A stretch of DNA of 64,000 nucleotides from Pseudomonas rhizophila (GTDB lineage: Bacteria; Pseudomonadota; Gammaproteobacteria; Pseudomonadales; Pseudomonadaceae): positions 1,275,898 to 1,339,897 of the forward strand of contig NZ_CP024081.1 in assembly GCF_003033885.1 (NCBI RefSeq), in the 5' to 3' direction. The translations under genes and the position numbers were made by a program. Positions 1 to 64,000 of the stretch are shown here, piece by piece. The notes under the pieces were generated by a model, which ran no database searches, was not told the DNA's origin, and saw only the letters and a program-made list of their open reading frames with translations. Within the stretch, counting starts at the first letter, position 1; every line of letters starts with the position of its first letter.

Positions 1-1020
1 CTGGCCCTGTTCTCCTTCAACAAAGGCTTGCCGCTGTCGATACGCTCGATCTTCTACCCGTTGCTGGGTGAGCGCGTTTGGGGATGGCCGGGCCATATCA
101 TCGACATCCTGGCGGTATTCGCCACGCTGTTCGGGCTGGCGACGTCGCTGGGCATCGGTGCCGAGCAGGCCGCTGCGGGGATTGAACACCTGTTTGGCAT
201 TCAATCGACCAGCGTGAGCAAAGTCGTGCTGATCATCGGCATCACCCTGATTGCCCTGTGGTCGGTGCTCGCCGGGTTGGAGAAGGGCGTCAAGCTGCTC
301 TCCGAAATCAACATGGGCCTGGCCCTGTTGTTGCTTGTGTTCATTATCGTGGTGGGACCAACCCTGGCGATCCTCACCGGCTTCTTCAAGAACCTGGTGA
401 CCTACGCCGAGTACCTGCCGGCGTTGTCCAACCCCTTCGGTCGCACAGACACTGAATTCACCCAAGGCTGGACGGCGTTCTACTGGGCCTGGTGGATCAG
501 CTGGTCGCCGTTTGTGGGGATGTTCATTGCCCGCGTCAGTCGCGGCCGTACCGTTCGCGAGTTCCTGATCTCGGTGCTGTTGGTGCCTTCGCTGGTGTCG
601 GTATTGTGGATGACCACCTTTGGCGGGACAGCCATCGACCAGGCCACCCTCCAGGGGCTGAGTGGGGTCAAGGATGCGGTGTTGGAGCTCAAGCTGTTTG
701 CCATGCTCGAAGGGCTTCCGCTCAAGGAGATCACGTCACTGCTCGGTATCGTGCTGGTGATCGTGTTTTTCATCACCTCTTCGGATTCCGGTTCGCTGGT
801 CATCGACACCATCACTGCTGGCGGCAAGGTCGATGCGCCGGTTCCACAGAGGGTGTTCTGGGCCATCATCGAAGGTGTGATCGCTATTGCGCTGTTGTTG
901 GGCGGCGGTTTGATCGCGTTGCAAGCCATGGCGGTTTCCACCGGCTTACCGTTTGCCATTGTCCTGCTGCTGGGCTGTATTTCCCTGGTCAAGGGATTGA
1001 TGTCGGAACCGCGCACCTGA
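1..1020 (+). CDS. BCCT-family transporter, C-terminal part (5' end outside window)
   Basis: Secondary transporter of the betaine/carnitine/choline family in the inner membrane; substrates are typically quaternary amines taken up with Na+ or H+. The reading frame is open from base 1, so the gene begins upstream; about 339 codons are visible before the TGA. The visible part contains the family's aromatic signature (WAWWISWSPFVGMFIAR, about residues 160-176 of the fragment) followed by SRGRTVREF, and several hydrophobic segments. It ends at a short C-terminus (GLMSEPRT), so it lacks the long cytoplasmic tail of osmosensing BetP or BetT proteins. It converges on the exonuclease gene 4 bp downstream. 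Family membership is secure; the substrate cannot be read from the sequence. Confidence 0.9.
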   Translation: MALFSFNKGLPLSIRSIFYPLLGERVWGWPGHIIDILAVFATLFGLATSLGIGAEQAAAGIEHLFGIQSTSVSKVVLIIGITLIALWSVLAGLEKGVKLLSEINMGLALLLLVFIIVVGPTLAILTGFFKNLVTYAEYLPALSNPFGRTDTEFTQGWTAFYWAWWISWSPFVGMFIARVSRGRTVREFLISVLLVPSLVSVLWMTTFGGTAIDQATLQGLSGVKDAVLELKLFAMLEGLPLKEITSLLGIVLVIVFFITSSDSGSLVIDTITAGGKVDAPVPQRVFWAIIEGVIAIALLLGGGLIALQAMAVSTGLPFAIVLLLGCISLVKGLMSEPRT

Positions 1021-1024
1021 CCTT

Positions 1025-1735
1025 TTAATCCCACAGCTGGCCGATAGGGACGGACGGGCTGTAGTGAGTGGCTATTTGCGCTTGCAACAGCTCGGCCGTC
1101 GCCAGGGCATCGGTCAAGGCATGATGGGCGTGATAGGGCGGCAGGTGGTAGCGCAAGCGACTGTCCGCTAACCGGATGGACTCGGGTGGACGGCGTAACA
1201 GCCGGTCCAGCCAACGCCGCTGACCGCGCACCTGCCGCGCTTCCAGCTGCATCGTGTCAATCACCGGAAATTGCAGGCCCTCCCCAAGGTGATTGCGTAA
1301 CGCCTGATCCAGGAAGTTGCGTTCGATGGCCCGGTAATGCACCACCATGATCTTCCCCGCCATGGCTTCCAGCACTTTCTCCATGACGTCCGGCAATCGG
1401 GGAGCATGACGGATGTCGGAGTGCGTGATGTGGTGAAACGTCACCGACTCATGACTGAGCTGCGAGGGCTTGATCACCCAGTACAGGGCTTCACCGCAGC
1501 GTATGCGCCTGAGGGTGAACGGCAGCAGGCCGATGCTGACGATACTGTCAGTGCGCGCGTTCAGGCCGGTGGTTTCAAGGTCCATGGCCAGCAGTTCCAC
1601 CTGCTCCAGCGCAGTCCCGGCGTCGATGACACCCTGTTGGTAGAAGCGTTGCAGCAGCGGGTGCCGGGCTTGCTGTTCCAGACGTTTGAAACGTGCCGCC
1701 CAATCCAGCGTTTCTTGCCCCTTCGGATTGTTCAT
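1025..1735 (-). CDS. DnaQ-like DEDDh 3'-5' exonuclease
   Basis: 236-residue protein of the DNA polymerase III epsilon-type exonuclease superfamily. The DEDDh motifs are visible: Exo I around DLETTGL (residues 52-58), Exo II around HYRAIERNFLD, and Exo III as HHALTDALATAELL near the C-terminus. It is clearly not the replicative epsilon subunit, because the N-terminal extension is long and there is no polymerase-binding tail. The ATG overlaps the stop of the upstream cNMP/CBS/DUF294 gene by 4 bp (ATGA), so the two are translationally coupled. From memory of the family context, this exonuclease-DUF294 pair recurs near acetate-utilisation genes (acs, crbS/mxtR) in gammaproteobacteria; a role with acetate or carbon signalling is inference. 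Confidence 0.88.
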   Translation of the reverse strand: MNNPKGQETLDWAARFKRLEQQARHPLLQRFYQQGVIDAGTALEQVELLAMDLETTGLNARTDSIVSIGLLPFTLRRIRCGEALYWVIKPSQLSHESVTFHHITHSDIRHAPRLPDVMEKVLEAMAGKIMVVHYRAIERNFLDQALRNHLGEGLQFPVIDTMQLEARQVRGQRRWLDRLLRRPPESIRLADSRLRYHLPPYHAHHALTDALATAELLQAQIATHYSPSVPIGQLWD

Positions 1736-3609
1736 CGGGATGGCCGAGCGTGACCGGGGTAGCGGAATCGCAGGAATTTCTGCGCATTGCTCAATACCTG
1801 AAACGCTTCCTTGAGGTTGTGCCGCTCAGTGGTGGAAAAGCGCTCCGGTTCGATGTAGTTATCCGGTTTCTGGCCCTGTTCGATGGCGTCGACCTGGTGT
1901 CGGATACGCACCATCGACAGGAATTCCAAGGCATAGCGCAGATGCTCAATGGCCTGCGGTTGCACGAGCTGTGTGGTGCTGATGGCTTCGAGACGATCAA
2001 AGGAATTCTGCGCCGTGGTCCCGCAGGCCAGGGCGTGGATACGGATCAGATCGGTCAATGGCGCCGTGCCACGGCCCTTGAGGTTGATGATCTGTTTTTG
2101 CTTGCCGTCGGTTTCCATTACGAAGGTGCGAAAGAAACCCAAGGGGGGCGTGCGGTTCAAGGCATTCCGGGCCATCGCCGCCAGGAAGGCGGGGGTCACC
2201 CTGGATTTTTCAGCGCAGAGCACCTTGAGTTCGTTGACCATTTCCAGTTGCCCATAGACCCCGTCCAGGTCAAAGAAGATGCAACTGTTGAGCAGGGTGG
2301 CGGCATTGGGCTTCTCGATCCACTGGCTGAAATACTCGCGCCATACTCGCAACGGCTGCCGCCATTGCGCGTTGGTGGCCATGATGCCGCCCTTGCAGTA
2401 GCTGTAGCCGCACTCTGCCAGGCCGTCGCTGACGAAGGTGGCCAGGCTTTTGAAGTATTCGTCGTGCAGGGCCGGGTCGAAACGATCATCCAGCACCAGG
2501 GCGTTGTCCTGGTCGGTCACCAGCAGCTGCTCGTCCCGCGCCATCGATCCCAGCACCATGAAGCAGTACGGAACCGGCGGCGGCCCCAGTTCCCGCTCGG
2601 CCAATTCGAGCAACCGCTGGGTGAAGGCGCGGCCAATGCCCGAGATGGCGCTGCCGATCATGTGAGCCGTCGCACCGTCGCGCACCATGCGAATGTAGGT
2701 GCCGCGCAGATCCCGCAACAACGAGCGCAAGCCCTCGACAGAGCTCTGGTTGGAGATGCTGTTGACCAGGTACAGGCTGCTCTGGGACTCGTGCCGGATG
2801 ATGTCCGACAGGTTGATCAACCCCAGCGTGCGTCCCTTGTGCACCACCGGTAGGTGGTGGATGTTGCTGCGAAGCATGCACAACATGGCTTCGAACAACG
2901 AGTCATCGGCCTGGATGACCACCGGATCGGTCGACATCACTTCACCGATGCAGGTATCGCCGCTGCGGTTGGCGGCCACTACCCGGGTGCGCAGGTCGCG
3001 GTCGGTGACGATGCCGAGCATTTTTTCCGGGTGATGCCCGGCAGGTTCCAGGACGACGACGCAGGAAACGCTTTCCTGGGACATCAACCGTGCCGCTTCA
3101 TGAACGCTGGTGTGCGGGGTGACCCAGACCAGGTCCCGGGAAATCAGCGCGCGGGATTTCAATTGGATCAGTTCGCTGGCGCGGCCCTGGGCCTCGACGG
3201 CGGATTTGAGCCTGGAGTGTCCTTCGGCCTCGACAAAGTCGGCGAAGCTGTCATGTTGCTCGCACAGCTGGGCAAACACATCCGCCGGGATGAAATAGAT
3301 CAGGCTGTCTTCAAGGGCCCGCGCCGGAAAACGCACTTTGTTGCTGCGCAGCAGGCTGGCCTGACCAAAGATGTCGCCTTCCACCAGCCGGTTGTACAAC
3401 TGGCCGTTGCGCCGGTAGATCTCGACTGCGCCACTGCGCACATAATGCAGGTCGTGGACGATGGAGCCTGCCTCGAGAATATCGCTGCCGGCCTTGAAGT
3501 AGCTGACTTCGACGCGCTGCGCTATGGCCTCCAGGGTTTGCTGGGGCAGGGCATCGAAAGGGGGAAAACGATGCAGGTGCTCGCTGATTTCCAGTAACTC
3601 GATCTGCAT
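1732..3609 (-). CDS. cNMP-binding / CBS / DUF294 putative nucleotidyltransferase signalling protein
   Basis: 625-residue cytoplasmic protein with an N-terminal cyclic-nucleotide-binding-like domain (about residues 10-130), a CBS domain pair (about 155-275), a DUF294 nucleotidyltransferase-like domain (about 295-430, containing GSMARDEQLLVTDQDNALV, a G-S plus D-x-D-type NTase motif) and the DUF294 C-terminal domain. The start was set at the ATG of MQIELLEI rather than the upstream in-frame ATG, because a GAGG Shine-Dalgarno sits about 6 nt before it and the extra 19 residues look non-coding. It overlaps the downstream exonuclease gene by 4 bp. It probably senses a nucleotide or adenylate and controls a partner; partner and substrate are unknown. 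Confidence 0.88.
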   Translation of the reverse strand: MQIELLEISEHLHRFPPFDALPQQTLEAIAQRVEVSYFKAGSDILEAGSIVHDLHYVRSGAVEIYRRNGQLYNRLVEGDIFGQASLLRSNKVRFPARALEDSLIYFIPADVFAQLCEQHDSFADFVEAEGHSRLKSAVEAQGRASELIQLKSRALISRDLVWVTPHTSVHEAARLMSQESVSCVVVLEPAGHHPEKMLGIVTDRDLRTRVVAANRSGDTCIGEVMSTDPVVIQADDSLFEAMLCMLRSNIHHLPVVHKGRTLGLINLSDIIRHESQSSLYLVNSISNQSSVEGLRSLLRDLRGTYIRMVRDGATAHMIGSAISGIGRAFTQRLLELAERELGPPPVPYCFMVLGSMARDEQLLVTDQDNALVLDDRFDPALHDEYFKSLATFVSDGLAECGYSYCKGGIMATNAQWRQPLRVWREYFSQWIEKPNAATLLNSCIFFDLDGVYGQLEMVNELKVLCAEKSRVTPAFLAAMARNALNRTPPLGFFRTFVMETDGKQKQIINLKGRGTAPLTDLIRIHALACGTTAQNSFDRLEAISTTQLVQPQAIEHLRYALEFLSMVRIRHQVDAIEQGQKPDNYIEPERFSTTERHNLKEAFQVLSNAQKFLRFRYPGHARPSR

Positions 3610-3705
3610 GGAACCTCGTGGCTGATCAATTGAGAGACCAACATGCCAGTTCCAGGGGCCGCACACAAACCCTGGGTGAGTGAGTCGTGTGCGGCGCAGG
3701 CGTTG

Positions 3706-4497
3706 TCACTGTTGCTGGGGCACCGCCAGCCACTGGCCGATGACCTTCTGGTAGCTGCCATTTGCTTTGCTCAGGTGCAGCCACTGGTCGACGTACATTT
3801 TCCAGGTGATGTCGTCCCGTGGCAGCAGGTAGGCCTTCTCGCCATACTGCAAGTAGCGGCTGGGGTTGACGGCGCAAAGACCGGGCTTGAGTTTCTGCTG
3901 ATAGAGCGCTTCCGAGGCATCGGTGATCATCACGTCGGCCCGCTTGTCCAGCAGCTCCTGGAAGATGGTCACGTTGTCGTGGAACTTGAGTTGCCCTTTG
4001 GGCAGGAACGCCCGGACGAAAGCTTCGTTGGTGCCGCCGGCCGGTTCCACCAGGCGCACCGAAGGCTGGTTGAGCTGTTCAATGGTCTGGTAGCGCGCCT
4101 GGTCCTCGCAACGCACCAGTGGGATTTTGCCATCCACATCCAGGGTGGTGCTGAAGTTGGCTTTTTTCTGACGCTCCAGGGTCACGGAAATCCCGCCCAT
4201 GCCGATATCGCATTTACCGGCGACCATGTCCGGCATCAGGGTTTTCCAGCTGGTCTGCACCCATTGAACCTTGACCCCTAGGCTGGCGGCCAGCGAACGG
4301 GCCATGTCAATGTCGATCCCCTCGTATTCACCTGTTTCGGCTTTGTAGGTGTAAGGCTTGTAGTCGCCCGTCGTACACACTTTCAGCTCGCCGCGTTGCA
4401 GGACCTGATCAAGGTGCGAAGGGGCTGGCTCGGCAAGGGCGCTGCCGCAGAACGCCAGCAGGCCACAGAACGTCATTGTGTTTGTTATGTTTTTCAT
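3706..4497 (-). CDS. periplasmic solute-binding protein, PheC (cyclohexadienyl dehydratase)-like
   Basis: 263-residue protein with a Sec signal peptide (MKNITNTMTFCGLLAFCGSALA) and an SBP family 3 fold. Sequence features such as CTTGDYKPYTY, GGTNEAFVRAF, DNVTIFQELLDKRADVMITDASEA and EKAYLLPRDD resemble the periplasmic dehydratase PheC/CDT of P. aeruginosa more than amino-acid ABC receptors. Members of this clade convert arogenate/prephenate to phenylalanine/phenylpyruvate or are non-catalytic relatives. No ABC permease or ATPase genes lie beside it, which fits an enzyme or a stand-alone receptor. The start at 4497 removes a 23-residue non-signal-like extension. It is divergent from the diguanylate cyclase gene. 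Specific activity is inferred, not shown. Confidence 0.8.
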   Translation of the reverse strand: MKNITNTMTFCGLLAFCGSALAEPAPSHLDQVLQRGELKVCTTGDYKPYTYKAETGEYEGIDIDMARSLAASLGVKVQWVQTSWKTLMPDMVAGKCDIGMGGISVTLERQKKANFSTTLDVDGKIPLVRCEDQARYQTIEQLNQPSVRLVEPAGGTNEAFVRAFLPKGQLKFHDNVTIFQELLDKRADVMITDASEALYQQKLKPGLCAVNPSRYLQYGEKAYLLPRDDITWKMYVDQWLHLSKANGSYQKVIGQWLAVPQQQ

Positions 4498-4654
4498 AGG
4501 GACTGCACGTCTCGCAAGGGAGGGGACAAGACGGGCAGTGTAGTGAAAAGGTTGGCGGGCTGTCATTGGCGCCTCAAACTTCGCAGGTGTGCTGCCTTCG
4601 CCTCTGTCATCATGGGCGATGGCAGACTTGGGTCAGGGGAGAAACACGTTTCGG

Positions 4655-5845
4655 ATGGACGCATCAGTCGTCAGAATTACGCTTATGTTGATGGTCCCAG
4701 GGATCCTGTCGGTCTTTGGGGTTGCGTTCGTCTGCGCCTGGTTTATCGACAAAAAACGCGACTATCTGCTGCTCCTGGCTGGTGGCTGTGGCCTGTTCGC
4801 GTGTGGCGCCACGTCGCAGCTTTTCGGCTGGCCTCCCGGGGTCGGGCCCAATGCCATTGTGTCCGGCGCGCTGTATACCTCGGCGGTCCTGGCAGTGGCC
4901 GAAGGCGTTTTGCTGCGCTCGCAAAAACGCCTCGGCTGGCGGCTGGACGTGGCCGTGGTATGCGTCATTTCCCTGGCACTGGCCTGGTTCTTTTATATCG
5001 ACCGCAACCTGCTTGCGCGCATCTACATCCAGAACTTCGGCTATGGTGCGATTTTGCTTGTGGCGGCGGTCAAGCTCAGATCGCTGTTACGCGGGCGACT
5101 CGTTGACAAGGCGCTGTTCTGGGTGTTGCTGGTCTTCGCGTTGCATTTCTTTCCGCGGACCCTGTTGACTGTCGGGCTGTCGGTGCCGCTGGACCGGGTC
5201 GCTTTCGCCAACTCGGTGTTCTGGCAGGCGCTCCAGTTGTCCCTGGCGGTGCTCGGTATCGGACTTGCCTTTGTGATTCTCGCCGCGGCCATTGCTGACG
5301 TGATCGATGACCTGCGTCGCGAACGCGACTTTGACCCGTTGACCGGTGTCTTGAACCGGCGCGGCTTCGAAGAACGGGTGTCGATGCTGCTGATGAAGAG
5401 CCCGCGCGGCACGACAGCGCTGGCACTGTGCGATATCGACAACTTCAAGAACATCAACGATAGCCATGGCCATGACGTGGGCGATAACGTCTTGCGCGAA
5501 GTTGGCCAACTGCTGCGCACTTCGGCGCGCAAACGGGACATCGTCGGGCGCCTCGGTGGTGAAGAATTCGCTGTGCTCCTGCCGGACACCGATGCCCGGG
5601 AAGCTTACGAATGTGCCGAGCGCTTGCGGGCGGCTATCGAGAACGGTACGCCTGTCACGCGCGATACGGTCGGGCCGGTCACCGCGAGTTTCGGTGTCGG
5701 CAGTCTAGGCCCCAGGGAAACCTGGCAGGATCTTTACAAGCGCGTAGATACCTTGCTTTACCAGGCGAAGCGAACCGGGCGCAATCGCACGGTGGCCGAT
5801 GAAGTTCCGGGTCGGATCGAAAGGCCCACCGAGGTTCAGTCATAA
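4655..5845 (+). CDS. membrane-anchored GGDEF diguanylate cyclase
   Basis: 396-residue protein with an N-terminal membrane region of about seven hydrophobic segments (residues 5-220) and a C-terminal GGDEF domain that makes cyclic di-GMP from two GTP. The active-site loop is GGEEF (residues 301-305) and an RxxD inhibitory site, RKRD, lies five residues before it (292-295), so an active, product-inhibited cyclase is expected. The domain begins at DFDPLTGVLNRRGF. Start at the ATG of MDASVVRI, with GGGGA upstream; the frame stays open further 5' but that part is not protein-like. The membrane part may sense a small ligand or membrane state; no known sensory family was recognised. Confidence 0.9.
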   Translation: MDASVVRITLMLMVPGILSVFGVAFVCAWFIDKKRDYLLLLAGGCGLFACGATSQLFGWPPGVGPNAIVSGALYTSAVLAVAEGVLLRSQKRLGWRLDVAVVCVISLALAWFFYIDRNLLARIYIQNFGYGAILLVAAVKLRSLLRGRLVDKALFWVLLVFALHFFPRTLLTVGLSVPLDRVAFANSVFWQALQLSLAVLGIGLAFVILAAAIADVIDDLRRERDFDPLTGVLNRRGFEERVSMLLMKSPRGTTALALCDIDNFKNINDSHGHDVGDNVLREVGQLLRTSARKRDIVGRLGGEEFAVLLPDTDAREAYECAERLRAAIENGTPVTRDTVGPVTASFGVGSLGPRETWQDLYKRVDTLLYQAKRTGRNRTVADEVPGRIERPTEVQS

Positions 5846-5868
5846 GCCGCGAGCGCGAGCCGGGGTTG

Positions 5869-6501
5869 CTAGCGTGAAATGATCCCGTGATCGATGGCGT
5901 ATTTCACCAGGGCCGCGGGCTTGTCGATGTTGAGCTTGCGGCGGATGCTCAGGCGATGGGTTTCGACGGTGCGCACGCTGATGTCCAGTTCCCGGGCCAT
6001 TTCCTTGTTGTTCAGCCCCTGGACCATTTTGTACAACACCTGACTCTCGCGCGGCGTCAGCTCGTTGTCGGTGGTTGGGTCGGTGGCCAGCCGTTGGGCA
6101 ATCTCGGCACTGTAGAAGGTGCCACCGCTGATGATGGCTTCAATGGCCGCGATGATTTCCCGCGAAGGGGCATTCTTGAGCACGTAGCCACTGGCGCCGC
6201 AGCGCACGGACTCACTCACATACTCATAATTGTCGTACATGCTCAGGATGAGGATCTTGAGGTTGGGGTATTGCTTGCCCAGCAGGCGGGTCAGTTCAAG
6301 TCCGTTCATGTCCTTGAGGCTGATGTCCATCAGCAACAGGTCCGGTTGGCAGCGCCCGACCATCTCGATGGCCTGTGCACCATTCTCGGCTTCGCCCACC
6401 ACGTCCAGTTGGGGCATGACGGACAACAGGGCCCTGATGCCATCGCGGACCAGGGAATGATCATCGACCAGCGCGACGCGGATCACAGAGGGCAGGTTCA
6501 T
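5869..6501 (-). CDS. NarL/FixJ-family response regulator
   Basis: 210-residue regulator: receiver domain (residues 7-122; acidic pair D13-D14, phospho-acceptor D59 in LLLMDISLKD, K at YVLKNAP) and a LuxR-type helix-turn-helix (about 147-207; LTPRESQVLYKMVQGLNNKEMARELDISVRTVETHR). It follows the histidine kinase gene by 31 bp on the same strand and is its likely partner. The three TACGTA-centred repeats upstream of the truncated cstA at 8095-8129 are candidate targets, by inference from context. Confidence 0.93.
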   Translation of the reverse strand: MNLPSVIRVALVDDHSLVRDGIRALLSVMPQLDVVGEAENGAQAIEMVGRCQPDLLLMDISLKDMNGLELTRLLGKQYPNLKILILSMYDNYEYVSESVRCGASGYVLKNAPSREIIAAIEAIISGGTFYSAEIAQRLATDPTTDNELTPRESQVLYKMVQGLNNKEMARELDISVRTVETHRLSIRRKLNIDKPAALVKYAIDHGIISR

Positions 6502-6532
6502 CGGCAGGTGCTCTTGTCAGGTTGGGCGCGCA

Positions 6533-7894
6533 TCAGCTTTGTGTCGCCAGCATGTTCATGGGCAGCAGGATATCCAGCTCGCTTCGTCCCGGCACCGAGG
6601 TCATTTCCAGCCGTCCGCCGAAATGCTCGACCCGCTCGCGGATATTGCGCAGGCCGATGCCGGCGTGGCCACGTTCGACCTGCGGTACGTTGAAACCCAT
6701 CCCGTCGTCCACCACCGTCAGGCGCAAGGACTGGCCGGACCCGAACAGGGTGATGCCGACACTTTTCGCCCCGGCGTGACGCTCGATATTGGTCAAGGCT
6801 TCCTGAGCAATGCGAAACAGCGAAACCGGTGCTCCATTTTCCAGGCGGCAATCGAATTCGTTGCTTTTGTACGACACTTCAAGCCCGCTGCGTTGCTGAA
6901 ATTCGGCCGCGAGCTGGCCGATGGCGGCGGACAGGCCCAGGGTGTCGAGCAGGGAGGAGCGCAAGTCGTGGGAGATGTTGCGGATCTCGCCAATGGCTTC
7001 CCCCAGCCGGTCTGTCGCGTTCTTCAGGATGCCCAGGCCGTTTTCCTGCCCCTTTTCGAGGACGTGACTGGCCAGTTCAAACTGGAATTTTATCGACACC
7101 AGTAATTGGCTGATGCCGTCGTGCAGCTCGCGTGAAACTCGCGCGCGTTCCTCTTCCTGCAAGCTGACGATGCGCTGGTTCAATCGTTGCAGCTTTTTGT
7201 CGGCCAAGCGATGTTCGCTGACGTTGAGGGTCATGCCGCCGGCAAACACCAGCAGGACCGCCACCAGCGCAATGGCGGCGATGGCCTGCATGGTGGTGTG
7301 GATGCCCTGGGCCACCTCAGCGCGGGCTTGCTGGGTGGCGCGCTCGACATCCTCCAGGTAAATCCCGGTCCCGAGCATCCAACCCCAGCGATCCAGCATC
7401 ACCACATAGGCCAGCTTGTCGGTCACCTGGCCGGAGGAGGGCTTGTTCCAGGCGTAGCGCTGGAAACCTTCGCCGGATTCAGCGCTCTTGAGCAATGCCT
7501 GGATCACCGGCAGCCCCTGGGGATCTTTCATGTCCCAGAGGTATTGGCCCACCAGTTCGGACTGCCGGGCATGCATCAGGCTGCGCCCCTGGCGGTCGTA
7601 GACGAAGAAATAGCCATTGATGCCAAAACTGAGCTTGCGCAGCTCCTCCAGCACCTGCTGCTGCGCGCGTGCGTCGCCCTGGCCGTTGTTATACAGCGGG
7701 GCGATCAGGCTTTGCGCCATTTCGACGTAGTTTTTCAGCTCTGCTCGCTTGCTGGCCAGGATGCTGTCTTCGATCAGTTGCGCCTGTTGATCACCCAACT
7801 GGCGATTAAGCGAGATCACCAAGGCGCAGATGACGGCAATCGCCAGGACCAGGGGCAGAATTCCCAAGGCGACGATTTTGTGTTTGAGCAGCAT
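6533..7894 (-). CDS. cache-domain NarX-type sensor histidine kinase
   Basis: 453-residue inner-membrane kinase. TM1 is about residues 8-29, a periplasmic single-cache domain about 35-195 (GINGYFFVYDRQGRSLMH and DRWGWMLGTGIYLEDV are typical of the sCache_2 fold that binds small carboxylates), TM2 about 202-220, then a HisKA_3 dimerisation domain with the phospho-acceptor H258 in SRELHDGISQLL and a C-terminal HATPase (VVDDGMGF, GIGLRNIRERVEHFGG). It is co-oriented with the NarL-type regulator and divergent from the cstA-like gene, so carboxylate sensing (for example pyruvate or acetate) controlling CstA-type uptake is a reasonable hypothesis. Confidence 0.92.
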   Translation of the reverse strand: MLLKHKIVALGILPLVLAIAVICALVISLNRQLGDQQAQLIEDSILASKRAELKNYVEMAQSLIAPLYNNGQGDARAQQQVLEELRKLSFGINGYFFVYDRQGRSLMHARQSELVGQYLWDMKDPQGLPVIQALLKSAESGEGFQRYAWNKPSSGQVTDKLAYVVMLDRWGWMLGTGIYLEDVERATQQARAEVAQGIHTTMQAIAAIALVAVLLVFAGGMTLNVSEHRLADKKLQRLNQRIVSLQEEERARVSRELHDGISQLLVSIKFQFELASHVLEKGQENGLGILKNATDRLGEAIGEIRNISHDLRSSLLDTLGLSAAIGQLAAEFQQRSGLEVSYKSNEFDCRLENGAPVSLFRIAQEALTNIERHAGAKSVGITLFGSGQSLRLTVVDDGMGFNVPQVERGHAGIGLRNIRERVEHFGGRLEMTSVPGRSELDILLPMNMLATQS

Positions 7895-7949
7895 GTGTAC
7901 TCCTGTCCGGACTCAACGGGGGGAGGCGAATGGTCGGCATCATAACGCT

Positions 7950-8040
7950 GTGGGAGCAAAGCTTGCTCGCGATCGCGACGGATCAGCCTGGACTGTTGCC
8001 AACAGACCCAGCGTTATCGCGAGCAAGCTTTGCTCCCACA
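7950..8040. repeat. REP inverted pair (REPIN-like)
   Basis: GTGGGAGCAAAGCTTGCTCG at the left end and its inverted copy (CGAGCAAGCTTTGCTCCCAC) at the right, separated by about 43 bp. One of many such palindromic pairs in intergenic spaces of this window. Confidence 0.85.
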
Positions 8041-8094
8041 GTCGTTAGCCTGCATTGGCTTTGCATGGGCTCACACAGAGGGATTCCACGAGAA

Positions 8095-8129
8095 TCTACG
8101 TAGAACTACGTAGATGGCCCGTACGTAGT
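8095..8129. promoter_or_regulatory. three TACGTA-centred repeats, candidate regulator-binding region
   Basis: CTACGTAG at 8096-8103, CTACGTAG at 8106-8113 and GTACGTAG at 8121-8128 lie between the kinase gene and the truncated cstA, 115-150 bp before its start. The first two are spaced exactly 10 bp (same DNA face). Short tandem palindromes are typical targets of LuxR/NarL-type regulators; assignment to the response regulator at 5869-6501 is inference. Confidence 0.5.
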
Positions 8130-8242
8130 ACTGCGGATTTATTTATTGACGGCTTCCACGGATATTGGGCCGGCTCCGAATAGTCGGGGCACACTATAAA
8201 AACAATCGCCGCAATCCACTGGATATCGGCAGGAGACACGCA

Positions 8243-8546
8243 ATGACAACCCGTCTGGTTAAACACCTTGCCTGGTTTGCCGTGGCTGTTCTGGGAGCTT
8301 GTGCGTTGAGTGTCGTGGCCTTGCGCCGCGGCGAACCGATCAACGCCCTCTGGATCGTCGTCGCAGCCGTGGCCATCTACCTGGTCGCCTACCGCTACTA
8401 CAGCCTGTTCATCGCCAATAACGTGATGCAACTCGATGCGCGCCGGGCCACCCCCGCCGTGCTCAACAACGATGGCCTGGACTATGTCCCGACCAACAAA
8501 CACATCCTGTTCGGCCACCACTTCGCGGCCATTGCCGGTGCGGGGC
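8243..8546 (+). pseudogene. cstA: carbon starvation protein CstA-like transporter, 5' remnant
   Basis: 101 codons with an AGGAGA ribosome site 7 bp before the ATG. The protein start (MTTRLVKHLAWFAVAVLGAC, then LWIVVAAVAIYLVAYRYYSLFI and VPTNKHILFGHHFAAIAGAG) is the N-terminus of the CstA/BtsT peptide-and-pyruvate transporter family, which is normally about 690 residues. The frame runs into the left end of the IS element at 8547 and no CstA sequence resumes beyond the right end at 9790, so roughly 590 codons are deleted. The remnant holds two membrane spans and cannot be a functional transporter. It is divergent from the kinase-regulator pair that may once have controlled it. Confidence 0.88.
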
Positions 8547-8583
8547 TGAACTGGTCAAGTAATTCTGGACACCAGTTAAGGTT

Positions 8584-9420
8584 TCACGCCGCCAGTTTCT
8601 CCATGGCTACCGGCGACCGGTAGTCGTTGTAGCTATGGAGCCTGACGTTGTTGTATCGCATCACATAACGTTGCACATCCACGCGGGCTTCATGCTCCGA
8701 GCTGTAGCCATCGTCTGGCACCCACTCTGATTTCAGGCTCCCAAAGAAACGCTCCATCGGGGCGTTGTCCCAGCACTCACCTTTACGACTCATGCTGTGC
8801 AGGAGTCCATGCTTGCGCATCTCATTCCTGAATTTGTGGCTGGTGTATTGGCAACCTTGGTCAGAATGAAACAGCACCTCTTTTGGACAGCCTCGCAATT
8901 GAACCGCCATTCGCAACGCTTCGCAGGTCAGCGTGGCATCGGAAATCATTGAAAACGACCACCCCACGATCCGGCGAGCAAACAAATCCAACACTGCCGC
9001 GAAATACATCCAGCGCTTACCCACCTTGATGTACGTCACATCTCCACACCACACCTGGTTGATCGCCGTGACATCAAACTTGCGCTTGAGCACATGCGGC
9101 GCTACCAGCGCTTCCACGCCGGAAGATTTGTACTTGTGCCGCCGCCGCTGATGACTGGCAACACCGGCTTCGCGCATCAAACTGCGAGCCAGATGTCGCC
9201 CGACACGATGCCCCTTTGCTTGCAGTTCCTTGGAAAGGGTGCGAGACCCGGCGGATGCTCTGGATTCCTTGTGATGCTCGACCAGCACGGCTTTGAGTTT
9301 CTCCCGCTCAGGCTTCACCTTGCCTTGGCGCTGACGCCAGGCGTAAAAGCTGCTGCGGTTGACCCCAAACGCCCGACAGCAATTGTTAACGCCGTACTGC
9401 TCGTCCAGCTCGTTGATCAA
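8584..9420 (-). CDS. IS3-family transposase OrfB (DDE integrase core)
   Basis: 278 codons from the ATG of MINELDEQYG, but the true product is probably the OrfAB fusion made by -1 frameshifting at AAAAAAG (9462-9468): after the slip the frame reads LKKGQCSPAFGLQRSFSLIN and joins OrfB. It has an HTH_21-type N-terminal part (EKLKAVLVEHHKESRASAGSR), then the rve catalytic core with the DDE triad in WCGDVTYIKV, FHSDQGCQYTS and MERFFGSLKSE. The frame is intact, so the element may still be active. Confidence 0.93.
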   Translation of the reverse strand: MINELDEQYGVNNCCRAFGVNRSSFYAWRQRQGKVKPEREKLKAVLVEHHKESRASAGSRTLSKELQAKGHRVGRHLARSLMREAGVASHQRRRHKYKSSGVEALVAPHVLKRKFDVTAINQVWCGDVTYIKVGKRWMYFAAVLDLFARRIVGWSFSMISDATLTCEALRMAVQLRGCPKEVLFHSDQGCQYTSHKFRNEMRKHGLLHSMSRKGECWDNAPMERFFGSLKSEWVPDDGYSSEHEARVDVQRYVMRYNNVRLHSYNDYRSPVAMEKLAA

Positions 9421-9725
9421 CGAGAATGATCTTTGGAGTCCAAAAGCAGGAGAGCACTGGCCTTTTTTAGGATTTCAATGTCCAGGTCTTTTTGCCTGAG
9501 CAACGCTTTGAGCTGCTGAATCTCTCGCTGATCGGCGGTAATCGCCTTAGCCCCCTCGGGGGTCGAACCCAAGCGCTCTTTGCGAACCTGGTCGACCCAA
9601 CGGCGCAAGGCGGTAGGGCCAATATCCAGGCTGGCACAGACTTCGGGAACGGACTGGCCCTCGTCCAGCACCATGCTGGCAGCCTTGAGCTTGAACTCAC
9701 TGGAATAAGATTTGCGCATATCCAA
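9417..9725 (-). CDS. IS3-family transposase OrfA
   Basis: 102-residue helix-turn-helix protein (Tnp_1 type: SSEFKLKAASMVLDEGQ then VPEVCASLDIGPTALRRWVDQ) with a leucine-zipper-like C-terminal half (REIQQLKALLRQKDLDIEIL) used for multimerisation. It binds the terminal repeats and provides the N-terminus of the OrfAB transposase by frameshifting near its end. It overlaps OrfB by 4 bp. Confidence 0.92.
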   Translation of the reverse strand: MDMRKSYSSEFKLKAASMVLDEGQSVPEVCASLDIGPTALRRWVDQVRKERLGSTPEGAKAITADQREIQQLKALLRQKDLDIEILKKASALLLLDSKDHSR

Positions 9726-9790
9726 ACACCTCAGATTTGGGCGCCATCATAGCGCCCGATTGAAGTGTCCAAAATCATTAGGCCAGTTCA

Positions 9791-9942
9791 GGCTCGCTCC
9801 CACAGGGGAGCGGCGTTGGACACAAAGCAAGCGTTCAGTGGAGATCAATTGTGGGAGCGAGCCTGCTCGCGATGGCGGTGTGTCAGTCAATATCAATGCA
9901 AACTGATCCACCACCCTCAGGAGCAAGCCCACTCCCACACAG
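9791..9942. repeat. broken REP cluster at the IS right end
   Basis: 9791-9804 reads GGCTCGCTCCCACA, the outer half of a REP whose inner half is missing at the IS junction. A complete forward REP (GTGGGAGCGAGCCTGCTCGC) follows at 9851-9870, and a degenerate copy (GAGCAAGCCCACTCCCACA) near 9921-9940. The remaining sequence to acsA (9943-10084) holds no gene. Confidence 0.75.
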
Positions 9943-10084
9943 GAAAAGGCCTGCTGGCAGGGGTTTGCACGTTAGTACCGACATTTTGTAGGGACTTGTT
10001 ACTACCATCGTCGAATGGTTCTATAGGCTCGCCCCGGCTACAACGGGTACATACAAAAACAACTATGTCACCGAGGTAAGAAAG

Positions 10085-12040
10085 ATGAGTGCGGCTTCTC
10101 TGTATCCCGTTCGTCCCGAGGTAGCGGCTAACACGCTGACTGACGAGGCGACCTACAAGGCCATGTACCAGCAGTCGGTGGTCAACCCGGATGGTTTCTG
10201 GCGCGAGCAGGCCAAGCGCCTCGACTGGATCAAGCCTTTCACCACGGTGAAGCAGACGTCCTTCGACGATCACCATGTCGACATCAAGTGGTTTGCCGAT
10301 GGCACCTTGAACGTTTCCTACAACTGCCTCGACCGTCATCTGGCCGAGCGCGGCGATCAGATTGCGATCATCTGGGAGGGCGATGACCCTGCCGAGAGCC
10401 GCAATATCACCTATCGCGAGCTGCATGAAGAAGTCTGCAAGTTCGCCAACGCCCTGCGCGGCCAGGACGTGCATCGCGGCGACGTGGTGACGATCTACAT
10501 GCCGATGATCCCCGAAGCCGTGGTCGCCATGCTGGCCTGCACCCGGATCGGCGCGATTCACTCGGTAGTGTTCGGCGGTTTCTCGCCGGAAGCACTGGCC
10601 GGTCGGATTATCGACTGCAAATCCAAAGTGGTGATCACTGCTGACGAAGGTATTCGTGCAGGCAAGAAGATCCCGCTCAAGGCCAACGTCGATGATGCGT
10701 TGACCAACCCGGAAACCAGCAGCATCCAGAAAGTCATCGTGTGCAAGCGCACGGCTGGCAACATCAAGTGGAACCAGCACCGTGACATCTGGTACGAAGA
10801 CCTGATGAAAGTGGCCGGTACCGTTTGTGCGCCGAAGGAAATGGGCGCTGAAGAGGCGCTGTTCATCCTCTACACCTCCGGTTCCACCGGCAAGCCAAAG
10901 GGCGTGCAGCACACCACCGCCGGCTACCTGCTCTATGCGGCCCTGACCCATGAGCGCGTGTTCGACTACAAGCCGGGCGAAGTCTACTGGTGCACCGCCG
11001 ACGTCGGCTGGGTCACCGGCCACAGCTACATCGTCTACGGCCCGTTGGCCAATGGCGCGACCACGCTGCTGTTCGAAGGCGTGCCGAACTACCCGGACAT
11101 CACCCGTGTGGCTCAGGTCATCGACAAGCACAAGGTCAATATTCTCTACACCGCGCCGACCGCCATCCGCGCGATGATGGCCTCGGGCACCGCCGCCGTC
11201 GAAGGTGCCGATGGCAGCAGCCTGCGCCTGCTGGGTTCGGTGGGTGAGCCGATCAACCCGGAAGCCTGGGACTGGTACTACAAGAATGTCGGCAAGGAAC
11301 GTTGCCCGATCGTCGACACCTGGTGGCAGACCGAAACCGGTGGCGTGCTGATCAGCCCATTGCCGGGTGCCACGGCGTTGAAGCCGGGTTCGGCCACGCG
11401 TCCGTTCTTCGGCGTGGTGCCAGCGTTGGTGGACAACCTTGGCAACCTGGTGGAAGGCGCGGCCGAAGGCAATCTGGTGATCCTCGATTCGTGGCCAGGC
11501 CAGGCGCGCACGCTGTACGGCGACCACGACCGCTTTGTCGACACCTACTTCAAAACCTTCAGCGGCATGTACTTCACCGGCGACGGTGCGCGTCGTGACG
11601 AGGACGGCTACTACTGGATCACCGGTCGGGTGGATGACGTGCTCAACGTGTCCGGCCACCGCATGGGCACGGCCGAGATCGAAAGCGCCATGGTTGCCCA
11701 CCCGAAAGTCGCCGAAGCGGCGGTGGTGGGTGTGCCGCACGACATCAAGGGGCAGGGCATTTATGTCTACGTGACCCTCAATGCCGGCGAAGAAACCAGC
11801 GAGGCCTTGCGTCTGGAACTGAAGAACTGGGTGCGCAAGGAGATCGGTCCGATTGCCTCGCCAGACGTGATCCAGTGGGCCCCGGGCCTGCCGAAGACCC
11901 GTTCCGGCAAGATCATGCGCCGCATCCTGCGCAAGATCGCCACGGCGGAATACGATGGGCTGGGTGATATCTCCACCTTGGCTGATCCGGGTGTGGTGGC
12001 GCATCTGATCGAGACGCACAAGACCATGAACGTCGCCTGA
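10085..12040 (+). CDS. acsA: acetyl-CoA synthetase
   Basis: 651-residue AMP-forming acetate:CoA ligase; converts acetate, ATP and CoA to acetyl-CoA for growth on acetate. The adenylate-forming signature [11 protein letters not shown], the WWQTETGG core, and the C-terminal [17 protein letters not shown], whose lysine is the reversible acetylation site in the family, are all present. Length equals that of the Pseudomonas orthologue. It has its own terminator downstream and a long REP-containing leader region upstream that now carries the IS scar. Regulation by a CrbSR/MxtR-ErdR type system is usual for the family but is not visible here. Confidence 0.98.
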
Positions 12041-12062
12041 CGGTAACCCGTAACACCGAAAA

Positions 12063-12094
12063 GCCCCGCCCGGTTTTGCCGAGCGGGGTTTTTT
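12063..12094 (+). terminator. acsA rho-independent terminator
   Basis: Stem CCCCGC (12064-12069) / GCGGGG (12083-12088) followed by six T; starts 23 bp after the acsA stop. Confidence 0.88.
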
Positions 12095-12135
12095 ATGGTC
12101 GCTAACGCCAGGAGAGTTTGACGTGTGGTGCCTTT

Positions 12136-12265
12136 GTGGCGAGGGAGCTTGCTCCCGCTCGGCTGCGCAGCAGTCGTAAACCGGCCAATGCGGTATGACT
12201 GAACGACCGCTGTGCCTGGCTTTGGGGCTGCTGCGCAGCCCAGCGGGAGCAAGCTCCCTCGCCAC
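12136..12265. repeat. REP inverted pair, second sequence class
   Basis: Arms GGCGAGGGAGCTTGCTCCCG and GCGGGAGCAAGCTCCCTCGCC facing each other, with inner GCTGCGCAGCAG / CTGCTGCGCAGC also inverted. Differs from the GAGCCTGCTCGC class. The rest of 12266-12567 shows no gene. Confidence 0.82.
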
Positions 12266-12567
12266 GGGTTCGATGGATGAATAAATATCGGCGTTTAAAG
12301 TAGGAGGGGGCTGAACGTTACCGGTGTTTCGGAATGTGTAACCAAAGGCGCCACAACGGGGCGATGTGAAACGCGAAGCCCCGTTATAGGGCGGTTCCAG
12401 GCGTCTTGGAAAACAAGGCGACACGCTGTGCTTGCCGGATTAGAAGGGTTTGCGAATAATGGGCCCGCAATTTGCAGCATAGATCGGTTTCCTTTCTTTT
12501 GCTCTTGCATGAATTTGCGGGGCTGTCAATGCGCTCAGGTCGCGTTTTCTGTGCTTCTGTAATTTGT

Positions 12568-12583
12568 TGTCGCATTGAAGAAA
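12568..12583 (+). promoter_or_regulatory. ArgR operator upstream of aotJ
   Basis: TGTCGC-N8-AA (TGTCGCATTGAAGAAA), the Pseudomonas ArgR half-site consensus, 168 bp before aotJ. A second weaker TGTCG (12599-12603) follows about 31 bp on, so a tandem operator is plausible. The aot operon is a known ArgR target in P. aeruginosa; binding here is inferred from the motif. Confidence 0.6.
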
Positions 12584-12750
12584 TATCGGCTTCGGGCCTG
12601 TCGTTAGAATGCCGATCACTCGCTCGTCGTGAGCTGCGTTGAATTGACGCACGCTTTCTTAGGACGCAGCACTAAAGTTCGTTCCACCCATTCGCATATT
12701 GGGCTGTTGCTCACTCTGCCGTTTTTGCCCTTTCCCGATGGAGTCCCAAG

Positions 12751-13524
12751 ATGAAGAAACTTGTGCTGCTTGGCGCCCTGGCACTGTCCGTGCTGTCCCT
12801 GTCGACATTCGCCGCAGAAAAGCCCCTGAAAATCGGTATCGAAGCGGCTTACCCTCCGTTCGCCTCGAAGGCCCCGGACGGCAGTATCGTCGGTTTCGAC
12901 TACGACATCGGCAATGCACTGTGCGAAGAGATGAAGGTCAAGTGCGTGTGGGTCGAGCAGGAATTCGACGGCCTGATCCCGGCGCTCAAGGTGCGCAAGA
13001 TCGACGCGATCCTGTCTTCCATGTCCATCACTGAAGATCGCAAGAAGTCTGTTGATTTCACCAACAAGTATTACAACACCCCGGCTCGTCTGGTGATGAA
13101 GGCCGGCACTCAGATCAGCGAGGGCCTGACCGAGCTCAAGGGCAAGAACGTCGGCGTGCAGCGCGGTTCGATCCACGAGCGCTTCGCCCGTGAAGTCCTG
13201 GCCCCGCTGGGTGCCGAGATCAAGCCGTACGGTTCGCAGAATGAAATCTACCTGGACCTGTCCGCCGGCCGTCTCGACGGCACCGTGGCAGACGCTACCC
13301 TGTTGGATGACGGTTTCCTCAAGACCGACGCCGGCAAGGGCTTTGCGTTCGTGGGCCCGGCCTTCAACGACGTCAAATACTTCGGTGACGGCGTAGGCAT
13401 CGCGGTTCGCAAGGGTGATGCCCTCAAGGACAAGATCAACGGCGCGATTGCCGCCATTCGCGAGAACGGCAAATACAAGCAAATCCAGGACAAGTACTTC
13501 GCCTTCGATATCTACGGCCAGTAA
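12751..13524 (+). CDS. aotJ: arginine/ornithine ABC transporter periplasmic binding protein
   Basis: 257-residue SBP family 3 protein with a signal peptide ([22 protein letters not shown], cleavage about residue 22). [22 protein letters not shown] and the [24 protein letters not shown] block are typical of basic-amino-acid receptors (ArgT/HisJ/AotJ). It opens the aotJ-Q-M-P-argR cluster for uptake of arginine and ornithine. An ArgR-type operator lies upstream, and a strong hairpin follows the stop, which would give more receptor than permease. Confidence 0.96.
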
Positions 13525-13545
13525 CAACGTCCCGCCACTCGTGCG

Positions 13546-13589
13546 AAATGGCGCAAGCAACAGGATCTCTGCGGTTTGCGCCATTTTTT
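13546..13589 (+). terminator. hairpin between aotJ and aotQ, probable partial terminator
   Basis: Perfect 11-bp stem AAATGGCGCAA (13546-13556) / TTGCGCCATTT (13576-13586) with a 19-nt loop, running into six T. Placed between receptor and permease genes, it probably terminates part of the transcripts or protects the aotJ mRNA 3' end. Confidence 0.75.
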
Positions 13590-13614
13590 CATCCCACTCT
13601 CGAGGACCTGAATC

Positions 13615-14304
13615 ATGTTGAAAGGCTACGGGGCTGTCATCCTCGATGGCGCATGGTTGACGCTTGAGCTCGCCTTGTCGTCCATGGCCCTGGCCATTGT
13701 CCTGGGGCTGATCGGCGTCGCGTTGCGCCTCTCGCCAGTGCGCTGGCTGGCGTGGCTGGGTGACCTGTATTCCACGGTCATTCGCGGCATTCCCGACCTT
13801 GTGCTGATCCTGCTGATTTTCTATGGCGGCCAGGACCTGCTCAATCGCGTGGCGCCGATGCTCGGTTATGACGATTACATCGACCTGAACCCGCTGGCGG
13901 CCGGCATCGGTACCCTGGGGTTCATCTTCGGTGCGTACCTGTCGGAAACCTTTCGCGGTGCATTCATGGCCATCCCCAAAGGGCAGGCCGAAGCGGGCAT
14001 GGCGTATGGCATGAGTGGGTTCCAGGTGTTTTTCCGGGTGATGGTGCCGCAGATGATTCGCCTGGCGATTCCGGGGTTCACCAACAACTGGCTGGTGTTG
14101 ACCAAGGCCACGGCGCTGATTTCGGTGGTGGGCCTGCAAGACATGATGTTCAAGGCCAAGCAGGCGGCGGATGCCACCCGCGAGCCTTTCACCTTCTTCC
14201 TGGCAGTGGCGGCAATGTACCTGGTGATTACCAGTGTCTCGTTGCTGGCATTGCGTCAACTCGAGAAGCGCTACTCGGTAGGCATAAGGGCGGCTGATCT
14301 ATGA
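13615..14304 (+). CDS. aotQ: arginine/ornithine ABC transporter permease
   Basis: 229-residue inner-membrane permease of the HisM/HisQ type with about five membrane helices. The EAA coupling loop that docks the ATPase is seen at about residues 125-150 (MAIPKGQAEAGMAYGMSG). It overlaps aotM by 4 bp and forms the translocation pore with AotM. Confidence 0.95.
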   Translation: MLKGYGAVILDGAWLTLELALSSMALAIVLGLIGVALRLSPVRWLAWLGDLYSTVIRGIPDLVLILLIFYGGQDLLNRVAPMLGYDDYIDLNPLAAGIGTLGFIFGAYLSETFRGAFMAIPKGQAEAGMAYGMSGFQVFFRVMVPQMIRLAIPGFTNNWLVLTKATALISVVGLQDMMFKAKQAADATREPFTFFLAVAAMYLVITSVSLLALRQLEKRYSVGIRAADL

Positions 14305-14999
14305 TCTTCGACTACAACGTCATCTACGAAGCCTTGCCGCTGTACTTCAGCGGCCTGCTGACCACCTTGAAGCTGCTGGCCCTGTCGCTGTTCTTCGGTC
14401 TGCTGGCGGCGTTGCCCCTGGGGCTGATGCGGGTGTCCAAGCAGCCGGTCATCAACATGACCGCCTGGCTCTATACCTATGTGATTCGCGGCACGCCGAT
14501 GCTGGTGCAGCTGTTTTTGATCTACTACGGATTGGCGCAGTTCGAAGCCGTACGCGAGAGCTTCCTCTGGCCGTGGCTGTCCAGCGCGACCTTCTGTGCC
14601 TGCCTGGCCTTTGCCATCAATACCAGCGCCTACACCGCCGAAATCATCGCCGGCAGCCTGCGCGCCACGCCTAACGGTGAGATCGAGGCGGCCAAGGCCA
14701 TGGGCATGTCACGCTACAAGTTGTATCGCCGGATCCTGCTGCCATCGGCCCTGCGCCGGGCACTGCCGCAGTACAGCAACGAAGTGATCATGATGTTGCA
14801 GACCACCAGCCTGGCCTCCATCGTGACCCTGATCGACATCACCGGTGCCGCGCGCACGGTGAATGCGCAGTACTACTTGCCGTTCGAGGCTTACATCACG
14901 GCCGGCGTTTTCTACCTGTGCCTGACTTTTATCCTGGTGCGCCTGTTCAAGCTGGCCGAGCGCCGCTGGCTGGGTTACCTGGCCCCGCGCAAGCACTGA
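14301..14999 (+). CDS. aotM: arginine/ornithine ABC transporter permease
   Basis: 232-residue HisM-type permease. Membrane helices span most of the protein; the EAA loop is GEIEAAKAMGMSRYKLYRRI. The ATG lies inside the end of aotQ (4-bp overlap), indicating coupled translation. In P. aeruginosa an extra gene, aotO, sits between aotM and aotP; here only 56 bp separate them and aotO is absent. Confidence 0.95.
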   Translation: MIFDYNVIYEALPLYFSGLLTTLKLLALSLFFGLLAALPLGLMRVSKQPVINMTAWLYTYVIRGTPMLVQLFLIYYGLAQFEAVRESFLWPWLSSATFCACLAFAINTSAYTAEIIAGSLRATPNGEIEAAKAMGMSRYKLYRRILLPSALRRALPQYSNEVIMMLQTTSLASIVTLIDITGAARTVNAQYYLPFEAYITAGVFYLCLTFILVRLFKLAERRWLGYLAPRKH

Positions 15000-15055
15000 T
15001 AACGCATCGATCCGATCGACTGCTCAACGACTGACGTTTTGTGAGAACCGACCGC

Positions 15056-15820
15056 ATGTACAAGCTCGAAGTCCAAGACCTGCATAAACGCTATGGCAGT
15101 CACGAGGTGCTCAAGGGTGTGTCCCTCAAGGCCGCCGCCGGCGATGTGATCAGCATCATCGGCTCCAGTGGCTCGGGCAAAAGTACCTTCCTGCGTTGCA
15201 TCAACCTGCTTGAGCAGCCCCATGCCGGCAAGATTCTGCTCAACAACGAAGAGCTGAAACTGGTGGCTGGCAAGGATGGCGCCTTGAAGGCCGCCGACCC
15301 CAAGCAACTGCAGCGCATGCGTTCGCGGCTGTCGATGGTGTTCCAGCATTTCAACCTGTGGTCCCACATGACCGCGCTGGAAAACATCATGGAAGCGCCG
15401 GTGCATGTGCTGGGCGTAGCCAAGGCCGAGGCGCGCGAAAAGGCCGAGCACTACCTGAACAAGGTCGGCGTGGCGCATCGCAAGGACGCCTACCCGGGCC
15501 ATATGTCCGGCGGTGAACAGCAGCGCGTGGCGATTGCCCGGGCGCTGGCGATGGAACCGGAAGTCATGCTGTTCGACGAGCCGACTTCGGCCCTTGATCC
15601 GGAACTGGTGGGCGATGTGCTCAAAGTGATGCAGGCCCTGGCGCTGGAAGGCCGGACCATGGTGGTGGTGACCCACGAAATGGGCTTTGCCCGGGAAGTG
15701 TCGAACCAACTGATCTTCCTGCACAAAGGCATCGTTGAAGAAAGCGGCAACCCGCGCGAAGTGCTGGTCAATCCGCAATCGGAGCGGCTGCAACAATTTC
15801 TTTCGGGCAGCCTCAAGTAA
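15056..15820 (+). CDS. aotP: arginine/ornithine ABC transporter ATP-binding protein
   Basis: 254-residue ABC ATPase. Walker A GSSGSGKST, Q-loop in VFQHFNLWSHM, signature MSGGEQQRVAIARALA, Walker B VMLFDEPTSALDP and H-loop VVTHEMGF are all intact. Start at the ATG of MYKLEVQDL, as in the family; an in-frame GTG 15 bp upstream is less likely. It energises AotQM with AotJ as receptor. Confidence 0.96.
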   Translation: MYKLEVQDLHKRYGSHEVLKGVSLKAAAGDVISIIGSSGSGKSTFLRCINLLEQPHAGKILLNNEELKLVAGKDGALKAADPKQLQRMRSRLSMVFQHFNLWSHMTALENIMEAPVHVLGVAKAEAREKAEHYLNKVGVAHRKDAYPGHMSGGEQQRVAIARALAMEPEVMLFDEPTSALDPELVGDVLKVMQALALEGRTMVVVTHEMGFAREVSNQLIFLHKGIVEESGNPREVLVNPQSERLQQFLSGSLK

Positions 15821-15933
15821 TCGCTCCCGTTACGCACCTGATTCAGGTCATGCTGCGCATCGCGCGCCAGATGGTCTAATTTGGTTGCAGCCGCTTTTGG
15901 CTTTAACACTGTTTTCGCTTCGGATTGCCCACC

Positions 15934-16914
15934 ATGACTGCCCATCGAATTGGTTTCCTGATTTGGCCCAGCACTAAAGCCTTGACGCTGGCGCTGGCCG
16001 AGGAGGCCTTGCGTGTTGCTCAGCGGGTGCATCCGGATGTCGTCTACGAACTGTCGTTTTTGCAGGCCGAGCCGCAGACCGAAGGCGCCTGGCAGCTACC
16101 GGGCGAACCCTGGGCCGGCAAGCTTGAAGGTTTCCAGAAGCTGTTTCTGCTGGCTGACGAACCCCCGACCGCTCTTGCGCCACCCCTGAGCAGCGCACTC
16201 AAACAGCTGGTGCGTGCCGGTTGTGTGATTGGCGGTTTGTCCGCCGGTGTCTACCCGTTGGCCCAACTGGGTCTTCTCGATGGTTTCCGCGCCGCCGTGC
16301 ATTGGCGCTGGCAGGACGACTTTTCCGAGCGTTTCCCCAAGGTCATTGCCACCAGCCATCTGTTTGACTGGGACCGCGATCGCCTGACCGCTTGCGGTGG
16401 CATGTCGGTGCTCGATCTGCTGCTGGCTGTGTTGGCGCGCGATCACGGCGCGGAACTGGCCGGCGCGGTCTCTGAAGAGCTGGTGGTCGAGCGCATCCGC
16501 GAGGGGGGTGAGCGCCAGCGCATCCCGTTGCAGAACCGTCTGGGCTCCAGCCATCCGAAGCTCACCCAGGCCGTGCTGTTGATGGAAGCCAACATCGAAG
16601 AACCGCTGACCACCGACGAAATTGCCCAGCATGTGTGCGTGTCCCGTCGCCAGTTGGAGCGGATTTTCAAGCAATACCTCAATCGCGTGCCGAGCCAGTA
16701 CTACCTGGAACTGCGTCTGAACAAGGCGCGGCAGATGCTGATGCAGACCAGCAAGTCGATCATTCAGATCGGCCTGTCCTGCGGCTTCTCCTCGGGGCCG
16801 CATTTTTCCAGCGCCTATCGCAACTTCTTCGGCGCCACGCCCCGGGAAGACCGCAACCAGCGGCGCAGCAGCAGCCCATTCGAATTGTCATCGGTGCCGT
16901 CCGAACGCGGCTAG
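15934..16914 (+). CDS. argR: arginine-responsive transcriptional regulator (AraC family)
   Basis: 326-residue regulator with an N-terminal DJ-1/PfpI-like class I amidotransferase-type domain (about residues 5-190) and a C-terminal AraC/XylS double helix-turn-helix (about 215-315; DEIAQHVCVSRRQLERIF and SIIQIGLSCGFSSGPHFSSAYR). It differs from the E. coli hexameric ArgR. In pseudomonads it activates aot and aru genes and represses biosynthesis when arginine is present. ATG start chosen; an in-frame TTG lies 9 bp upstream. The ribosome site is weak. Confidence 0.95.
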   Translation: MTAHRIGFLIWPSTKALTLALAEEALRVAQRVHPDVVYELSFLQAEPQTEGAWQLPGEPWAGKLEGFQKLFLLADEPPTALAPPLSSALKQLVRAGCVIGGLSAGVYPLAQLGLLDGFRAAVHWRWQDDFSERFPKVIATSHLFDWDRDRLTACGGMSVLDLLLAVLARDHGAELAGAVSEELVVERIREGGERQRIPLQNRLGSSHPKLTQAVLLMEANIEEPLTTDEIAQHVCVSRRQLERIFKQYLNRVPSQYYLELRLNKARQMLMQTSKSIIQIGLSCGFSSGPHFSSAYRNFFGATPREDRNQRRSSSPFELSSVPSERG

Positions 16915-16953
16915 GGCCGGCGCCTCCTCTGTAAGGGCGGGGGTATGTAACCC

Positions 16954-17084
16954 TGTGGCGAGGGGATTTATCCCCGTTGGGTTGCGAAGCAACCCCAAGA
17001 CAGTCAACCCAATCTATCTGGCACACCGAATTGCCTGCTTTAGGGTTGCTTCGCAACCCAGCGGGGATAAATCCCCTCGCCACA
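16954..17084. repeat. REP inverted pair, third sequence class
   Basis: Arms TGTGGCGAGGGGATTTATCC and GGATAAATCCCCTCGCCACA, with inner GGGTTGCGAAGCAACCC / GGGTTGCTTCGCAACCC. It lies between argR and the aruC promoter region. Confidence 0.83.
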
Positions 17085-17167
17085 AGGTTTTGCATGGCCA
17101 GGGAAATGTAGAAGACAACGCCTAAAATCCCGCGACAACGTTTAAACTGCGCCTTTGCGACGCTATT

Positions 17168-17183
17168 TGTCGCATTGCCATAA
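17168..17183 (+). promoter_or_regulatory. ArgR operator 1 upstream of aruC
   Basis: TGTCGC-N8-AA match (TGTCGCATTGCCATAA), 145 bp before aruC. It forms a tandem with the site at 17219-17234, 51 bp apart (about five helical turns). Confidence 0.62.
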
Positions 17184-17213
17184 ACCCGCTAAAAACGGGG
17201 GTTGGCGCTATAA

Positions 17214-18533
<1,320 letters not shown>

Positions 18534-18559
18534 TTTTTAAAGGCCGGACCTGATCCATT

Positions 18560-18646
18560 GTGGGAGCGAGCCTGCTCGCGATGCAGGCGACTCGATCTGC
18601 CTGATGGGCTGAGGCGATCCTGATCGCGAGCAGGCTCGCTCCCACA
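18560..18646. repeat. REP inverted pair between aruC and aruF
   Basis: GTGGGAGCGAGCCTGCTCGC facing ATCGCGAGCAGGCTCGCTCC. Its place inside the aru gene cluster suggests mRNA stabilisation or partial termination. Confidence 0.88.
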
Positions 18647-18750
18647 GCAAGACCGTTTTACACGTGCGTTGAAGCGCTTGCCGGTCCGGTATTTTTTCTT
18701 TGTGTCGACCAATGGGTCGAACCATTTATTTCAAGTAAAGGAGTGACACC

Positions 18751-19770
18751 ATGCTGGTGATGCGCCCCGCACAAATGGCGGATCTGGGCGAGGTACAGCG
18801 TCTGGCTGCGGACAGTCCGATCGGTGTCACTTCCTTGCCGGATGACGTGGAACGCCTGAGCGACAAGATCGCCGCGAGTGAAGCCTCGTTTGCCGCCGAA
18901 GTCAGCTTCAACGGCGAAGAAAGCTATTTCTTCGTCCTTGAAGACACCGCGACCGGCAAGCTGGCGGGCTGTTCGGCCATCGTTGCCTCGGCCGGTTATT
19001 CCGAGCCGTTCTACAGTTTCCGCAACGAAACGTTCGTTCACGCCTCCCGTGAGCTGAAGATCCACAACAAGATCCACGTGCTTTCCCAGTGCCACGACCT
19101 GACCGGCAACAGCTTGCTGACCAGCTTCTATGTGGTGCCGGAATTGGTCGGTTCGCCCTGGTCGGAACTCAATTCGCGTGGGCGCCTGCTGTTCGTCGCC
19201 AGCCATCCGGAGCGCTTTGCCGATTCGGTGGTGACCGAGATCGTCGGCTACAGCGATGAAAATGGCGACTCGCCGTTCTGGGACGCCATCGGTCGCAACT
19301 TTTTCGACCTCAACTACGCTGCCGCCGAGCGCCTGTGCGGGCTGAAGAGCCGCACCTTCCTCGCCGAGCTGATGCCGCATTACCCGATCTACGTGCCGCT
19401 GTTGCCGGACGCCGCCCAGGAAGCCATGGGCCAGGTCCATCCGCGTGCGCAGATCACTTTCGACATCCTCATGCGCGAGGGTTTCGAGACCGATCATTAC
19501 ATCGACATCTTTGACGGTGGCCCGACTCTGCATGCCCGTGTCTCGGGGATCCGCTCGATTGCCCAGAGCCGCGTGGTGCCGGTCAAACTCGGTGAGCCCG
19601 TCAAGGGCGCCGGCCGGCAATACCTGGTGGCCAACGCCCAGTTGCAGGATTACCGCGCCGTTCTGTTGGAGCTTGACTACGCGCCCGGCAAACCGGTGAC
19701 CCTGGATATGGAAGCGGCCGAAGCCTTGGGCGTCGGTGAGGGTGCCAGCGTGCGCCTGGTGGCGGTTTAA
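18751..19770 (+). CDS. aruF: arginine/ornithine N-succinyltransferase alpha subunit
   Basis: 339-residue AstA-family acyltransferase that, with AruG, transfers succinyl from succinyl-CoA to arginine or ornithine, the first AST step. It begins MLVMRPAQMADLGEVQRLA, with family blocks VLSQCHDLTGNSLLTSFYV, PFWDAIGRNFFDLNYAAAE, LIAELMP-type RTFLAELMPHYPIYVPLL and GQVHP. The ribosome site AAAGGAG is well placed. It is paralogous to AruG downstream; Pseudomonas uses the alpha/beta heteromer where enterobacteria have one AstA. Confidence 0.96.
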   Translation: MLVMRPAQMADLGEVQRLAADSPIGVTSLPDDVERLSDKIAASEASFAAEVSFNGEESYFFVLEDTATGKLAGCSAIVASAGYSEPFYSFRNETFVHASRELKIHNKIHVLSQCHDLTGNSLLTSFYVVPELVGSPWSELNSRGRLLFVASHPERFADSVVTEIVGYSDENGDSPFWDAIGRNFFDLNYAAAERLCGLKSRTFLAELMPHYPIYVPLLPDAAQEAMGQVHPRAQITFDILMREGFETDHYIDIFDGGPTLHARVSGIRSIAQSRVVPVKLGEPVKGAGRQYLVANAQLQDYRAVLLELDYAPGKPVTLDMEAAEALGVGEGASVRLVAV

Positions 19771-19824
19771 CGCCTTACAGCGAAGTTTCGCGGGTGGCGC
19801 AAGCGGCCCGTTTGAGGAGATAGC

Positions 19825-22316
<2,492 letters not shown>

Positions 22317-22321
22317 CCCCA

Positions 22322-22386
22322 ATCGCGAGCAGGCTCGCTCCCACAAGGACCATGCAAGACCCTGTGGGAGCGAGCCTGCTCGCGAA
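22322..22386. repeat. REP pair in outward arrangement between aruD and aruB
   Basis: ATCGCGAGCAGGCTCGCTCC followed about 20 bp later by GTGGGAGCGAGCCTGCTCGC. The order of the two arms is reversed relative to most pairs in this window. Confidence 0.85.
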
Positions 22387-22445
22387 GGCCGCGCTGCGGT
22401 CTTTACTGATGCCTATAAAAAACAGATTCTCGTGGAGCCTCGCTG

Positions 22446-23792
22446 ATGAAATCCTATGAAGTCAACTTTGACGGTCTAGTGGGGCCGACCCACAACTACG
22501 GCGGGCTCTCGTACGGCAACGTCGCGTCCCAGAGCAATAGCCAACAGTCCTCCAACCCCAAGGAAGCGGCGTTGCAGGGCCTGGCGAAAATGAAAGCGCT
22601 GATGGACATGGGCTTCCAGCAAGGTGTGCTGGCGCCACAGGAGCGTCCCGACGTGGCGGCCCTGCGTCGGTTGGGTTTTGCCGGCAGCGATGCCCAGGTC
22701 ATTCAGCAGGCTGCCAAAGAAGCGATGCCGCTGCTGGTCGCCAGTTGCTCGGCCTCCAGCATGTGGGTGGCCAACGCCGCCACTGTCAGCCCAAGCGCCG
22801 ACACGGCTGACGGCCGCGTGCATTTCACTGCCGCCAACCTGAACTGCAAATACCACCGCAGCATTGAACACCCGACCACCAGTCGCGTACTGGGGGCGAT
22901 GTTTGCCGATCAGCAGCACTTCGCCCACCACGCCGCGCTGCCAGCGGTGGCGCAGTTCGGCGACGAAGGCGCGGCCAACCACACGCGTTTCTGCCGGACC
23001 TACGGCGAGGCCGGTGTTGAATTCTTCGTGTTCGGCCGCAGCGCCTTCGATACCCGTTTTCCCGCGCCGCAGAAGTACCCGGCGCGCCAGACCCTGGAAG
23101 CTTCTCAAGCGGTCGCTCGTCTGCATGGTCTGAGGGAGGAGGGCGTGGTCTACGCCCAACAGAACCCATCGGTGATCGACCAGGGCGTGTTCCACAATGA
23201 TGTGATCGCGGTGGGCAACGGCGAAGTGTTGTTCTATCACGAGGATGCGTTTCTCGAGACCGACCGGATGCTGGCCGAGCTGAGCAGCAAACTCGCCAAG
23301 GTCGGTGGGAAATTTCAGTCGGTATGCGTGCCGCGTTCGGCGGTTACCGTCGATGACGCGGTACGTTCCTACCTGTTCAATAGCCAGTTGCTGTCGCGTC
23401 CCGACGGCTCGATGCTGTTGATCGTGCCGGAGGAGTGCCGCGGCAACGAACGCGTCTGGCAGTACCTGCAAGGCCTGACGGGCTCTGGCGGGGTGATCGG
23501 CGAAGTGAAGGTCTTCGACCTCAAGCAAAGCATGCAGAACGGCGGTGGCCCGGCTTGCCTGAGGCTGCGCGTGGCACTCAATGAAACCGAACTGGCCGCC
23601 GTCAACCCAGGGGTTATCATGACCGCGCCGTTGTACGATTCGCTGACCCAATGGGTCGAGCGTCACTACCGCGATCGCATGACCGAAAACGACCTGGCAG
23701 ACCCGCAGTTGCTGCTCGAATGCCGGGCGGCACTGGATGAGCTGACACAAATCCTTAAACTTGGCGCGGTTTATCCTTTCCAGATCAATTGA
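22446..23792 (+). CDS. aruB: N-succinylarginine dihydrolase
   Basis: 448-residue AstB-family enzyme that splits N2-succinylarginine to succinylornithine, CO2 and two NH3. It has the family start ([19 protein letters not shown]) and the catalytic cysteine in [11 protein letters not shown] (C371, matching C365 of E. coli AstB). Length is normal. It follows aruD after a REP pair, in the same direction. Confidence 0.97.
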
Positions 23793-23862
23793 AAGCGCGC
23801 GCGACCTGACTACAGTCAAAGCAGGGCGCGTTGCCTTTTTCCCCCGACGAGAACGTAAAAAC

Positions 23863-24150
23863 ATGAGCGATACCTTGCAACTGATCCTTGAAGACACCGA
23901 CGGCACCCAACTGGAAACCTCCTGCACCCGCGTTGCGGTCATGTGGCAGGGCAAAGAGCTGTGGATCCAGCAGGACGGCCGCGGTCAGTTGCTGATCGGT
24001 GTCGATGTCGAAGAAGGCGATGAGGAATACGCCAACCTGTTGTTGCGCCCATTGGCGACCAACCTGGTGAGCCTGCAACTGGAAATGGAACCGGCCGACA
24101 TGGGCGACGATGATCATGTCCATGGCCCGGATTGCGGCCACGACCATTAA
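23863..24150 (+). CDS. small conserved protein of the aru cluster (PA0900-like)
   Basis: 95-residue protein between aruB and aruE, an arrangement also found in P. aeruginosa. It has a beta-rich body ([40 protein letters not shown]) and an acidic, histidine-rich tail ([17 protein letters not shown]) that could bind metal. Homologues are often labelled topoisomerase II, for which nothing in the sequence gives support. The aruE ATG is 12 bp downstream, so co-expression with a zinc enzyme is likely; a metal-handling role is speculation. Confidence 0.8.
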
Positions 24151-24161
24151 GGAGCCGCGCT

Positions 24162-25169
24162 ATGCTCGCCCTCGGCAAATTGCTTGAACTGACCCTCGCC
24201 GGCCGTGAACCGGCGGAGAAGACTCAACTGACTGTCGAGGGCGTACGGATGCGCTGGCTGAGCGAGGGCGCGCTGGAGGTCAAGCCGCCCCAGGCCCGGG
24301 ACAATGGCCAGGACCTGTTGCTGTCAGCCGGTATCCACGGCAACGAAACCGCACCGATCGAATTGCTTGATCGGTTGCTGCACGACATCGCCCGTGGGGA
24401 TCTCAAGCCACGGGCACGCATTCTGTTTCTGTTCGGCAATCCCGAGGCCATTCGTCGCGGAGAGCGTTTTGTCGAGCAGGACGTCAATCGGTTGTTCAAT
24501 GGTCGCCATGAGTTGAGCGGCGGCGCCGAGGCGTTGCGGGCGTGCGAATTGGAGCGGTTGGCCGCCAGTTTCTTCAGCGTGCCGGACCGCAGTCGCTTGC
24601 ATTACGACCTGCACACCGCCATCCGGGGTTCGAAGATTGAGCAATTCGCCCTGTATCCGTGGAAGGAAGGTCGCCAGCATTCACGCCGTGAACTGGCGCG
24701 GCTGCGCGCCGCCGGCATGGAAGCGGTGCTGCTGCAGAACAAACCGTCCATTGTGTTCAGCGCCTACACCTATGACCAGTTGGGTGCCGAGTCTTTCACC
24801 CTGGAACTGGGCAAGGCCCGGCCGTTCGGGGAAAACGACGGTGTCAACGTCAGCCTGCTGGAAACCCGTCTGCAACAGATCATCGAAGGCAGCGAACCCG
24901 AATCGGACGAAAGTCTGGACGGCCTGCAACTGTTCAGCGTCGCGCGGGAAATCATCAAGCACAGCGACAGTTTCCGCCTGAACCTACCGGCGGACATCGA
25001 GAACTTCTCGGAACTTGGAAAAGGTTATGTGCTGGCCGAAGACATTGCCCAGACCCGCTGGGTGATCGAAGAAGAGGGCGCCCGGATCATCTTCCCCAAC
25101 CCCAAGGTGAAGAATGGTTTGCGGGCCGGGATCCTGATTGTGCCGGCGACGGACGAAAACCTGGCCTGA
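24162..25169 (+). CDS. aruE: succinylglutamate desuccinylase
   Basis: 335-residue AstE-family zinc hydrolase (M14-like) that releases glutamate and succinate from succinylglutamate, the last AST step. Zinc ligands are visible as HGNE (in [16 protein letters not shown]) and the histidine of [26 protein letters not shown] carries the catalytic glutamate region. Start at ATG 24162, with AAGGAG 6-7 bp upstream, immediately after the small His-rich gene. Confidence 0.96.
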
Positions 25170-25198
25170 CCTGAATCCCAAACTGATACAAGCCTTTT

Positions 25199-25287
25199 GT
25201 GGGAGCGAGCTTGCTCGCGATGACGGAGTGCCAGTCGCCATTGCTGTCGACTGCTACATTGCTATCGCGAGCAGGCTCGCTCCCACA
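25199..25287. repeat. REP inverted pair downstream of aruE
   Basis: GTGGGAGCGAGCTTGCTCGC facing ATCGCGAGCAGGCTCGCTCC between two convergent genes (aruE and the ribH paralogue). Confidence 0.87.
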
Positions 25288-25306
25288 TTTGGATCTGTGT
25301 CTGGAT

Positions 25307-25816
25307 TTAGACCGCTACCGCCCGCTGCTCACTGCGCCGCAACGCCCGGGTCTTGTGCAGGGTATCGGCACAGGTCTTCGCCGCTTCCTGGCCCTTGTGC
25401 ACGAAATGCTCAAAGAAGAACTTCTGATGTTCTTCCCCAGCGTGGAAGTGATGGGGAGTGAGTACGACCGAGAACACCGGCACCTCGGTTTCCAGCTGAA
25501 CCTGCATCAGGCCGCTGATCACCGATTGGGCGACGAATTCGTGACGGTAGATGCCGCCGTCCACCACCAGGCCAGCGGCGACGATGCCGGCGTAGCGGCC
25601 AGATTTGGCCAGCAGCTTGGCATGCAGCGGGATCTCGAAGGCGCCGCCGACTTCGAAGAAGTCGATATCGCTTTCCTGATAACCCTGATTGATCATTTCG
25701 GCGACGAAACCTTTACGACTCTGGTCGACGATTTCCTTGTGCCAGCAGGCCTGGATGAACGCGACGCGCTCGCCCGGATGATGTTTGCTTTTGCTGTCGA
25801 TTGCGGTGGGTTGCAT
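25307..25816 (-). CDS. ribH: 6,7-dimethyl-8-ribityllumazine synthase, RibH2-type
   Basis: 169-residue lumazine synthase, the penultimate riboflavin enzyme. The N-terminus (RVAFIQACWHKEIVDQ) with tryptophan where the canonical icosahedral enzyme has phenylalanine, and the shortened FEVGGAFEIPLHAKLLAKSG block, point to the RibH2 (decameric) class known from Brucella and rhizobia rather than the housekeeping RibH. It stands alone, not in a rib operon, about 106 bp downstream of an FMN riboswitch. The catalytic histidine lies in DGGIYRHEFVAQSV. It is probably an accessory copy expressed under flavin shortage. Confidence 0.9.
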   Translation of the reverse strand: MQPTAIDSKSKHHPGERVAFIQACWHKEIVDQSRKGFVAEMINQGYQESDIDFFEVGGAFEIPLHAKLLAKSGRYAGIVAAGLVVDGGIYRHEFVAQSVISGLMQVQLETEVPVFSVVLTPHHFHAGEEHQKFFFEHFVHKGQEAAKTCADTLHKTRALRRSEQRAVAV

Positions 25817-25922
25817 GTTCTGGTTCCTGTTTGTGTAAAAAACAGGGCGTCATGAATCGAAGGGGATTCGAGGGTGCGTCGCGCGCAGACAGTCGCAGAC
25901 GGCCCCTGGGTGCCGATCCCGT

Positions 25923-26082
25923 TCTCTCTTCATCCGGACTATGACCGTCGGCCCCGGAATCACACCGGGTCTGCTGACCTTGACGCTACACCGCAAAAGC
26001 CGTGTATCGCCAAGCGCTCGCGGGCTATGCACCTTGCGTGCAATTACCGCCGGTGGGGAATTGCACCCCGCCCTGAGAACGT
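25923..26082 (-). promoter_or_regulatory. FMN riboswitch (RFN element)
   Basis: On the minus strand the conserved RFN blocks appear in order: CTCAGGGCGGGGTGCAATTC, CCCACCGGCGGTAATTGC, AGCCCGCGAGCG, GGTCAGCAGACCCGGTGTGA, TTCCGGGGCCGACGGTCATA and GTCCGGATGAAGAGAG. All six helices can form. Its only downstream gene is the RibH2-type lumazine synthase, so FMN should switch that gene off. Confidence 0.95.
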
Positions 26083-26130
26083 TTCGCCGCCATGGTTTTT
26101 GGCGGCGCAGGATTTTTAACACATAACCCC

Positions 26131-26221
26131 TGTGGGAGCGAGCTTGCTCGCGATAGCGGTGGTTCAGATTGCATTGATGTTGGATGCGCTGGCACCATCG
26201 CGAGCAAGCTCGCTCCCACAG
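26131..26221. repeat. REP inverted pair upstream of the FMN riboswitch
   Basis: GTGGGAGCGAGCTTGCTCGC facing ATCGCGAGCAAGCTCGCTCC, in the divergent region between the riboswitch and the threonine aldolase gene; promoters for both must lie around it. Confidence 0.87.
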
Positions 26222-26347
26222 GTGTTCTGAGTGATATTCAGGTGCAGGTGATCTTTTCCTTCGACTGGTCTTGATTAATCGTCGCCATGACCGCAGTAAT
26301 TGACCTTCGAAAGGGAATTCCCCCCACCCGCACCCGAGGCCAGATTC

Positions 26348-27352
26348 ATGAGCGTTATCGATCTTCGCAGCGACACCGTCACCCAACCTTCCGCCGCCAT
26401 GCTGGATGCGATGGCCAGCGCGCCGACCGGCGACGATGTGTATGGCGAAGATCCGACCATCAATCGCCTCGAGGCCGAACTGGCCGGGCGCCTGGGCTTT
26501 GCCGCGGCGCTGTTCGTACCCACCGGCACCATGAGCAACTTGCTGGGGCTTATGGCCCATTGCGAGCGTGGTGATGAATACATCGTTGGCCAGCAGGCTC
26601 ACACCTATAAATACGAAGGCGGCGGGGCGGCGGTACTGGGTTCAATCCAGCCGCAACCCCTTGACGTGCAAGCGGACGGCTCTCTGGACCTGGAGCAGGT
26701 TGCTGCCGCGATCAAAGCCGATGACTTCCACTTTGCCCGTACTCGCCTGCTGGCGCTGGAAAACACCATGCAAGGCAAGGTCCTGCCGCTGGAGTATCTG
26801 GCCCGGGCCCGGCGTTTCACGCGCGAGCACGGCCTGGCGTTGCACCTTGACGGCGCGCGGCTGTACAACGCCGCGGTCAAGTTGAACGTCGATGCCCGGG
26901 AGATCACCCAACATTTCGATTCGGTGTCGGTGTGCCTGTCCAAGGGCCTTGGCGCTCCCGTTGGCTCGGTCCTCTGCGGCAGCGTCGAACTGATCGGCAA
27001 GGCGCGCCGGCTGCGCAAGATGGTGGGCGGGGGTATGCGCCAGGCCGGGATCCTGGCTGCGGCGGGGTTGTATGCCCTGGATCATCAGGTCCAGCGCCTG
27101 GCCGATGACCACGCCAATGCCCAGCGGCTTGCCGAGGGCTTGCGTGGGGCGGGTTACGAGGTCGAGCCGGTGCAGACCAACATGGTCTACGTGCAGATGG
27201 GCGAGCGGGCCGAGGCCATCAGGGCGTTTGCCGCCGAGCGTGGTATCAAGCTCAGCGCCGCGCCGCGCCTGCGAATGGTGACCCACATGGATGTCAGCGG
27301 CGCGCAAATCGACGAAGTGATCCGCTCTTTCGTCGACTTTTCCCGTAACTGA
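26348..27352 (+). CDS. ltaE: low-specificity L-threonine aldolase
   Basis: 334-residue fold-type I PLP enzyme of the beta-eliminating lyase family; cleaves L-threonine or L-allo-threonine to glycine and acetaldehyde. Seen: [65 protein letters not shown] and the PLP lysine K199 in [16 protein letters not shown]. Start at ATG 26348 (MSVIDLRSD); the longer open frame upstream is not family-like. It lies between the ribH leader and alaS. Confidence 0.92.
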
Positions 27353-27418
27353 CCCGCCAAGCGGCCCAATTGACAGTTTCTATCGCATAAACACGCTGTA
27401 CCCCACGCGAAGGGCCGA

Positions 27419-27424
27419 TATAAT
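27419..27424 (+). promoter_or_regulatory. putative -10 box of the alaS promoter
   Basis: TATAAT with GATA immediately upstream, 75 bp before the alaS ATG. The -35 is poor at the expected distance (TGTACC at 27397-27402, 16-bp spacing), so this is only a candidate. Confidence 0.4.
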
Positions 27425-27498
27425 GCGGCCCTTTGCCGTTGCTTCGTCTGTTGACGTTTTGCACAGGCCTTTGGCCGCAGCCTCCGTGGAAGAACCTA

Positions 27499-30123
<2,625 letters not shown>

Positions 30124-30212
30124 GGCAGTGCTCCGGGGTCGTCGTCTAGTGACGACTCCGGTCGCTGTTGAGTGATTATTGGGCGCCCTTCATGGGCAGA
30201 GGCGGCTTTGAA

Positions 30213-31454
30213 ATGGCTTTGATCGTACAGAAATTTGGAGGCACCTCGGTCGGTACTGTCGAGAGAATCGAACAAGTCGCCGACAAGGTTAAGAAATTCC
30301 GTGAAGCGGGCGATGACCTGGTGGTTGTGCTGTCGGCAATGAGCGGCGAGACCAACCGTCTGATCGATCTGGCCAAGCAAATCAGCGGCGACCAACAGCC
30401 GGTTCCGCGCGAACTGGATGTGATCGTTTCCACTGGCGAGCAGGTGACCATCGCCTTGCTGGCCATGGCGCTGATCAAGCGGGGTGTGCCGGCGGTGTCC
30501 TACACCGGCAACCAGGTTCGTATCCTGACGGACAGCGCGCACAATAAAGCGCGTATTCTGCAGATCGACGATCAGAAAATTCGCGGCGACCTGAAGGCCG
30601 GTCGCGTCGTGGTGGTCGCCGGTTTCCAGGGTGTGGACGAGCACGGCAATATCACCACTCTCGGCCGTGGCGGTTCCGATACCACGGGCGTGGCGCTGGC
30701 GGCGGCACTCAAGGCTGACGAATGCCAGATCTACACCGATGTGGATGGTGTCTACACCACCGACCCACGGGTGGTGCCTGTGGCTCAGCGCCTGGACAAG
30801 ATCACCTTCGAAGAGATGCTGGAAATGGCCAGCCTCGGTTCCAAGGTGCTGCAGATCCGGGCCGTCGAATTCGCTGGCAAGTACAACGTTCCGCTGCGCG
30901 TTCTGCACAGCTTCAAAGAGGGTCCGGGCACCCTCATTACTATTGATGAAGAGGAATCCATGGAACAGCCGATCATTTCCGGCATCGCTTTCAACCGCGA
31001 TGAAGCCAAGCTGACCATCCGTGGCGTGCCAGACACCCCCGGCGTGGCGTTCAAGATTCTCGGCCCGATCAGTGCCGCGAACATCGAAGTCGACATGATC
31101 GTGCAGAACGTCGCGCACGATAACACCACCGACTTCACCTTCACCGTGCACCGCAACGACTACCAGGCCGCTGAAGCGGTGCTGAAAAAGACTGCTGACG
31201 AGATTGGTGCCCGGGAAGTGGTGGGTGATACCAAGATCGCCAAGGTCTCGATCGTCGGTGTCGGCATGCGCTCTCACGCAGGCGTGGCCAGCCGTATGTT
31301 CGAATCCCTGGCCAAGGAAAGCATCAACATCCAGATGATCTCTACTTCGGAAATCAAGGTTTCCGTGGTCATCGAAGAGAAGTACCTGGAGCTGGCCGTG
31401 CGCGCCCTGCACACGGCTTTCGAACTCGACGCTGCTGCCCGACAGGGCGAGTAA
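30213..31454 (+). CDS. lysC: aspartate kinase
   Basis: 413-residue aspartokinase, the first step to lysine, threonine and methionine. Kinase domain: LIVQKFGGTSVG, LSAMSGETNRLI, STGEQVTIAL, GRGGSDTTGVALAAAL, DVDGVYTTDPR. Two ACT domains follow from about residue 265 and mediate feedback inhibition. An ATG at codon 250 (30960) is preceded by GAAGAGG, which matches the position of the internal beta-subunit start in Bacillus and Corynebacterium lysC; an alpha2beta2 enzyme is therefore likely. A strong terminator follows. Confidence 0.97.
   Translation: MALIVQKFGGTSVGTVERIEQVADKVKKFREAGDDLVVVLSAMSGETNRLIDLAKQISGDQQPVPRELDVIVSTGEQVTIALLAMALIKRGVPAVSYTGNQVRILTDSAHNKARILQIDDQKIRGDLKAGRVVVVAGFQGVDEHGNITTLGRGGSDTTGVALAAALKADECQIYTDVDGVYTTDPRVVPVAQRLDKITFEEMLEMASLGSKVLQIRAVEFAGKYNVPLRVLHSFKEGPGTLITIDEEESMEQPIISGIAFNRDEAKLTIRGVPDTPGVAFKILGPISAANIEVDMIVQNVAHDNTTDFTFTVHRNDYQAAEAVLKKTADEIGAREVVGDTKIAKVSIVGVGMRSHAGVASRMFESLAKESINIQMISTSEIKVSVVIEEKYLELAVRALHTAFELDAAARQGE
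30960..31454 (+). CDS. lysC: probable in-frame lysC beta subunit (internal start)
   Basis: In-frame ATG (MEQPIISGIAFNRDEAKL) with GAAGAGG 5 nt upstream would give a 164-residue protein holding both ACT regulatory domains. Homologous aspartokinases of the alpha2beta2 class make a beta subunit this way. Visible here: the ATG, spacing and ribosome site. Use of the start is inferred. Confidence 0.5.
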   Translation: MEQPIISGIAFNRDEAKLTIRGVPDTPGVAFKILGPISAANIEVDMIVQNVAHDNTTDFTFTVHRNDYQAAEAVLKKTADEIGAREVVGDTKIAKVSIVGVGMRSHAGVASRMFESLAKESINIQMISTSEIKVSVVIEEKYLELAVRALHTAFELDAAARQGE

Positions 31455-31466
31455 GGCGTTGTCTTG

Positions 31467-31495
31467 GGGCGCGGTTTACCGCGCCCTTTGTTTTT
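31467..31495 (+). terminator. lysC rho-independent terminator
   Basis: Stem GGGCGCGG (31467-31474) / CCGCGCCC (31479-31486) with a 4-nt loop, followed by TTTGTTTTT. Confidence 0.88.
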
Positions 31496-31636
31496 CTGAA
31501 AGGCGCGCTCCAAAACTGTTCTTTTGCTCGCGCTGGTCAATACTAGGCTTGTAGGCTGCGACCGTTTCGGTTCGTAGGGCCTACGCCTTTTTTTGCAGAC
31601 TGTTGTCCCTGAACTGAATTGCGTGAGGAGAAAGGT

Positions 31637-31825
31637 ATGCTGATTCTGACTCGTCGGTGCGCAGAGAGCCTGATTATTGGCGATGGCGAAATCACCGTGA
31701 CCGTGCTCGGCGTCAAAGGAAATCAAGTGCGTATTGGCGTCAACGCCCCGAAAGAGGTCGCGGTGCACCGAGAGGAAATTTACCTGCGTATCAAGAAAGA
31801 GAAGGACGACGAACCAAGCCATTAA
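31637..31825 (+). CDS. rsmA: carbon storage / secondary metabolism regulator RsmA (CsrA)
   Basis: 62-residue RNA-binding protein of the CsrA family ([36 protein letters not shown] with the key RNA-contact region VHREEI). It binds GGA motifs in mRNA leaders and represses secondary metabolism and biofilm genes; Gac-controlled small RNAs titrate it. AGGAGAAAGG precedes the ATG by 3-6 nt. The 140 bp after the lysC terminator contain its own promoter region, as elsewhere in Pseudomonas. Confidence 0.97.
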
Positions 31826-31844
31826 TTTTTATCGTTTTTTATGT

Positions 31845-31873
31845 TTGCAAACGGGGATGAAGGTGGTTAATAT
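31845..31873 (+). promoter_or_regulatory. sigma-70 promoter of tRNA-Ser
   Basis: TTGCAA (31845-31850), 17 bp, TAATAT (31868-31873), 15 bp before the tRNA. Confidence 0.7.
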
Positions 31874-31887
31874 ACGCCCCGTGTTGC

Positions 31888-31978
31888 GGAGAGCTGGCCG
31901 AGTGGCCGAAGGCGCTCCCCTGCTAAGGGAGTACACCTCAAAAGGGTGTCGGGGGTTCGAATCCCCCGTTCTCCGCCA
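31888..31978 (+). tRNA. tRNA-Ser(GCU)
   Basis: 91-nt class II tRNA with a long variable arm. Acceptor stem GGAGAGC / GTTCTCC, anticodon loop CTGCTAA in stem CCCCT..AGGGG region (anticodon GCT), T arm GGGGGTTCGAATCCCCC, encoded CCA. Confidence 0.97.
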
Positions 31979-32044
31979 TTATTTATTTAGTGCGACGTAA
32001 TCTGGCTTTATCGGTAAGTTATTGAAATTACTGAAAAAAAGCGC

Positions 32045-32072
32045 TTTACAAAAAGATTCGGCGACCTATAAT
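32045..32072 (+). promoter_or_regulatory. sigma-70 promoter of the tRNA-Arg pair
   Basis: TTTACA (32045-32050), 16 bp, TATAAT (32067-32072), followed by a GC-rich discriminator (GCGCGGC), usual for stable RNA promoters. Confidence 0.78.
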
Positions 32073-32086
32073 GCGCGGCAACAAAT

Positions 32087-32163
32087 GCACTCGTAGCTCA
32101 GCTGGATAGAGTACTCGGCTACGAACCGAGCGGTCACAGGTTCGAATCCTGTCGAGTGCACCA
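32087..32163 (+). tRNA. tRNA-Arg(ACG), copy 1
   Basis: 77 nt. Acceptor GCACTCG / CGAGTGC, anticodon loop CTACGAA (ACG, read as ICG), T arm with GGTTCGAATCC, encoded CCA. Confidence 0.97.
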
Positions 32164-32235
32164 TTTAAGAGTTTTTTGCAGTGATGCAAATAACTTGGCT
32201 TCAACCAGTTGTGATCTGGTATAAAACCACAACTT

Positions 32236-32312
32236 GCACTCGTAGCTCAGCTGGATAGAGTACTCGGCTACGAACCGAGCGGTCACAGGTTCGAATCCTG
32301 TCGAGTGCACCA
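32236..32312 (+). tRNA. tRNA-Arg(ACG), copy 2
   Basis: Identical in all 77 nt to copy 1, after a 72-nt spacer. No separate strong promoter is seen, so the two are probably one transcript. Confidence 0.97.
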
Positions 32313-32321
32313 AACACCAAA

Positions 32322-32349
32322 AAGCCCGCGTTTAACGCGGGCTTTTTGC
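32322..32349 (+). terminator. terminator of the tRNA-Arg transcript
   Basis: Stem AGCCCGCG (32323-32330) / CGCGGGCT with loop TTTAA, then TTTT. It lies at the end of the convergent gene at 32353 and may serve both strands. Confidence 0.87.
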
Positions 32350-32352
32350 TGT

Positions 32353-32856
32353 CTACGATTTGCCTTTCACGCACCCTTTCTCATCGAACACGATCTCTGC
32401 GCTGCGACCTTTTTTCGCTTTGTAGGTATATCGCGTGCTCGAATTCCTGATTTTGACCGAGTCGGGTCTGCCCAGGGCGCTTTCCACGTCCTGCTGGCTC
32501 ATGCCACTGACGACTCGCTGGTTCATGATCGCTTCGCGGCGTTGCCTGGCATTGAGCAGGTTGCCACAGCGGTCTTCGAGTTGGCCGACAACAGTCGGTT
32601 CCTTGCGGTTGGCTTTGTTGCCGAATGTTTGCCGAAACTCTGCTTCGGGCAGCATGGCCTCTGTCATTGGCTCGGCCCTGCCCGGGCTGGTCGGATGGAT
32701 CTGCTGAAGTGACAGGGTTTCTTCCTGTCGGCAACTCAGGGTGGTAAAGGTCACGTGCCCGGCGGTATTTTCGCAGCGATGCACGCTTTGCCCGGCAGCC
32801 CCCAAAGGCAGGCAGGGCAGGGCAGCGAGTAAAAACAGGTAGCGACTGACGAGCAT
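32353..32856 (-). CDS. secreted/envelope protein with DUF4124-like N-terminus
   Basis: 167-residue protein with a signal peptide (MLVSRYLFLLAALPCLPLGAAG) followed by a DUF4124-like segment (VHRCENTAGHVTFTTLSCRQEE), a variable linker, and a C-terminal segment (MNQRVVSGMSQQDVESALGRPDSVKIRN) resembling the SmpA/OmlA-type beta domain. It is probably periplasmic. No specific function is known. It is monocistronic and convergent with the tRNA genes. Confidence 0.75.
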   Translation of the reverse strand: MLVSRYLFLLAALPCLPLGAAGQSVHRCENTAGHVTFTTLSCRQEETLSLQQIHPTSPGRAEPMTEAMLPEAEFRQTFGNKANRKEPTVVGQLEDRCGNLLNARQRREAIMNQRVVSGMSQQDVESALGRPDSVKIRNSSTRYTYKAKKGRSAEIVFDEKGCVKGKS

Positions 32857-33178
32857 CCTGACGTCCTCCTTGACGGTGAAGAAAAGAAGGTTAGCCGCTA
32901 CATTTTTACCGGGGCGTGTGTTTTCTTTTCAGGATAAGTCGTCGTAGGCATAGAGGTTCAATCTGCGTTCAGGTATGTCTCGCAAGCGCTTGTTCTTGCC
33001 ATGATTTTTTAACGTTTTAAAGCGTCAAGCGGTGTATGATTGCGCCCGTCAGCCCCGCCGGGGCTTGTGGAATATCCCATGGACTTACCCAGTAGTTACT
33101 CAATATCTCGTTTTACCAATCATGAACTGACTGATTGATCCTTCCGGCGTGCTCCACTGCTGGGAGTGGAGTTCGCCT
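32857..33178. other. intergenic region upstream of mgtE
   Basis: 322 bp between divergent genes. AT-rich around 33003-33030 (TTTTTTAACGTTTTAAAGCG) with a possible -10 (TATGAT, 33034-33039), followed by a short hairpin GCCCCGCCGGGGC (33052-33064) in the would-be leader of mgtE. No magnesium riboswitch of the known classes was recognised and no gene is seen. Confidence 0.4.
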
Positions 33179-34621
33179 ATGACCGAAATAGAAGTAAAGA
33201 AAACGCAGGAAAGCCTTCAGGATCGCCTTGCTCAAGTCGTTGAGCTGCTGCATCGCCAGCGGGTGGTCGAAGACCTGACGCATCGCCAGGAAGGCCCGCA
33301 TCACGACCTGGTCGAGAACCTGGTCCACCGGCAGAATCTCGTCGAGCTGCAACGCAAGCTCGATGACCTGCACTCCGCCGACGTCGCCTACATCCTTGAA
33401 GCCTTGCCGCTGGAAGAGCGTCTGACGGTCTGGCAGTTGGTCCAGGCGGATCGTGACGGTGACATCCTGCTTGAAGTGTCCGACTCGGTTCGTGAAACCC
33501 TGATCGCTGACATGGATGATCACGAGCTGCTGGCGGCGGCCAAGGAAATGGACGCCGACGAACTTGCCGACCTTGCGCCCGAACTGCCACGGGACGTTAT
33601 CCACGAACTGATGGAAACCCTCGACGGCCAACAGCGCGAGCGCGTGCGTTCGGCGTTGTCCTATGACGAGGAGCAGGTCGGTGCGCTGATGGACTTCGAG
33701 ATGGTGACCATCCGTGAGGATGTCAGTCTTGAAGTGGTATTGCGTTATCTGCGCCGTCTCAAGGAGTTGCCGGGGCATACCGACAAGCTCTTTGTGGTGG
33801 ACTACGACGGTGTGCTTAAGGGCGTGCTGCCTATCAAGCGATTGCTCGTCAATGATCCGGAAAAGCAGGTAGCCGAGGTCATGGCCAGTGATCCGGTGAG
33901 TTTTCATCCGGACGAAGATGCCTACGATGCGGCCCAGGCGTTCGAACGTTACGATTTGATTTCTGCGCCCGTTGTCGACAAGAACGGCAAGTTGATCGGC
34001 CGTCTGACCATCGACGAAATGGTCGACCTGATTCGTGAGGAGAGCGAAAGCGAAGTCCTCAATATGGCCGGTCTGCGCGAAGAGGAAGACATCTTCGCCT
34101 CGGTCTGGAAGTCCCTGCGTAACCGTTGGGCCTGGCTGGCGGTCAATTTGATCACGGCTTTCATCGCGTCCCGGGTGATCGGCTTGTTCGAAGGCTCCAT
34201 CGAAAAACTGGTGGCCCTTGCGGCGCTGATGCCTATCGTTGCGGGGATTGGCGGTAACTCCGGCAACCAGACCATTACCATGATCGTCCGCGCCATGGCG
34301 CTGGACCAGGTCAGTACCGGCAATACATCGCGATTGATGCGCAAGGAACTGGCCGTGGGCTTGATCAACGGTCTGGTTTGGGGTGGTGTGATCGGCGTGG
34401 TGGCATACCTGCTGTATGGCAGTTGGTCGCTCGGAGTAGTGATGACCGCCGCGATGACGCTCAACTTGTTGTTGGCGGCCTTGATGGGGGTATTGATTCC
34501 CATGACCCTGGCTCGAATGGGGCGTGACCCCGCCATGGGGGCCAGCGTGATGATTACCGCCATGACCGACAGCGGCGGATTTTTCATCTTCCTGGGGTTG
34601 GCGACGATTTTCCTGCTCTGA
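33179..34621 (+). CDS. mgtE: magnesium transporter MgtE
   Basis: 480-residue Mg2+ channel. N-terminal MgtE_N domain (about residues 30-135, with acidic Mg-sensing positions in ADMDDHELLAAAKEMDADEL), two CBS domains (about 140-265; VMASDPVSFHPDEDAYDAAQ and SAPVVDKNGKLIGRLTIDEM) and five C-terminal membrane helices including the conserved PIVAGIGGNSGNQT pore segment. Start at ATG 33179 with GGAGTGGAG upstream. Terminator directly after. Confidence 0.96.
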   Translation: MTEIEVKKTQESLQDRLAQVVELLHRQRVVEDLTHRQEGPHHDLVENLVHRQNLVELQRKLDDLHSADVAYILEALPLEERLTVWQLVQADRDGDILLEVSDSVRETLIADMDDHELLAAAKEMDADELADLAPELPRDVIHELMETLDGQQRERVRSALSYDEEQVGALMDFEMVTIREDVSLEVVLRYLRRLKELPGHTDKLFVVDYDGVLKGVLPIKRLLVNDPEKQVAEVMASDPVSFHPDEDAYDAAQAFERYDLISAPVVDKNGKLIGRLTIDEMVDLIREESESEVLNMAGLREEEDIFASVWKSLRNRWAWLAVNLITAFIASRVIGLFEGSIEKLVALAALMPIVAGIGGNSGNQTITMIVRAMALDQVSTGNTSRLMRKELAVGLINGLVWGGVIGVVAYLLYGSWSLGVVMTAAMTLNLLLAALMGVLIPMTLARMGRDPAMGASVMITAMTDSGGFFIFLGLATIFLL

Positions 34622-34635
34622 TTCGCGCTTCAAGA

Positions 34636-34661
34636 AAGCCCGCCAATTTGGCGGGCTTTTT
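34636..34661 (+). terminator. mgtE terminator
   Basis: AAGCCCGCC / GGCGGGCTT stem with 5-nt loop AATTT and five T. Confidence 0.88.
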
Positions 34662-34698
34662 CGTGGGCGCCGGAAATCTCTGTCACCAAATGCCAGGC

Positions 34699-34726
34699 AA
34701 AAAAAAGCCAGCACAAGGCTGGCTTC
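34699..34726 (-). terminator. amrZ terminator
   Basis: On the minus strand AGCCAGC / GCTGGCT with loop CTTGT, followed by eight or more T; starts 17 bp after the amrZ stop. Confidence 0.87.
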
Positions 34727-34742
34727 AATATCTTGGATGCTA

Positions 34743-35069
34743 TCAGGACGCGTCTGCGGTCATTTCTACGTCATGGGCAATCAGCGAAACTAGAGCGTTT
34801 TGCTGGCGATGAGAGAGTTGTCGGAATCGTTGAAGCAGCTCGCGTTCATGCAGTGACAGCTCTGGGCTGTCCAGTCGCATGCTGAGCTCTTCACCCAACG
34901 CACCTTCCTGAATAAGGCTTTGCTCAAGGCGCGCGATGATTTCGGAGTTCATGCTGCGGTGATGATTGCGAGCCACCTCGGCAATGCGTTCCCGCATTCC
35001 GTCTGGCAGACGTACGACGAACTTGTCAGCCGTACGGCTGGAATAAATTGCCTGTTTCATTGGGCGCAT
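34743..35069 (-). CDS. amrZ: ribbon-helix-helix transcription factor AmrZ (AlgZ)
   Basis: 108-residue Arc/MetJ-type regulator. The DNA-binding segment is [36 protein letters not shown] (residues 10-45, shown in parts: the beta strand KFVVRLP contacts DNA), and the C-terminal tetramerisation part ([34 protein letters not shown]) is nearly identical to P. aeruginosa AmrZ. In pseudomonads it controls alginate, motility, biofilm and c-di-GMP genes and represses itself. ATG at 35069 follows the family start MRP-KQ; no strong ribosome site precedes it. Confidence 0.94.
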
Positions 35070-35593
35070 ATATTTAACCGGTTAGTTCAGGGGAGCGGTT
35101 CTCGGGATTGGCCGCAGGATGTCGATAGGACAAGCCCCTTAGCCAAATGTTCAACCTGAATTGTTAAGAGGCCCGCATCATGCCTCAAAATTGCCAGATC
35201 ATTGGCGCCAATTCTGTGACAAATATTGATCCGCGTAAAGGCGTTATGCCAGTACCCTTCGTCAAAAATGCGGACTGGTTGGAAAAAATTCCAGGTCCGC
35301 ATCTTGTGACCACTGCATCGTGTCGATGTGCCATACCGTCTGGCGGATAACCATGACGCAGGCGGCGGCGCGATGCTGTCCTTGTATTGTATAGGATAGT
35401 GGCGATTTGCCGATTTACTAGAATGAGCAGGGTGGGCCAGATGAGCGGCGGTCCGGTCCAGGCTCTTCGATGGGAGACTTGGCGAACGGTACATTTGCCT
35501 ACACTTAAAAAGCCATGGACGACATGACAAACGCCAGGCTGACCGTTAACATGCACGCCGTCCAACGCACCGCGTTTCTCGTGGTCGACTTGT
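35070..35593. other. amrZ upstream region, no gene seen
   Basis: 524 bp between divergent amrZ and tRNA-Arg(CCU). It holds a perfect 12-bp palindrome ATTGGCGCCAAT (35201-35212), which may be a regulator site, AT-rich stretches near 35219-35230 and 35384-35400 (TTGTATTGTATAGGATA), and an AACCGGTT palindrome at 35075-35082 right before amrZ. Short open frames here lack ribosome sites and family resemblance. Confidence 0.45.
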
Positions 35594-35670
35594 GTCTCAG
35601 TAGCTCAATTGGATAGAGCATCCCCCTCCTAAGGGGAAGGTTGGCAGTTCGAACCTGCCCTGGGACACCA
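35594..35670 (+). tRNA. tRNA-Arg(CCU)
   Basis: 77 nt. Acceptor GTCTCAG / CTGGGAC, anticodon loop CTCCTAA (CCT) in stem CCCC/GGGG, T arm with AGTTCGAACCT, encoded CCA. tRNA-Arg(CCU) genes are frequent integration sites; the accessory CDI locus begins 357 bp downstream. Confidence 0.97.
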
Positions 35671-36026
35671 TCATTCTCCAGCCCTCCAGTGGTTTGCCTC
35701 TCTTGCGCCAAATCCCCTTGGTCGGTACGGGCGTCGATTCCTTCATCGCGAAAAAATCCACCCCGTACAGGTCCGACCAGACGATTTCTGTCGGTGCTTT
35801 CTAATGCGTCCTGTGAGACACGTCTCTTTTTTGAGCAGAAAGTTTCCCCTCCTTTGAACCGAAGGCGATATGCCGGGTCTGGTGTGCGCGTAGTTTTGCG
35901 CATTAGTAGCGTGAGTATTTTCGGAGTCAGCCTGGACTTTCCGGCGTTCCCCGAAATGAGAAGACCGATTTCCGGTGCTTTGTCTGCTCGCCAGTTTGCT
36001 GCCATTTCCGTATCGAGGGATCGAAC
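35671..36026. other. region between tRNA-Arg(CCU) and cdiB, no gene seen
   Basis: 356 bp. Contains a short palindrome GAGACACGTCTC with six following T (35817-35834), which may end the tRNA transcript, and presumably the promoter of the CDI genes. No integrase remnant or copy of the tRNA 3' end was found. Confidence 0.4.
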
Positions 36027-37733
36027 ATGTTCTCACCCGCCCATTGGGCGAGGTCGTGCCTGGCTTTGCTGTGCCTTTCTCCGCTAACACTTGCCTACGC
36101 TGCGCCGACACCCGGCGACACGGACCTGATCCGCGAACGCCAGGATCGCTTGCTCGAAGAGCAGCGTCGACGCCTGGAAGAACTCAAGGAATTGCCTGGC
36201 AAGGCGGCGAAGCCGACTCAGCCAACTGCGCCTGTGGACACCCGTTGCTTCCCCATCAAGACCATCGAAATCAAGGGCGCCGACAGTCTTTCGGCCAGTG
36301 AGCGCGAACAACTGCTCAAGCCCTATATCAACCAATGCCTGGGCGTGCCACAGCTTAACGAGCTGCTCAAGGTCATCACCGATTACTACCTGGAAAAAGG
36401 CCTGGTCACCAGTCGTGCCTATTTGCCGCAACAGGACCTGTCCAGCGGTCACCTGCAAGTGCTGGTCGTTGAGGGCCGGCTGGAAGGGCTGAAGGGTGCC
36501 GAGGGCAGTGGCCTGTCCGAGCGGGAACTGGCCATGAGCTTTCCCGGCAAGGCGGGCGATTTGCTCAATCTGCGGGACATCGAACAGATGGTCGACCAAC
36601 TGAACCGTTTGCCATCCAATCGCGTGCAGATGGAGTTGGCGCCGGGACAGGATCTCGGTGGCAGTGATGTGCTGGTCAAAAACACCCCGCAAAAGCCTTG
36701 GCGCGTTGGCCTGGCGCGGCATAACGATGGCCAGAAGAGCACCGGCGAACAGCAATGGGGCACCTCCTTCGACTGGGACAGCCCGCTGGGCCTGGCCGAT
36801 CAACTGGCCTTGCGCGGCGGCCACGATGCCGTCAGCGATCACCAGAAAACCTCGCGCAATGCCATGCTCTATTACAACCTGCCATTTGGCTGGTGGAACC
36901 TGAACTACAGCTACAGTCAGAGCGAGTACCGCGCCCTGGGCCAGGCCAACGGCTTCAATTTCAAGCAGAGCGGTGACAGTCAGAGCCATCAGGTGCGCCT
37001 GGAGCGGGTGGTCCATCGCGACGCGGTGAGCAAGACTTCGCTCAACACCGGCTTGGCGTACCTGCGCACTAACAACTTCGTCAACGACAGCAAGCTCGGT
37101 AACAGCAGCAATCGCATCAGCGAGGCGCAGTTCGGCATCAACCATGGACGACGGGTCGGCAATGCATTCGTCAACCTGGACCTGGGTGTACAGCAAGGCA
37201 TCGGCGCTTTCGATGCCCAGGGCGACGACGATCCGGGCCCCGGGCAGGCCGACGCCCGCTATCGCAAATACACCGCCACCGTCAGTTACCTGCAGCCCTT
37301 CATGCTGGGCGGTGAATCCTTCAGTTTCAGCAGCTTGATGACCGGTCAGCGCAGTGAAGATGCGCTGTTCAGTCCGCAGCGCATGAGCCTGGGCGGACTG
37401 GCGTCGGTCCGAGGCTACAAGGACCAGACGCTGTCCGGCGACAGTGGTGGTTACTGGCGCAACGACCTGCGCTGGAGCCGCCCGGTGACGCTGGAGTGGC
37501 TGCGCCCGGTGTTCGCCGAGTACGGCACCAGCCTTGGTTATGACGTGGGGGTGATTCGCGGTAATCGCTACAACGGCGACCAGCACGGGCGCATGTCGAG
37601 CAATTCGGTGGAGTTGTTCGCCCGCGGTGAGCACCTGACGGCCAGCGTGACCTTTGCCCACTCCTTGGAACGCCCGGATGCCCTGACCGAGCGCGAAGCG
37701 CCGATCTATTTCCGCGTGGATTCCTTTTTCTAA
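36027..37733 (+). CDS. cdiB: CdiB/ShlB-type two-partner secretion outer-membrane transporter
   Basis: 568-residue TpsB protein. Signal peptide to about residue 26 (ALAYAA-type end), an arginine/glutamate-rich helix plug linker (RERQDRLLEEQRRRLEELKE), POTRA domains (about 70-220; FPIKTIEIKGADSLSASERE, GHLQVLVVEGRLEGL) and a 16-strand barrel ending in aromatic phenylalanine (RVDSFF). The VRGY motif of loop 6 (LASVRGYKDQ) is intact. It exports the CdiA protein encoded 39 bp downstream. Moderate ribosome site (CGAGGGA) before the ATG. Confidence 0.93.
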   Translation: MFSPAHWARSCLALLCLSPLTLAYAAPTPGDTDLIRERQDRLLEEQRRRLEELKELPGKAAKPTQPTAPVDTRCFPIKTIEIKGADSLSASEREQLLKPYINQCLGVPQLNELLKVITDYYLEKGLVTSRAYLPQQDLSSGHLQVLVVEGRLEGLKGAEGSGLSERELAMSFPGKAGDLLNLRDIEQMVDQLNRLPSNRVQMELAPGQDLGGSDVLVKNTPQKPWRVGLARHNDGQKSTGEQQWGTSFDWDSPLGLADQLALRGGHDAVSDHQKTSRNAMLYYNLPFGWWNLNYSYSQSEYRALGQANGFNFKQSGDSQSHQVRLERVVHRDAVSKTSLNTGLAYLRTNNFVNDSKLGNSSNRISEAQFGINHGRRVGNAFVNLDLGVQQGIGAFDAQGDDDPGPGQADARYRKYTATVSYLQPFMLGGESFSFSSLMTGQRSEDALFSPQRMSLGGLASVRGYKDQTLSGDSGGYWRNDLRWSRPVTLEWLRPVFAEYGTSLGYDVGVIRGNRYNGDQHGRMSSNSVELFARGEHLTASVTFAHSLERPDALTEREAPIYFRVDSFF

Positions 37734-37772
37734 ATACAGCCTTTTTAAAAACTGCTGCAACGAGACTTGATC

Positions 37773-40700
37773 ATGGACGACCGTCAATACGCCTTCCTGG
37801 CCCGCCAGCCTTCTGCTGCCGTGCAAACCCGCGAGCACTTCTGGGGCATGCCCAAGCGCGGCCTGGCGTTCCTGTTGGCCAACGTCATGTTCTGGCAGCC
37901 GATGTGGGCCCAGGCGGGCGGCATCGTGGTCAGCGCCCCGGGCACCAGCCTCGGCCAGGCCGGCAATGGCGTGCCGGTGGTCAACATCGCCAAGCCCAAC
38001 GGCAGCGGCCTGTCCCACAACCAGTTCAAGGATTACAGCGTCGGCAGCAACGGCGTGATCCTCAACAACGCCACCAACGCCGCCCAGTCCACGCAACTGG
38101 GCGGGATCATCCTCGGCAACCCGAACCTCAAGGGCACGGCCGCCAAAGTCATCCTCAACGAAGTCAACGGCGGCAACCCGAGCCAGCTGCGTGGCTACAC
38201 CGAAGTGGCGGGGCAGTCGGCCCATGTCATTGTCGCCAACCCTTATGGCATCACCTGTAATGGTTGCGGGTTTATCAATACCCCGAAGGCGACCCTGACC
38301 ACCGGCAAACCGATTATCGAAAACGGTCAGTTGAGTCGCTATCAGGTCGACCAGGGCAGCGTTGCGATCGAAGGCGCAGGCCTCAACGCCAACAACGTCG
38401 ACCGTTTCGAAATCATCACCCGCAGCGCGAAGATCAATGCCGAGATCCAGGCAAAGAATCTGACAATTATTGCCGGTCGTAACGACGTCAACGCCGATAC
38501 CCTCAATGCCACCGTCCGTGCCGACGACGGCAGCGCCAAACCGCAACTGGCCATCGACTCCTCGGCCTTGGGTGGCATGTACGCTGGCACCATCAAACTG
38601 GTGGGCACCGAGGCCGGGGTCGGGGTCAAGCTCGACGGCAAGATGGTCGCCAGTGGCGGTGATATCCAGCTTGATGCCAATGGTCATTTGAGCTTGGCGC
38701 AAACCACGGCGGCAGGCGCCGTCGAGATCAAGGCTCAAAGCCTGGACGCCCAAGGGACGATGTATGCCGGCAGCCATGTTCAGGTGACAACCAAGGGCGC
38801 TCTCAGCAACCAGCGCGCTATCGCGGCGCGCGAGAAGGTCACGCTGACCACCGACGGCCAGCTCAACAACCTTGGCATCATCGAAGCAGGCGTCAACGTC
38901 GATAACACCCGCAACCAGATTGGCGATGTCGTGCTGACCGCGGCGAACATCGACAATCGCGGGCAGAACGTGATCGCCAGTCGCGACTTGAAAGCCACGA
39001 CCACGCAGACCCTCGACAATCGCGGCGGCACTTTTTCCGCCGGCAAGAGCCTGACGCTCGACAGCAAAGACATCGACAACCGCGCCGGCACGCTGGTCAG
39101 CCAAGACAACATTCAAGCAGTGGCCACTGGAGCCTTGGATAACCGCGATAAAGGGATCATCGTCAGCGACGGCGAGCAGACTCTGATCGCCGGGACGCTA
39201 AAGAACAGCGCAGGCGTTATCAGCAGCCACAACTTCCTGAAGCTCGAAGCGAAAACCCTGGATAACAGCGGCGGCAAAATTGCGTCCGACGCCGCACTGA
39301 CCCTTGGGGGTGGTAGCGCTGAAAATAGCGCAGGACAAATCACCAGCCAGGGTGATCTCGTTGCCACGCTGAAAAGCTTCAACCAGCAGGACGGCAAGGT
39401 GGTCAGCCAGGGGAAACTTACCCTGACCGCAGACCGCATCAACAACAGCGACGATGGCTATATCGCCTCGGTCAAGGCCATGAGCCTGACCGCTCACCAG
39501 CAACTGTTCAATAACAATGAGGCGATCATCAGCACCGAACAGGGGCTGACGATCAACGGCGGTGGTCTCGATAACACCAAAGGTAGCCTGCTCAGCCAGG
39601 GTGACCTGAAGGTCGATATCACCGGGGATTTCGTCAACCGGGATGGCAGCGCCATTACCCAGGCCGGGAACGTGGATGTCGAGGCGAACAGTCTCGATAA
39701 CCGTGGCGGTGTTCTTGCCAGTGTTGGCGGTTGGCTGAAAGCTGAGTTGAACAAGGTGTTGGATAACGGCGAGTCGCTCACCTCCGCTGGCGAGGCCGGG
39801 TTGATCCAGGCGCAGTCCGTCAATCTCGATGCGAAACAAGCGGTGCTCAACAATGGTGGGCAAATCTCGGCCTTGTCCGGGAGCGCCGAGCTCACTACCG
39901 CTACGTTCGAGAACCGCAACGGTGCAGTGCTCGCCAAACAGGCCCTGACGGTGCGTGCCCAGGATCTGGACAACAGCGACGGACGCGCCGCGGCAAACAC
40001 CGTTGATTTCGGGTTGACCGGGGCGCTGAACAACCAGCTCGGTCTGGTCGAAGGTTCCAACGGCCTGCTGATCACGGCCGTATCGATTGATAACCAGGGC
40101 GGTAAGTTGCGCTCAGTGGGCAAGCTGGGGACCGCGACGCTAACGGTTGATCAACTGCTGGACAACCAGGGCGGCGTCATTGAAGCGGCTACCCAGGACC
40201 TGTCCTTGCAGATGGCAGGCTTCAAGAATGCTGACGGCAATGTTCGTCATGTGGGCACCGGCATGTTAGGCGTGGACCTGGCCAGGTTCAGTAACATCGG
40301 CGGCAGCCTGATGACCTCAGGCACCCTGACCGTCGACGCGGCGCGTTGGGACAACAGCTCGGATATCCAGGCCAATGTCCTGAACCTGAAGGTGGACCAG
40401 CTCAATCAGACCAGCAGCGGCAAGTTGGTCGCGGTGCAAAGCCTGCTGGCCACGGGCGGCACCTGGAATAACGCGGGCACCATCAGCAGCGACGTTGATT
40501 TGGATCTGAAGCTGACCGGCGCTTATGTCGGTACCGAAAACAGCCGCCTCAGCAGTGTCGATCAATTCGATCTGAGCGCCGCCAGTATCGATCTCTCCAG
40601 CGGCTCGCGCCTGGCTGGCGGTGGCACCACCACCGTCACCAGTCTCGGTGCATTGAACAATGCCGGACGGATCACCGGCGGCGGCAAATTCTCCCTGGCC

Positions 40701-43700
40701 GCCACGAGCCTGGTCAATACAGGCACACTGGGCGGCGCCGACACCGTCGAACTGGTTGCCAACGAGGCGCTCAACGATCGCGGTCTGATCTTCAGTGGCG
40801 CGGACATGGCCCTGCGTTTCAACCGCTTCACCAACTATCGTGCGGACGTCTACAGCCTGGGGGCGTTGAATGTCGCGGCACGAGATGGCGTCGCTCGCAG
40901 CACGTTGCTGGAGAACATCTCCGGCACCCTTGAATCGGCCAAGGACATGTCGCTGCGCAGCGACACCTTGATCAATCGCAAGGACGTTTTCTCCACCACC
41001 GATGAGCTGGTGTCGGGCTCCATCAGTGTCAAATGTTATGACTGCGGTGGTGACCACCACAACGTCGACTATATAGCCCGGGAGACCTACCAAAGCGCAG
41101 TGCTTGAAGACTCGGCCAGTGCCACCCTGATGAGTGGGGCGAAACTGACCGTTGATGGCTCTGCGGTGACCAACCAATACAGCGTGATGGCCTCGGCCGC
41201 CGACCTGCTGATTACCGCAGACAACTTCGCCAACGTTGGCGCCGTTTCCGGGACCAGCGTCAGAACGCGGACCTGGAATACCGGCCGGGTCACCGATGGC
41301 ACCGATGAGCGTTTCCGCGCCAGGATCATCGTCCCTTACAACGCCCAGGCCAATCCGAAACAAGTGCCGGTAGATGCGCTCAACTCCTTCCGTCAGATAG
41401 GCGACATCACCACCGTGACGCCTGGGGAGTCGCTGGCGCCCGCGGTTGTTCAATCGGGCGGCGACATCAGCATCCAGGCTACCCAGCGGCTGGAGAACAG
41501 CAGCATCGTGCAGTTCCAGGCGCCGCAGGCCGGAGCGACCAAGTCAGCGGCCACCGATGTGGCCGACGCCGCACAGCCAGCAGTCGTGGTGCTCAACCCG
41601 CAGCTACCGCCTGATCTGGCCCAACAACAAGTCAACCCGACCACCATGCCCGGGTTCACCTTGCCGACTGGCGAGAATGGCTTGTTTCGTGTCGTCGACA
41701 GCGCGGCCGCAGCGCAAAACAGTCATGACCAAAGCCAGGCCACTGTCCAGGGTTCGGCCGCCAGCCGGGTCATCATCGGCCCGAAATACCTGATTGAAAC
41801 CAACCCCGCGCTGACCGACCTCAAGCAGTTCATGAGCTCGGACTACCTGTTGGGCAACCTGGGTTATGACCCCGACACCAGTTGGAAGCGCCTGGGCGAT
41901 GGCTTGTACGAGCAACGCCTGATCCAGCAAGCCGTGATCGCCCGCACCGGCCAACGCTTTCTCGATGGCCAGACCTCCGACGAAGGCATGTTCAAGTACC
42001 TGATGAACAACGCCATCGCCAGCAAGGAACAACTGAACCTGGCCGTTGGCGTGACCCTGACTTCGCAACAAGTCGCCGCGCTGACCCACGACATCGTCTG
42101 GATGGAAGACCAGGTCGTCAATGGTCAACATGTCCTGGTGCCGGTGCTTTACCTGGCCCAGGCCAACAACCGGCTGATGGCCGATGGCGCGTTGATCCAA
42201 GGCAAGAACCTCACCCTGATTGCAGGCACCGACCTGAAGAACGCCGGGACGCTGCGTGCCAGCGAGAACCTCTCGGCGGCGGCCGGGAACAATCTGGTCA
42301 ACACGCGCCTGGCCGAGGCTGGTGAGCGGCTCAAGTTGGTCGCGGGCAAAGACCTGGTCAACATGCAAGGCGGCATCCTCAAGGGCAAGGACGTCGAGCT
42401 GTCGACCTTGACCGGCGACATCCGCAACGACCGGACCATTAGCACCATCGAAAACAGCGGCAAGGGCTTCAGTTCGAAGACCTCCGTTGTCGACAATGCT
42501 GCGCGTATCGAGGCCGGTAACAATCTCACCATGCGTGCAGCGGGCGATTTGCTCAACGTGGGCGGCGCGATTACCGCGGGCAACAACGCGGACTTGAGCG
42601 CGGGCAACGACGTTGTCATCTCCGCGGCTCGCGAAGAAAGCGGCTCGATGCGCCAGGACAAACGCCACTTCTGGGAGCAAAGCCAGACCGTTCAGCACGC
42701 CAGTGAGGTCAAGGCGGGTGGCAACCTGAACGTCACCGCCGGCAACAACCTCACTGTTGTCGCCAGCCATCTCCAAGCCAAAGGCGATATCAACCTGAGC
42801 GGCAACGATGTCGCCCTGATCTCGGCGGCGAACGAGGAGTCCAGCGAATACCGCTACAAGCGCAGCGGCAAGAAGATCAACAAGGAAGAGGACCATGTCT
42901 CGCAGCAGGCGACCACCCTCGATGCTGGGGGGGATGTAAGGGTTGCTGCGCACAATGATCTGTTGATGGTCGCGAGCAAGATTGCGGCGGGTAACGCGGC
43001 CTATTTGGTGGCGGGGAAGCAGCTGAGTCTGTTGGCTGAGCAGAATCGTGATTACTCGCTGTATGACATGAAGAAAAAAGGCGGTTGGGGCAGCTTGAAG
43101 ATGCGGCGCGATGAGGTGACACAAATCACCCATATCGGCAGCCAGATCCAGACGGGAGGCGACCTGACGCTCAAGAGTGGCGATGACCAGCGCTACCAAG
43201 TCGCCAAGCTGCAAAGCGGGAAGGACCTGATACTGGAAAGTGGCGGCGCCATCGTCTTCGAAGGCGTGAAGGATCTGCACGACGAAAGCCATACGAAGAC
43301 CAATAACAATGCGTTCTGGAACTCCGCTAAGGGCAAGGGTAATACTGACGAAACCCTGCGCCAGACGCAGATGGCGGCGGCGGGCAATATCACCATCAAG
43401 GCAGTCGAAGGTCTGAAGATCGACATCAAGCATGTCGATCAGAAAACGGTCAGCCAGACCATTGATGCGATGATAAAAGCCGATCCGCAACTGGCCTGGA
43501 TCAAGGAAGCCGAGCAGCGCGGTGACGTGGACTGGCGGCAAGTAAAGGAGATCCATGAGTCCTTCAAATACAACACGTCGGGCTTGGGGCCGGCTTCACA
43601 ACTGATCATCGCCATTGCCCTCGCGGCCGTTATGGGGCCGATGATGGCTGGCATGAATACCATGGTTCAGGCCGGAGCAATCAGCGTCGCGACCAAGGCG

Positions 43701-45539
43701 ACGGTCAGTACCATCGACAACCGAGGAAACCTCGGCGCGATTGCCAAGGACGTTACTTCCAAGGAGAGCCTGAAAGGGTATGCCGTCTCGATAGCTACGG
43801 CAGGGGTTGCCCAAGGGCTTGGCTATGACGCTAGCACGGTTGGCTTCAATGCCGAGAGCGTAAAGACAGTCGCTATGAAAGTGGCTGCGGATGCTGCGAT
43901 TAAAACAGCGGTGTACGGAGGCAGTTACCAAGACAACTTAGCAACTTCGTTGGCTGGAACGGCGGCCAGCATTGGTGGAGCGTATGGCGCCGGAAAAATC
44001 GGCGACTTCGGTCTGGCCGAAGGCAGCTTGGAAGCGATTCTGCTTCATTCGGCCTTGGGCGGATTGATGGCGGAAGTCATGGGAGGAGACTTCCGTACAG
44101 GAGCAATAGCGGGCGGGGCAAACGAGGTTCTTATCGGTTTGCTGGGGGATACGCTCCTGCCCTCGCATCTGGAGCCCGGTACACCTGAATACACTCGGGC
44201 CCAAGAGAATCTGGTCGCACTTTCAAAAGTTGTCGGCGTACTAGGCGCTGCGGCATCCAATGGAGATCTGGACGTTGCCGCGCAAGTGGCGGAAAACGGC
44301 ACGCGTTACAACTTCCTCGGAGACCACTCCCAAGCGGAGCGAGACAGAGCTCTCAAGGAGTATGAAGAAACCAAGAGCCTGGACGCCGCCAAAAAGATGA
44401 TGGTGCTCCAAGGCTCGGACCAGCGTAGCGATGCGTTGTTGGAGCGTTTTCACACCGATCCCGCGTCGCTTTCTCCGGCAGAGAAAACAGAGCTGGGCGC
44501 TTATCTTCAGGTCTACGGCTACGAGCAAAGCCAGGAACACGGGGTGGAGGCTGCTCGCACGAGCATCAATAATCTGCTTAAAAACGGACCGGATCCATAC
44601 CGAGACTACCCGTATGCGGGCGGTACTACCCAGGAGCGAATTGCCTACGCCGACGACCTGAGAGCTCGGGACGGCGTGTCGGTGGCCAACATCTTTTGGT
44701 CCAGGGACCAGAGCGCTAGCGAAATGCTGTACCGCGATGCTGAGGGTTACCTGCGCATCAATCGTGAAATGCAGGCGATGAGTGACGTGGGGTCACCTGC
44801 TCTGTATTTCCTGACCGGAAATCTCGGCACTACGATTCGGGTCGCAGCTGCGGCGAATGGTGCACTCCAAGCAGGACACGGTGCGGGCCAGGTCTACGAT
44901 GGTGATACGTGGAATGGCATCGGCAACATTGTGGTCGGCGCTATGAATGCGGCGAGTCTTGGGGTGCCGAGGATTGGGGCATCTGGACGGGGTAGTGCGA
45001 GTCAAGGTGCTAAAGACTCTGGCAGTTCCAGTGTGCCTAAAGTTCCAGCCGACCCTGTAGTAGTGCGCAGCGACAATGATTTTTCTTTATCTGTGGGGGG
45101 AAATGGAAAGCCAAAGGCCTACATTAAAGAGAATGGCGATTTGGTACCCCCTAATCTTGAGGGGACAGGCAGCATTCAGACACATGTGCGCGGAGGCGGT
45201 TCTGAAAATTCTCCGTACATTTCTGTGACCGACCCGAGAGTGTCATCCAATCCTAAAGATTACGGCTCTCAAAAAATAGAAATCGACGTCAAGCGATTGC
45301 AGCAGGATATAGATTCTGGTGTATTACCAGACACAAAGTTTTTGAGCAATCGTGAGGTCGTTGCTGAGCTTCAGGCTAGGGTAAATGCCGCGCGGAATAA
45401 ATACACAAGCAACCCCAGCCCAAAAAATGAGACTTCATTGAGCAGGGCGGAGTCAGACCTGGTGAACGTGATGCGTGATGGTGAGTGCTTGATCAAGGGT
45501 TGTGTACCGGCCGGCTATATTAAATTCATTCAGAAATAG
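37773..45539 (+). CDS. cdiA: CdiA-type filamentous hemagglutinin / contact-dependent inhibition toxin
   Basis: 2588-residue exoprotein. Long signal peptide (to about residue 48, ending MFWQPMWAQA), TPS/hemagglutination activity domain (about 50-290; NKF-like NQFKDYSVGSNGVILNN, ANPYGITCNGCGFINTP), long filamentous repeat region (N-x-GG-L and DNRGG units to about residue 1150), a second filament section (about 1450-1880), a DUF637-like segment (about 1930-2050; AIALAAVMGPMMAGMNTMVQ) and a pre-toxin region. A VENN-like border, VAENGTRYN, is at residues 2172-2180. The last 160 residues have an R-S-E pattern (R2432 or R2473, S2484 in YISVT, E2571 in DGECLIKG) followed by VPAGYIKFI, resembling ADP-ribosyltransferase folds; this toxin class is inferred. 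An in-frame TTG lies 6 bp before the chosen ATG. Confidence 0.9.
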   Translation: MDDRQYAFLARQPSAAVQTREHFWGMPKRGLAFLLANVMFWQPMWAQAGGIVVSAPGTSLGQAGNGVPVVNIAKPNGSGLSHNQFKDYSVGSNGVILNNATNAAQSTQLGGIILGNPNLKGTAAKVILNEVNGGNPSQLRGYTEVAGQSAHVIVANPYGITCNGCGFINTPKATLTTGKPIIENGQLSRYQVDQGSVAIEGAGLNANNVDRFEIITRSAKINAEIQAKNLTIIAGRNDVNADTLNATVRADDGSAKPQLAIDSSALGGMYAGTIKLVGTEAGVGVKLDGKMVASGGDIQLDANGHLSLAQTTAAGAVEIKAQSLDAQGTMYAGSHVQVTTKGALSNQRAIAAREKVTLTTDGQLNNLGIIEAGVNVDNTRNQIGDVVLTAANIDNRGQNVIASRDLKATTTQTLDNRGGTFSAGKSLTLDSKDIDNRAGTLVSQDNIQAVATGALDNRDKGIIVSDGEQTLIAGTLKNSAGVISSHNFLKLEAKTLDNSGGKIASDAALTLGGGSAENSAGQITSQGDLVATLKSFNQQDGKVVSQGKLTLTADRINNSDDGYIASVKAMSLTAHQQLFNNNEAIISTEQGLTINGGGLDNTKGSLLSQGDLKVDITGDFVNRDGSAITQAGNVDVEANSLDNRGGVLASVGGWLKAELNKVLDNGESLTSAGEAGLIQAQSVNLDAKQAVLNNGGQISALSGSAELTTATFENRNGAVLAKQALTVRAQDLDNSDGRAAANTVDFGLTGALNNQLGLVEGSNGLLITAVSIDNQGGKLRSVGKLGTATLTVDQLLDNQGGVIEAATQDLSLQMAGFKNADGNVRHVGTGMLGVDLARFSNIGGSLMTSGTLTVDAARWDNSSDIQANVLNLKVDQLNQTSSGKLVAVQSLLATGGTWNNAGTISSDVDLDLKLTGAYVGTENSRLSSVDQFDLSAASIDLSSGSRLAGGGTTTVTSLGALNNAGRITGGGKFSLAATSLVNTGTLGGADTVELVANEALNDRGLIFSGADMALRFNRFTNYRADVYSLGALNVAARDGVARSTLLENISGTLESAKDMSLRSDTLINRKDVFSTTDELVSGSISVKCYDCGGDHHNVDYIARETYQSAVLEDSASATLMSGAKLTVDGSAVTNQYSVMASAADLLITADNFANVGAVSGTSVRTRTWNTGRVTDGTDERFRARIIVPYNAQANPKQVPVDALNSFRQIGDITTVTPGESLAPAVVQSGGDISIQATQRLENSSIVQFQAPQAGATKSAATDVADAAQPAVVVLNPQLPPDLAQQQVNPTTMPGFTLPTGENGLFRVVDSAAAAQNSHDQSQATVQGSAASRVIIGPKYLIETNPALTDLKQFMSSDYLLGNLGYDPDTSWKRLGDGLYEQRLIQQAVIARTGQRFLDGQTSDEGMFKYLMNNAIASKEQLNLAVGVTLTSQQVAALTHDIVWMEDQVVNGQHVLVPVLYLAQANNRLMADGALIQGKNLTLIAGTDLKNAGTLRASENLSAAAGNNLVNTRLAEAGERLKLVAGKDLVNMQGGILKGKDVELSTLTGDIRNDRTISTIENSGKGFSSKTSVVDNAARIEAGNNLTMRAAGDLLNVGGAITAGNNADLSAGNDVVISAAREESGSMRQDKRHFWEQSQTVQHASEVKAGGNLNVTAGNNLTVVASHLQAKGDINLSGNDVALISAANEESSEYRYKRSGKKINKEEDHVSQQATTLDAGGDVRVAAHNDLLMVASKIAAGNAAYLVAGKQLSLLAEQNRDYSLYDMKKKGGWGSLKMRRDEVTQITHIGSQIQTGGDLTLKSGDDQRYQVAKLQSGKDLILESGGAIVFEGVKDLHDESHTKTNNNAFWNSAKGKGNTDETLRQTQMAAAGNITIKAVEGLKIDIKHVDQKTVSQTIDAMIKADPQLAWIKEAEQRGDVDWRQVKEIHESFKYNTSGLGPASQLIIAIALAAVMGPMMAGMNTMVQAGAISVATKATVSTIDNRGNLGAIAKDVTSKESLKGYAVSIATAGVAQGLGYDASTVGFNAESVKTVAMKVAADAAIKTAVYGGSYQDNLATSLAGTAASIGGAYGAGKIGDFGLAEGSLEAILLHSALGGLMAEVMGGDFRTGAIAGGANEVLIGLLGDTLLPSHLEPGTPEYTRAQENLVALSKVVGVLGAAASNGDLDVAAQVAENGTRYNFLGDHSQAERDRALKEYEETKSLDAAKKMMVLQGSDQRSDALLERFHTDPASLSPAEKTELGAYLQVYGYEQSQEHGVEAARTSINNLLKNGPDPYRDYPYAGGTTQERIAYADDLRARDGVSVANIFWSRDQSASEMLYRDAEGYLRINREMQAMSDVGSPALYFLTGNLGTTIRVAAAANGALQAGHGAGQVYDGDTWNGIGNIVVGAMNAASLGVPRIGASGRGSASQGAKDSGSSSVPKVPADPVVVRSDNDFSLSVGGNGKPKAYIKENGDLVPPNLEGTGSIQTHVRGGGSENSPYISVTDPRVSSNPKDYGSQKIEIDVKRLQQDIDSGVLPDTKFLSNREVVAELQARVNAARNKYTSNPSPKNETSLSRAESDLVNVMRDGECLIKGCVPAGYIKFIQK

Positions 45540-45547
45540 GGTTCATT

Positions 45548-46186
45548 GTGGATCGGAAAACCTACGACCTACTCCACGGCATACCGGATCATGCTGATTA
45601 TGCCGCCGAGGCAGGTGAGCTGGATGCCGAAGATATACCGCAGGAAAGAATGACTGCAGTGTTGGATTTGCTTCGCAATTCAGATGATGATGTTGTGCGC
45701 TTCGAAGCTGCAAAATTGTTGACTAGCTGGGGGATTTTCGAGGGGTTGGTTGCATTAAGCGAAAGCATGGAAAAGCCGGAACTTATCAAAAATACCTACC
45801 CCCACAGGTTGCATGGATACGATGATACTTATCGCCAGATCCTCATGGCTGTAACCATGTACTTCGCAAATATGGTCGACAGGGGACAAAGGGAAGTCGC
45901 TAGGGCTCAAGTTTTTTTACCACTGTCTACTATCATCGAGTTGGCAGGAACGGAACCCTTTGAAATATCTGACGCTTTCGCCTTCTTAAAGCGTGAGCGG
46001 TATCCGGAGTACATCCCGTTTGTTAAACAGCACCTCAGCTCGATAATAGATCGCCCCGAAATACATCAATGGAAAATCTACGACGCTATGGAGTTTCTGA
46101 TGGGGGTCGAGCCAGAATTCGTTATGTCTCTGCTGCAACTGAGAAACAAGAGCATCGAAGATTTTATGCCGCGGCAACGTAGCTGA
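45548..46186 (+). CDS. cdiI: probable CDI immunity protein
   Basis: 212-residue acidic, cytoplasmic, mostly helical protein starting with GTG 8 bp after the cdiA stop. The N-terminal part (RMTAVLDLLRNSDDDVVRFEAAKLLTSWG) looks like a HEAT-type helical repeat, a fold used by several polymorphic-toxin immunity proteins. No signal peptide or membrane span. Base composition is visibly more AT-rich than the upstream cdiA body and matches the toxin-tip coding region, as expected for an exchangeable toxin-immunity cassette. Identification rests on position and these traits; no family was recognised with certainty. Confidence 0.65.
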   Translation: MDRKTYDLLHGIPDHADYAAEAGELDAEDIPQERMTAVLDLLRNSDDDVVRFEAAKLLTSWGIFEGLVALSESMEKPELIKNTYPHRLHGYDDTYRQILMAVTMYFANMVDRGQREVARAQVFLPLSTIIELAGTEPFEISDAFAFLKRERYPEYIPFVKQHLSSIIDRPEIHQWKIYDAMEFLMGVEPEFVMSLLQLRNKSIEDFMPRQRS

Positions 46187-46282
46187 TTTAAGCGAGGCGT
46201 TGATGGCAGTAGAGGGGGCAGCTTGTTTGATAAGCGAAGGGGGGCGTGACATACCTATAGCGGCGCGAGGACTGCTTGCGCA

Positions 46283-46310
46283 GCCCTGCGGGAGCAAGCT
46301 CCCTTGCCAC
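46283..46310. repeat. single REP-like palindrome downstream of cdiI
   Basis: CCCTGCGGGAGCAAGCTCCC then TTGCCAC: one arm of the GGGAGC(A)AGCTCCC class without a partner. It marks the return to core-type intergenic DNA. Confidence 0.6.
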
Positions 46311-46341
46311 GAGAGCCAGTTGATTAATCAATTGGTGGAGG

Positions 46342-46785
46342 TTATAGCGGGCACCACGGGTCTTCCCCGTTTGCGCTTTCCAGGATCTTCGGAAAGTTTC
46401 GCGCGAATCCCCAGCCTGAAGCCACGGCGGTCATGGTGGTTTTGCAGGCGGGGTTCTTTTCCGAGACGATCAGGTTCATATAGAACTGGCTTCCGTAAAT
46501 TGTTGGCGCCCACAGCACCATGTCACTTCTTTCGGCGTTCCGGTCGACTTTCAATTGAATGGTGTTGACGAGTCTTGCGCCGGTGTTGAGCTCGGTTACT
46601 TGGGGGTGGAAGCAGTGGTTCAGGTAGCCTTGCACGCGTTCTTCCACCACCGCCCGCTCTTGCGTCAGGCAATACTCGGGGCTGGTTGTGCCGGTGTTCA
46701 ACAGCTCATCCTTGGAATATGGATGCAGCGAGCAGCCGCCCAGTAACAGAAAAACGACTCCTGTAAATCCCTTGTACAAATTCAA
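46342..46785 (-). CDS. putative lipoprotein
   Basis: 147-residue protein with a lipoprotein signal peptide (MNLYKGFTGVVFLLLGGC, lipobox LLGGC, lipidated cysteine at residue 18). The mature part has four further cysteines (EYCLTQ, NHCFHP, PACKTT, PWCPL), suggesting two disulfides. No known family recognised. It is convergent with the CDI operon and flanks the accessory region on its right side. Confidence 0.75.
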   Translation of the reverse strand: MNLYKGFTGVVFLLLGGCSLHPYSKDELLNTGTTSPEYCLTQERAVVEERVQGYLNHCFHPQVTELNTGARLVNTIQLKVDRNAERSDMVLWAPTIYGSQFYMNLIVSEKNPACKTTMTAVASGWGFARNFPKILESANGEDPWCPL

Positions 46786-46983
46786 GCTCCTTCTAGAAAC
46801 GGCGGTTTACCAAAGCGGATTGCGGCAAGGCGGCGGGCGGGACTATACGCAATTTTTTCGGCCTGGAACGACTAAACCAGCTCGCCGTAGGAACCGACGG
46901 AAAGAATATTCCCCATTGACTTGTAGGACATTTCCTAGAAAATTCCAGTCCCTTGCGCCTGCTGATTCCGGTGCCTAGTCTTT

Positions 46984-47208
46984 GTCCACCGCTGCCAATT
47001 AGCGGTCGGGTTTAGCAGCTCGGAATCACGTTAGGCGCATGGCAACTGCCTTCAATGCGGGCATTTTTGTTGCCCGAATTCTTATGGCAGCTATGCGCAG
47101 GGCATCCTCGGGTGCGCCGGTTTCCTAACGTACCGGTCTGCTAACCTGCGCACGGCTGCCACCCACTCGTTTAGCAGCGGACGTGGCGGCTCCCACTTAC
47201 GTTAGGGG
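46984..47208 (+). ncRNA. structured 5' leader with competing arms (putative cis-regulatory RNA)
   Basis: Central strand CCTAACGT (47124-47131) and CTGCTAA (47138-47144) is complementary both to an upstream arm, TTAGCAG (47012-47018) + ACGTTAGG (47028-47035), and to a downstream arm, TTAGCAG (47171-47177) + ACGTTAGG (47199-47206). The downstream ACGTTAGG runs into AGGGG, the ribosome site of the gene at 47215. Further helices: CCGCT/AGCGG (46989-47005), GCGCAT/ATGCGC (47035-47040 with 47093-47098), GGGCA/TGCCC (47059-47075), CCGGT/ACCGG (47117-47136, loop holding CCTAACGT), GTGG/CCAC (47183-47196). Two mutually exclusive folds with the ribosome site free or sequestered are predicted. No known riboswitch class recognised. 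Confidence 0.62.
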
Positions 47209-47214
47209 TATTCC

Positions 47215-47424
47215 ATGGACAAACTCATACCAGACCCTCCCGTTCCCCCGCTGCATCTGGACATCGCAGCCGACGCCAACGCCGAGCGTGTCATCGATTC
47301 CTATCTGAACCCCAAGCCCGCCCAGCCTGACAAGAAGCCATCCCCCGACCAGCTATTCACTGTCGTGGAGGGCATTGATGCTGAGAGCCTACAGTCCCTA
47401 ACCCAAGAGCTGGCCTTTTGTTAA
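47215..47424 (+). CDS. small DUF6124-like protein, probably C-terminally truncated
   Basis: 69-residue protein (MDKLIPDPPVPPLHLDIAAD, then RVIDSYLNP and LFTVVEGIDAESLQSLTQEL). The opening proline-rich segment and the YLNP - LFTV - ID-E-L pattern recall the Pseudomonas DUF6124 family, which as remembered is about 110-125 residues with two more helices. Here the frame ends early (LAFC, stop), and no recognisable continuation exists in 47425-47708, so the copy may be decayed. It is expressed, if at all, from the structured leader before it. The 284 bp downstream to the next gene hold nothing recognised. Confidence 0.55.
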   Translation: MDKLIPDPPVPPLHLDIAADANAERVIDSYLNPKPAQPDKKPSPDQLFTVVEGIDAESLQSLTQELAFC

Positions 47425-47708
47425 GGGCTGAACCGCCCAACCAAGCTGTTCAAGGTCACGGCCAGGCAGAGGTTAACCATGTCCCCGGTCCACCTGTTCC
47501 ATGCCCGGCAGGTAGCCGATGGGTCCCGGAACCACCTCACACAATCTCTTAACGGAACGCCATTTCCTGCCGATACCCTGATGAGCCCTGTTTTCTATCG
47601 CGTTTCGGCGCGCGAAAACGGCTAGCAATGCGCGCCACACCGGGCGGTGACACGGCGTTTCGTTGTTTTGCCATTGGGTGCATCTTTTTACTTGCCTGGA
47701 CATCCTCG

Positions 47709-49316
47709 ATGCTGGCGTACCACCAAAAAAGTTTTCTGATCGTCGATGATTTCTCGGATTTCCGCAGTTCCGTCCGGTCCATGTTGCGTGAGCTGGGCGT
47801 CAAGGACGTGGACACCGCTGACACCGGTGAAGTGGCGCTGCGCATGTGCTCGCAGAAGCGCTATGACTTTATTTTGCAGGATTATCACCTGGGCGACGGC
47901 CGCAAGAACGGTCAGCAGGTGCTGGAAGACCTGATGGTCGAGAAGCTGATCAGCCATGAAAGTGTGTTTCTCATGGTGACGGCTGAAAGCAGTCAGGCGA
48001 TGGTGCTCAGTGCGCTGGAGCATGAGCCGGATGCGTACCTGACCAAACCGTTCAATCGCTCGGGGCTGGCTCAGCGGCTGGAACGGCTGGAGCAGCGCAA
48101 GACCCTGCTCAAGCCGATCCTGCAAGCCTTGGATCGTGGCAAGCCGATGGAGGTGCTCAATGCCTGTATCGCCCTGTGCAAGCAGGATCCGCGCTACGGG
48201 CCGTTGTGTCTGCGTTATCGGGCTGATGCGCTGCGGGACCTGAACCAGAACGAAGCCCTTGAGCGGTTGTACAACACCATCCTGGCTGACCGTCCTTTGC
48301 CGTGGGCTTATGCGGGGCTGGGGAAGTTGTTGTTCAAGCGTGGCCAGGTGGGGCAGGCCAAGGATGTTTATGAGAAGGCCTTGAAAGTATTCCCGATGAT
48401 GCCGGCGTTGTATGACGGGATGGCTGAAGTGTTGGTGGCCGAAGGCGATACGAAGCAGGCGCAACACGTGCTGGAAGAGGCGGTTCGTCTATCGCCACTG
48501 GCGGTGCGACGGCAGTCGCTGCTGGGCAAGCTGGCAATGACCAACGAAGATTTCGAGACCGCGTCCAAGGCCTATCGCCAAGCGGTGGGGCAGGGCGCGC
48601 AGTCGCGCTTCAAGGACCCGGAAAGCAACCTGGGCCTGGCCCATGCACTGATCAGCAAGGGCAGCGAAAAAGGCCTGGATACCCGCACTCGGCTGGAAAT
48701 CAACACCACCCTCAGCGCCGTGGCCAAGGAAAATCTCAACGATCCTGGGTTGCAGGTGCGTGCGCGGTTGATGAAGGCCACGAGCCTGTTGCTCAACGAT
48801 GCCGAAACCGCCGAAAAGCTCACCGAGCAGGCCTTGCAGCGCCTCGACGGCATGGAGCAGTTCATGAGCGCCGAGGCCGCGTTGCTGGTGGCCAAGCAGT
48901 TGCAGATGCTCGGCCAAACCAGCGCCGGCGAGTCGATGCTCAAGAACTGCGCGGAGATCTATGGCGATGATCCGACGGTGATGCAAGGCATCGCCAAGCT
49001 GACCGACGATCCGAATATCCTCAATCAAGGCAATGCCGCCGCCGAGCTGAACCGTGAAGGTGTGCGCGTCTACAAGACCGGCGCGTTGCCCGAGGCGCGA
49101 GAGCTGTTCCGTCGAGCCCTGAAGATGCAACCGAAGAACATCAGTATTGCTTTGAACATGGCGCAGTCACTGTTGCATGGCACCGATACCAGCGTGGAAT
49201 CGGAGCTGCTGCAGGAGTGCCGCGCCTGCCTGAAACTGGTGGGCATGATGCCCGACACCGATGCGCGTTTTGCGCGTTATCAGAAACTGCGAAGCAAGGC
49301 ATTTGGCGATGAATGA
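47709..49316 (+). CDS. response regulator with TPR output domain
   Basis: 535-residue cytoplasmic protein. Receiver domain at residues 7-130 (acidic pair D13-D14, phospho-acceptor D58 in FILQDYHLGDG, K in YLTKPFN) followed by a long helical tail with several tetratricopeptide repeats (for example AYAGLGKLLFKRGQVGQAKD, LYDGMAEVLVAEGDTKQAQ, LNREGVRVYKTGALPEAREL). There is no DNA-binding domain, so the output is a protein-protein contact. Start at ATG 47709 (MLAYHQKSFLIVDD); the open frame upstream is not conserved-looking. It overlaps the kinase gene by 8 bp. Confidence 0.9.
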   Translation: MLAYHQKSFLIVDDFSDFRSSVRSMLRELGVKDVDTADTGEVALRMCSQKRYDFILQDYHLGDGRKNGQQVLEDLMVEKLISHESVFLMVTAESSQAMVLSALEHEPDAYLTKPFNRSGLAQRLERLEQRKTLLKPILQALDRGKPMEVLNACIALCKQDPRYGPLCLRYRADALRDLNQNEALERLYNTILADRPLPWAYAGLGKLLFKRGQVGQAKDVYEKALKVFPMMPALYDGMAEVLVAEGDTKQAQHVLEEAVRLSPLAVRRQSLLGKLAMTNEDFETASKAYRQAVGQGAQSRFKDPESNLGLAHALISKGSEKGLDTRTRLEINTTLSAVAKENLNDPGLQVRARLMKATSLLLNDAETAEKLTEQALQRLDGMEQFMSAEAALLVAKQLQMLGQTSAGESMLKNCAEIYGDDPTVMQGIAKLTDDPNILNQGNAAAELNREGVRVYKTGALPEARELFRRALKMQPKNISIALNMAQSLLHGTDTSVESELLQECRACLKLVGMMPDTDARFARYQKLRSKAFGDE

Positions 49317-50001
49317 CAGCGAACAGGCTCTCGATTTTTCCACGGTGATCGCGTCTACCGTGCACGACATGAAAAACTCCCTGACCTTGCTCATGCAGGC
49401 TCATACCCAGTGGCTTGAGCGTTTGCCCGAATCCGAGCGGCAGACCTCGGAGCAGGGCGTCATGGAGTTCGAGTTCGCCCACCTCAATGGCCTGCTGGTG
49501 CAGTTGCTGGGGTTGTACAAGCTGGGGGTCAACCAGTTGCCGCTGCATCCGGCCTATCACGAGCTGGATGACTTTATCGAGGCGCAACTGGCCGGTCATC
49601 AGGATGTGTTCCGCAGTCGCGGGATCATGGTCACCTACGAGGTCGACCCGCTGAGCCCCCTGGGTTTTTTCGATCGTGAGCTGATTGCGTCGGTGCTCGA
49701 TAACAGCATCAACAATGCCATCCGCCACGCGCGCCAGGCGTTGCTGATCAGTGCGAGCGACGAGGCCGGGCAACTGGTGCTGACCATCAATGACGACGGC
49801 GAAGGCTACCCGGCCGAGATGATCGAGCGTCAGGCCGAGTATGTGCAGGGCATCAATCACAGCAGCGGCAGCACCGGACTGGGCTTGTACTTCGCCGCGC
49901 GGATCGCCGGGTTGCATCAGCGTGGCGGCCTGTGCGGGCGTACCGAGATTGCCAATGGCGGCGCGTTGGGCGGGGGCGTGTTCCGGATTTATCTGCCCTG
50001 A
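49309..50001 (+). CDS. soluble sensor histidine kinase
   Basis: 230-residue protein without membrane spans or input domain. The H-box is at its very N-terminus (STVHDMKNSLTLLM, H19) and the HATPase domain carries N-box SVLDNSINNAIRHA and G-boxes INDDGEGYP and GSTGLGLYFAARIA. Its ATG lies inside the end of the REC-TPR gene (8-bp overlap), so the two are a coupled pair. With no sensor region it may receive signals from another protein, or it may act as a phosphatase. Confidence 0.9.
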   Translation: MNDSEQALDFSTVIASTVHDMKNSLTLLMQAHTQWLERLPESERQTSEQGVMEFEFAHLNGLLVQLLGLYKLGVNQLPLHPAYHELDDFIEAQLAGHQDVFRSRGIMVTYEVDPLSPLGFFDRELIASVLDNSINNAIRHARQALLISASDEAGQLVLTINDDGEGYPAEMIERQAEYVQGINHSSGSTGLGLYFAARIAGLHQRGGLCGRTEIANGGALGGGVFRIYLP

Positions 50002-50040
50002 GCCTGCCCGGCACTCATAAATCAGTCGACACAACCCCCT

Positions 50041-50128
50041 GTGGGAGCGAGCCTGCTCGCGATAGTGGTGTATCAGTCAACTCAGCATTGGCTGACCCGA
50101 CGCTATCGCGAGCAGGCTCGCTCCCACC
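50041..50128. repeat. REP inverted pair
   Basis: GTGGGAGCGAGCCTGCTCGC facing ATCGCGAGCAGGCTCGCTCC, 40 bp after the kinase stop. The following 112 bp carry the promoter region of the next gene. Confidence 0.88.
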
Positions 50129-50240
50129 CAGTATTCCAGGGCTTATTGTTTATTGTCTTGGGCCGCTTGATATTCCGAACACCCGAAGCCTATTTTGTAC
50201 GGGTTGCCGTTAGCGGCTCGCACATAACAAGGATTGCGTC

Positions 50241-51584
50241 ATGACGACCGATGGCCAGTGTTCACTCGCGCAGCGACTGACGGGCATTGATGAGATTGAG
50301 TGTGTCACCCCGGATTTGAATGGCGTGCCACGAGGCAAGGTGATGACTGCCGAGGGCTTCCTCGAGGGTCGACGGTTGCAGATGGCGCGGGGTGTGCTGT
50401 TGCAGTGCATCATGGGCGGTTATCCGCCGTCGCGTTTTTATGGCAGCGACGACGGCGACCTGGCGCTGGTGGCCGACCCGAAACACATTCACCGCTTGCC
50501 CTGGAGCGAACAGCCGCGAGCCTTGGCGATTTGCGACGCTGATGAGCTGACTGGTGAAAGCTCCCGGCTCTCCACGCGCGGTCAGCTCAAACAGGTTATT
50601 GCTCGTTATGCCGCCCTCGGCTTGGCGCCCGTGGTGGCGACCGAGCTGGAATTTTTCGTGTTCGCCCCCAACCCGGACCCGACCCAGCCGTTCCAGCCGC
50701 CTGTGGGCCTGGACGGACGGCGTGAAGACGGTCACTCGGCGTTCAGCATCAGTTCCAATAACGGCCTGCGACCGTTCTTTAAAGAGGTCTATGCATGCAT
50801 GGCGGCGCTGGGCTTGCCCCGCGACACCTTCATGCATGAAATGGGCGTGAGCCAGTTCGAGATCAATCTGCTTCACGGCGATCCTCTGTTGCTGGCCGAC
50901 CAGACGTTCCTGTTCAAGCACCTGCTCAAGGAAGTTGCCCTCAAACACGGCCTGACCGTGGTCTGCATGGCCAAGCCCCTGGCCCATACGCCGGGCAGTT
51001 CGATGCATATTCATCAGAGCGTCGTCGAGCTGGACAGCGACCGCAATGTGTTCAGCGACGAAGCGGGCGAGCCGACGGCGGCGTTCCGGCATTTCATCGG
51101 CGGGCAACAGGCTGGCATGGCGGATTTCACTGCGCTGTTCGCGCCGAACGTGAATTCCTACCAGCGCCTGTGTCACCCTTTTGCGTCACCGAACAATGCC
51201 TGTTGGTCCCATGACAATCGTTCGGCCGGGTTGCGGATTCCCGCCAGTTCGCCGGCGGCCCGTCGGGTCGAGAATCGCTTGCCGGGTGCCGATGCCAACC
51301 CCTATCTGGCGATTGCCGCCAGTCTGGCTGCGGGGCTTTATGGCATCGAAAATCGCCTGGAGCCGAGCGCCGCGATCCAGGGCGAATTCCAAGTGCCGGA
51401 CAATCTTTCGCTGCCATGTACCTTGCATGCAGCCCTGGAACGTCTGAAGCGTAGTCATCTGGCGAAGGAACTGTTCGGTACGGAGTTCATCGAAGGCTAC
51501 ATCGCTTCGAAGACCATGGAGCTGACCAGCTTCTTTGATGAAATTACTCCCTGGGAGCGGCGTGTTCTAGCGGCCCAGGCATAA
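50241..51584 (+). CDS. glutamine-synthetase-family gamma-glutamylamine ligase (PauA/PuuA-like)
   Basis: 447-residue type I glutamine-synthetase-fold ligase. Catalytic blocks include ATELEFFVF, HEMGVSQFEINLLHGDPL, KPLAHTPGSSMHIHQSV, NVNSYQRLCH and ENRLPGADANPYLAIAA. The regulatory adenylylation tyrosine segment of true GlnA is absent; the end is ELTSFFDEITPWERRVL, as in the gamma-glutamylpolyamine synthetases. It probably glutamylates a polyamine or another amine; the substrate is not readable. The neighbouring MFS gene (68 bp downstream) may carry the substrate or product. Confidence 0.85.
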   Translation: MTTDGQCSLAQRLTGIDEIECVTPDLNGVPRGKVMTAEGFLEGRRLQMARGVLLQCIMGGYPPSRFYGSDDGDLALVADPKHIHRLPWSEQPRALAICDADELTGESSRLSTRGQLKQVIARYAALGLAPVVATELEFFVFAPNPDPTQPFQPPVGLDGRREDGHSAFSISSNNGLRPFFKEVYACMAALGLPRDTFMHEMGVSQFEINLLHGDPLLLADQTFLFKHLLKEVALKHGLTVVCMAKPLAHTPGSSMHIHQSVVELDSDRNVFSDEAGEPTAAFRHFIGGQQAGMADFTALFAPNVNSYQRLCHPFASPNNACWSHDNRSAGLRIPASSPAARRVENRLPGADANPYLAIAASLAAGLYGIENRLEPSAAIQGEFQVPDNLSLPCTLHAALERLKRSHLAKELFGTEFIEGYIASKTMELTSFFDEITPWERRVLAAQA

Positions 51585-51652
51585 CCAAACGTCGCATTCG
51601 GGCTATCTTCTAAATAGCCCGTACTCATCTCAAGGAGCCGCTCGGAACGCCG

Positions 51653-53026
51653 ATGCGCCAAATCTGGAAACCTTTTCGAGCGCTGTATTTCGCCTCGCTG
51701 ATGATGTTGATCGGCTCGGGCCTGCTGAGTACCTACCTGGCCTTGCGCCTGGCTGCCGACAATGTCGACAGCCTGTGGGTCGGTGCGCTTATGGCCGCCA
51801 ACTATTTCGGCCTGGTGCTGGGGGGCAAGATCGGCCACCGGCTGATCGCCCGCGTCGGGCACATCCGGGCTTATTCGGCCTGCGCCGGGATTGTCGGTGC
51901 GGCGGTGCTGGGCCATGGCCTGGTGGATTGGCTGCCGGCCTGGATCGTGCTGCGGGTAATTGTCGGCCTGGGCATGATGTGCCAGTACATGGTGATCGAG
52001 AGCTGGCTCAACGAGCAGGCCGATGCCAAGCAGCGTGGCGTGGTATTCAGTGGTTACATGATCGCTTCCTACCTGGGCCTGGTGCTGGGTCAGTTGATTC
52101 TGGTCATGCACCCGGCCTTGGGGCTTGAGTTGCTGATGCTGGTGGCGCTGTGCTTCGCCTTGTGTCTGGTGCCGGTGACACTCACCCGGCGGATTCACCC
52201 GGCGGCGCTGCACCCGGCGCCCATGGAGCCGCGCTTTTTCATCAAGCGAGTGCCGCAGTCATTGAGTACGGTGCTGGGCTCGGGGCTGATCGTCGGTTCG
52301 TTCTATGGCCTGGCGCCGCTGTACGCTTCTCAGCAGGGGCTGTCGACCGAGCAGGTTGGTCTGTTCATGGGTAGCTGCATCTTTGCCGGATTGCTGGTTC
52401 AGTGGCCCCTGGGCTGGCTCTCCGATCGATATGACCGGGCGCTGCTGATCCGCTGCTTTGCACTGGTGCTGACGGTCTGTGCGCTGCCCTTGGCGATATT
52501 GCCGACGGTGCCGTTGGAGGTGCTGTTCGTCGCGGGGTTCTTCTGTTCGCTGGTGCAGTTCTGCCTGTATCCGTTGGCGGTGGCGTTTTCCAACGACCAC
52601 GTCGAAGCTGATCGAAGGGTATCCCTGACGGCCATGCTGCTGGTGACCTATGGGGTTGGCGCCAGTATCGGGCCGCTGGTAGCGGGGGTGCTGATGAAGA
52701 TGTTCGGCAGCCAGATGCTCTATGCCTTTTTTGCCTTCTTCGCCCTGGTGCTGGTGTGGCGAATCCGGCCGAAGGCGGTGACCAACCTGCATCAGGTCGA
52801 CGACGCACCGCTGCATCACGTGGCGATGCCGGACAGCATGTCGAGTTCGCCTCTGGTGGCGTGCCTCGATCCCCGGGTGGACGAACAAGTGGTGCAGGAG
52901 CAGATGCACGTCGATCCTGTGCCGACGGAAGAACCGGCCGACGAAGAACCCGTCATGGAGGAAGTTGCCGCCGAAGAGGCGAACGACGAGCCGTCGAGCC
53001 CCGATTTCACTCAGGCCAGGCCTTGA
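51653..53026 (+). CDS. MFS transporter (YcaD-like)
   Basis: 457-residue inner-membrane transporter with about 12 membrane helices (residues 10-390) and a cytoplasmic acidic C-terminal tail (EEPADEEPVMEEVAAEEAND). GGKIGHRLIARVGHIRAY between helices 2 and 3 and WLSDRYDRALLIR between 8 and 9 are MFS loop motifs. VIESWLNEQADAKQRGVVFS resembles the YcaD family. Substrate unknown. A bidirectional terminator follows. Confidence 0.88.
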   Translation: MRQIWKPFRALYFASLMMLIGSGLLSTYLALRLAADNVDSLWVGALMAANYFGLVLGGKIGHRLIARVGHIRAYSACAGIVGAAVLGHGLVDWLPAWIVLRVIVGLGMMCQYMVIESWLNEQADAKQRGVVFSGYMIASYLGLVLGQLILVMHPALGLELLMLVALCFALCLVPVTLTRRIHPAALHPAPMEPRFFIKRVPQSLSTVLGSGLIVGSFYGLAPLYASQQGLSTEQVGLFMGSCIFAGLLVQWPLGWLSDRYDRALLIRCFALVLTVCALPLAILPTVPLEVLFVAGFFCSLVQFCLYPLAVAFSNDHVEADRRVSLTAMLLVTYGVGASIGPLVAGVLMKMFGSQMLYAFFAFFALVLVWRIRPKAVTNLHQVDDAPLHHVAMPDSMSSSPLVACLDPRVDEQVVQEQMHVDPVPTEEPADEEPVMEEVAAEEANDEPSSPDFTQARP

Positions 53027-53037
53027 GCCAGTCATAA

Positions 53038-53078
53038 AAAAACGGGCAGTCACCGCAAGGGACTGCCCGTTTTTTTAC
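53038..53078. terminator. bidirectional terminator between MFS gene and flgZ
   Basis: AAACGGGCAGTC / GACTGCCCGTTT stem with 9-nt loop, A-run on the left and T-run on the right; it can end transcripts from both sides. Confidence 0.9.
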
Positions 53079-53088
53079 GTGTCGAAAA

Positions 53089-53835
53089 TCAGAGGTCGTC
53101 TTTGTCGAAACGACGGGCTTCGCGCTGTAGCTGATACACGAAACGCTCAACCTGCCGTTGCACCAGGCCGCTGATGTTGTGGAAACGTACGCCGGCGAAG
53201 GTGGTGTTGATCCTTTCTTCGAAATGCAGATAGCGCAGTTCGACCGGTGCGGTCATGTTGCCGAAGGGCAATGCCGCGATAAAGCGCTCGTAGACCTGGC
53301 CCAATTGCAGGCGTGCGGTAATGTCACCTTCGAAGCGCAACTTGCAGCCTGTGGCGGAAATATCCAGCAGCTTGCCGTCAACCGGTGACTTGAGTTTGTC
53401 ACCGCCCAGCTCGACGCTTACCAGTTGCGCCAGCTTGAGGGCGGCGCGGAAGGCGTTGCGGCGTTGGTGGTAAACCACTTCGTCAGGCAAGGCGCCGCGA
53501 TAGCAGCGGCCGTCGCTGGACTCATCGATGGTCAAAGGGCCGTTGCTTTCCCACGCGATGCGCACGCCATCATGGAAACCCTCGACACGAAACGGCTCGC
53601 CCGCCAACAGGAAGCGTTCGCCGTCCCGGGGGATCATTTCATCCAGGGCTAGGGCGTTACGCTCCCGGTCGACATCGACCAGATAGCTCTGGAAGCGCTG
53701 GCTGCGTTCGTGGAAGGTGATGATCAGCGGGTCATGGCTATCTTGCAGCATCCGCAGGTTGCCGGAAATTTCCAGGGGCGTGGCGAGGACCTTGGGCGGC
53801 TGCGGAGCATCATCCGCGTTTGAGGCATTGAACAC
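53089..53835 (-). CDS. flgZ: PilZ-domain flagellar brake protein FlgZ (YcgR-like)
   Basis: 248-residue protein with an N-terminal YcgR domain (about residues 20-110) and a C-terminal PilZ domain. The c-di-GMP-binding RxxxR is seen in [12 protein letters not shown] and the [D/N]xSxxG motif as [11 protein letters not shown]. It slows or biases the flagellar motor when c-di-GMP is high. It follows flgN at the end of the flgM-flgN-flgZ group, the arrangement described in P. fluorescens. Ribosome site GGAGATT precedes the ATG. Confidence 0.94.
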
Positions 53836-53924
53836 GGTGGGTCAATCTCCAGGCAAAATACGACGAGTAGCCAGCATTTTGCCAGCATGTGTCGCGCGTT
53901 GATAGAGCGCCGGCACTGTTCGTT

Positions 53925-54392
53925 TCATGCCTGGCTGAGCGGGCGGTGCTTGACCATCTTGGCGGTCGAACCGCGAGCGTCATAGAGCGTCGGGATTTCA
54001 CCGCCGTTGAGAATGCGCAACTGGTTGGCGGTGGCGGCTTGCTGAACCTGGATCGACTGTCCGTTGCGAATGTTGGCGGCCTGGCATTGAGCGAGCAGGT
54101 CGTTGAGCACTTCACTTTGGGACAACAGTTGATCGCCCACCGACGACTGGCTGGCCAGCTGCTCAAGGCCATCGCGATTGGCGGGCAGGTTGAGGCTGGC
54201 GAGGATCTCGCTGCGCTTGCGGCCATGCTGATCGAGCAGAATGATCAATGCCTGTTTCTGCGCCAGGATATTCTCCAGCGACGGCATGTCGCGACCGTGC
54301 AATGCCAGGGACTCGGCCTGCAATAGCTCCAGCAATTGTTGCGCCGGGGCAAAGTCGTCGGTGATCAGTTGCAACAAATTAGTGTCGTGCAT
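53925..54392 (-). CDS. flgN: flagellar export chaperone FlgN
   Basis: 155-residue helical chaperone (LLQLITDDFAPAQQLLELLQ, ALHGRDMPSLENILAQKQAL) for the hook-filament junction proteins FlgK and FlgL. It lies 48 bp after flgM and 89 bp before flgZ on the same strand. TAAGG lies before the ATG. Confidence 0.92.
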   Translation of the reverse strand: MHDTNLLQLITDDFAPAQQLLELLQAESLALHGRDMPSLENILAQKQALIILLDQHGRKRSEILASLNLPANRDGLEQLASQSSVGDQLLSQSEVLNDLLAQCQAANIRNGQSIQVQQAATANQLRILNGGEIPTLYDARGSTAKMVKHRPLSQA

Positions 54393-54440
54393 GGCTGGCC
54401 TTAGGTCTTAAGCGTCCAAAAGCCTGGCGCAGGCGTTGGC

Positions 54441-54755
54441 CTAGCGCTGGGCTTCGAAGTTGAGCAGTTTGCTGGCTACACGGTTGCTGTCGACTTTATA
54501 GCTGCCATCGGCGATTGCTGCTTTCAACTCGGCCACACGGGCGTTGTCGACGACAGGTTGATCGCGCAGCTTGTCAGTGACCTTCTGCAACTGCTGAGCC
54601 TCATTGCTGAGGTGTACCGACTCCCCGTTGCTGACAGTGGCGGCTTGTTCGGCCGGCACGGATTTGTCGGTTTCGACGGTTTCCTTGCTGGCGTTAGGGC
54701 GCGTAGTGCCTGTTAGCGGTGAAGAGCTGTTTAAACGATTGAAATCGATGACCAT
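54441..54755 (-). CDS. flgM: anti-sigma-28 factor FlgM
   Basis: 104-residue FlgM family protein ([21 protein letters not shown]-terminal [22 protein letters not shown] motif region binds FliA). It holds back sigma-28 until the hook is complete and is then exported. A sigma-28-type promoter 37-63 bp upstream gives the usual autoregulatory loop. Confidence 0.94.
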
Positions 54756-54791
54756 GGTAAAAAACCTCTGGGTATTTGGACGCTTGCCATG

Positions 54792-54818
54792 TTTTCGGCC
54801 ATCCCCAAAAAAACTTTA
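54792..54818 (-). promoter_or_regulatory. sigma-28 (FliA) promoter of flgMN(Z)
   Basis: On the minus strand TAAA (54818-54815), exactly 15 bp, GCCGAAAA (54799-54792); consensus TAAA-N15-GCCGATAA with one mismatch. Confidence 0.8.
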
Positions 54819-54928
54819 GGCTCATTTATTCAATGAACGTGCGCACGTCTGCGCTTGCCTTTGCGTAAGGCACAGTCTAGGGAACACCGTGGGCAAGCGC
54901 CAGCTCTCTACCCATTTCCACCCGATCT

Positions 54929-55693
54929 CTACATAGCCACTTCCACATGGCCTGGGGCCATTACCTGCGCCTTGATAACGCGTTGGGAATTAAGGTTTTT
55001 CACCCGAATCTGTTCTCGCATGCCGCCGTTGGACAAAGCCTCGCCCGGCATCCGCACGGCCAGGGTCCCGCTGCGGGCGGTGATGACCACCTGATCGCCC
55101 TTGCGCACCACTTCGGCTTGTTCCAGGTGGACCAGGGTAATGACCTGGTCGGCGACCATTGGTCGGACAAGTTTCTGACCGATGGCCTGATCGACGGAGG
55201 TGAGGAAACCCTGGTTGATCTGGCTGACATCCCGTTCACGCAGTGTCACGTCCTGAGGCTCGACGATCCCGGCCCGCTTGAGCGGACGGGTGGTGGTGAC
55301 GATTTCGCGAAACAGGCGCACTTGAGCGGGCACGAACACCGTCCAGGGCGCGGCGCTGTCGCACCGCAGCTTTACCGTGACCCGGCCCAGTGGTCTGGCC
55401 GGGCTCTCCAGAGACGCAGTCAATTCCTTGTCACACATGGGCATGCGCAGGCGCGGGTCGAGCTGGTTGACTTCGATTTCGTAGCGACCTTCGGTTTGAC
55501 TGGTTGCCAGGTAGTCTTCTACGGTGAATTCAAGAAAGCCCTGAGTGACGCCGATAAGGAGATCAGGCAAGGTAACCGGAACAGCACCAAAGGCAGGGCC
55601 GCCCAAAGCGAGCAGGCAGGCAGCCAACAGTGCACCGAGCCAGTGGCGGCAGTGAGTGGTCAGGCGTCGAAAAAATGTCGTTTGTGCGTTCAT
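54929..55693 (-). CDS. flgA: flagellar P-ring assembly chaperone FlgA
   Basis: 254-residue periplasmic protein with signal peptide (hydrophobic LGALLAACLLALGGPAFGA, residues 19-37) and a C-terminal SAF domain (VVTTTRPLKRAGIVEPQDVT to LRERDVSQINQGFL and TARSGTLAVRMPGEALSNG), needed for FlgI P-ring formation. No Shine-Dalgarno is seen before the ATG, and a good sigma-54 promoter ends only 12 bp upstream, so the mRNA would be nearly leaderless (see findings). It is divergent from cheV. Confidence 0.93.
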   Translation of the reverse strand: MNAQTTFFRRLTTHCRHWLGALLAACLLALGGPAFGAVPVTLPDLLIGVTQGFLEFTVEDYLATSQTEGRYEIEVNQLDPRLRMPMCDKELTASLESPARPLGRVTVKLRCDSAAPWTVFVPAQVRLFREIVTTTRPLKRAGIVEPQDVTLRERDVSQINQGFLTSVDQAIGQKLVRPMVADQVITLVHLEQAEVVRKGDQVVITARSGTLAVRMPGEALSNGGMREQIRVKNLNSQRVIKAQVMAPGHVEVAM

Positions 55694-55704
55694 GCCGGTT
55701 CAAT

Positions 55705-55720
55705 AGCAAGCCCCGTGCCG
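55705..55720 (-). promoter_or_regulatory. sigma-54 promoter of flgA
   Basis: Minus strand CGGCACGGGGCTTGCT, matching TGGCACG-N4-TTGCT except the first base. The -12 element lies 12 nt before the flgA ATG. Confidence 0.65.
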
Positions 55721-55771
55721 TTTAGTGATGAATGCGCGTCGGACACATTAGCGTTAGGTAGGAGTCAGGGC

Positions 55772-56698
55772 ATGGCGGGAGTAATGGATTCGGTAAACCA
55801 GCGCACTCAGCTGGTCGGTCAGAATCGCCTGGAGCTGTTGTTGTTCCGTCTCGACGGCCAACAGATGTACGGGATCAACGTATTCAAGGTCCGCGAGGTG
55901 CTCCAGTGCCCGAAGCTGACCCTGATGCCCAAGTCCAGCCCCGTCGTGTGCGGTGTGGCCAATATCCGCGGAGCGACCATCCCGATTCTCGATCTGGCGA
56001 TGGCGACCGGTTCGGGGCGGCTTCTGGATCAGAGCAATCCGTTCGTGATCATCACCGAGTACAACACCAAGACCCAGGGCTTCCTGGTGCGCTCGGTGGA
56101 GCGCATCGTCAACATGAACTGGGAAGAGATCCATCCGCCGCCCAAGGGCACCGGTCGCGATCACTACCTCACGGCGGTGACCCGGGTCGATAACCAGTTG
56201 GTGGAAATCATCGACGTGGAGAAAATCCTCGCCGAAGTGGCACCGACCCCGGAAACGATTTCCGTGGGGGTGGTCGACGCCGAAACCCAGCACAAGGCGA
56301 TTTCGCTGCGGGTCCTGACGGTTGATGATTCTTCGGTGGCACGTAAGCAGGTGACCCGTTGTCTACAAACGGTCGGTGTCGAAGTGGTAGCGTTGAACGA
56401 CGGACGCCAGGCCCTGGATTACCTGCGCAAGCTGGTGGAAGAGGGCAAGAAGCCGGAAGAGGAGTTTCTGATGATGATCTCCGACATTGAAATGCCGGAG
56501 ATGGACGGGTACACCCTGACGTCGGAAATCCGCAACGACCCGCGCATGCAAAAGCTGCATATTGTCTTGCACACCTCGTTGTCCGGTGTTTTCAACCAGG
56601 CGATGGTCAAGAAGGTGGGGGCCGATGATTTCCTGGCCAAGTTCCGGCCCGATGACCTGGCTTCCCGGGTAGTCGAGCGCATCAAGGCTGCAGAATAA
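55772..56698 (+). CDS. cheV: chemotaxis coupling protein CheV
   Basis: 308-residue fusion of a CheW-like domain (about residues 12-155; LLLFRLDGQQMYGINVFKVR, VVCGVANIRGATIPILDLA) and a receiver domain (about 175-305; LTVDDSS, MISDIEMPEMDGYTLTSEI with the phospho-acceptor aspartate in SDIEMPEMDG). It couples chemoreceptors to CheA with adaptation by phosphorylation. Start at ATG 55772, with AGGAG 8 bp upstream; a second ATG 12 bp further on is also in frame. Confidence 0.95.
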   Translation: MAGVMDSVNQRTQLVGQNRLELLLFRLDGQQMYGINVFKVREVLQCPKLTLMPKSSPVVCGVANIRGATIPILDLAMATGSGRLLDQSNPFVIITEYNTKTQGFLVRSVERIVNMNWEEIHPPPKGTGRDHYLTAVTRVDNQLVEIIDVEKILAEVAPTPETISVGVVDAETQHKAISLRVLTVDDSSVARKQVTRCLQTVGVEVVALNDGRQALDYLRKLVEEGKKPEEEFLMMISDIEMPEMDGYTLTSEIRNDPRMQKLHIVLHTSLSGVFNQAMVKKVGADDFLAKFRPDDLASRVVERIKAAE

Positions 56699-56751
56699 AG
56701 GTCGGGCGCGTTGTGCGCCCGGCAAGTCAATACGATGAAAGAGGCGGTATT

Positions 56752-57579
56752 TTGTCTACGGGTAATTTGGATTTCGAACAGTTCCGGGTCTTCCTGGAAA
56801 AAGCCTGTGGCATTTTGCTTGGTGAAAACAAGCAATACCTGGTGTCGAGCCGTCTCAATAAGTTGATGGAGCAACAGGGCCTGAAATCGTTGGGCGAACT
56901 GGTCCAGCGCATCCAGACCCAGCCGCGCAGTGGGTTGCGCGAGATGGTGGTGGATGCCATGACCACCAACGAAACCCTGTGGTTTCGCGACACCTATCCG
57001 TTCGAGGTGTTGAAGAACAGGGTGCTGCCGGCGGCCATCAAGGCCAGTCCGGGGCAACGCTTGCGGATCTGGTCGGCGGCCTGTTCGTCGGGACAGGAAC
57101 CCTATTCGCTGTCGATGTCCATCGATGAGTTCGAGCGGACCAATATCGGCCAGCTGAAAATGGGCGTGCAAATCGTCGCCACCGATTTGTCCGGGACGAT
57201 GCTCAATAACTGCAAGACCGGCGAATACGACAGCCTGGCCATCGGCCGCGGCCTGTCGCCTGATCGCCTGCAACGCTACTTCGACCCCAAAGGGCCGGGT
57301 AAATGGGTGGTCAAGGCGCCGATCAAGAGCCGCGTGGAGTTCCGTTCGTTCAACCTGCTGGACAGCTACGCCAGCCTGGGCAAGTTCGACATCGTGTTCT
57401 GCCGCAACGTGCTGATCTACTTCTCTGCCGAAGTGAAAAAAGACATCCTGCTGCGCATCCATAGCACGCTCAAACCGGGCGGCTACCTGTTCCTCGGCGC
57501 CTCCGAGGCATTGAACGGTTTGCCGGACCACTACCAGATGGTGCAGTGCAGTCCAGGGATCATCTATCAGGCGAAGTGA
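56752..57579 (+). CDS. cheR: chemotaxis protein methyltransferase CheR
   Basis: 275-residue SAM-dependent methyltransferase for receptor glutamates. CheR_N helices (NLDFEQFRVFLEKACGILLG) and the catalytic domain: TTNETLWFRD, RIWSAACSSGQEPYSLSM (SAM loop), VATDLS, FDIVFCRNVLIYF. The start is a TTG (codes MSTGNLDF) with AGAGGCGG before it; there is no ATG at a suitable place, and the open frame further upstream (from a GTG at 56713) is not family-like. 53 bp after cheV, probably one operon. Confidence 0.93.
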   Translation: MSTGNLDFEQFRVFLEKACGILLGENKQYLVSSRLNKLMEQQGLKSLGELVQRIQTQPRSGLREMVVDAMTTNETLWFRDTYPFEVLKNRVLPAAIKASPGQRLRIWSAACSSGQEPYSLSMSIDEFERTNIGQLKMGVQIVATDLSGTMLNNCKTGEYDSLAIGRGLSPDRLQRYFDPKGPGKWVVKAPIKSRVEFRSFNLLDSYASLGKFDIVFCRNVLIYFSAEVKKDILLRIHSTLKPGGYLFLGASEALNGLPDHYQMVQCSPGIIYQAK

Positions 57580-57598
57580 TTTGCTTGGGTTGGCAAAA

Positions 57599-57630
57599 AA
57601 ACGGGAGTCCGCAAAGGCTCCCGTTTTTTT
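57599..57630 (+). terminator. cheVR terminator
   Basis: AAACGGGAG / CTCCCGTTT stem, 10-nt loop, eight T after; A-run on the other side. Confidence 0.9.
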
Positions 57631-57665
57631 TGCCTGCTGATTTTTCCCTGTCACCCCTATCCCCT

Positions 57666-57756
57666 TGTGGGAGCGAGCCTGCTCGCGATAGCGGTATCAC
57701 AGGCGATATCCATGGTGACTGACCCACCGTTATCGCGAGCAGGCTCGCTCCCACAA
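57666..57756. repeat. REP inverted pair upstream of flgB
   Basis: GTGGGAGCGAGCCTGCTCGC facing TATCGCGAGCAGGCTCGCTC between the cheR terminator and the flgB control region. Confidence 0.88.
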
Positions 57757-57780
57757 GGTCGTCGGTGTCGCAGAAGCGGC

Positions 57781-57820
57781 AGAAAAGCGGCAGCCAGCGG
57801 AAACCGATTGCCGCTTTTCT
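57781..57820. promoter_or_regulatory. 12-bp inverted repeat upstream of the flgB sigma-54 promoter
   Basis: AGAAAAGCGGCA (57781-57792) and TGCCGCTTTTCT (57809-57820), perfect, 16-bp spacer, about 56 bp before the -24 element. No T-run follows, so it is not a terminator. Position fits an activator (enhancer) site for FleQ or FleR; the protein is not determined. Confidence 0.45.
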
Positions 57821-57875
57821 GGCATTGCCGCTTTGCCGATGCCCGCAAAGCCCCGGTTTATGGGCTTTTTGAAAG

Positions 57876-57891
57876 TGGCACGACGCTTGCT
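57876..57891 (+). promoter_or_regulatory. sigma-54 promoter of flgBCDE
   Basis: TGGCACGACGCTTGCT, a full match to TGGCACG-N4-TTGCT, 44 bp before the flgB ATG. Confidence 0.88.
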
Positions 57892-57934
57892 ATGTCCATC
57901 GTACGTAAATTCTGGTCACCCGAAGGTTTCCAAC

Positions 57935-58342
57935 ATGAGCATCAGTTTCGATAAAGCGCTCGGCATCCACGAAAAGGCCCTGAGCTTCCGCGCCCAGCGT
58001 GCCGAAGTCCTGGCCAACAACATCGCCAACGCCGACACCCCGAACTTCAAGGCTCGGGACCTGGACTTCTCCAAAGTGCTCGCCGAGCAGAACGAGAAGG
58101 CCAAGAACGGCCACTTCGCCCTGAACATGACCAACAGCCGTCACATCGAAGCCGAAGGCCTGGGCAATGCCGATGAGTCGCTGATGTACCGCACGCCGAT
58201 GCAGCCTTCGATCGACCAGAACACCGTGGACGCTCAACTGGAACAGTCCAACTACACGGAAAACTCCGTGAACTTCCAGGCCAGCTTCACCCTGCTCAAT
58301 AGCAAATTCAAAGGGCTGGTATCGGCCCTGCGCGGAGAGTAA
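57935..58342 (+). CDS. flgB: flagellar basal-body rod protein FlgB
   Basis: 135-residue proximal rod subunit (FDKALGIHEKALSFRAQRAE, VLANNIANADTPNFKARDLD), exported by the flagellar type III system. First gene of flgBCDE behind a sigma-54 promoter; the ATG at 57935 fits the family start MSISFDKAL. Three bp separate its stop from flgC. Confidence 0.96.
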   Translation: MSISFDKALGIHEKALSFRAQRAEVLANNIANADTPNFKARDLDFSKVLAEQNEKAKNGHFALNMTNSRHIEAEGLGNADESLMYRTPMQPSIDQNTVDAQLEQSNYTENSVNFQASFTLLNSKFKGLVSALRGE

Positions 58343-58345
58343 GTC

Positions 58346-58789
58346 ATGTCGATTGCGAGCGTATTCAACATTGCCGGCAGCGCCATGAGTGCCCAGACCA
58401 CGCGTCTGAACACCGTCGCCAGTAACATCGCCAACGCCGAGACCGTGTCGTCGAGCATCGACCAGACCTACCGTGCCCGTCACCCGGTGTTCGCCACCAT
58501 GTTCCAGGGCGGCCAATCCGGCGGCAGCGACTCGCTGTTCCAGGAGCAGGACGCCGCAGGGCAGGGTGTGCAGGTGCTCGGCGTGGTCGAAGACCAGAGC
58601 AACCTCGACGCACGCTACGAGCCGAACCACCCGGCCGCCGACGCCAAGGGCTACGTCTATTACCCGAACGTGAACGTCGTTGAAGAAATGGCCGACATGA
58701 TTTCCGCCAGTCGTTCGTTCCAGACCAACGTCGAAATGATGAACACCGCCAAAACCATGATGCAGAAGGTCCTGACCCTCGGTCAGTGA
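58346..58789 (+). CDS. flgC: flagellar basal-body rod protein FlgC
   Basis: 147-residue rod protein (SIASVFNIAGSAMSAQTTRL, NTVASNIANAETVSSS; C-terminal EMADMISASRSFQTNVEMMN). CGGAGAG before the ATG overlaps the end of flgB. Confidence 0.96.
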   Translation: MSIASVFNIAGSAMSAQTTRLNTVASNIANAETVSSSIDQTYRARHPVFATMFQGGQSGGSDSLFQEQDAAGQGVQVLGVVEDQSNLDARYEPNHPAADAKGYVYYPNVNVVEEMADMISASRSFQTNVEMMNTAKTMMQKVLTLGQ

Positions 58790-58804
58790 TAAGGGGCGAG
58801 TCAC

Positions 58805-59527
58805 ATGAGCGTCACCAACACCACCAGTGGTTTGAGCCTCAACGAGATTCTGGCCAACTCCTCGGTCAAGACCAACACCACCACCGATGGCCTGGCCTCG
58901 GCGACGAATGCGGCTACCGGTTCCAAGGAACTGGGCAAGGATGCGTTCCTGCAATTGCTGGTCACCCAGCTGAAAAACCAGAACCCGCTGGAGCCGCAGG
59001 ATAACGGCGAGTTCGTTGCCCAGTTGGCGCAATTCAGCAGCCTGGAAGGCATCACCACACTCAACGAAACCGTGAGCGGTATTGCCGGCAACTACAACTC
59101 GTCCCAGGCCCTGCAAGCCTCGTCACTGGTGGGCCGTTCGGTCATAGCCCCGGGTAACAAGGCTGTGGTCGATACCTCCAAGAGCCTCAACGGCACGGTG
59201 GTGGTACCAGCCTCGGTGTCCTCGCTCGCGATCAAGATCGCGGACAAGGACGGCAAGACCGTTCGTACGATCGAGCTGGGCAGCCAGAATGCCGGTAATT
59301 CGGCCTTCATCTGGGATGGCAAGAACGATGCGGGCACCACCCTTGAGTCGGGTACTTACACCTTCACCGCTTCGACCACTATCGACGACAAGCCCGTGTC
59401 GCTGATCACCAACCTGCCGGCGACCGTCAGCAGCGTGACGATCAGCCAGACGGGCGGTGAGCTGATGCTCAACCTGGCCGGGCTGGGCAGCATCGCCCTG
59501 TCCAAAGTACAAACTATTGGTATGTAG
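58805..59527 (+). CDS. flgD: flagellar hook-capping protein FlgD
   Basis: 240-residue hook assembly cap. The N-terminal conserved region is GKDAFLQLLVTQLKNQNPLE followed by DNGEFVAQLAQFSSLEGI; the C-terminal FlgD Ig/Tudor-like domains are seen as KDGKTVRTIELG and FIWDGKNDAGTTLESGTYTF. It follows flgC by 15 bp. Confidence 0.96.
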   Translation: MSVTNTTSGLSLNEILANSSVKTNTTTDGLASATNAATGSKELGKDAFLQLLVTQLKNQNPLEPQDNGEFVAQLAQFSSLEGITTLNETVSGIAGNYNSSQALQASSLVGRSVIAPGNKAVVDTSKSLNGTVVVPASVSSLAIKIADKDGKTVRTIELGSQNAGNSAFIWDGKNDAGTTLESGTYTFTASTTIDDKPVSLITNLPATVSSVTISQTGGELMLNLAGLGSIALSKVQTIGM

Positions 59528-59557
59528 AGCCGACTAAACCGGCAAAAGGAGTGCAAC

Positions 59558-60859
59558 ATGTCTTTCAACATCGGCCTTAGCGGTCTCTATGCAGCCAACA
59601 AGCACCTGGACGTGACCGGCAACAACATCGCCAACGTGGCGACCACCGGTTTCAAATCGTCCCGTGCGGAATTCGAAGACGTCTACTCGGCCACCAGGCT
59701 GGGCAGCGGCACCAAGACCGTCGGTAACGGCGTGCGCCTGGCCAACGTCTCCCAGCAGTTCAGCCAGGGTGACGTCAACAACACCGGCAACGTGCTGGAC
59801 ATGGGCATCCAGGGTTCGGGCTTCTTTGTCCTGAGCAACGACGGTTCCCTGAGCTACACCCGTGCCGGTACGTTCAAGACCGACAAGGAAGGTTTCATCA
59901 CCAACAGCGATGGCACTGCGCGTTTGCAGGGCTATGGCGTGGATGCCAATGGCAACATCCTCAACGGTATTCTGACCGACCTGCGTATCGACACTTCCAA
60001 CCTGCCGCCGCAAGCGACCAGCCTGGTTTCGTCGACGATTAACCTGAATTCGACGGCAACGCCGATTTCCCAGGCGGCTCCCTACGTATTCGATCCAACC
60101 GATACCGCCACGTTCACCAAGCAATTCACCACACCTGTCTACGATACCCAGGGCAACCAGCACTCGATGGACCAGTACATGGTCAAGACTGGCGCCAACA
60201 CGTGGGATGTCTACACCCTGATCGATGGCCGTAACCTCAATGGCAGTGCGCCGGTTGCGCCGAACGCCCCCGTTCCTTCGACGATGACCTTTGACTCGAA
60301 TGGCAAGTTGGTCCAGGTCAGCACCCCGCCTGCGACCATCAACAACGATCTGGTACTCACTGGCTGGGTGCCTGGCACCGTGACCAACGGTGTGTGGACC
60401 GCCAACGGCGCCGGTTCGTCGACTATCACCGTCTCCATGGCCAACACCACCCAGTTCAACGCCGACACCGCGCGTTCGATTCCTGCCCAGAACGGCTACG
60501 CCACTGGCCAGATCACCAACCTGACCATCGACGGTAGCGGTGTACTGCTGGCCAACTTCAGCAACAACCAGACCAAGCCGATCGGTCAGCTCGCCCTTGC
60601 CAGCTTCACCAACGAGCAAGGCCTGCAACCGGTAGGCGGCAGCGGCTGGAAAGAAACCTTCGCCTCGGGTATCCCGGGCTACGATGCTCCGGAAACCGGC
60701 ACCCTGGGTTCGATCGTCTCCAACTCCCTGGAAGAGTCCAACGTCAACCTGACCAATGAACTGGTCGAGCTGATCAAGGCCCAGAGCAACTACCAGGCGA
60801 ACGCCAAGACCATCTCCACCCAGAGCACCATCATGCAGACCATCATTCAGATGGCCTGA
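59558..60859 (+). CDS. flgE: flagellar hook protein FlgE
   Basis: 433-residue hook subunit. N-terminal rod/hook motif (FNIGLSGLYAANKHLDVTGN NIANVATTGFKSSR region), FlgE D2 domain in the middle, and the conserved C-terminal helix (NLTNELVELIKAQSNYQANA K, ISTQSTIMQTIIQMA). A terminator 30 bp downstream ends this operon, so flgF and following genes are not in this transcript or lie elsewhere. Confidence 0.96.
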   Translation: MSFNIGLSGLYAANKHLDVTGNNIANVATTGFKSSRAEFEDVYSATRLGSGTKTVGNGVRLANVSQQFSQGDVNNTGNVLDMGIQGSGFFVLSNDGSLSYTRAGTFKTDKEGFITNSDGTARLQGYGVDANGNILNGILTDLRIDTSNLPPQATSLVSSTINLNSTATPISQAAPYVFDPTDTATFTKQFTTPVYDTQGNQHSMDQYMVKTGANTWDVYTLIDGRNLNGSAPVAPNAPVPSTMTFDSNGKLVQVSTPPATINNDLVLTGWVPGTVTNGVWTANGAGSSTITVSMANTTQFNADTARSIPAQNGYATGQITNLTIDGSGVLLANFSNNQTKPIGQLALASFTNEQGLQPVGGSGWKETFASGIPGYDAPETGTLGSIVSNSLEESNVNLTNELVELIKAQSNYQANAKTISTQSTIMQTIIQMA

Positions 60860-60888
60860 TATCGATGGTTGCCTGAACGCTGCACAAG

Positions 60889-60915
60889 AAGCCCCTCGCA
60901 AGAGGGGCTTTTTTG
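60889..60915 (+). terminator. flgBCDE terminator
   Basis: AAGCCCCTC / GAGGGGCTT stem with GCAA tetraloop and six T. Confidence 0.91.
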
Positions 60916-60949
60916 TGGGTGGGTGTTTTCGGGGTGGCTGTCCCGGCCT

Positions 60950-60975
60950 CATCGCGAGCAGGCTCGCTCCCACAG
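60950..60975. repeat. REP element
   Basis: CATCGCGAGCAGGCTCGCTC then CCACAG: one arm of a loose outward pair with the copy at 61069-61091. Confidence 0.82.
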
Positions 60976-61068
60976 GTGGACGCATTCCAATGTGTCACTG
61001 GCTGAACCAAAGCCGCTCCCACAGGGATTTTCAGTGAGCGCAAATCTTGCGAACGAACCGGAACATAT

Positions 61069-61091
61069 GTGGGAGCGAGCCTGCTCGCGAT
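61069..61091. repeat. REP element
   Basis: GTGGGAGCGAGCCTGCTCGC then GAT, opposite orientation to the arm at 60950. The 60860-61200 gap between flgE and nrdA holds only terminators and REPs. Confidence 0.82.
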
Positions 61092-61123
61092 GGGGTCAGC
61101 CCAGTCGCTACTTTTCTCAAGGC

Positions 61124-61162
61124 AAAAGAAAACCCCCGATAAACCAGCGGTCTATCGGGGGC
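61124..61162 (-). terminator. nrdA-side terminator
   Basis: Minus strand CCCCCGATA / TATCGGGGG reversed order with an 11-nt loop, followed by TTTTCTTTT. It lies 38 bp after the nrdA stop. Confidence 0.85.
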
Positions 61163-61200
61163 TTCTTTAGCAAGCGCCTTGCAGCGCCCACCCACTCAGC

Positions 61201-64000
61201 TTATTGGCAAGCTTCGCAATCCGGCTCATCGATCGCGCAGGCCTTTGGCACGGGTGCCGGGCCGGCTGGAGCCGCCAGGACCGAATCGTCACCGTGGTTG
61301 CCGCCGCTGGAAACAGCGTTCAGCTTGCCGGTGTTGATGGTCGACTTCTCGGTGCTGGTGGCGGCCAGGGCACGGAGGTAGTAGGTGGTTTTCAGACCAC
61401 GGTACCAGGCCATGCGGTAGGTCACGTCCAGCTTCTTGCCCGAGGCACCGGCGATGTACAGGTTCAGCGACTGAGCCTGGTCGATCCACTTCTGGCGACG
61501 GCTGGCCGCGTCGACGATCCACTTGGTGTCCACTTCGAACGCGGTGGCGTAGAGCTCCTTGAGCTCCTGCGGGATGCGCTCGATCTGCTGCACCGAACCA
61601 TCGTAGTACTTCAGGTCGTTGATCATGACCGAGTCCCACAGGCCGCGGGCCTTGAGGTCGCGAACCAGGTACGGGTTGATCACGGTGAACTCGCCCGACA
61701 GGTTCGATTTCACATACAGGTTCTGGTAGGTCGGTTCGATCGACTGCGACACGCCAGTGATGTTGGCGATGGTGGCGGTCGGAGCGATGGCCATGATGTT
61801 GGAGTTACGGATGCCTTTCTGTACACGGGCGCGAACCGGTGCCCAGTCCAGGGATTCGTTCAGGTCAACGTCGATGTATTTCTGGCCACGCTGCTCGATC
61901 AGGATCTGTTGCGAGTCCAGTGGCAGCACGCCCTTGGACCACAGCGAACCCTGGAACGTCTCGTACGAGCCGCGCTCGTCGGCCAGGTCGCAGGAAGCCT
62001 GGATCGCGTAGTAGCTGACCGCTTCCATGGACTTGTCGGCGAACTCGACCGCAGCGTCCGAACCGTACGGGATGTGCTGCAGGTACAAGGCGTCCTGGAA
62101 GCCCATGATGCCCAGGCCGACCGGACGGTGCTTGAAGTTGGAGTTCTTCGCCTGCGGCACCGAGTAGTAGTTGATGTCGATCACGTTGTCGAGCATGCGC
62201 ACGGCGGTGTTCACGGTGCGTTGCAGCTTGGCGGTGTCCAGCTTGCCATCGACGATGTGGTTCGGCAGGTTGATCGAGCCCAGGTTGCAGACGGCGATCT
62301 CGTCCTTGTTGGTGTTCAAGGTGATCTCGGTGCACAGGTTCGAGCTGTGGACCACGCCCACGTGCTGCTGCGGGCTGCGCAGGTTGCACGGGTCCTTGAA
62401 GGTCAGCCATGGGTGGCCGGTTTCGAACAGCATCGACAGCATCTTGCGCCACAGGTCTTTGGCCTGGACGACTTTGAACAGCTTGATCTTGTTGTACTCG
62501 GTCAGGGCTTCGTAGTACTCGTAGCGCTCTTCGAAAGCCTTGCCGGTCAGGTCATGCAGGTCTGGAACTTCGGATGGCGAGAACAGGGTCCACTTGCCGT
62601 CGTCGAAGACGCGCTTCATGAACAGGTCAGGGATCCAGTTGGCGGTGTTCATGTCGTGGGTACGACGACGGTCATCACCGGTGTTCTTGCGCAGCTCGAT
62701 GAACTCTTCGATGTCCATGTGCCAGGTTTCCAGGTAGGCACACACCGCGCCCTTGCGCTTGCCGCCCTGGTTGACCGCGACCGCGGTGTCGTTGACCACT
62801 TTGAGGAACGGCACGACGCCCTGGGATTTGCCGTTGGTGCCCTTGATGTACGAGCCCAATGCGCGAACCGGGGTCCAGTCGTTGCCCAGGCCGCCGGCAA
62901 ATTTGGACAGCATGGCGTTGTCGTGGATGGCGCCGTAGATGCCCGACAGGTCGTCCGGTACGGTGGTCAGGTAGCAGCTCGACAGTTGTGGACGCAGGGT
63001 GCCGGCGTTGAACAGCGTCGGGGTCGAGGCCATGTAGTCGAAGGACGACAACAGGTTGTAGAACTCGATGGCACGGTCTTCACGCTGCTTCTCTTCGATC
63101 GCCAGGCCCATGGCCACGCGCATGAAGAAAATCTGCGGCAGTTCGAAACGGATACCGTCCTTGTGGATGAAGTAACGGTCGTACAGGGTTTGCAGACCCA
63201 GGTAAGTGAACTGCTGGTCGCGCTCGTGGTTGATCGCCTTGCCGAGCTTTTCCAGGTCGAACTCGGCCAGTACCGGGTTCAGCAATTCGAATTCGATACC
63301 CTTGGCGACGTAGGCCGGCAAGGCCTTGGCGTACAGGTCGACCATCTCGTGGTGGGTCGCGCTCTCGGCGACTTCCAGAAAGCTCAGGCCTTCGGCACGC
63401 AGGGTGTCCATCAGCAGGCGGGCGGTCACGAAGGAGTAGTTCGGCTCGCGTTCCACCAGGGTCCGCGCGGTCATCACCAGCGCGGTGTTGACGTCCTTGA
63501 GTGCGACGCCGTCATAGAGGTTTTTCAGGGTTTCGCGCTGGATCAGGTCGCCGTCGACTTCTTCCAGGCCTTCGCAGGCTTCGGTGACGATGGTGTTCAG
63601 GCGACCCATGTCCAGCGGCGCGAGGCTGCCGTCGGCGCGTGCGATGCGGATCGAAGGGTGGGCCTGGACCGGTGCGTCGGCCGGGGAGCGGGTGGCACGT
63701 TCCTTGGCGCGCGAATCACGGTAGATCACATAGTCGCGGGCCACTTTCTGCTCGCCGGCACGCATCAGGGCCAGTTCGACCTGGTCCTGGATTTCTTCGA
63801 TGTGGATGGTGCCACCCGACGGCATGCGACGCTTGAAGGTTGCGGTGACTTGCTCGGTCAGGCGGGCCACGGTGTCGTGGATGCGCGACGAAGCGGCGGC
63901 GGTGCCGCCCTCAACTGCGAGAAACGCTTTGGTGATGGCGACGGTGATCTTGTCATCGGTGTAAGGAACGACAGTGCCGTTACGCTTGATCACACGCAGC
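61201..64000 (-). CDS. nrdA: class Ia ribonucleotide reductase alpha subunit (N-terminus outside window)
   Basis: Catalytic subunit that reduces ribonucleoside diphosphates with the NrdB radical subunit. The frame is still open at base 64000 (reads LRVIKRNGTVV), and orthologues have about 30 further residues before this, so the GTG at 63993 is not the start. Two ATP-cone domains (VIKRNGTVVPYTDDKITVAI and IRIARADGSLAPLDMGRLNT) lead the protein, as in Pseudomonas NrdA. Active-site cysteine is in SSNLCTEITLNT, the radical-transfer end near PYLVRD to YNLY segments, and the C-terminal redox pair in CEACQ. dATP inhibition through the ATP cones is expected. Confidence 0.97.
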   Translation of the reverse strand, partial: LRVIKRNGTVVPYTDDKITVAITKAFLAVEGGTAAASSRIHDTVARLTEQVTATFKRRMPSGGTIHIEEIQDQVELALMRAGEQKVARDYVIYRDSRAKERATRSPADAPVQAHPSIRIARADGSLAPLDMGRLNTIVTEACEGLEEVDGDLIQRETLKNLYDGVALKDVNTALVMTARTLVEREPNYSFVTARLLMDTLRAEGLSFLEVAESATHHEMVDLYAKALPAYVAKGIEFELLNPVLAEFDLEKLGKAINHERDQQFTYLGLQTLYDRYFIHKDGIRFELPQIFFMRVAMGLAIEEKQREDRAIEFYNLLSSFDYMASTPTLFNAGTLRPQLSSCYLTTVPDDLSGIYGAIHDNAMLSKFAGGLGNDWTPVRALGSYIKGTNGKSQGVVPFLKVVNDTAVAVNQGGKRKGAVCAYLETWHMDIEEFIELRKNTGDDRRRTHDMNTANWIPDLFMKRVFDDGKWTLFSPSEVPDLHDLTGKAFEERYEYYEALTEYNKIKLFKVVQAKDLWRKMLSMLFETGHPWLTFKDPCNLRSPQQHVGVVHSSNLCTEITLNTNKDEIAVCNLGSINLPNHIVDGKLDTAKLQRTVNTAVRMLDNVIDINYYSVPQAKNSNFKHRPVGLGIMGFQDALYLQHIPYGSDAAVEFADKSMEAVSYYAIQASCDLADERGSYETFQGSLWSKGVLPLDSQQILIEQRGQKYIDVDLNESLDWAPVRARVQKGIRNSNIMAIAPTATIANITGVSQSIEPTYQNLYVKSNLSGEFTVINPYLVRDLKARGLWDSVMINDLKYYDGSVQQIERIPQELKELYATAFEVDTKWIVDAASRRQKWIDQAQSLNLYIAGASGKKLDVTYRMAWYRGLKTTYYLRALAATSTEKSTINTGKLNAVSSGGNHGDDSVLAAPAGPAPVPKACAIDEPDCEACQ

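Follow-up and report, generated by a model that had tools for sequence, protein, structure and literature searches.

The window analysed here is a 64,000-nucleotide stretch of Pseudomonas rhizophila DNA (contig NZ_CP024081.1). On its forward strand, a leader at 46984–47215 precedes a 69-aa open reading frame (ORF), and the gene after that ORF encodes a response regulator with TPRs. Beside this unit, 37767–45539 (forward strand) encodes a 2590-aa two-partner-secretion haemagglutinin-like protein (TPS domain, DUF637, haemagglutinin repeats) and is followed by an ORF at 45548–46186 without a Pfam match; by its layout, 37767–46186 resembles a contact-dependent inhibition locus. Elsewhere the window contains an FMN riboswitch (RF00050, 25917–26084, reverse strand, 108.7 bits) and four tRNA matches within 31888–35667 (forward strand), two of which (32087–32160 and 32236–32309) score equally.

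The leader matches the C4 antisense RNA family

Two short blocks occur twice in the leader, TTAGCAG at 47012–47018 and 47171–47177, and ACGTTAGG at 47028–47035 (b1) and, within the downstream arm, at 47199–47206. A central strand composed of CCTAACGT (47124–47131) and CTGCTAA (47138–47144) is complementary to both arms. The initial annotation had described this two-block pairing with either arm and the fusion of the downstream block to the Shine-Dalgarno sequence; every block lies where it had been placed, and the AGGGG at 47204–47208 stands 6 nt from the ATG at 47215. Its statement that the leader matched no familiar class was overturned by the Rfam search that it had itself proposed. Covariance models identified 47080–47166 as C4 antisense RNA (RF01695; 78.9 bits, cut-off 45) and 46975–47026 as c4-a1b1 (RF03163, 'a1, b1 targets of C4 antisense RNA'; 50.4 bits, cut-off 46.7). 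The central strand was assigned as a'/b' of C4, the upstream arm as a1/b1 and the downstream arm as a2/b2 over the Shine-Dalgarno sequence, giving the following features.

46953–46981, forward strand: putative promoter TTGCGC-N17-TAGTCT, directly 5' of a1b1, from its sequence pattern
46975–47026, forward strand: c4-a1b1 element (RF03163), 50.4 bits
47012–47018, forward strand: a1, complement of a'; 96.1% of cells paired in helix a1-a'
47028–47035, forward strand: b1, complement of b'; 71–76% of cells paired
47080–47166, forward strand: C4 antisense RNA (RF01695), 78.9 bits
47124–47131, forward strand: b', loop of an inner C4 hairpin, anti-Shine-Dalgarno and address, from complementarity and covariation
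47138–47144, forward strand: a', unpaired strand within C4, address, from complementarity, covariation and the C4 fold
47154–47162, forward strand: 3' strand of the C4 outer stem, GGCTGCCAC, alternative partner of 47183–47191 by comparative pairing
47171–47177, forward strand: a2, complement of a'; 96.1% of cells paired in helix a'-a2
47183–47191, forward strand: GTGGCGGCT, candidate strand of an alternative (ON) hairpin in which it pairs with the C4 3' strand and a2 lies in the loop; 85.5% of cells paired
47199–47208, forward strand: b2 fused to the Shine-Dalgarno sequence, ACGTTAGGGG, from sequence, complementarity and covariation
47215–47424, forward strand: target ORF, 69 aa, C-terminally truncated DUF6124-type protein by comparison with a 113-aa relative

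The long stem, the two inner hairpins and the free a'/b' strands of the family are all present in the window. The a'/b' strands are also complementary to a2/b2, and the short ORF downstream has b2 at its ribosome site. The CCGGT/ACCGG hairpin described earlier around the central block is the inner C4 hairpin that bears b'. No antirepressor (ant) gene follows the ORF, the next gene being that of the response regulator; we take ant linkage as a trait of the P1/P7 operon rather than of the C4 RNA family. A TTGnnn-N16–18-TAnnnT pattern was found upstream of a1b1 in 122 of 140 C4 units (shuffled mean 5.15), with a 17-nt spacer in 102 units and TAnnnT lying 95–119 bases before C4 in 116 (n = 140).

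C4 matches are multiplied across Pseudomonas

The P. rhizophila genome carries 21 C4 matches above the cut-off, and at least one match was found in 275 of 298 Pseudomonas genomes. Up to 14 candidates per genome were scored in this genus survey; counted by eye, about 145 genomes have at least 14 matches, and the remaining matched genomes have 1–13. In eight chosen genomes, with up to 150 candidates scored in each, 42, 24, 35, 49, 10, 36, 41 and 7 matches were obtained; genome G035 has 19, and genome G010 has 36, one of these under the cut-off. Across the whole class, matches were obtained in 12 of 229 genomes, P. rhizophila itself among them, the other 11 having 1–4 each; none of 14 well-known control genomes matches. 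The C4 switch is thus multiplied in the genus, from one to about 50 cassettes per genome, with few genomes in which none was found.

C4 units precede DUF6124 genes and other small genes

Proteins of 71 of the 89 units were scanned: 48 match DUF6124 (PF19619), 7 match DUF3077 and 3 match Bro-N, the last three also matching phage antirepressor families. Approached from the genes, the linkage is similarly close. By comparison of positions by eye, a listed C4 lies just upstream of 15 of the 18 DUF6124 genes of P. rhizophila and of 33 of the 38 in genome G036, where two further DUF6124 genes lie behind such a gene. For named Pseudomonas genomes, 79 loci were defined as relatives of one DUF6124 protein; C4 lies immediately upstream in 19 of the 20 taken, and the remaining one (L233) has a1b1 only. 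The DUF6124 link, suggested in the initial annotation, is confirmed by these counts. The six DUF6124 genes without a listed C4 include one with a1b1 (L134), two with a1b1 below the cut-off (L133, L136) and one without any match (L138). At L133, L134, L136 and L233 an a1b1-like element stands without a C4 match, as though C4 had dropped out. L135 and L137, from two genomes, are DUF6124 genes without C4 or a1b1 that have similar upstream sequence; L137 adjoins a PrrF sRNA match (151.1 bits) and L135 a partial, below-threshold PrrF match.

The dN/dS ratio was 0.02–0.27 in 17 chosen pairs of target proteins, which are therefore under purifying selection. DUF6124 and DUF3077 targets are mostly about 85–128 aa long. 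Proteins of about 52 aa (HALNPSKIRAAAHRAMALAALHANSSL-like, as in unit L016) make up a third target family, which recurs among the top-scoring C4 units of other genomes and matched none of the Pfam families counted for unit proteins. A search of solved structures with the target protein returned no convincing relative (best E 0.069), and a text search of the literature found no paper on DUF6124 and one on DUF3077.

The 69-aa ORF of the window has no Pfam or NCBIfam match, PF19619 included. It aligns to the N-terminal part of a 113-aa relative in genome G035 (L092, the same place as unit L153), about 316 bases of which are absent in the window; in another intact relative (L048), PF19619 covers residues 47–109. 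The window target gene is truncated, and the window copy may therefore be decaying. By eye, an inverted-repeat-like stretch follows the intact G035 gene (L092, about 1100–1210) and is absent in the window together with the 3' part of the gene.

One central strand covaries with both arms

Pairing was examined in an alignment of 62 of the 89 units that had a usable start; the other 27, near-duplicates and several units with long b' loops, were excluded. In the upstream set (a1-a' and b1-b'), 83.9% of cells were paired, compared with 65.0% in shuffles, cells changed on both sides numbered 196 vs 73.0, and the score was 0.492 vs at most 0.139 when the strands were slid. The downstream set (a'-a2 and b'-b2; L016 as reference) gave 87.5% vs 67.8% paired, 209 vs 73.8 cells changed on both sides and a score of 0.510 vs at most 0.149. 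Helices a1-a' and a'-a2 were each 96.1% paired with both-side changes in 6 of 7 pairs, b'-b2 was 79–83% paired, and b1-b' 71–76%. With the window row as reference, b'-b2 was out of register (28–38% paired) because the Shine-Dalgarno sequence of the window was placed two columns off, so the reference was switched to L016. Five measures of covariation were used, and two of them, which count pairs with both-side change and further pair types, were uninformative: 13 vs 12.5 and 39 vs 39.5 in the upstream set (265 and 332 of 500 shuffles at or above the observed value), and 14 vs 12.4 and 44 vs 39.5, weakly above the shuffles, in the downstream set (92 and 15 of 500). The outer stem of C4 was 97.7% paired, with both-side changes in 9 of 12 pairs.

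An alignment-free test with fixed windows was applied to 140 of 141 units (one unparsed unit, L169, was excluded), the control being the mean of 10 derangements. All four cognate pairings were found in 99 of the 140 units, compared with 1.1 mispaired. Singly, a'-a1 was found in 133 units (mispaired mean 18.4), a'-a2 in 133 (15.3), b'-b1 in 124 (55.4) and b'-b2 in 120 (18.4); the b'-b1 test is weak alone because mispaired units already give 55.4. Both helix sets covary, and one strand therefore covaries with both arms, as the on/off layout of the initial annotation had supposed and as its proposed covariation check on homologous leaders now bears out.

An alternative helix is compatible with an ON state

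The strand 47183–47191 lies between a2 and b2. The GTGG/CCAC hairpin described earlier in this gap is present; the comparatively supported partner of GTGGCGGCT, on the other hand, is the C4 3' strand GGCTGCCAC. The resulting helix (47154–47162 with 47183–47191) is incompatible with the C4 outer stem. Across the 62 aligned units it was 85.5% paired vs 82.0% in shuffles, with both-side changes in 6 pairs vs 2.9 and in 31 cells vs 5.3. Outside the alignment the signal was moderately clear, an unbroken run of at least 7 nt being found in 61 of 133 units vs 5 of 133 shuffled. Part of this signal could reflect the likeness of 47183–47191 to the C4 5' strand.

The predicted fold of C4 alone has an energy of –46.2 kcal/mol (z –6.23), and the whole leader has a z of –3.25. 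In constrained folds of the window, the ON form (a1b1 on a'/b' plus the alternative hairpin) reached –99.5 kcal/mol vs –98.4 kcal/mol for the OFF form (C4), and the unconstrained optimum (–100.9 kcal/mol) was of the ON type. The outcome depends on the segment ends: for a slightly shorter segment, the best fold was of the C4 type and the centroid of the ON type. Over the 62 units, OFF was favoured by a median of 12.2 kcal/mol; ON was better in 10 units, and in 21 it was either better or no more than 5 kcal/mol behind. Together, the helix support and the fold energies make an ON state of the leader credible, with OFF as its probable usual default in these folding models.

Addresses are nearly private within a genome

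We asked how well each C4 distinguishes its own target from those of the other units in the same genome. By summed a'-a2 and b'-b2 energy, the own target was uniquely best in 15 of 19 units of P. rhizophila and in 32 of 40 units of G036, privacy by targets alone thus failing for 4 and 8 units, respectively; with a1/b1 added, the own partner set was uniquely best in 19 of 19 and 36 of 40. The unit sets are 19 of 21 (L059, with an unclear start, and the decayed L132 excluded) and 40 of 41 (the duplicate L089 excluded). Scoring used loop-only ungapped stacks with hand-entered stacking energies and G-U stacks set to –1.0; in 20,000 random reassignments, the observed energy sums were never reached. 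Whole-loop duplex energies with bulges had been tried and were set aside; they separated weakly, ranking the own target first in 8 of 19 and 17 of 41, as letters of the stems had entered the sums, and loop-only scoring was used instead.

Full address collisions within a genome were absent among 20, 40, 18 and 29 units of four genomes (including 30 of the 36 units of G010), a count that excluded L089, L193, the decayed L132 and the unparsed L169. Of these, L089 has the address of L088, L193 has that of L185, and L132 resembles L041 (same a', nearly identical loop); collisions are therefore rare, not absent. In 17 pairs of same-genome paralogues with at least 90% identical proteins, the C4 backbones were 0.82 alike and the b' loops 0.56, about as unlike each other as the loops of random pairs (0.54). 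Between genomes, at equal protein identity (10 pairs), b' loops were 0.85 alike.

Corresponding sites in different genomes were sought by a matching flank of 150 bases or more on one or both sides; many pairs found in this way are no true counterparts, and nine counterpart pairs were compared. The address was kept between the window unit and L153 of G035, in L060/L171 and, with one change in b2, in L048/L157. In L049/L195 and L045/L180, b1, b' and b2 had changed jointly with a' kept, and the cross-match was worse than the self-match. In L053/L158 all six blocks differ, with the upstream flank and the protein each 92% and the backbone 90% alike, and self-match again exceeded cross-match. L046/L183 differ slightly, and swapped scores were as good as cognate ones, giving no separation.

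The window unit recurs in G010 (L175) with an identical address and with different flanks within the 1.5 kb compared. The G035 and G010 copies are homologous from some 205 bases ahead of C4 through the stop codon, a sequence pattern that suggests that the cassette was moved or exchanged as one unit. At the response-regulator locus the unit is present in 2 of 30 loci only, those of P. rhizophila and G035 (about 1.5 kb upstream examined, less in L108 and L110). No clean empty site was found at this locus, the upstream regions of the other loci being too divergent for a junction.

A probable C4-type switch and its alternatives

We conclude that the leader is very probably a C4-type antisense switch, arranged as putative promoter, a1b1, C4, a2b2 and small ORF, predicted to be turned OFF by C4 and ON by a1b1, and multiplied with near-private addresses. 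A single sigma-70-like promoter would give one transcript through all of these parts. In the OFF state, the folded C4 would place a' on a2 and b' on b2 and the Shine-Dalgarno sequence, shutting translation; in the ON state, a1b1, in cis or in trans, would capture a'/b', and the freed C4 3' strand would pair between a2 and b2, opening the ribosome site. By analogy with P1/P7 and IsrK, C4 should repress the small gene, a1b1 should relieve this repression, and C4 may be processed from the transcript and act in trans, with some signal presumably flipping the switch.

In phages P1/P7, as outlined in PMC5320573, the b' loop of C4 occludes the ribosome site, a' gives specificity and RNase P trims the precursor; the operon (immI) is described as ordered c4-icd-ant (PMC8198154). 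The window shares with this system (RF01695) the fold, a'/b', a short downstream ORF with b' over its ribosome site, and a1/b1 upstream. It differs in that the window copy lies outside an evident prophage, many paralogues occur per genome, the targets are DUF6124, DUF3077 and others, and ant is absent after the ORF. IsrK of the Salmonella prophage Gifsy-1 (isrK-orf45-anrP, RF01394) likewise combines a short upstream RNA, a translationally inactive read-through mRNA, a further downstream RNA species and a small ORF, and its short RNA is described as activating the inactive mRNA in trans (PMC4825925); the isrK model, however, scores 28.5 bits at the leader, under its cut-off of 50. An IsrK-like terminator was considered as a general feature and rejected: a terminator-like site follows a1b1 in 32 of 140 units (1.7 expected) and is absent in the window; 19 of the 32 belong to the 30 best-scoring units from other genomes. 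The Group 1 sRNAs of Acinetobacter baumannii also form an abundant C4-like family within one genome, with variable a' and apparently C4-like processing, their bacterial targets being left open in the account of PMC5320573, whereas here most units come with a1/b1, a2/b2 and a target gene of their own, and the matching is nearly private. Compared by description, the CI RNA of phage P4 with seqA/seqC is similarly complementary to sites up- and downstream of itself (PMC4825925), but P4 acts via premature transcription termination.

C4 and c4-a1b1 have already been published from Proteobacteria and phages (Weinberg 2010, PMC2864571), that work having predicted C4 in Pseudomonadales too, as cited in PMC5320573, which itself presents the expanded C4-like set of A. 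baumannii. The RNA class itself is therefore known; the scale and the addressing of C4 in Pseudomonas appear to be new, no description of the expansion, the DUF6124 link or the private addressing having been found among titles and abstract starts, a search in which subscription journals mostly fell outside.

Type I toxins are usually short membrane peptides. An array of type I toxin-antitoxin pairs, with C4 as RNA antitoxin and the small proteins as toxins, would account for an antisense RNA across the ribosome site of small ORFs, for many paralogues and for private addresses, and the P1 target Icd is described as stopping cell division (PMC8198154). We nevertheless consider this reading unlikely. 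DUF6124 and DUF3077 targets, at the lengths given above, are unlike the usual toxins, PADLOC gave only two matches near E 0.01 among 71 proteins, and DUF6124 genes without a C4 match are present in both genomes checked.

A decayed prophage remnant without present function is less probable still. The family is known from P1/P7, 3 of the 71 unit proteins are Bro-N proteins of phage antirepressor families, pieces of one Bro-N unit (L038) match 32 phage records (those of the window unit match 2), the window ORF is truncated and L132 has no target ORF. Against decay as a general account stand the purifying selection on the target proteins, the retained covariation and the flanking families. For these, 80 of 115 picked ORFs around 14 of the 21 own units were scanned; the matches listed (25 of 92 Pfam, 25 of 60 PHROG) belong mostly to ordinary chromosomal families, the phage-related ones being a single phage holin and a few families associated with phages, e.g. 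GtrB and a repressor. Pieces of the 52-aa unit L016 match 15 plasmid records.

The ligand- or temperature-sensing riboswitch, thermosensor or protein-sensed leader offered by the initial annotation is not supported, and a new class of riboswitch or thermosensor is hardly credible: the window does have two folds that exclude each other and differ little in energy, but both leader parts match a known antisense family, which indicates an antisense RNA from the same leader, no Rfam riboswitch lies at 46000–48500, and concerted variation falls on the a and b addresses.

Beyond the C4-type switch itself, we tentatively raise a more doubtful possibility, that of an address-coded C4 family. Each C4 would act in trans, units of equal address would silence each other (antisense incompatibility), the six blocks would be driven to rapid concerted change after duplication or transfer, and the chromosomal set would form an immunity-like repertoire against incoming elements of the same address.

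If the units work like C4, a phage immunity RNA has become tens of natural RNA switches per cell in many Pseudomonas, and DUF6124 and DUF3077 gain a shared regulatory context. With addresses of roughly 7 + 8 nt that are nearly private and whose changes show directly when close relatives are compared, the avoidance of cross-talk among antisense RNAs of one family becomes directly testable.
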